DNA of 9,289 nucleotides from an uncultured Oscillospiraceae bacterium (GTDB lineage Bacteria; Bacillota; Clostridia; Oscillospirales; Oscillospiraceae), in contig CAKTQE010000073.1 of NCBI GenBank assembly GCA_934593275.1, positions 1 to 9,289 on the forward strand. Direction: 5' to 3'. This document shows, piece after piece, positions 1-9,289 of this stretch. Position 1 is the first letter of the stretch; every line of letters begins with the position of its first letter. The notes under the pieces were generated by a model that saw nothing but the letters and a program-made list of their open reading frames with translations, was not told the origin of the DNA and did not search any database. Made by a program: the position numbers and the translations under genes.

Positions 1-51
1 TATAGCACATGAATTTAAAAAAGTAAAGTTTTTATGTTAACACTCTAGTAG

Positions 52-70
52 GGGCGGCAACCTGCCGCCC
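52..70. repeat. Short GC-rich palindrome
   Basis: Arms GGGCGGCA (52-59) and TGCCGCCC (63-70) pair perfectly over 8 bp with a 3-nt loop. The surrounding sequence is AT-rich, so the hairpin stands out. Similar GGGGCGG-type palindromes are scattered between genes in gut Clostridia (recalled, not searched). There is no T-run after it, so it is not an obvious terminator. Confidence 0.6.
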
Positions 71-90
71 GCCACGTTTCGAATACAACC

Positions 91-114
91 TGTGTGGTTG
101 AATGAAACCACACA
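91..114. repeat. Hairpin, 9-bp perfect stem
   Basis: TGTGTGGTT (91-99) pairs with AACCACACA (106-114) around a 6-nt loop. It lies between the GC-rich palindrome at 52-70 and the dispersed repeat at 120-154. No T-run follows and I assign no function. Confidence 0.5.
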
Positions 115-119
115 TCGAC

Positions 120-154
120 ATGTCATTCCGAAACGGAGGAGTCGAGGAATCTTC
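120..154 (+). repeat. Dispersed repeat, left copy (half-element)
   Basis: The unit begins ATGTCATTCCGA (120-131) and ends GAGGAATCTTC (144-154), with a short CGGAG-containing centre. The same outer blocks occur in inverted orientation at 2219-2260, so the two copies bracket the nuclease gene. This TGTCATTCCG...GAGGAATCTTC type is a familiar intergenic palindromic repeat in many bacterial genomes (recalled). No target-site duplication is visible at its edge. Confidence 0.6.
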
Positions 155-200
155 CAGAGTCCCGTGTTTTTCAAAGAAGAACCGGTCCATAAGACAAATG

Positions 201-241
201 GAAAAGCTTTTCTTGACAGATGATGTTCGATTGATGTTCGA
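201..241 (+). promoter_or_regulatory. Palindrome, -35-like box and tandem 11-mer upstream of nuclease
   Basis: A perfect 12-bp palindrome GAAAAGCTTTTC (201-212) is followed at once by TTGACA (213-218). Two tandem copies of an 11-mer then follow: TGATGTTCGAT (221-231) and TGATGTTCGAC (232-242). The -35-like hexamer has no credible -10 at 16-18 nt, so I do not call a second promoter. The arrangement could be protein-binding sites for control of the promoter about 80 nt downstream; this is inference only. Confidence 0.3.
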
Positions 242-316
242 CGCAAAATGCACCCGAGCATCACCTTTCTTTGTTTGATTGTATTTTCAACAGAAAGTAA
301 TGAACCATTACAATGA

Positions 317-345
317 TTGCTATCTTTTTTCTTACGTGCTATACT
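317..345 (+). promoter_or_regulatory. Sigma-A promoter for the nuclease gene
   Basis: The -35 box is TTGCTA (317-322) and the -10 box is TATACT (340-345), with a 17-nt spacer. TGC just before the -10 box gives an extended -10 (TGnTATACT). Transcription would start near 352, giving an untranslated leader of about 55 nt before the ATG at 407. The position and strand fit the only plus-strand gene in the window. Confidence 0.6.
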
Positions 346-406
346 TGGTGAAGAGATACACGAATAGCAAGCAATGAAAAAGTTGGACTCTCGTTGGAGG
401 TAGCTA

Positions 407-2140
407 ATGAAAAGAATGAGTACAGACCCAACAAAATATGTAGTGTTCGATGTTGAAACCAACGGATTAAAGTCACGTCGGAATGATTTACTCTCAATTT
501 CACTTTATAAACCTGATGATAATAAGGAATATAGCAAGTTTTTGCCATTGGAAAAGAATAATAAGATTACTACAACCCGTTTTAATGGTATTACAGATAA
601 AGATTTAGTTGGTGCAACTGCACTCACTCAAGAAGAATTCGATTATATTGTTGAAGAATTTGAATTAGAACGAAGAACAATTTTGGTTTATTCTGGAAGA
701 GAATTTGATCAGCAGTTTCTTTCTGAATATATGAAAAATCATGGCCTTACCGGATTCGATAAATTGAAGTTTTATAATTTTAAGAAGAATATCATATCTT
801 CGCGTTTTTCGACTGGGAACTTAACGAAAGACAATTTGTGTACCATTTTTAAGATTGAGGGTGTTCAAACCGTTCACAGTAGTGTAAACGATTGCAGACT
901 TGAGTGGAAGCTGTTTGAAAAAATGGGTGGAGATTATTATCTTGTTACAGAGGCCGCGGGAAAAAGTGAGGACATAGTTTTTAGACTTAACGAAAATTAT
1001 ATTATTCCAGTCAGTCTCCTGTCCTCTCATCCACATCTAAGCGCAGTACTTTGCGATAGGCCATATATTGATTGTCAAAGTACCCTTATCAAATCGTTTG
1101 AAATCAAAGCAAAAGGAATTGAAAAATTCGGGATGAATACTGATGGAATAATAATCGAACATTTGATAAAGTCCATGCTAAAAGCCGAAACACAGTATCC
1201 ACAGGCGTTCTTAAAAAGAAACAAAATGAAACTGGATTTCATCGGAAGAATTCCAAATGGGAAAACGGTAATTCCTGTATTACCTAATTCAGACGGAACA
1301 TACAGTGCAATAAATAAAGAAGATCAACCAGCTGTAACACGTTGGAATGCCACCCTATTAAACATCAAAAGGCAAATCTTGCCGCTGATAGAATATATTC
1401 AAACCGAAATTTTTGAAAGTTCCCCTCTGTTATCACAGGAGCTTGTGGTTGATTCCGACTACAATATGCTTGCACTATGTGATATTTCCTCCCCGAAAGC
1501 AGTACTAGAGATAAAGACAAATACGATTGATCCATCAGGCTATAAAGAACAGCTCTTTTACGAGTCCAGGGGAAGGGATATTTATTACATGAACATGGAG
1601 CGGATAAACGATTGGAAAACCAATTTGCCCAAAAAGATGATTATAAATATTTTTTCTGTGGATGCTCACATTGGAGATCCAGACTCTCCACACTGGTATA
1701 AAGGAAAAAGAGAAAGCCAGCGAGCAGATCGAATAGATGAGCTTAACAAGTATTTTTTATCATCAGATTTGTCCTTGATTTCCTTTAAAAATGTAAGTTC
1801 CCCTATAAAAGTGCGATGTAAGATTTGTGAGTTTGAATGGACTGTTCGTTATAAAACAGTCATGCAGCAAATCCCGGAGTGTCCGAAGTGCAAGCCAAAA
1901 CTTAGCATTGAGGAAAAGGCAAAATTATCCGAAGAAGAACGGATTAAAATCCGAGCGCAAGACTACTACGAAAGAATACTTCAAAAGAGCAATAATACTA
2001 TAGTTGCAGTTAATTTTACTGGATCAAAAGAAAATGTAGATGCAATGTGTACCATTTGTTGCAATAAATGGAGTATCAGAGCTGACCATTTACTGAATAG
2101 ATGTTGGTGTCCCAAATGCAAAAGTCAGAAAACCAGATAA
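407..2140 (+). CDS. DEDDh exonuclease / PD-(D/E)XK nuclease / double zinc-ribbon fusion protein
   Basis: The protein has 577 residues and three parts. Residues 10-175 form a DnaQ-like 3'-5' exonuclease with all DEDDh residues visible: D15 and E17 in FDVETNG, D101 in the GREFD segment, and H157 with D162 in HSSVND. Residues about 245-415 carry a PD-(D/E)XK signature: D359, then E368-I-K370 (VLEIKT), then a QLFY motif at 382-385 as in RecB and Cas4 nucleases. The tail has two Cys4 zinc ribbons, C471/C474/C492/C495 and C548/C551/C568/C571, each with an aromatic Trp after the first pair and a CPKC end, probably binding nucleic acid. The ATG at 407 is preceded by GGAGG at 6-nt spacing; Met4 is an alternative. 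No signal peptide or membrane segment is seen, so it should be cytosolic. The gene is monocistronic and far more AT-rich than the operon to its right, which suggests acquisition. I know no named family with this order; a role in defence or mobile DNA processing is inference. Confidence 0.85.
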   Translation: MKRMSTDPTKYVVFDVETNGLKSRRNDLLSISLYKPDDNKEYSKFLPLEKNNKITTTRFNGITDKDLVGATALTQEEFDYIVEEFELERRTILVYSGREFDQQFLSEYMKNHGLTGFDKLKFYNFKKNIISSRFSTGNLTKDNLCTIFKIEGVQTVHSSVNDCRLEWKLFEKMGGDYYLVTEAAGKSEDIVFRLNENYIIPVSLLSSHPHLSAVLCDRPYIDCQSTLIKSFEIKAKGIEKFGMNTDGIIIEHLIKSMLKAETQYPQAFLKRNKMKLDFIGRIPNGKTVIPVLPNSDGTYSAINKEDQPAVTRWNATLLNIKRQILPLIEYIQTEIFESSPLLSQELVVDSDYNMLALCDISSPKAVLEIKTNTIDPSGYKEQLFYESRGRDIYYMNMERINDWKTNLPKKMIINIFSVDAHIGDPDSPHWYKGKRESQRADRIDELNKYFLSSDLSLISFKNVSSPIKVRCKICEFEWTVRYKTVMQQIPECPKCKPKLSIEEKAKLSEEERIKIRAQDYYERILQKSNNTIVAVNFTGSKENVDAMCTICCNKWSIRADHLLNRCWCPKCKSQKTR

Positions 2141-2155
2141 ATGACTTAAAAAAAC

Positions 2156-2236
2156 CGGAGTCGAGAAATCCACTCAAGTGGCAGATTTTACCTTGTGTTG
2201 GTATTTTTCTGCCACGTAGAAGATTCCTCCACTCCG
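2156..2236 (+). repeat. Long imperfect hairpin after the nuclease gene
   Basis: The arm starting CGGAGTCGAG (2156) and ending GTGGCAGA (to about 2185) pairs, with mismatches, with the arm from TCTGCCAC (2209) to CTCCACTCCG (2236). The stem starts 15 nt after the stop codon. It could end or stabilise the nuclease transcript, but no T-run follows, so it is not a standard intrinsic terminator. Its right arm is shared with the dispersed repeat at 2219-2260. Confidence 0.5.
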
Positions 2237-2260
2237 CTTGCGCTGCGGTCGGAATGACAT
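2219..2260 (-). repeat. Dispersed repeat, right copy (inverted relative to 120-154)
   Basis: Read on the minus strand this copy starts ATGTCATTCCGA and ends GGAGGAATCTTC, matching the outer blocks of the copy at 120-154. Its centre differs and contains a small GCTTGCGCTGCGG palindromic segment. With the left copy it forms an inverted pair about 2.1 kb apart around the nuclease gene. Confidence 0.6.
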
Positions 2261-2291
2261 AATGGGGGGACGTTTATTGTATTTTCGGTAA

Positions 2292-2334
2292 CGGTTCCGT
2301 ACTTTCGGGTGCGGAACGGCACATAGGCCGTTCC
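2292..2334. repeat. Two overlapping, mutually exclusive hairpins
   Basis: TTCCGTAC (2295-2302) can pair with GTGCGGAA (2309-2316, one G-T pair). GGAACGGC (2313-2320) can pair with GCCGTTCC (2327-2334). The two stems share GGAA, so only one can form at a time. I see no gene downstream that this could control, so it is probably another dispersed palindromic repeat. The rest of 2261-2450 holds only weak inverted repeats. Confidence 0.45.
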
Positions 2335-2450
2335 CTACGGTTTCGCTGATTGGCGGGCGTTTTCAACCGGGGGATTCTAAGGACGGGCGGAGCAACGTTT
2401 CATATTGTAGGAACAGCTGGCGCAAAAGGGCCACGTCCGTCCCCCAATAA

Positions 2451-2520
2451 TTGTCAATTGTCCATTGTCAATTCGGAAATAACTGTCAACTGTCAACTGT
2501 CAACTGTAAACTGTCAACTG
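2451..2520. repeat. Tandem heptamer repeat array
   Basis: Two blocks of heptamers are visible. TTGTCAA/TTGTCCA/TTGTCAA (2451-2471) is followed, after an 11-nt break, by about five CTGTCAA-type units (2483-2517), one reading CTGTAAA. On the minus strand the unit reads TTGACAG, which contains a consensus -35 hexamer. The array lies just past the end of the minus-strand operon. Its length probably varies between strains by replication slippage. Confidence 0.75.
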
Positions 2521-2525
2521 CAAAC

Positions 2526-2571
2526 CCGCCCCCAACCTCCGGATTCTCTCCGTTGTCTGGGGGCGGTTTTT
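2526..2571 (+). terminator. Terminator-like stem-loop between converging transcripts
   Basis: CCGCCCCCA (2526-2534) pairs with TGGGGGCGG (2558-2566) over 9 bp and is followed on the plus strand by TTTTT (2567-2571). It would stop plus-strand readthrough from the nuclease unit just before it runs into the operon. On the minus strand it begins seven bases past the larC stop codon, but only GGGTTTGC follows the stem, so termination in that direction would be weaker. It may work in both directions. Confidence 0.6.
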
Positions 2572-2572
2572 A

Positions 2573-3376
2573 TTACGCTTCGCATTCCCCCAGCATTGCT
2601 CTGAGGCAATTGGCGGCGGGGAAATCTTTGGTGCCCAGGCCGTAGCCGATGGCGGTTACGGTCATGGTGGGGAGGACACCGTAGGATGTGACGAACTGGC
2701 GCAGCAGGGCGGCACCGGTGGGGGTGCAGAGTTCGCCGGGGATGTCACCGGCCCGGATGGGGACGCCCAATAGGATTTGGGCGGTGGCGGGGGCGGGGAC
2801 CGGGAGAATGCCGTGGGCGCAGCGGATTTTGCCGTAGCCCACCTGTACCGGGGAGGCAACGATTCTCTCCGGGGCCAGCTGCTCCAAAAGATAGCACACG
2901 GCGGTAATATCCGCCAGGGCATCCAGGGTGCCTACCTCATGGAAGTGGATTTGGTCTACGGGAACCCTGTGGACCAGGCTTTCCGCCTGGGCGATGCGCG
3001 CATAAACCCCCAGAATCTGGGCCTTTACGGCATCGGACACGGACAGGGTCTGGACCGTCTGGCGGATGTCTGCCATGGCGGTGTGCCTGTGGTGGTGTTC
3101 CTGCCCGTGGTCATGGTGATGGCCCTGTTCCTGGTGGTGTTCGTGCTGGGGGAGATCCTTGCTGGGCTGCTCCTCCTGGCCCAGGACGGTGACGTGGATG
3201 TGGGTGCCGGAAATGCCGCATTTGCTGCCCCGTTCCATGGAAAATTGGGTGTGGGGCAGACCCAGGCGGTTCAGCTGTTCCAGGGCCGCTTCCCGGTCCG
3301 GCATCAGTTCCAGCAACGCGCCGGTGAGCATGTCACCGGCGGCACCCATGCCCAGGTCCAGATAAAGGGTTTTCAT
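2573..3376 (-). CDS. larC: LarC N-terminal domain protein (LarC1-like), no LarC2 half
   Basis: LarC inserts nickel into the pyridinium bisthiocarboxylate pincer cofactor of lactate racemase and related enzymes. This 267-residue protein covers only the first part of that family (the fused form is about 400 residues). Visible family features are the start MKTLYLDLGMGAAGDM, a His-rich segment at 78-98 with 10 His that suits nickel binding, IHFHEVGTLDALADI (143-157), ELCTPTGAALL (215-225) and GYGLGTKDFP (244-253). It ends at the usual LarC1 boundary, LRAMLGE. The LarC2 part, which binds CTP in the characterised Lactobacillus protein, is missing: both other frames after the stop run into repeats without a NIDDM-like motif. 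AGGAGG lies 4 nt before the ATG, and the capF stop is 8 nt upstream, so it is co-translated as the last gene of the operon. Partner genes larB and larE are not in the window. It could be a remnant or rely on a LarC2 encoded elsewhere. Confidence 0.85.
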   Translation of the reverse strand: MKTLYLDLGMGAAGDMLTGALLELMPDREAALEQLNRLGLPHTQFSMERGSKCGISGTHIHVTVLGQEEQPSKDLPQHEHHQEQGHHHDHGQEHHHRHTAMADIRQTVQTLSVSDAVKAQILGVYARIAQAESLVHRVPVDQIHFHEVGTLDALADITAVCYLLEQLAPERIVASPVQVGYGKIRCAHGILPVPAPATAQILLGVPIRAGDIPGELCTPTGAALLRQFVTSYGVLPTMTVTAIGYGLGTKDFPAANCLRAMLGECEA

Positions 3377-3384
3377 AAAGCCTC

Positions 3385-4581
3385 CTATACGGGTTCAAAG
3401 AAGGTATCAGGCCGTGCGGGGTCGAAAATTTCGTTGCAGGTCATGACCGTCACCAGGTTTTCGGTTTGGCTCAGATTGATGATGCTGTGTGTCCAGCCGG
3501 GGATCATGTGGACGGCCTCGATGTGGTCGCCGCTGACTCGGAATTCTACCGTTTCCCCGGTGTGGATGTTCCGCTCCCGGATCAGGCCCTGGCCGCTGAC
3601 CACGATAAACAGCTCCCACTTGGAGTTGTGCCAGTGCTGGCCCTTGGTAATACCGGGCCGGGAAATATTGACGCTGACCTGGCCGCAGTCGGCGGTGTGG
3701 AGCAGCTCTGTAAAGCTGCCCCGGTCATCCCGGTTCATGGTCAGGGGGAACTTGAATTTGTCGGTGGGCAGATAGGTCAGGTACAGGGAATAGAGCTTTT
3801 TGGCAAAGCTGCCCTGGGGCATTTTGGGCATCAAAAGAGTCTCCGGCTGGGCCTTGAAAGACAGCAGCAGCTCCACGATCTCCCCCAAAGTGACCTTGTG
3901 GGTCACGGGGACGCAGCAGTACCGGCCCTGGGGGGTCAGCACCGTCTCCACGCCCTCAAACTCGCAGCGTTGGGGTCTTCCCTCCAGCAAATCAAAGAGA
4001 CCCTCAATCAGGTCGTCAATGTACAGTAGCTCCAATTCCGTGGAGGGGTCGTTGACGGTATAGGGCTGGTCGTTGGCCACGGCCCAGCAGAAAGTGGACA
4101 CGGCACTGTTATACTTGGGGCGGCTGTGGCCCATCAGGTTGGGGAACCGGTAGACAAATACCGAGGCCCCGGTTTCTCTGCCATAGTCAAAGAACAGCTC
4201 CTCACCGGCCTTTTTGCTCTTGCCGTATTCGCTGGTGCCGAAGCGGCCGGACAGGGTGGCCTGGATGGAGGAGGAGAGCATCATGGGGGCTTTGTTGCCG
4301 TGTTTTTTCAGGCATTCCAGCAGCTGGGAGGCAAAGCCAAAGTTGCCCTTCATAAAGTCCTCCGGGTTTTCCGGACGGTTGACCCCTGCCAGATTGAACA
4401 CAAAGTCCGCCTTCCGGCAGTATTCGTCCAATTCCTCCGGGGTGGAGGACAGGTCATATTCGTAAATTTCCCGGATGTCCAGGCCGGGCCGGGTGCGGTT
4501 TTTGCCGTCCCGGAGGTTTTTCAGGTTGTCCACCAGGGCGGTTCCCACCATGCCCTTGGCACCGGTGACGAGAATATTCAT
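3385..4581 (-). CDS. capF: CapF/WbjC-type UDP-sugar epimerase-reductase (third sugar step two of UDP-L-FucNAc pathway)
   Basis: This bifunctional enzyme acts second in UDP-N-acetyl-L-fucosamine synthesis. In characterised CapF the cupin domain epimerises C3 of the CapE product, and the SDR domain then reduces the 4-keto group with NADPH, giving UDP-N-acetyl-6-deoxy-L-talosamine. The 398-residue protein has both halves. The Rossmann SDR part has TGAKGMVG (6-13), a SSS segment (103-105) and YGKSK with Y119 and K123. The C-terminal cupin (about 280-390) has KGQHWHNSKWELF, with candidate metal ligands H316, H318 and E323, and H365 in GWTHSIIN. It is slightly longer than the roughly 370 residues of Staphylococcus aureus CapF. 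The ATG follows the capG stop by 4 nt, with AAAGGG 8 nt before it, so the two are translationally coupled. It acts in the cytosol. Confidence 0.92.
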   Translation of the reverse strand: MNILVTGAKGMVGTALVDNLKNLRDGKNRTRPGLDIREIYEYDLSSTPEELDEYCRKADFVFNLAGVNRPENPEDFMKGNFGFASQLLECLKKHGNKAPMMLSSSIQATLSGRFGTSEYGKSKKAGEELFFDYGRETGASVFVYRFPNLMGHSRPKYNSAVSTFCWAVANDQPYTVNDPSTELELLYIDDLIEGLFDLLEGRPQRCEFEGVETVLTPQGRYCCVPVTHKVTLGEIVELLLSFKAQPETLLMPKMPQGSFAKKLYSLYLTYLPTDKFKFPLTMNRDDRGSFTELLHTADCGQVSVNISRPGITKGQHWHNSKWELFIVVSGQGLIRERNIHTGETVEFRVSGDHIEAVHMIPGWTHSIINLSQTENLVTVMTCNEIFDPARPDTFFEPV

Positions 4582-4585
4582 TGAC

Positions 4586-5761
4586 TCAGCCCTTTCTCCA
4601 AACCATTTTGTTGACCACGCCTACGTAGCTCTGAATGAGCTTGACCACCTTGTCCGATACGTTTTCGTCCACGTAGTTGGGAACCGGCAACCCAAAGCAG
4701 CCGTCCTTTACCATTTCCACGGCCACGTCCACGGCTTGCAGCAGACCCTTTTCGTCAATGCCGGAGAGGATGAAGCCCGCCTTGTCCAGAGATTCCGGTC
4801 TCTCGGTGGAGGTGCGGATGCACACGGCAGGGAAAGGATGACCTACGGAAGTAAAGAAGCTGCTTTCCTCCGGCAGGGTTCCGGAGTCGGAGACCACGCA
4901 GAAAGCGTTCATTTGCAGGCAGTTGTAGTCATGGAAGCCCAAAGGCTCATGCTGGATGACCCGGCGGTCCAGCTGAAAGCCGGAGCTTTTCAGCCGCTTT
5001 TTGGACCGGGGATGGCAGGAATAGAGAATGGGCAGATCGTACTTTTCCGCCATGGCGTTGACGGCCCGGAACAGGGACAGGAAGTTCTTTTCCGTGTCAA
5101 TATTTTCCTCCCGGTGGGCGGAGAGCAGAATGTATTTTCCTTTTTGAAGCCCCAGTCGGGCATGAATATCGGAGCTTTCGATATAGGGAAGATTCTGGTG
5201 CAGCACCTCTGCCATGGGGGAGCCGGTGACATAGGTCCGCTCCTTGGGAAGCCCTGTGTCCGCCAGATACCGGCGGGCGTGTTCGGAGTAGGCCATGTTC
5301 ACATCGGAGATGATGTCCACGATCCGGCGGTTGGTCTCCTCCGGCAGACACTCATCTTTGCAGCGGTTGCCCGCCTCCATGTGGAAAATGGGGATGTGCA
5401 GCCGCTTGGCACCGATGACGGACAGGCAGCTGTTGGTATCTCCCAGAACCAGCACCCCATCGGGCTGGGTGACCACCATAAGCTTATAGGACTCGGAAAT
5501 GATATTGCCCATGGTCTCCCCCAGGTCCGCGCCTACGGCGTTGAGGTAGACCTCCGGGTCGTCCAGGCGCAGGTCGTGGAAGAAGACACCGTTCAGATTG
5601 TAGTCGTAGTTCTGCCCGGTGTGGGCCAGGATCACGTCAAAATACCGGCGGGTCTTGTTGATGACCGCCGCCAGACGGATGATTTCGGGCCGGGTACCCA
5701 CAATAATCAAAAGCTTTAACTTTCCGTCATTGCGGAAAGAGACATTGCTGTAATCTGCCAT
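4586..5761 (-). CDS. capG: CapG/WbjD-type UDP-sugar 2-epimerase (final step to UDP-L-FucNAc)
   Basis: This is a non-hydrolysing UDP-GlcNAc 2-epimerase family member (GT-B fold). In CapE-CapF-CapG pathways this member inverts C2 of UDP-N-acetyl-6-deoxy-L-talosamine to give UDP-L-FucNAc. Motifs in order over 391 residues are GTRPEIIRL (22-30), HTGQNYD (47-53), LGDTNS (107-112 region), HMEAGNR (127-133), PEETNR (140-145), SAHREEN (214-220), SDSGTLPEES (291-300) and RTSTERPE (316-323). The last segment is typical of the WbjD/FnlC/CapG branch rather than of plain WecB, and the adjacent capF supports that choice. The ATG at 5761 has AAAGG at about 10-nt spacing. The 42-nt gap from the acyltransferase is the largest in the operon, and no convincing internal promoter is seen in it. 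Confidence 0.9.
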   Translation of the reverse strand: MADYSNVSFRNDGKLKLLIIVGTRPEIIRLAAVINKTRRYFDVILAHTGQNYDYNLNGVFFHDLRLDDPEVYLNAVGADLGETMGNIISESYKLMVVTQPDGVLVLGDTNSCLSVIGAKRLHIPIFHMEAGNRCKDECLPEETNRRIVDIISDVNMAYSEHARRYLADTGLPKERTYVTGSPMAEVLHQNLPYIESSDIHARLGLQKGKYILLSAHREENIDTEKNFLSLFRAVNAMAEKYDLPILYSCHPRSKKRLKSSGFQLDRRVIQHEPLGFHDYNCLQMNAFCVVSDSGTLPEESSFFTSVGHPFPAVCIRTSTERPESLDKAGFILSGIDEKGLLQAVDVAVEMVKDGCFGLPVPNYVDENVSDKVVKLIQSYVGVVNKMVWRKG

Positions 5762-5803
5762 GAGAAAACAACCTTTCGTTTTTTATAATACCGTCTGCCG
5801 GTC

Positions 5804-6478
5804 TTAAATGCGTTCTTGGGTCCAGTCGATGTTCTGCCGGACCTCCCGGGCGGGGATACCGGCCAGAACGCAGTTGGGGGTGGTGTATTGCCTGGACAGC
5901 AGCCCCCTGGCACCTACCACACAGCCATCGGGGATTTGCGTCCCCTTTAAGATGGTGGCACCGGTACCCACCCATACATGGTCTCCAACGGTGACGGACC
6001 GGGAGGGGTTGATGCGCTTGCCGGTGGCTTTATCCAGAATGCTGTGGGAGTCTCCGGTGCGGATGCGGACGGGGCTGGAAAACAGGCAATCCCGGCCAAT
6101 GGTGATTTGGGTTCCCTCCATGGCGGCCAGCTGGATGTCTCCCCGCAGGGCGGTGTGTTCTCCCAGGGTGATGGTGTTTCCGTCATCCTCGATCCAGAAG
6201 TCCGCGTTTTCGCAGTGACACCAGGGGCCGATGACCACGGTGTTTCCGGTACCCTCAATATGGAACCGGCAGTTTTTCAGTCTCGCGTAGTCTTCAACCA
6301 CCAGGGTGTTTCCCGGCCCGCCGGAGATGTTGCAGCCCTTTATATAGGAAAGGCCGGTATCCAGTTTGATTTTCCCATGAATCTTATTTACAAAGGGAAA
6401 ACGGTTGTGCATGGAAAAAAGAAAGCGAAAAAGGCCCATGTGGTTTTGGGTCAGGGCCAATGCCTGTTCCTTGTTCAT
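5804..6478 (-). CDS. Left-handed beta-helix (hexapeptide repeat) acyltransferase
   Basis: The 224-residue protein is built mainly of hexapeptide-type turns, for example VVIGPWCHC, ITLGEHTALRG, ITIGRDCLFSS, VTVGDHVWVGTGATILKG and IPDGCVVGARG. These define acetyl-CoA-type acyltransferases (LbH fold) that usually work as trimers. The segment RTGDSHSILD (140-149) has the DSH arrangement seen in polysaccharide O-acetyltransferases, making H145 the likely catalytic base. The end, LAGIPAREVR, is the usual exit from the helix. AAGGAG overlaps the capE stop codon (TAAGGAG) and lies 7 nt before the ATG, so translation is coupled. It sits between capE and capG, which suggests it acetylates FucNAc or the finished glycan, much as CapH does in S. 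aureus type 5 capsule. That parallel is by position and class only, and the acceptor cannot be read from the sequence. Confidence 0.85.
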   Translation of the reverse strand: MNKEQALALTQNHMGLFRFLFSMHNRFPFVNKIHGKIKLDTGLSYIKGCNISGGPGNTLVVEDYARLKNCRFHIEGTGNTVVIGPWCHCENADFWIEDDGNTITLGEHTALRGDIQLAAMEGTQITIGRDCLFSSPVRIRTGDSHSILDKATGKRINPSRSVTVGDHVWVGTGATILKGTQIPDGCVVGARGLLSRQYTTPNCVLAGIPAREVRQNIDWTQERI

Positions 6479-6489
6479 AGCCCCACTCC

Positions 6490-7536
6490 TTACAGGTGGC
6501 GGATGCCGGCCAGTTCTTCCCGAACATAGTCGGTGGTCAGCAGCTTCTTGACGGTACCCTCTACATCCAGTCTTGTGGTGTTGTGGCTGGTGTAGGCCTC
6601 GTCGGCTTCGGTGTGTACCTGGCCCTGGACCACGAATTTGTCATAGTTTAAGTCCCGGCTGTCGGCGGCGACCCGGAAATAATCTCCCATGTCTTGGGCG
6701 CGGAGCCGCTCTTCCCGGGTCATCAGGGTCTCACAGAGCTTTTCGCCGTGGCGGGTGCCGATGATGTTGGTGCCGGTGTCTCCGAACAGCTGCTGCACGG
6801 CCTTGGCAAGGTCTCCGATGGTGGAGGCATCGGCCTTTTGGATAAACAGGTCGCCGGGATTGGCGTGGAGGAACGCAAAGCGCACCAGTTCCACCGCCTC
6901 GTCCAGGTTCATGAGGAACCGGGTCATGTTGGGGTCGGTAATGGTAATGGGTTTGCCTGCGTGAATCTGGTCAATGAAAAGGGGAATGACGCTGCCCCGG
7001 GAACACATGACGTTGCCGTAGCGGGTGCAGCAAATGGTGGTGCCGCCCCGTTCCGCGGCCACCCGGGCATTGGCGTAAATCACATGCTCCATCATGGCCT
7101 TGGAAATGCCCATGGCGTTGATGGGATAGGCGGCCTTGTCGGTGGACAGGCACACCACCCGCTTGACCCCGGCATCGATGGCGGCATGGAGCATATTGTC
7201 GGTACCCTCAATATTGGTCTTGACCGCCTGCATGGGGAAAAACTCACAGGAGGGGACCTGCTTCAGGGCGGCGGCATGGAAAATGTAGTCCACCCCAGGC
7301 ATGGCATCCCGGATGGATTGGAGGTCACGGACATCGCCTACGTAAAATTTGACCTTGGAGGCGGTGTCCGGGTGGGCGGCCTGGAGCTGGTGGCGCATAT
7401 CGTCCTGCTTTTTCTCATCCCGGGAGAAAATGCGGATCTGGCCAATGTCGCTGTCCAGGAAGTGCTTCAAGACGGTGTTGCCGAAAGAGCCGGTACCGCC
7501 GGTGATCATCAAAGTCGCGCCGGAAAATTCTGACAT
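6490..7536 (-). CDS. capE: CapE/WbjB-type UDP-GlcNAc 4,6-dehydratase/5-epimerase
   Basis: This extended SDR enzyme starts the UDP-L-FucNAc route by dehydrating UDP-GlcNAc at C4-C6 with inversion at C5. The 348-residue protein matches the family length. It has the NAD(P)-binding loop TGGTGSFG (12-19), GDVRD (67-71), FHAAALKQVP (86-95), and the catalytic segment STDKAAYPINAMGISKAMME (131-150). In that segment D133 and K134 are the dehydratase pair, while M142 replaces the Tyr of the usual YxxxK and K146 is kept. This MGISK variant is characteristic of CapE relatives as opposed to PseB/FlaA1, and supports the assignment. The ATG follows the glycosyltransferase stop by 2 nt, with AAAGGA inside the upstream gene's last codons as ribosome binding site. 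It acts in the cytosol and supplies CapF. Confidence 0.92.
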   Translation of the reverse strand: MSEFSGATLMITGGTGSFGNTVLKHFLDSDIGQIRIFSRDEKKQDDMRHQLQAAHPDTASKVKFYVGDVRDLQSIRDAMPGVDYIFHAAALKQVPSCEFFPMQAVKTNIEGTDNMLHAAIDAGVKRVVCLSTDKAAYPINAMGISKAMMEHVIYANARVAAERGGTTICCTRYGNVMCSRGSVIPLFIDQIHAGKPITITDPNMTRFLMNLDEAVELVRFAFLHANPGDLFIQKADASTIGDLAKAVQQLFGDTGTNIIGTRHGEKLCETLMTREERLRAQDMGDYFRVAADSRDLNYDKFVVQGQVHTEADEAYTSHNTTRLDVEGTVKKLLTTDYVREELAGIRHL

Positions 7537-7538
7537 AG

Positions 7539-8654
7539 TTATATTCCTTTCTGTAGGTCCGCCAGAATGCGCAGATGGTCGGCGGCCATGGTTTCTATTG
7601 TATAGGGGCGAATGGATTGCAGTGCCGCGGCCCCCAGGGCGGCGGTGTTGGGAATGGCCTCGGTAATGGCCTGACGCAGGGCGTGGACGTTTTCGGAGGG
7701 GACCAGATAGCCGTTTTCACCGTTTTTGATCAGTTCCAACCCGGCATTGCAGCGGTTGGTGGTAATGACCCCCAGGCCGTAGGCCATGGCTTCCGCAACT
7801 ACCAGCCCCCAGATGTCCTCCCGGGTGGGAAGAACAAACAGGTCTGCCGCCAGGTAGTAGTCTTCCAATTGCTCCTTGGTCTTGAAGCCCACGAAATGGA
7901 CGTTGGTCAGATCGTTTTCCCGGGCGTAGGTCATGTATTCTTCCGTAGGCTCTCCGCCCACGATGTAAACGCCGATGTGCTTGTCCAGGGTGTTGACGGC
8001 TCCCAGAAGAATGTCAAAGCCTTTCCGGGGAATGAACTGGCCGATGGAGAGGATCATTTTCTCCTCCGGGATGTGAAGCTTCTTTCGGTACTGCTGCTTT
8101 TCTTTAGGAGAAATGGGGGCGGGCAGAATGTCCGATTCCCGCAAAGAGGAAAAATGATACCGCCGCAGAGCCTCCTGGGTGGCACCGTAGTGCAGATAAT
8201 ACCGGTCCAGCTCCCGGCAGGTGGACAAATACAGCCGCGCCCCCCGGATGGACTGGGCTTTCAGCCACTCCTTTGGCCCGCCGCCGTTTTTTACAAAGGC
8301 ACCGTCTGCCTCCAGACAGTAGGGGATCCGTCTGGCCTTGCACCAGAAGATGGCCAGAAGCTCCGTGGGTGAAGAGTTGCCGGAAATAATAATGGCATCC
8401 CAGTCCTTTGTCAGCCAGGGTAGCACCCCAGGACAAATGGCCTTATCCACATCCGTGGAGCGACCCTTTAAAAACACGGTCTCGTAGCTTCCCTGCTGCG
8501 GAGCCGTCCACTTCTTGTCCCGCTCCGCGGAGGCATGAAGCTGATACAGCACAGTAAGCTGACACAACCGACTCATCTCGTCAAAAAACGCCACCCGATA
8601 CGGTGACGGCACATTGGCCAAAAACAAAACCCGGGGCATTAACTTTCCCCCCAT
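7539..8654 (-). CDS. GT4-family glycosyltransferase
   Basis: The protein has a GT-B fold glycosyltransferase layout. Its N-terminal Rossmann half starts PRVLFLANVPSPYRVAFFDEM, and the linker-to-C-terminal half has SIGQFIPRKGFDILLGA, the donor-binding loop of family GT4. In TREDIWGLVVAEAMA an Asp replaces the first Glu of the EX7E motif, which is common in this subgroup. The likely donor is UDP-L-FucNAc made by the genes downstream; this is inferred from context. No membrane segment is visible, so it should act at the inner membrane face. The reading frame is open up to an ATG at 8690, but that would lie only about 8 nt from the predicted transcription start and has no ribosome binding site. 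I chose the ATG at 8654, which follows GGGGGAGG by 4 nt; 8639 (MPRVLF), where homologues usually begin, is nearly as good. It is the first gene of the operon. Confidence 0.85.
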   Translation of the reverse strand: MGGKLMPRVLFLANVPSPYRVAFFDEMSRLCQLTVLYQLHASAERDKKWTAPQQGSYETVFLKGRSTDVDKAICPGVLPWLTKDWDAIIISGNSSPTELLAIFWCKARRIPYCLEADGAFVKNGGGPKEWLKAQSIRGARLYLSTCRELDRYYLHYGATQEALRRYHFSSLRESDILPAPISPKEKQQYRKKLHIPEEKMILSIGQFIPRKGFDILLGAVNTLDKHIGVYIVGGEPTEEYMTYARENDLTNVHFVGFKTKEQLEDYYLAADLFVLPTREDIWGLVVAEAMAYGLGVITTNRCNAGLELIKNGENGYLVPSENVHALRQAITEAIPNTAALGAAALQSIRPYTIETMAADHLRILADLQKGI

Positions 8655-8704
8655 TCGGCCTCCCCCTTTCGCCGCTTCCCAAAACGGCATCGTATATTAA
8701 GGTG

Positions 8705-8734
8705 ATTATACCACAGTAAAACGGAAAGTGTCAA
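8705..8734 (-). promoter_or_regulatory. Consensus sigma-A promoter of the operon
   Basis: On the minus strand a perfect -35 TTGACA (8729-8734) and a perfect -10 TATAAT (8705-8710) are separated by 18 nt. TGG before the -10 also gives an extended -10. Transcription should start near 8698, leaving about 44 nt of leader before the chosen ATG at 8654. This is a strong promoter by sequence, and the only good one found for the six-gene operon. Confidence 0.85.
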
Positions 8735-8744
8735 CAAGTTGACA
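8729..8744. promoter_or_regulatory. 16-bp palindrome over the -35 box, possible operator
   Basis: TGTCAAC-AA-GTTGACA (plus strand) is a perfect palindrome with 7-bp arms and a 2-nt centre. It covers the whole -35 hexamer. A regulator dimer bound here would block RNA polymerase, so repression is the simplest guess. The half-site TGTCAAC also resembles the heptamer unit at 2451-2520, so it could be a repeat fragment instead. Confidence 0.45.
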
Positions 8745-8789
8745 AGCCACAGGGGAGAATTCCCAATTCGGGGAGTGGTATGCGGCCTT

Positions 8790-8927
8790 GGCTCCCCTGA
8801 AAGGGGAGCTGGCTCGGCGCAGCCGAGACTGAGAGGTTGCTTTTCGGCACGAAAAGCCTCTGCCGCAGGCAGAATACGGGCGTTCTTTCCTTTCAGTGAC
8901 GGAAACCATTTGTCAGCTTTGCTGACA
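8790..8927. repeat. Cluster of five short perfect hairpins
   Basis: Perfect stems with tiny loops follow each other: GCTCCCCT/AGGGGAGC (8791-8809), CTCGGC/GCCGAG (8813-8827), GCTTTTCG/CGAAAAGC (8839-8857), TCTGCC/GGCAGA (8859-8873) and TGTCAGC/GCTGACA (8911-8927). This resembles the intergenic GGCTCCCCT...AGGGGAGC repeat family of Faecalibacterium-like genomes (recalled). It lies upstream of the operon promoter. No gene or credible open frame overlaps it. Confidence 0.65.
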
Positions 8928-8960
8928 GCTTCTCTGTTCGGAAGACCAAGAGCCTACGTG

Positions 8961-9072
8961 GTACGCCGGAAGAGACTCGGTACATGATGGTGTCGCAGCG
9001 TTTAGCCGCTGCGATGGAACTGCCACTGGCAGTTCCATTTAGATGGTTCGAGTCCCTTCCGGCGCGTTGTAC
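8961..9072. repeat. Nested palindromic element with three-way-junction fold
   Basis: An outer stem pairs 8964-8979 with 9049-9064 at 15 of 16 positions. Inside it sit two perfect hairpins: TCGCAGCG/CGCTGCGA (8993-9014) and TGGAACTGCC/GGCAGTTCCA (9015-9037). GTAC flanks the outer stem on both sides (8961-8964, 9069-9072). The right arm contains GGTTCGAGTCC (9045-9055), which looks like a tRNA T-arm, but the rest does not fold as a tRNA. It could be a small non-autonomous element or a structured RNA. Confidence 0.55.
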
Positions 9073-9211
9073 CGCAGGGGGGAGAATTCTGCCCACACCC
9101 CTACGGGGTGCGTTCAGAATTCTCGGGACTCTCCCACGGGCTAAAAACACTCCACCGGAGTGTTTTTACGGCAGCTGCGCTGCCGCCGCCCTTTCGAGTC
9201 CCTTCCGGCGC
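9047..9211 (+). repeat. 19-nt direct repeats enclosing a hairpin module
   Basis: TTCGAGTCCCTTCCGGCGC occurs exactly at 9047-9065 and 9193-9211, and its inner part is also inverted at 8964-8979. Between the direct copies are GAGAATTCTG/CAGAATTCTC (9082-9124), enclosing CACCCC/GGGGTG (9096-9110), then AAAAACACTCC/GGAGTGTTTTT (9143-9167), which looks like a bidirectional terminator, then CGGCAG/CTGCCG (9169-9185). Repeated modules with one shared end suggest accretion or insertion at the same motif. Confidence 0.6.
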
Positions 9212-9216
9212 AAAAA

Positions 9217-9250
9217 GGGGCTGTCTCACTAAAAGGCAGCCCCCCAAAAA
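9217..9250. terminator. Stem-loop with flanking A-tracts, possible minus-strand terminator
   Basis: GGGGCTG (9217-9223) pairs with CAGCCCC (9237-9243). The A-tract on the left side (9212-9216) reads as TTTTT after the stem on the minus strand, so it would end a transcript entering from beyond the right edge. A second A-run follows at 9246-9250. It could end a minus-strand gene outside the window. Confidence 0.45.
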
Positions 9251-9258
9251 AGCAAAGG

Positions 9259-9285
9259 CCCGGCTCTTGCGTAGAGCCGGGTTTT
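9259..9285 (+). terminator. Intrinsic terminator-like hairpin
   Basis: CCCGGCTC (9259-9266) pairs perfectly with GAGCCGGG (9274-9281) around a 7-nt loop, and TTTT (9282-9285) follows on the plus strand. No plus-strand gene precedes it in this window. On the minus strand the stem is followed by CCTTTGCTTTTTT, so it may equally serve a minus-strand gene to the right. Confidence 0.55.
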
Positions 9286-9289
9286 GGCG

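Follow-up and report, generated by a model that had tools for sequence, protein, structure and literature searches.

A candidate protein family joining a DEDDh exonuclease domain, a PD-(D/E)XK-type domain, and variable tails in one chain

What would a bacterium do with one gene whose product appears to carry two different nuclease domains and a pair of zinc ribbons? Such a gene lies near the start of the window, the whole 9,289-nucleotide stretch from an uncultured Oscillospiraceae bacterium that was analyzed here. An initial annotation, made from the letters alone, had proposed a fusion of this kind with no counterpart among named systems and had suggested a single-gene defense or mobile-DNA role. 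The features that bear on the question are listed below.

122-152, plus strand: repeat-like element GTCATTCCG..GAGGAATCT, upstream copy (pattern match)
317-345, plus strand: weak promoter-like site TTGCTA-17-TATACT, with TG ahead of the second hexamer
396-400, plus strand: GGAGG, likely ribosome-binding site, six bases 5' of the ATG (sequence)
407-2140, plus strand: two-nuclease gene (DEDDh, PD-(D/E)XK-type domain, and two zinc ribbons), 577 amino acids, ATG start (open reading frame, homologues, predicted model)
431-937, plus strand: DEDDh (DnaQ-like) exonuclease domain, residues 9-177, catalytic D15, E17, D101, H157, and D162
938-1678, plus strand: PD-(D/E)XK-type domain, residues 178-424, with G247, E251, D359, E368, K370, Q382, and Y385
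1784-1897, plus strand: zinc ribbon 1, DUF723-like, C471, C474, C492, and C495 (profiles, conservation)
1994-2131, plus strand: zinc ribbon 2, C548, C551, C568, and C571 (profiles, conservation)
2221-2258, minus strand: inverted downstream copy of GTCATTCCG..GAGGAATCT (pattern match; inverted pair 138-154 / 2219-2235)

The gene and its relatives

The 577-residue reading frame stands as first annotated, with its ATG and a GGAGG at ribosome-binding distance. The promoter-like pattern occurs at 13 sites in positions 1-2700, where 6.3 are expected. Windowed GC content is 0.33 to 0.39 inside the gene and 0.54 to 0.63 from position 2251 on, which supports the earlier description of an AT-rich, stand-alone gene of foreign base composition. 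The claim that it is surrounded by repeats holds for the one inverted element with a copy on each side; the other repeat pairs of the window are either brief matches of two copies each or belong to a local run at 2449-2529, and the strict element pattern was found in none of the 159 fetched loci. The gene is adjoined by what we take to be a larC-like gene and, after it, a cluster of capsule or surface-sugar type (window 2573-8690, minus strand), for which the best DNA matches within one order reach 72 to 79%. An exact 19-base direct repeat, TTCGAGTCCCTTCCGGCGC, is found at 9047-9065 and 9193-9211, around an imperfect palindrome at 9082-9124.

Among 7999 candidates scored, 756 proteins match the window protein at E ≤ 1e-3, and two peptide patterns (80 pattern matches) located relatives at a minimum of 68 genomic loci. 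The dN/dS values of four close pairs of relatives (0.14, 0.08, 0.15, and 0.05, the first three among the same three loci) indicate purifying selection, and a fifth pair is identical. The number of matching proteins and this selection together show that the reading frame is not a chance one. Record titles place the 68 loci mostly in Clostridia, Bacilli, Erysipelotrichia, and Coriobacteriia, with Bifidobacterium and Mycoplasma imitans in addition. Within one order, a single genome of 384 carries the gene at E ≤ 1e-40, namely the center genome, which had been chosen as a carrier.

Conservation was read from three sets: an alignment of 61 sequences (the window protein and 60 full-length, spread members of the best 120 of the 756 matches), the closest homologues within that best 120, and 57 locus relatives whose matches run from residue 20 or earlier to residue 390 or later. 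A second alignment left out two near-identical loci (L016 and L036) and four with a degenerate site (L038, L056, L058, and L063), so its invariant columns flatter the active site.

Two nuclease domains and a variable tail

The N-terminal domain shows the RNase-H-like exonuclease fold of the DEDDh superfamily. Its five residues (D-x-E, D, H-x4-D) are present in 117/117 closest homologues and 57/57 locus relatives, and D15, E17, D101, H157, and D162 are invariant in the 61-sequence alignment, which confirms the complete set noted at the outset. The nearest DEDDh matches are DNA enzymes (Pol III epsilon, PolC, and Cas2-DEDDh), and the only PADLOC match of the protein is a generic CRISPR-associated DEDDh model over residues 12-170. 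The domain would trim 3' ends, with a predicted 3'-5' polarity. The fold and the five catalytic residues are common to Pol III epsilon, the PolC exonuclease, Cas2-DEDDh, and ExoDinG, but none of the DEDDh exonuclease matches is joined to a PD-(D/E)XK domain. Conversely, Pfam, PADLOC, and NCBIfam scans found no Cas2, polymerase, or helicase part in the window protein; a Cas2 domain gave no match up to E 1 (Pfam and PADLOC), and the Pfam scan found no SF2 helicase module of DinG-like helicases.

In the middle domain, the D359-x8-E368-x-K370 motif and QLFY at 382-385 are present as originally reported, and G247, E251, D359, E368, K370, and Q382 are invariant in the 61-sequence alignment, so that the catalytic residues of both sites are conserved and both look intact, as had been claimed. 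The signature E, D, E-x-K, Q occurs in 117/118 closest homologues and 52/57 locus relatives; in its full form (G-x3-E, D, E-x-K, Q-x2-Y) we take it to be that of the RecE/MGME1/Cas4/lambda exonuclease clade. The domain is modeled with a pLDDT of 92.8, and the solved structures closest to it in fold are those of RecE, MGME1, Cas4, and lambda exonuclease, with RecE and MGME1 the best. The PD-(D/E)XK assignment keeps its core residues, while the picture of a generic endonuclease probably gives way to that of these enzymes. Foldseek returned no match for the domain at E ≤ 1e-3, and the best second-look structural Z, 7.7, lies at a level where the tool warns of a common arrangement.

Profile comparison did not establish this kinship. 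With hhalign, the middle domain scored E 0.018 (probability 2.55) against a YqaJ set, with the motif in register, and E 0.91 against a Cas4 set; neither is significant or above the unrelated controls, which ranged from E 0.024 to 0.92 and included the protein's own DEDDh part (0.024) and tail (0.041), near the YqaJ score. Both sets were extracted automatically and contain some partial reading frames, and PF12684 members were too few for a profile comparison. One of 52 family members has a YqaJ match (E 0.022). The middle domain shares a signature with the clade and may share its fold; it differs from the clade by lacking a significant sequence-profile match and by its place behind a DEDDh domain. 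It holds a single conserved cysteine (C358), so the four-cysteine iron-sulfur site of Cas4 type is absent from it. The second active site is not always needed, because 4/57 relatives have lost it. Two loci with a degenerate second site and an intact DEDDh site, L056 and L058, lie on separate contigs of one bin (SRR8387719_bin.16).

The tail holds eight cysteines in a repeated CxxC..CxxC ribbon with a profile match of the DUF723/CapR type. C471, C474, C492, C495, and C548 are invariant in the 61-sequence alignment, and conservation is 90% or higher at C551, C568, and C571. PF05265 is precomputed on many homologues but reaches 14.3 of 20.9 bits in the window protein, below its cut-off. PHROG 681 matches the tail at E 2.7e-12; PHROGs annotated as endonuclease or HNH endonuclease match over 411-575 and 448-574 only, and Enterococcus phage nucleases (9 records) over 432-575 only. 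CapR and the related DUF723 and DUF4379 zinc domains (the latter also printed as DUF4397) are described as exchangeable DNA-binding beads of phage homing nucleases (PMC10448857). The repeated zinc module of those enzymes is alike, but their catalytic domains are different and only region 411-575 is common to both.

A chain ending in two Cys4 ribbons is correct for the window protein and is one of several arrangements in the family. In 55 rows including the window, the tail has two ribbons in 25, one ribbon in 8, no cysteines in 12, and is missing in 10; this count omits L016 as a duplicate, L004, whose frame breaks ahead of the ribbons, and L037, which reaches a contig end, and it includes L026 (ending at a contig end) and L024 and L022 (incomplete ribbon). 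We read the 12 cysteine-free tails as probable helix-turn-helix or winged-helix domains, a label that rests on sequence reading, as those of L034 and L040 had no match among the sequences of solved structures. Tail class changes 17 times on a core-only tree, compared with a mean of 26.6 and a minimum of 20 in 100 label shuffles; tails are therefore partly inherited yet often different between tree neighbors. An N-terminal extension of about 150 residues is found in most of L040-L059 (e.g., L044 9527-10000), mainly in one branch, with two changes on the tree.

The three-part architecture is thus upheld, and Pfam, NCBIfam, PADLOC, and PHROGs recognize no more than generic pieces of it, in line with the earlier statement that no named system has this order. 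The window protein matched no system-specific PADLOC model, and no paper with a DEDDh, PD-(D/E)XK, and ribbon architecture was found in a search of titles and abstract openings of the open-access literature, which is weak evidence of absence. ExoDinG and EndoDinG have both nuclease types, one each, as N-terminal domains of DinG helicases (PMC11981726); the window protein, in contrast, joins both types and has no helicase. The combination of two nucleases and a tail probably represents an unnamed protein family.

Genomic neighborhoods of the relatives

Leaving aside the family, the commonest protein cluster within up to 10 kb on each side, an ABC transporter by its look, occurs at 8/68 loci, and since no cluster exceeds this, no partner is conserved. 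Two recombinase-like clusters recur in 6 loci each of the 68. Zinc-ribbon repeat proteins of treble-clef type lie within 10 kb of relatives at L016, L019, L020, L021, and L049.

Neighbors were taken from 65 loci, leaving out L016, L067, L068, and reading frames under 100 or over 1300 amino acids. PADLOC matches lie within two genes of the relative at 10/65 loci: JetD (L027), SduA (L015), SngB (L014), a type II restriction endonuclease (L048), a caspase-like protein (L012), a PifA-like protein (L032), PDC-S19 (L037), PDC-S01 (L017), PDC-S41/AbiO/Nhi-like (L043), and DdmD/DdmE (L041). A weak IetA match in L006 falls outside this count. Relatives and control were not measured identically, as 20 of the 224 neighbors were picked by eye and scanned singly with PADLOC and the batch tables cover the 25 commonest of 155, 82, and 172 families. 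Control stretches from the relatives' genomes (17 obtained of 20 chosen, 16 of them long enough, with 122 reading frames) carry Cas1, Cas3, type II restriction-modification, PDC-S01 twice, and PDC-S56; they were chosen arbitrarily, and not at random, by taking bases 5001-13000 (up to 8 kb) of a single contig in each genome. Because such stretches hold defense genes too, we claim no defense enrichment, and neither the proposed single-gene defense role nor a clustering in defense islands drew support from the comparison. Three recombinase/TraG-like queries, drawn from the relatives' own loci, matched at 11/68 loci (1.02 Mb) and 1/17 control loci (0.127 Mb), a similar density.

At L041 (2403-9856), DdmD-like (1157 aa) and DdmE-like (579 aa) genes precede a 744-residue family member, the three being separated by 1 and 4 bases, an array that may represent Argonaute-based plasmid defense with an added nuclease. 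As a rule this partnership was rejected: the two-nuclease gene is missing from 3 other intact DdmDE loci and one fragment, leaving it in 1/4 intact loci, and no DdmDE genes were noticed by eye in the window.

Residence in prophages, also raised earlier, was not supported. Pattern matches numbered 6 and 453 in two scans of 2.9 million viral contigs, with no relative confirmed among them, phage records matched nothing beyond the tail, and the plasmids searched held no relative; a viral origin was therefore rejected. The DEDDy diDNases of gram-positive genomic islands were also set aside, as in the description of PMC11706625 they are of a different subclass and have none of the features of the window protein.

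A proposed role and its rivals

Our preferred reading, to which we assign a probability of roughly 45%, is a one-chain, two-strand exonuclease with DNA-holding ribbons, encoded by a horizontally moved accessory gene and destroying linear foreign DNA. On this reading, 3' ends of linear DNA would be trimmed by the DEDDh domain and the opposite 5' strand by the RecE/MGME1/Cas4-like domain, while the DNA would be held by the ribbons, the tail being an exchangeable docking module; the substrate might be incoming phage or plasmid DNA or the fragments that other defense systems generate. We infer DNA as the substrate, the two polarities, and the joint action of both sites. A defense role is favored by indications of horizontal movement, by the variety of tails, and by the neighbors at some loci, but the control lent it no support. 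The closest working analogy may be the mitochondrial pair POLG EXO (3'-5') and MGME1 (5'-3'), which jointly remove linear mitochondrial DNA better than either alone, although the part of MGME1 is debated (PMC11002302); two proteins act there, and both activities would reside in one protein here. It is doubtful that all of a wider claim holds: a POLG EXO/MGME1-like DNA shredder with a swappable tail (ribbons, helix-turn-helix-like, or none) that would constitute an unnamed family of single-gene immunity in Bacillota and Actinomycetota, many of them from the guts of animals according to record titles, and could join Argonaute-based DdmDE plasmid defense.

The 3'-5' and 5'-3' DNA exonucleases met in this study are separate proteins or helicase accessories. 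If the preferred reading is true, one compact enzyme would combine both activities with a DNA-docking tail that can be exchanged. Such an enzyme would clear linear DNA by a new design; it would be a candidate for single-gene bacterial immunity and might also serve as a tool. To our knowledge, few single-gene immunity systems have been characterized in these bacteria.

The rival that survives best, though unlikely, is a sequence-guided, restriction-like nuclease whose ribbons read sequence or modification, whose PD-(D/E)XK domain cuts first, and whose DEDDh domain degrades from the cut. The tail differences between relatives are as expected of a target-choosing module, and ACE1 stands beside Cas4, which has exo- and endonuclease activities (PMC11981726), among the nearest folds. 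However, the best folds are RecE, an enzyme that degrades the 5' strand starting at DNA ends (PMC11981726), and MGME1; moreover, no methyltransferase was noticed by eye among the window's reading frames, and 10/55 rows are tailless. An ordinary maintenance enzyme acting on DNA ends or replication flaps and present by accident in some strains would suit the many housekeeping neighbors of the relatives and the maintenance role of the mitochondrial pair (PMC11002302); scarcity in the one order, foreign composition, and variable tails misfit a core repair gene and make it quite unlikely. We consider it improbable that the gene is a free-standing homing or mobile nuclease spreading itself, comparable to the T5orf172 and HNH homing endonucleases of phages, which share its zinc tail. 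Its tail is kin to theirs, it is patchy, AT-rich, and flanked by the inverted element, and L030 has a homing-endonuclease-like neighbor (outside the 10/65 count), but Pfam and NCBIfam scans up to E 1 found no HNH, GIY-YIG, or LAGLIDADG domain, the endonuclease-named PHROGs stop at the tail, both catalytic domains are exonuclease-like, and viral contigs gave no confirmed relative. GMP_synt_C matches in 3/224 neighbors, which hint at a preferred site for such a nuclease, may mark a recurrent insertion site of the relatives (GMP synthase-like genes no more than two genes away, as at L033 7231-8757 and L066 6483-8108). Least credible is a toxin-like abortive-infection nuclease aimed at RNA or the cell, with DEDDh acting on RNA and the second domain on DNA. 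In its favor, the close DEDDh folds include those of RNase T and ERI-type enzymes, and ISG20 is a weak sequence match (E 0.18); the DNA enzymes nearest to that domain, the zinc and helix-turn-helix-like tails suggestive of DNA, and the lack of a conserved partner at the 68 loci speak against it.

Two copies of unusual form were observed. The Mycoplasma imitans copy (L046 9671-11305) has a 561-residue open frame that a single in-frame TGA interrupts under table 11; because TGA codes for Trp in mycoplasmas, this copy may encode a single protein. In two Erysipelotrichaceae genomes (L039 7397-9614 and L045 9581-11798), a DEDDh-only gene (315 aa, with its own N-terminal part) lies directly 5' of the two-nuclease gene and overlaps it.
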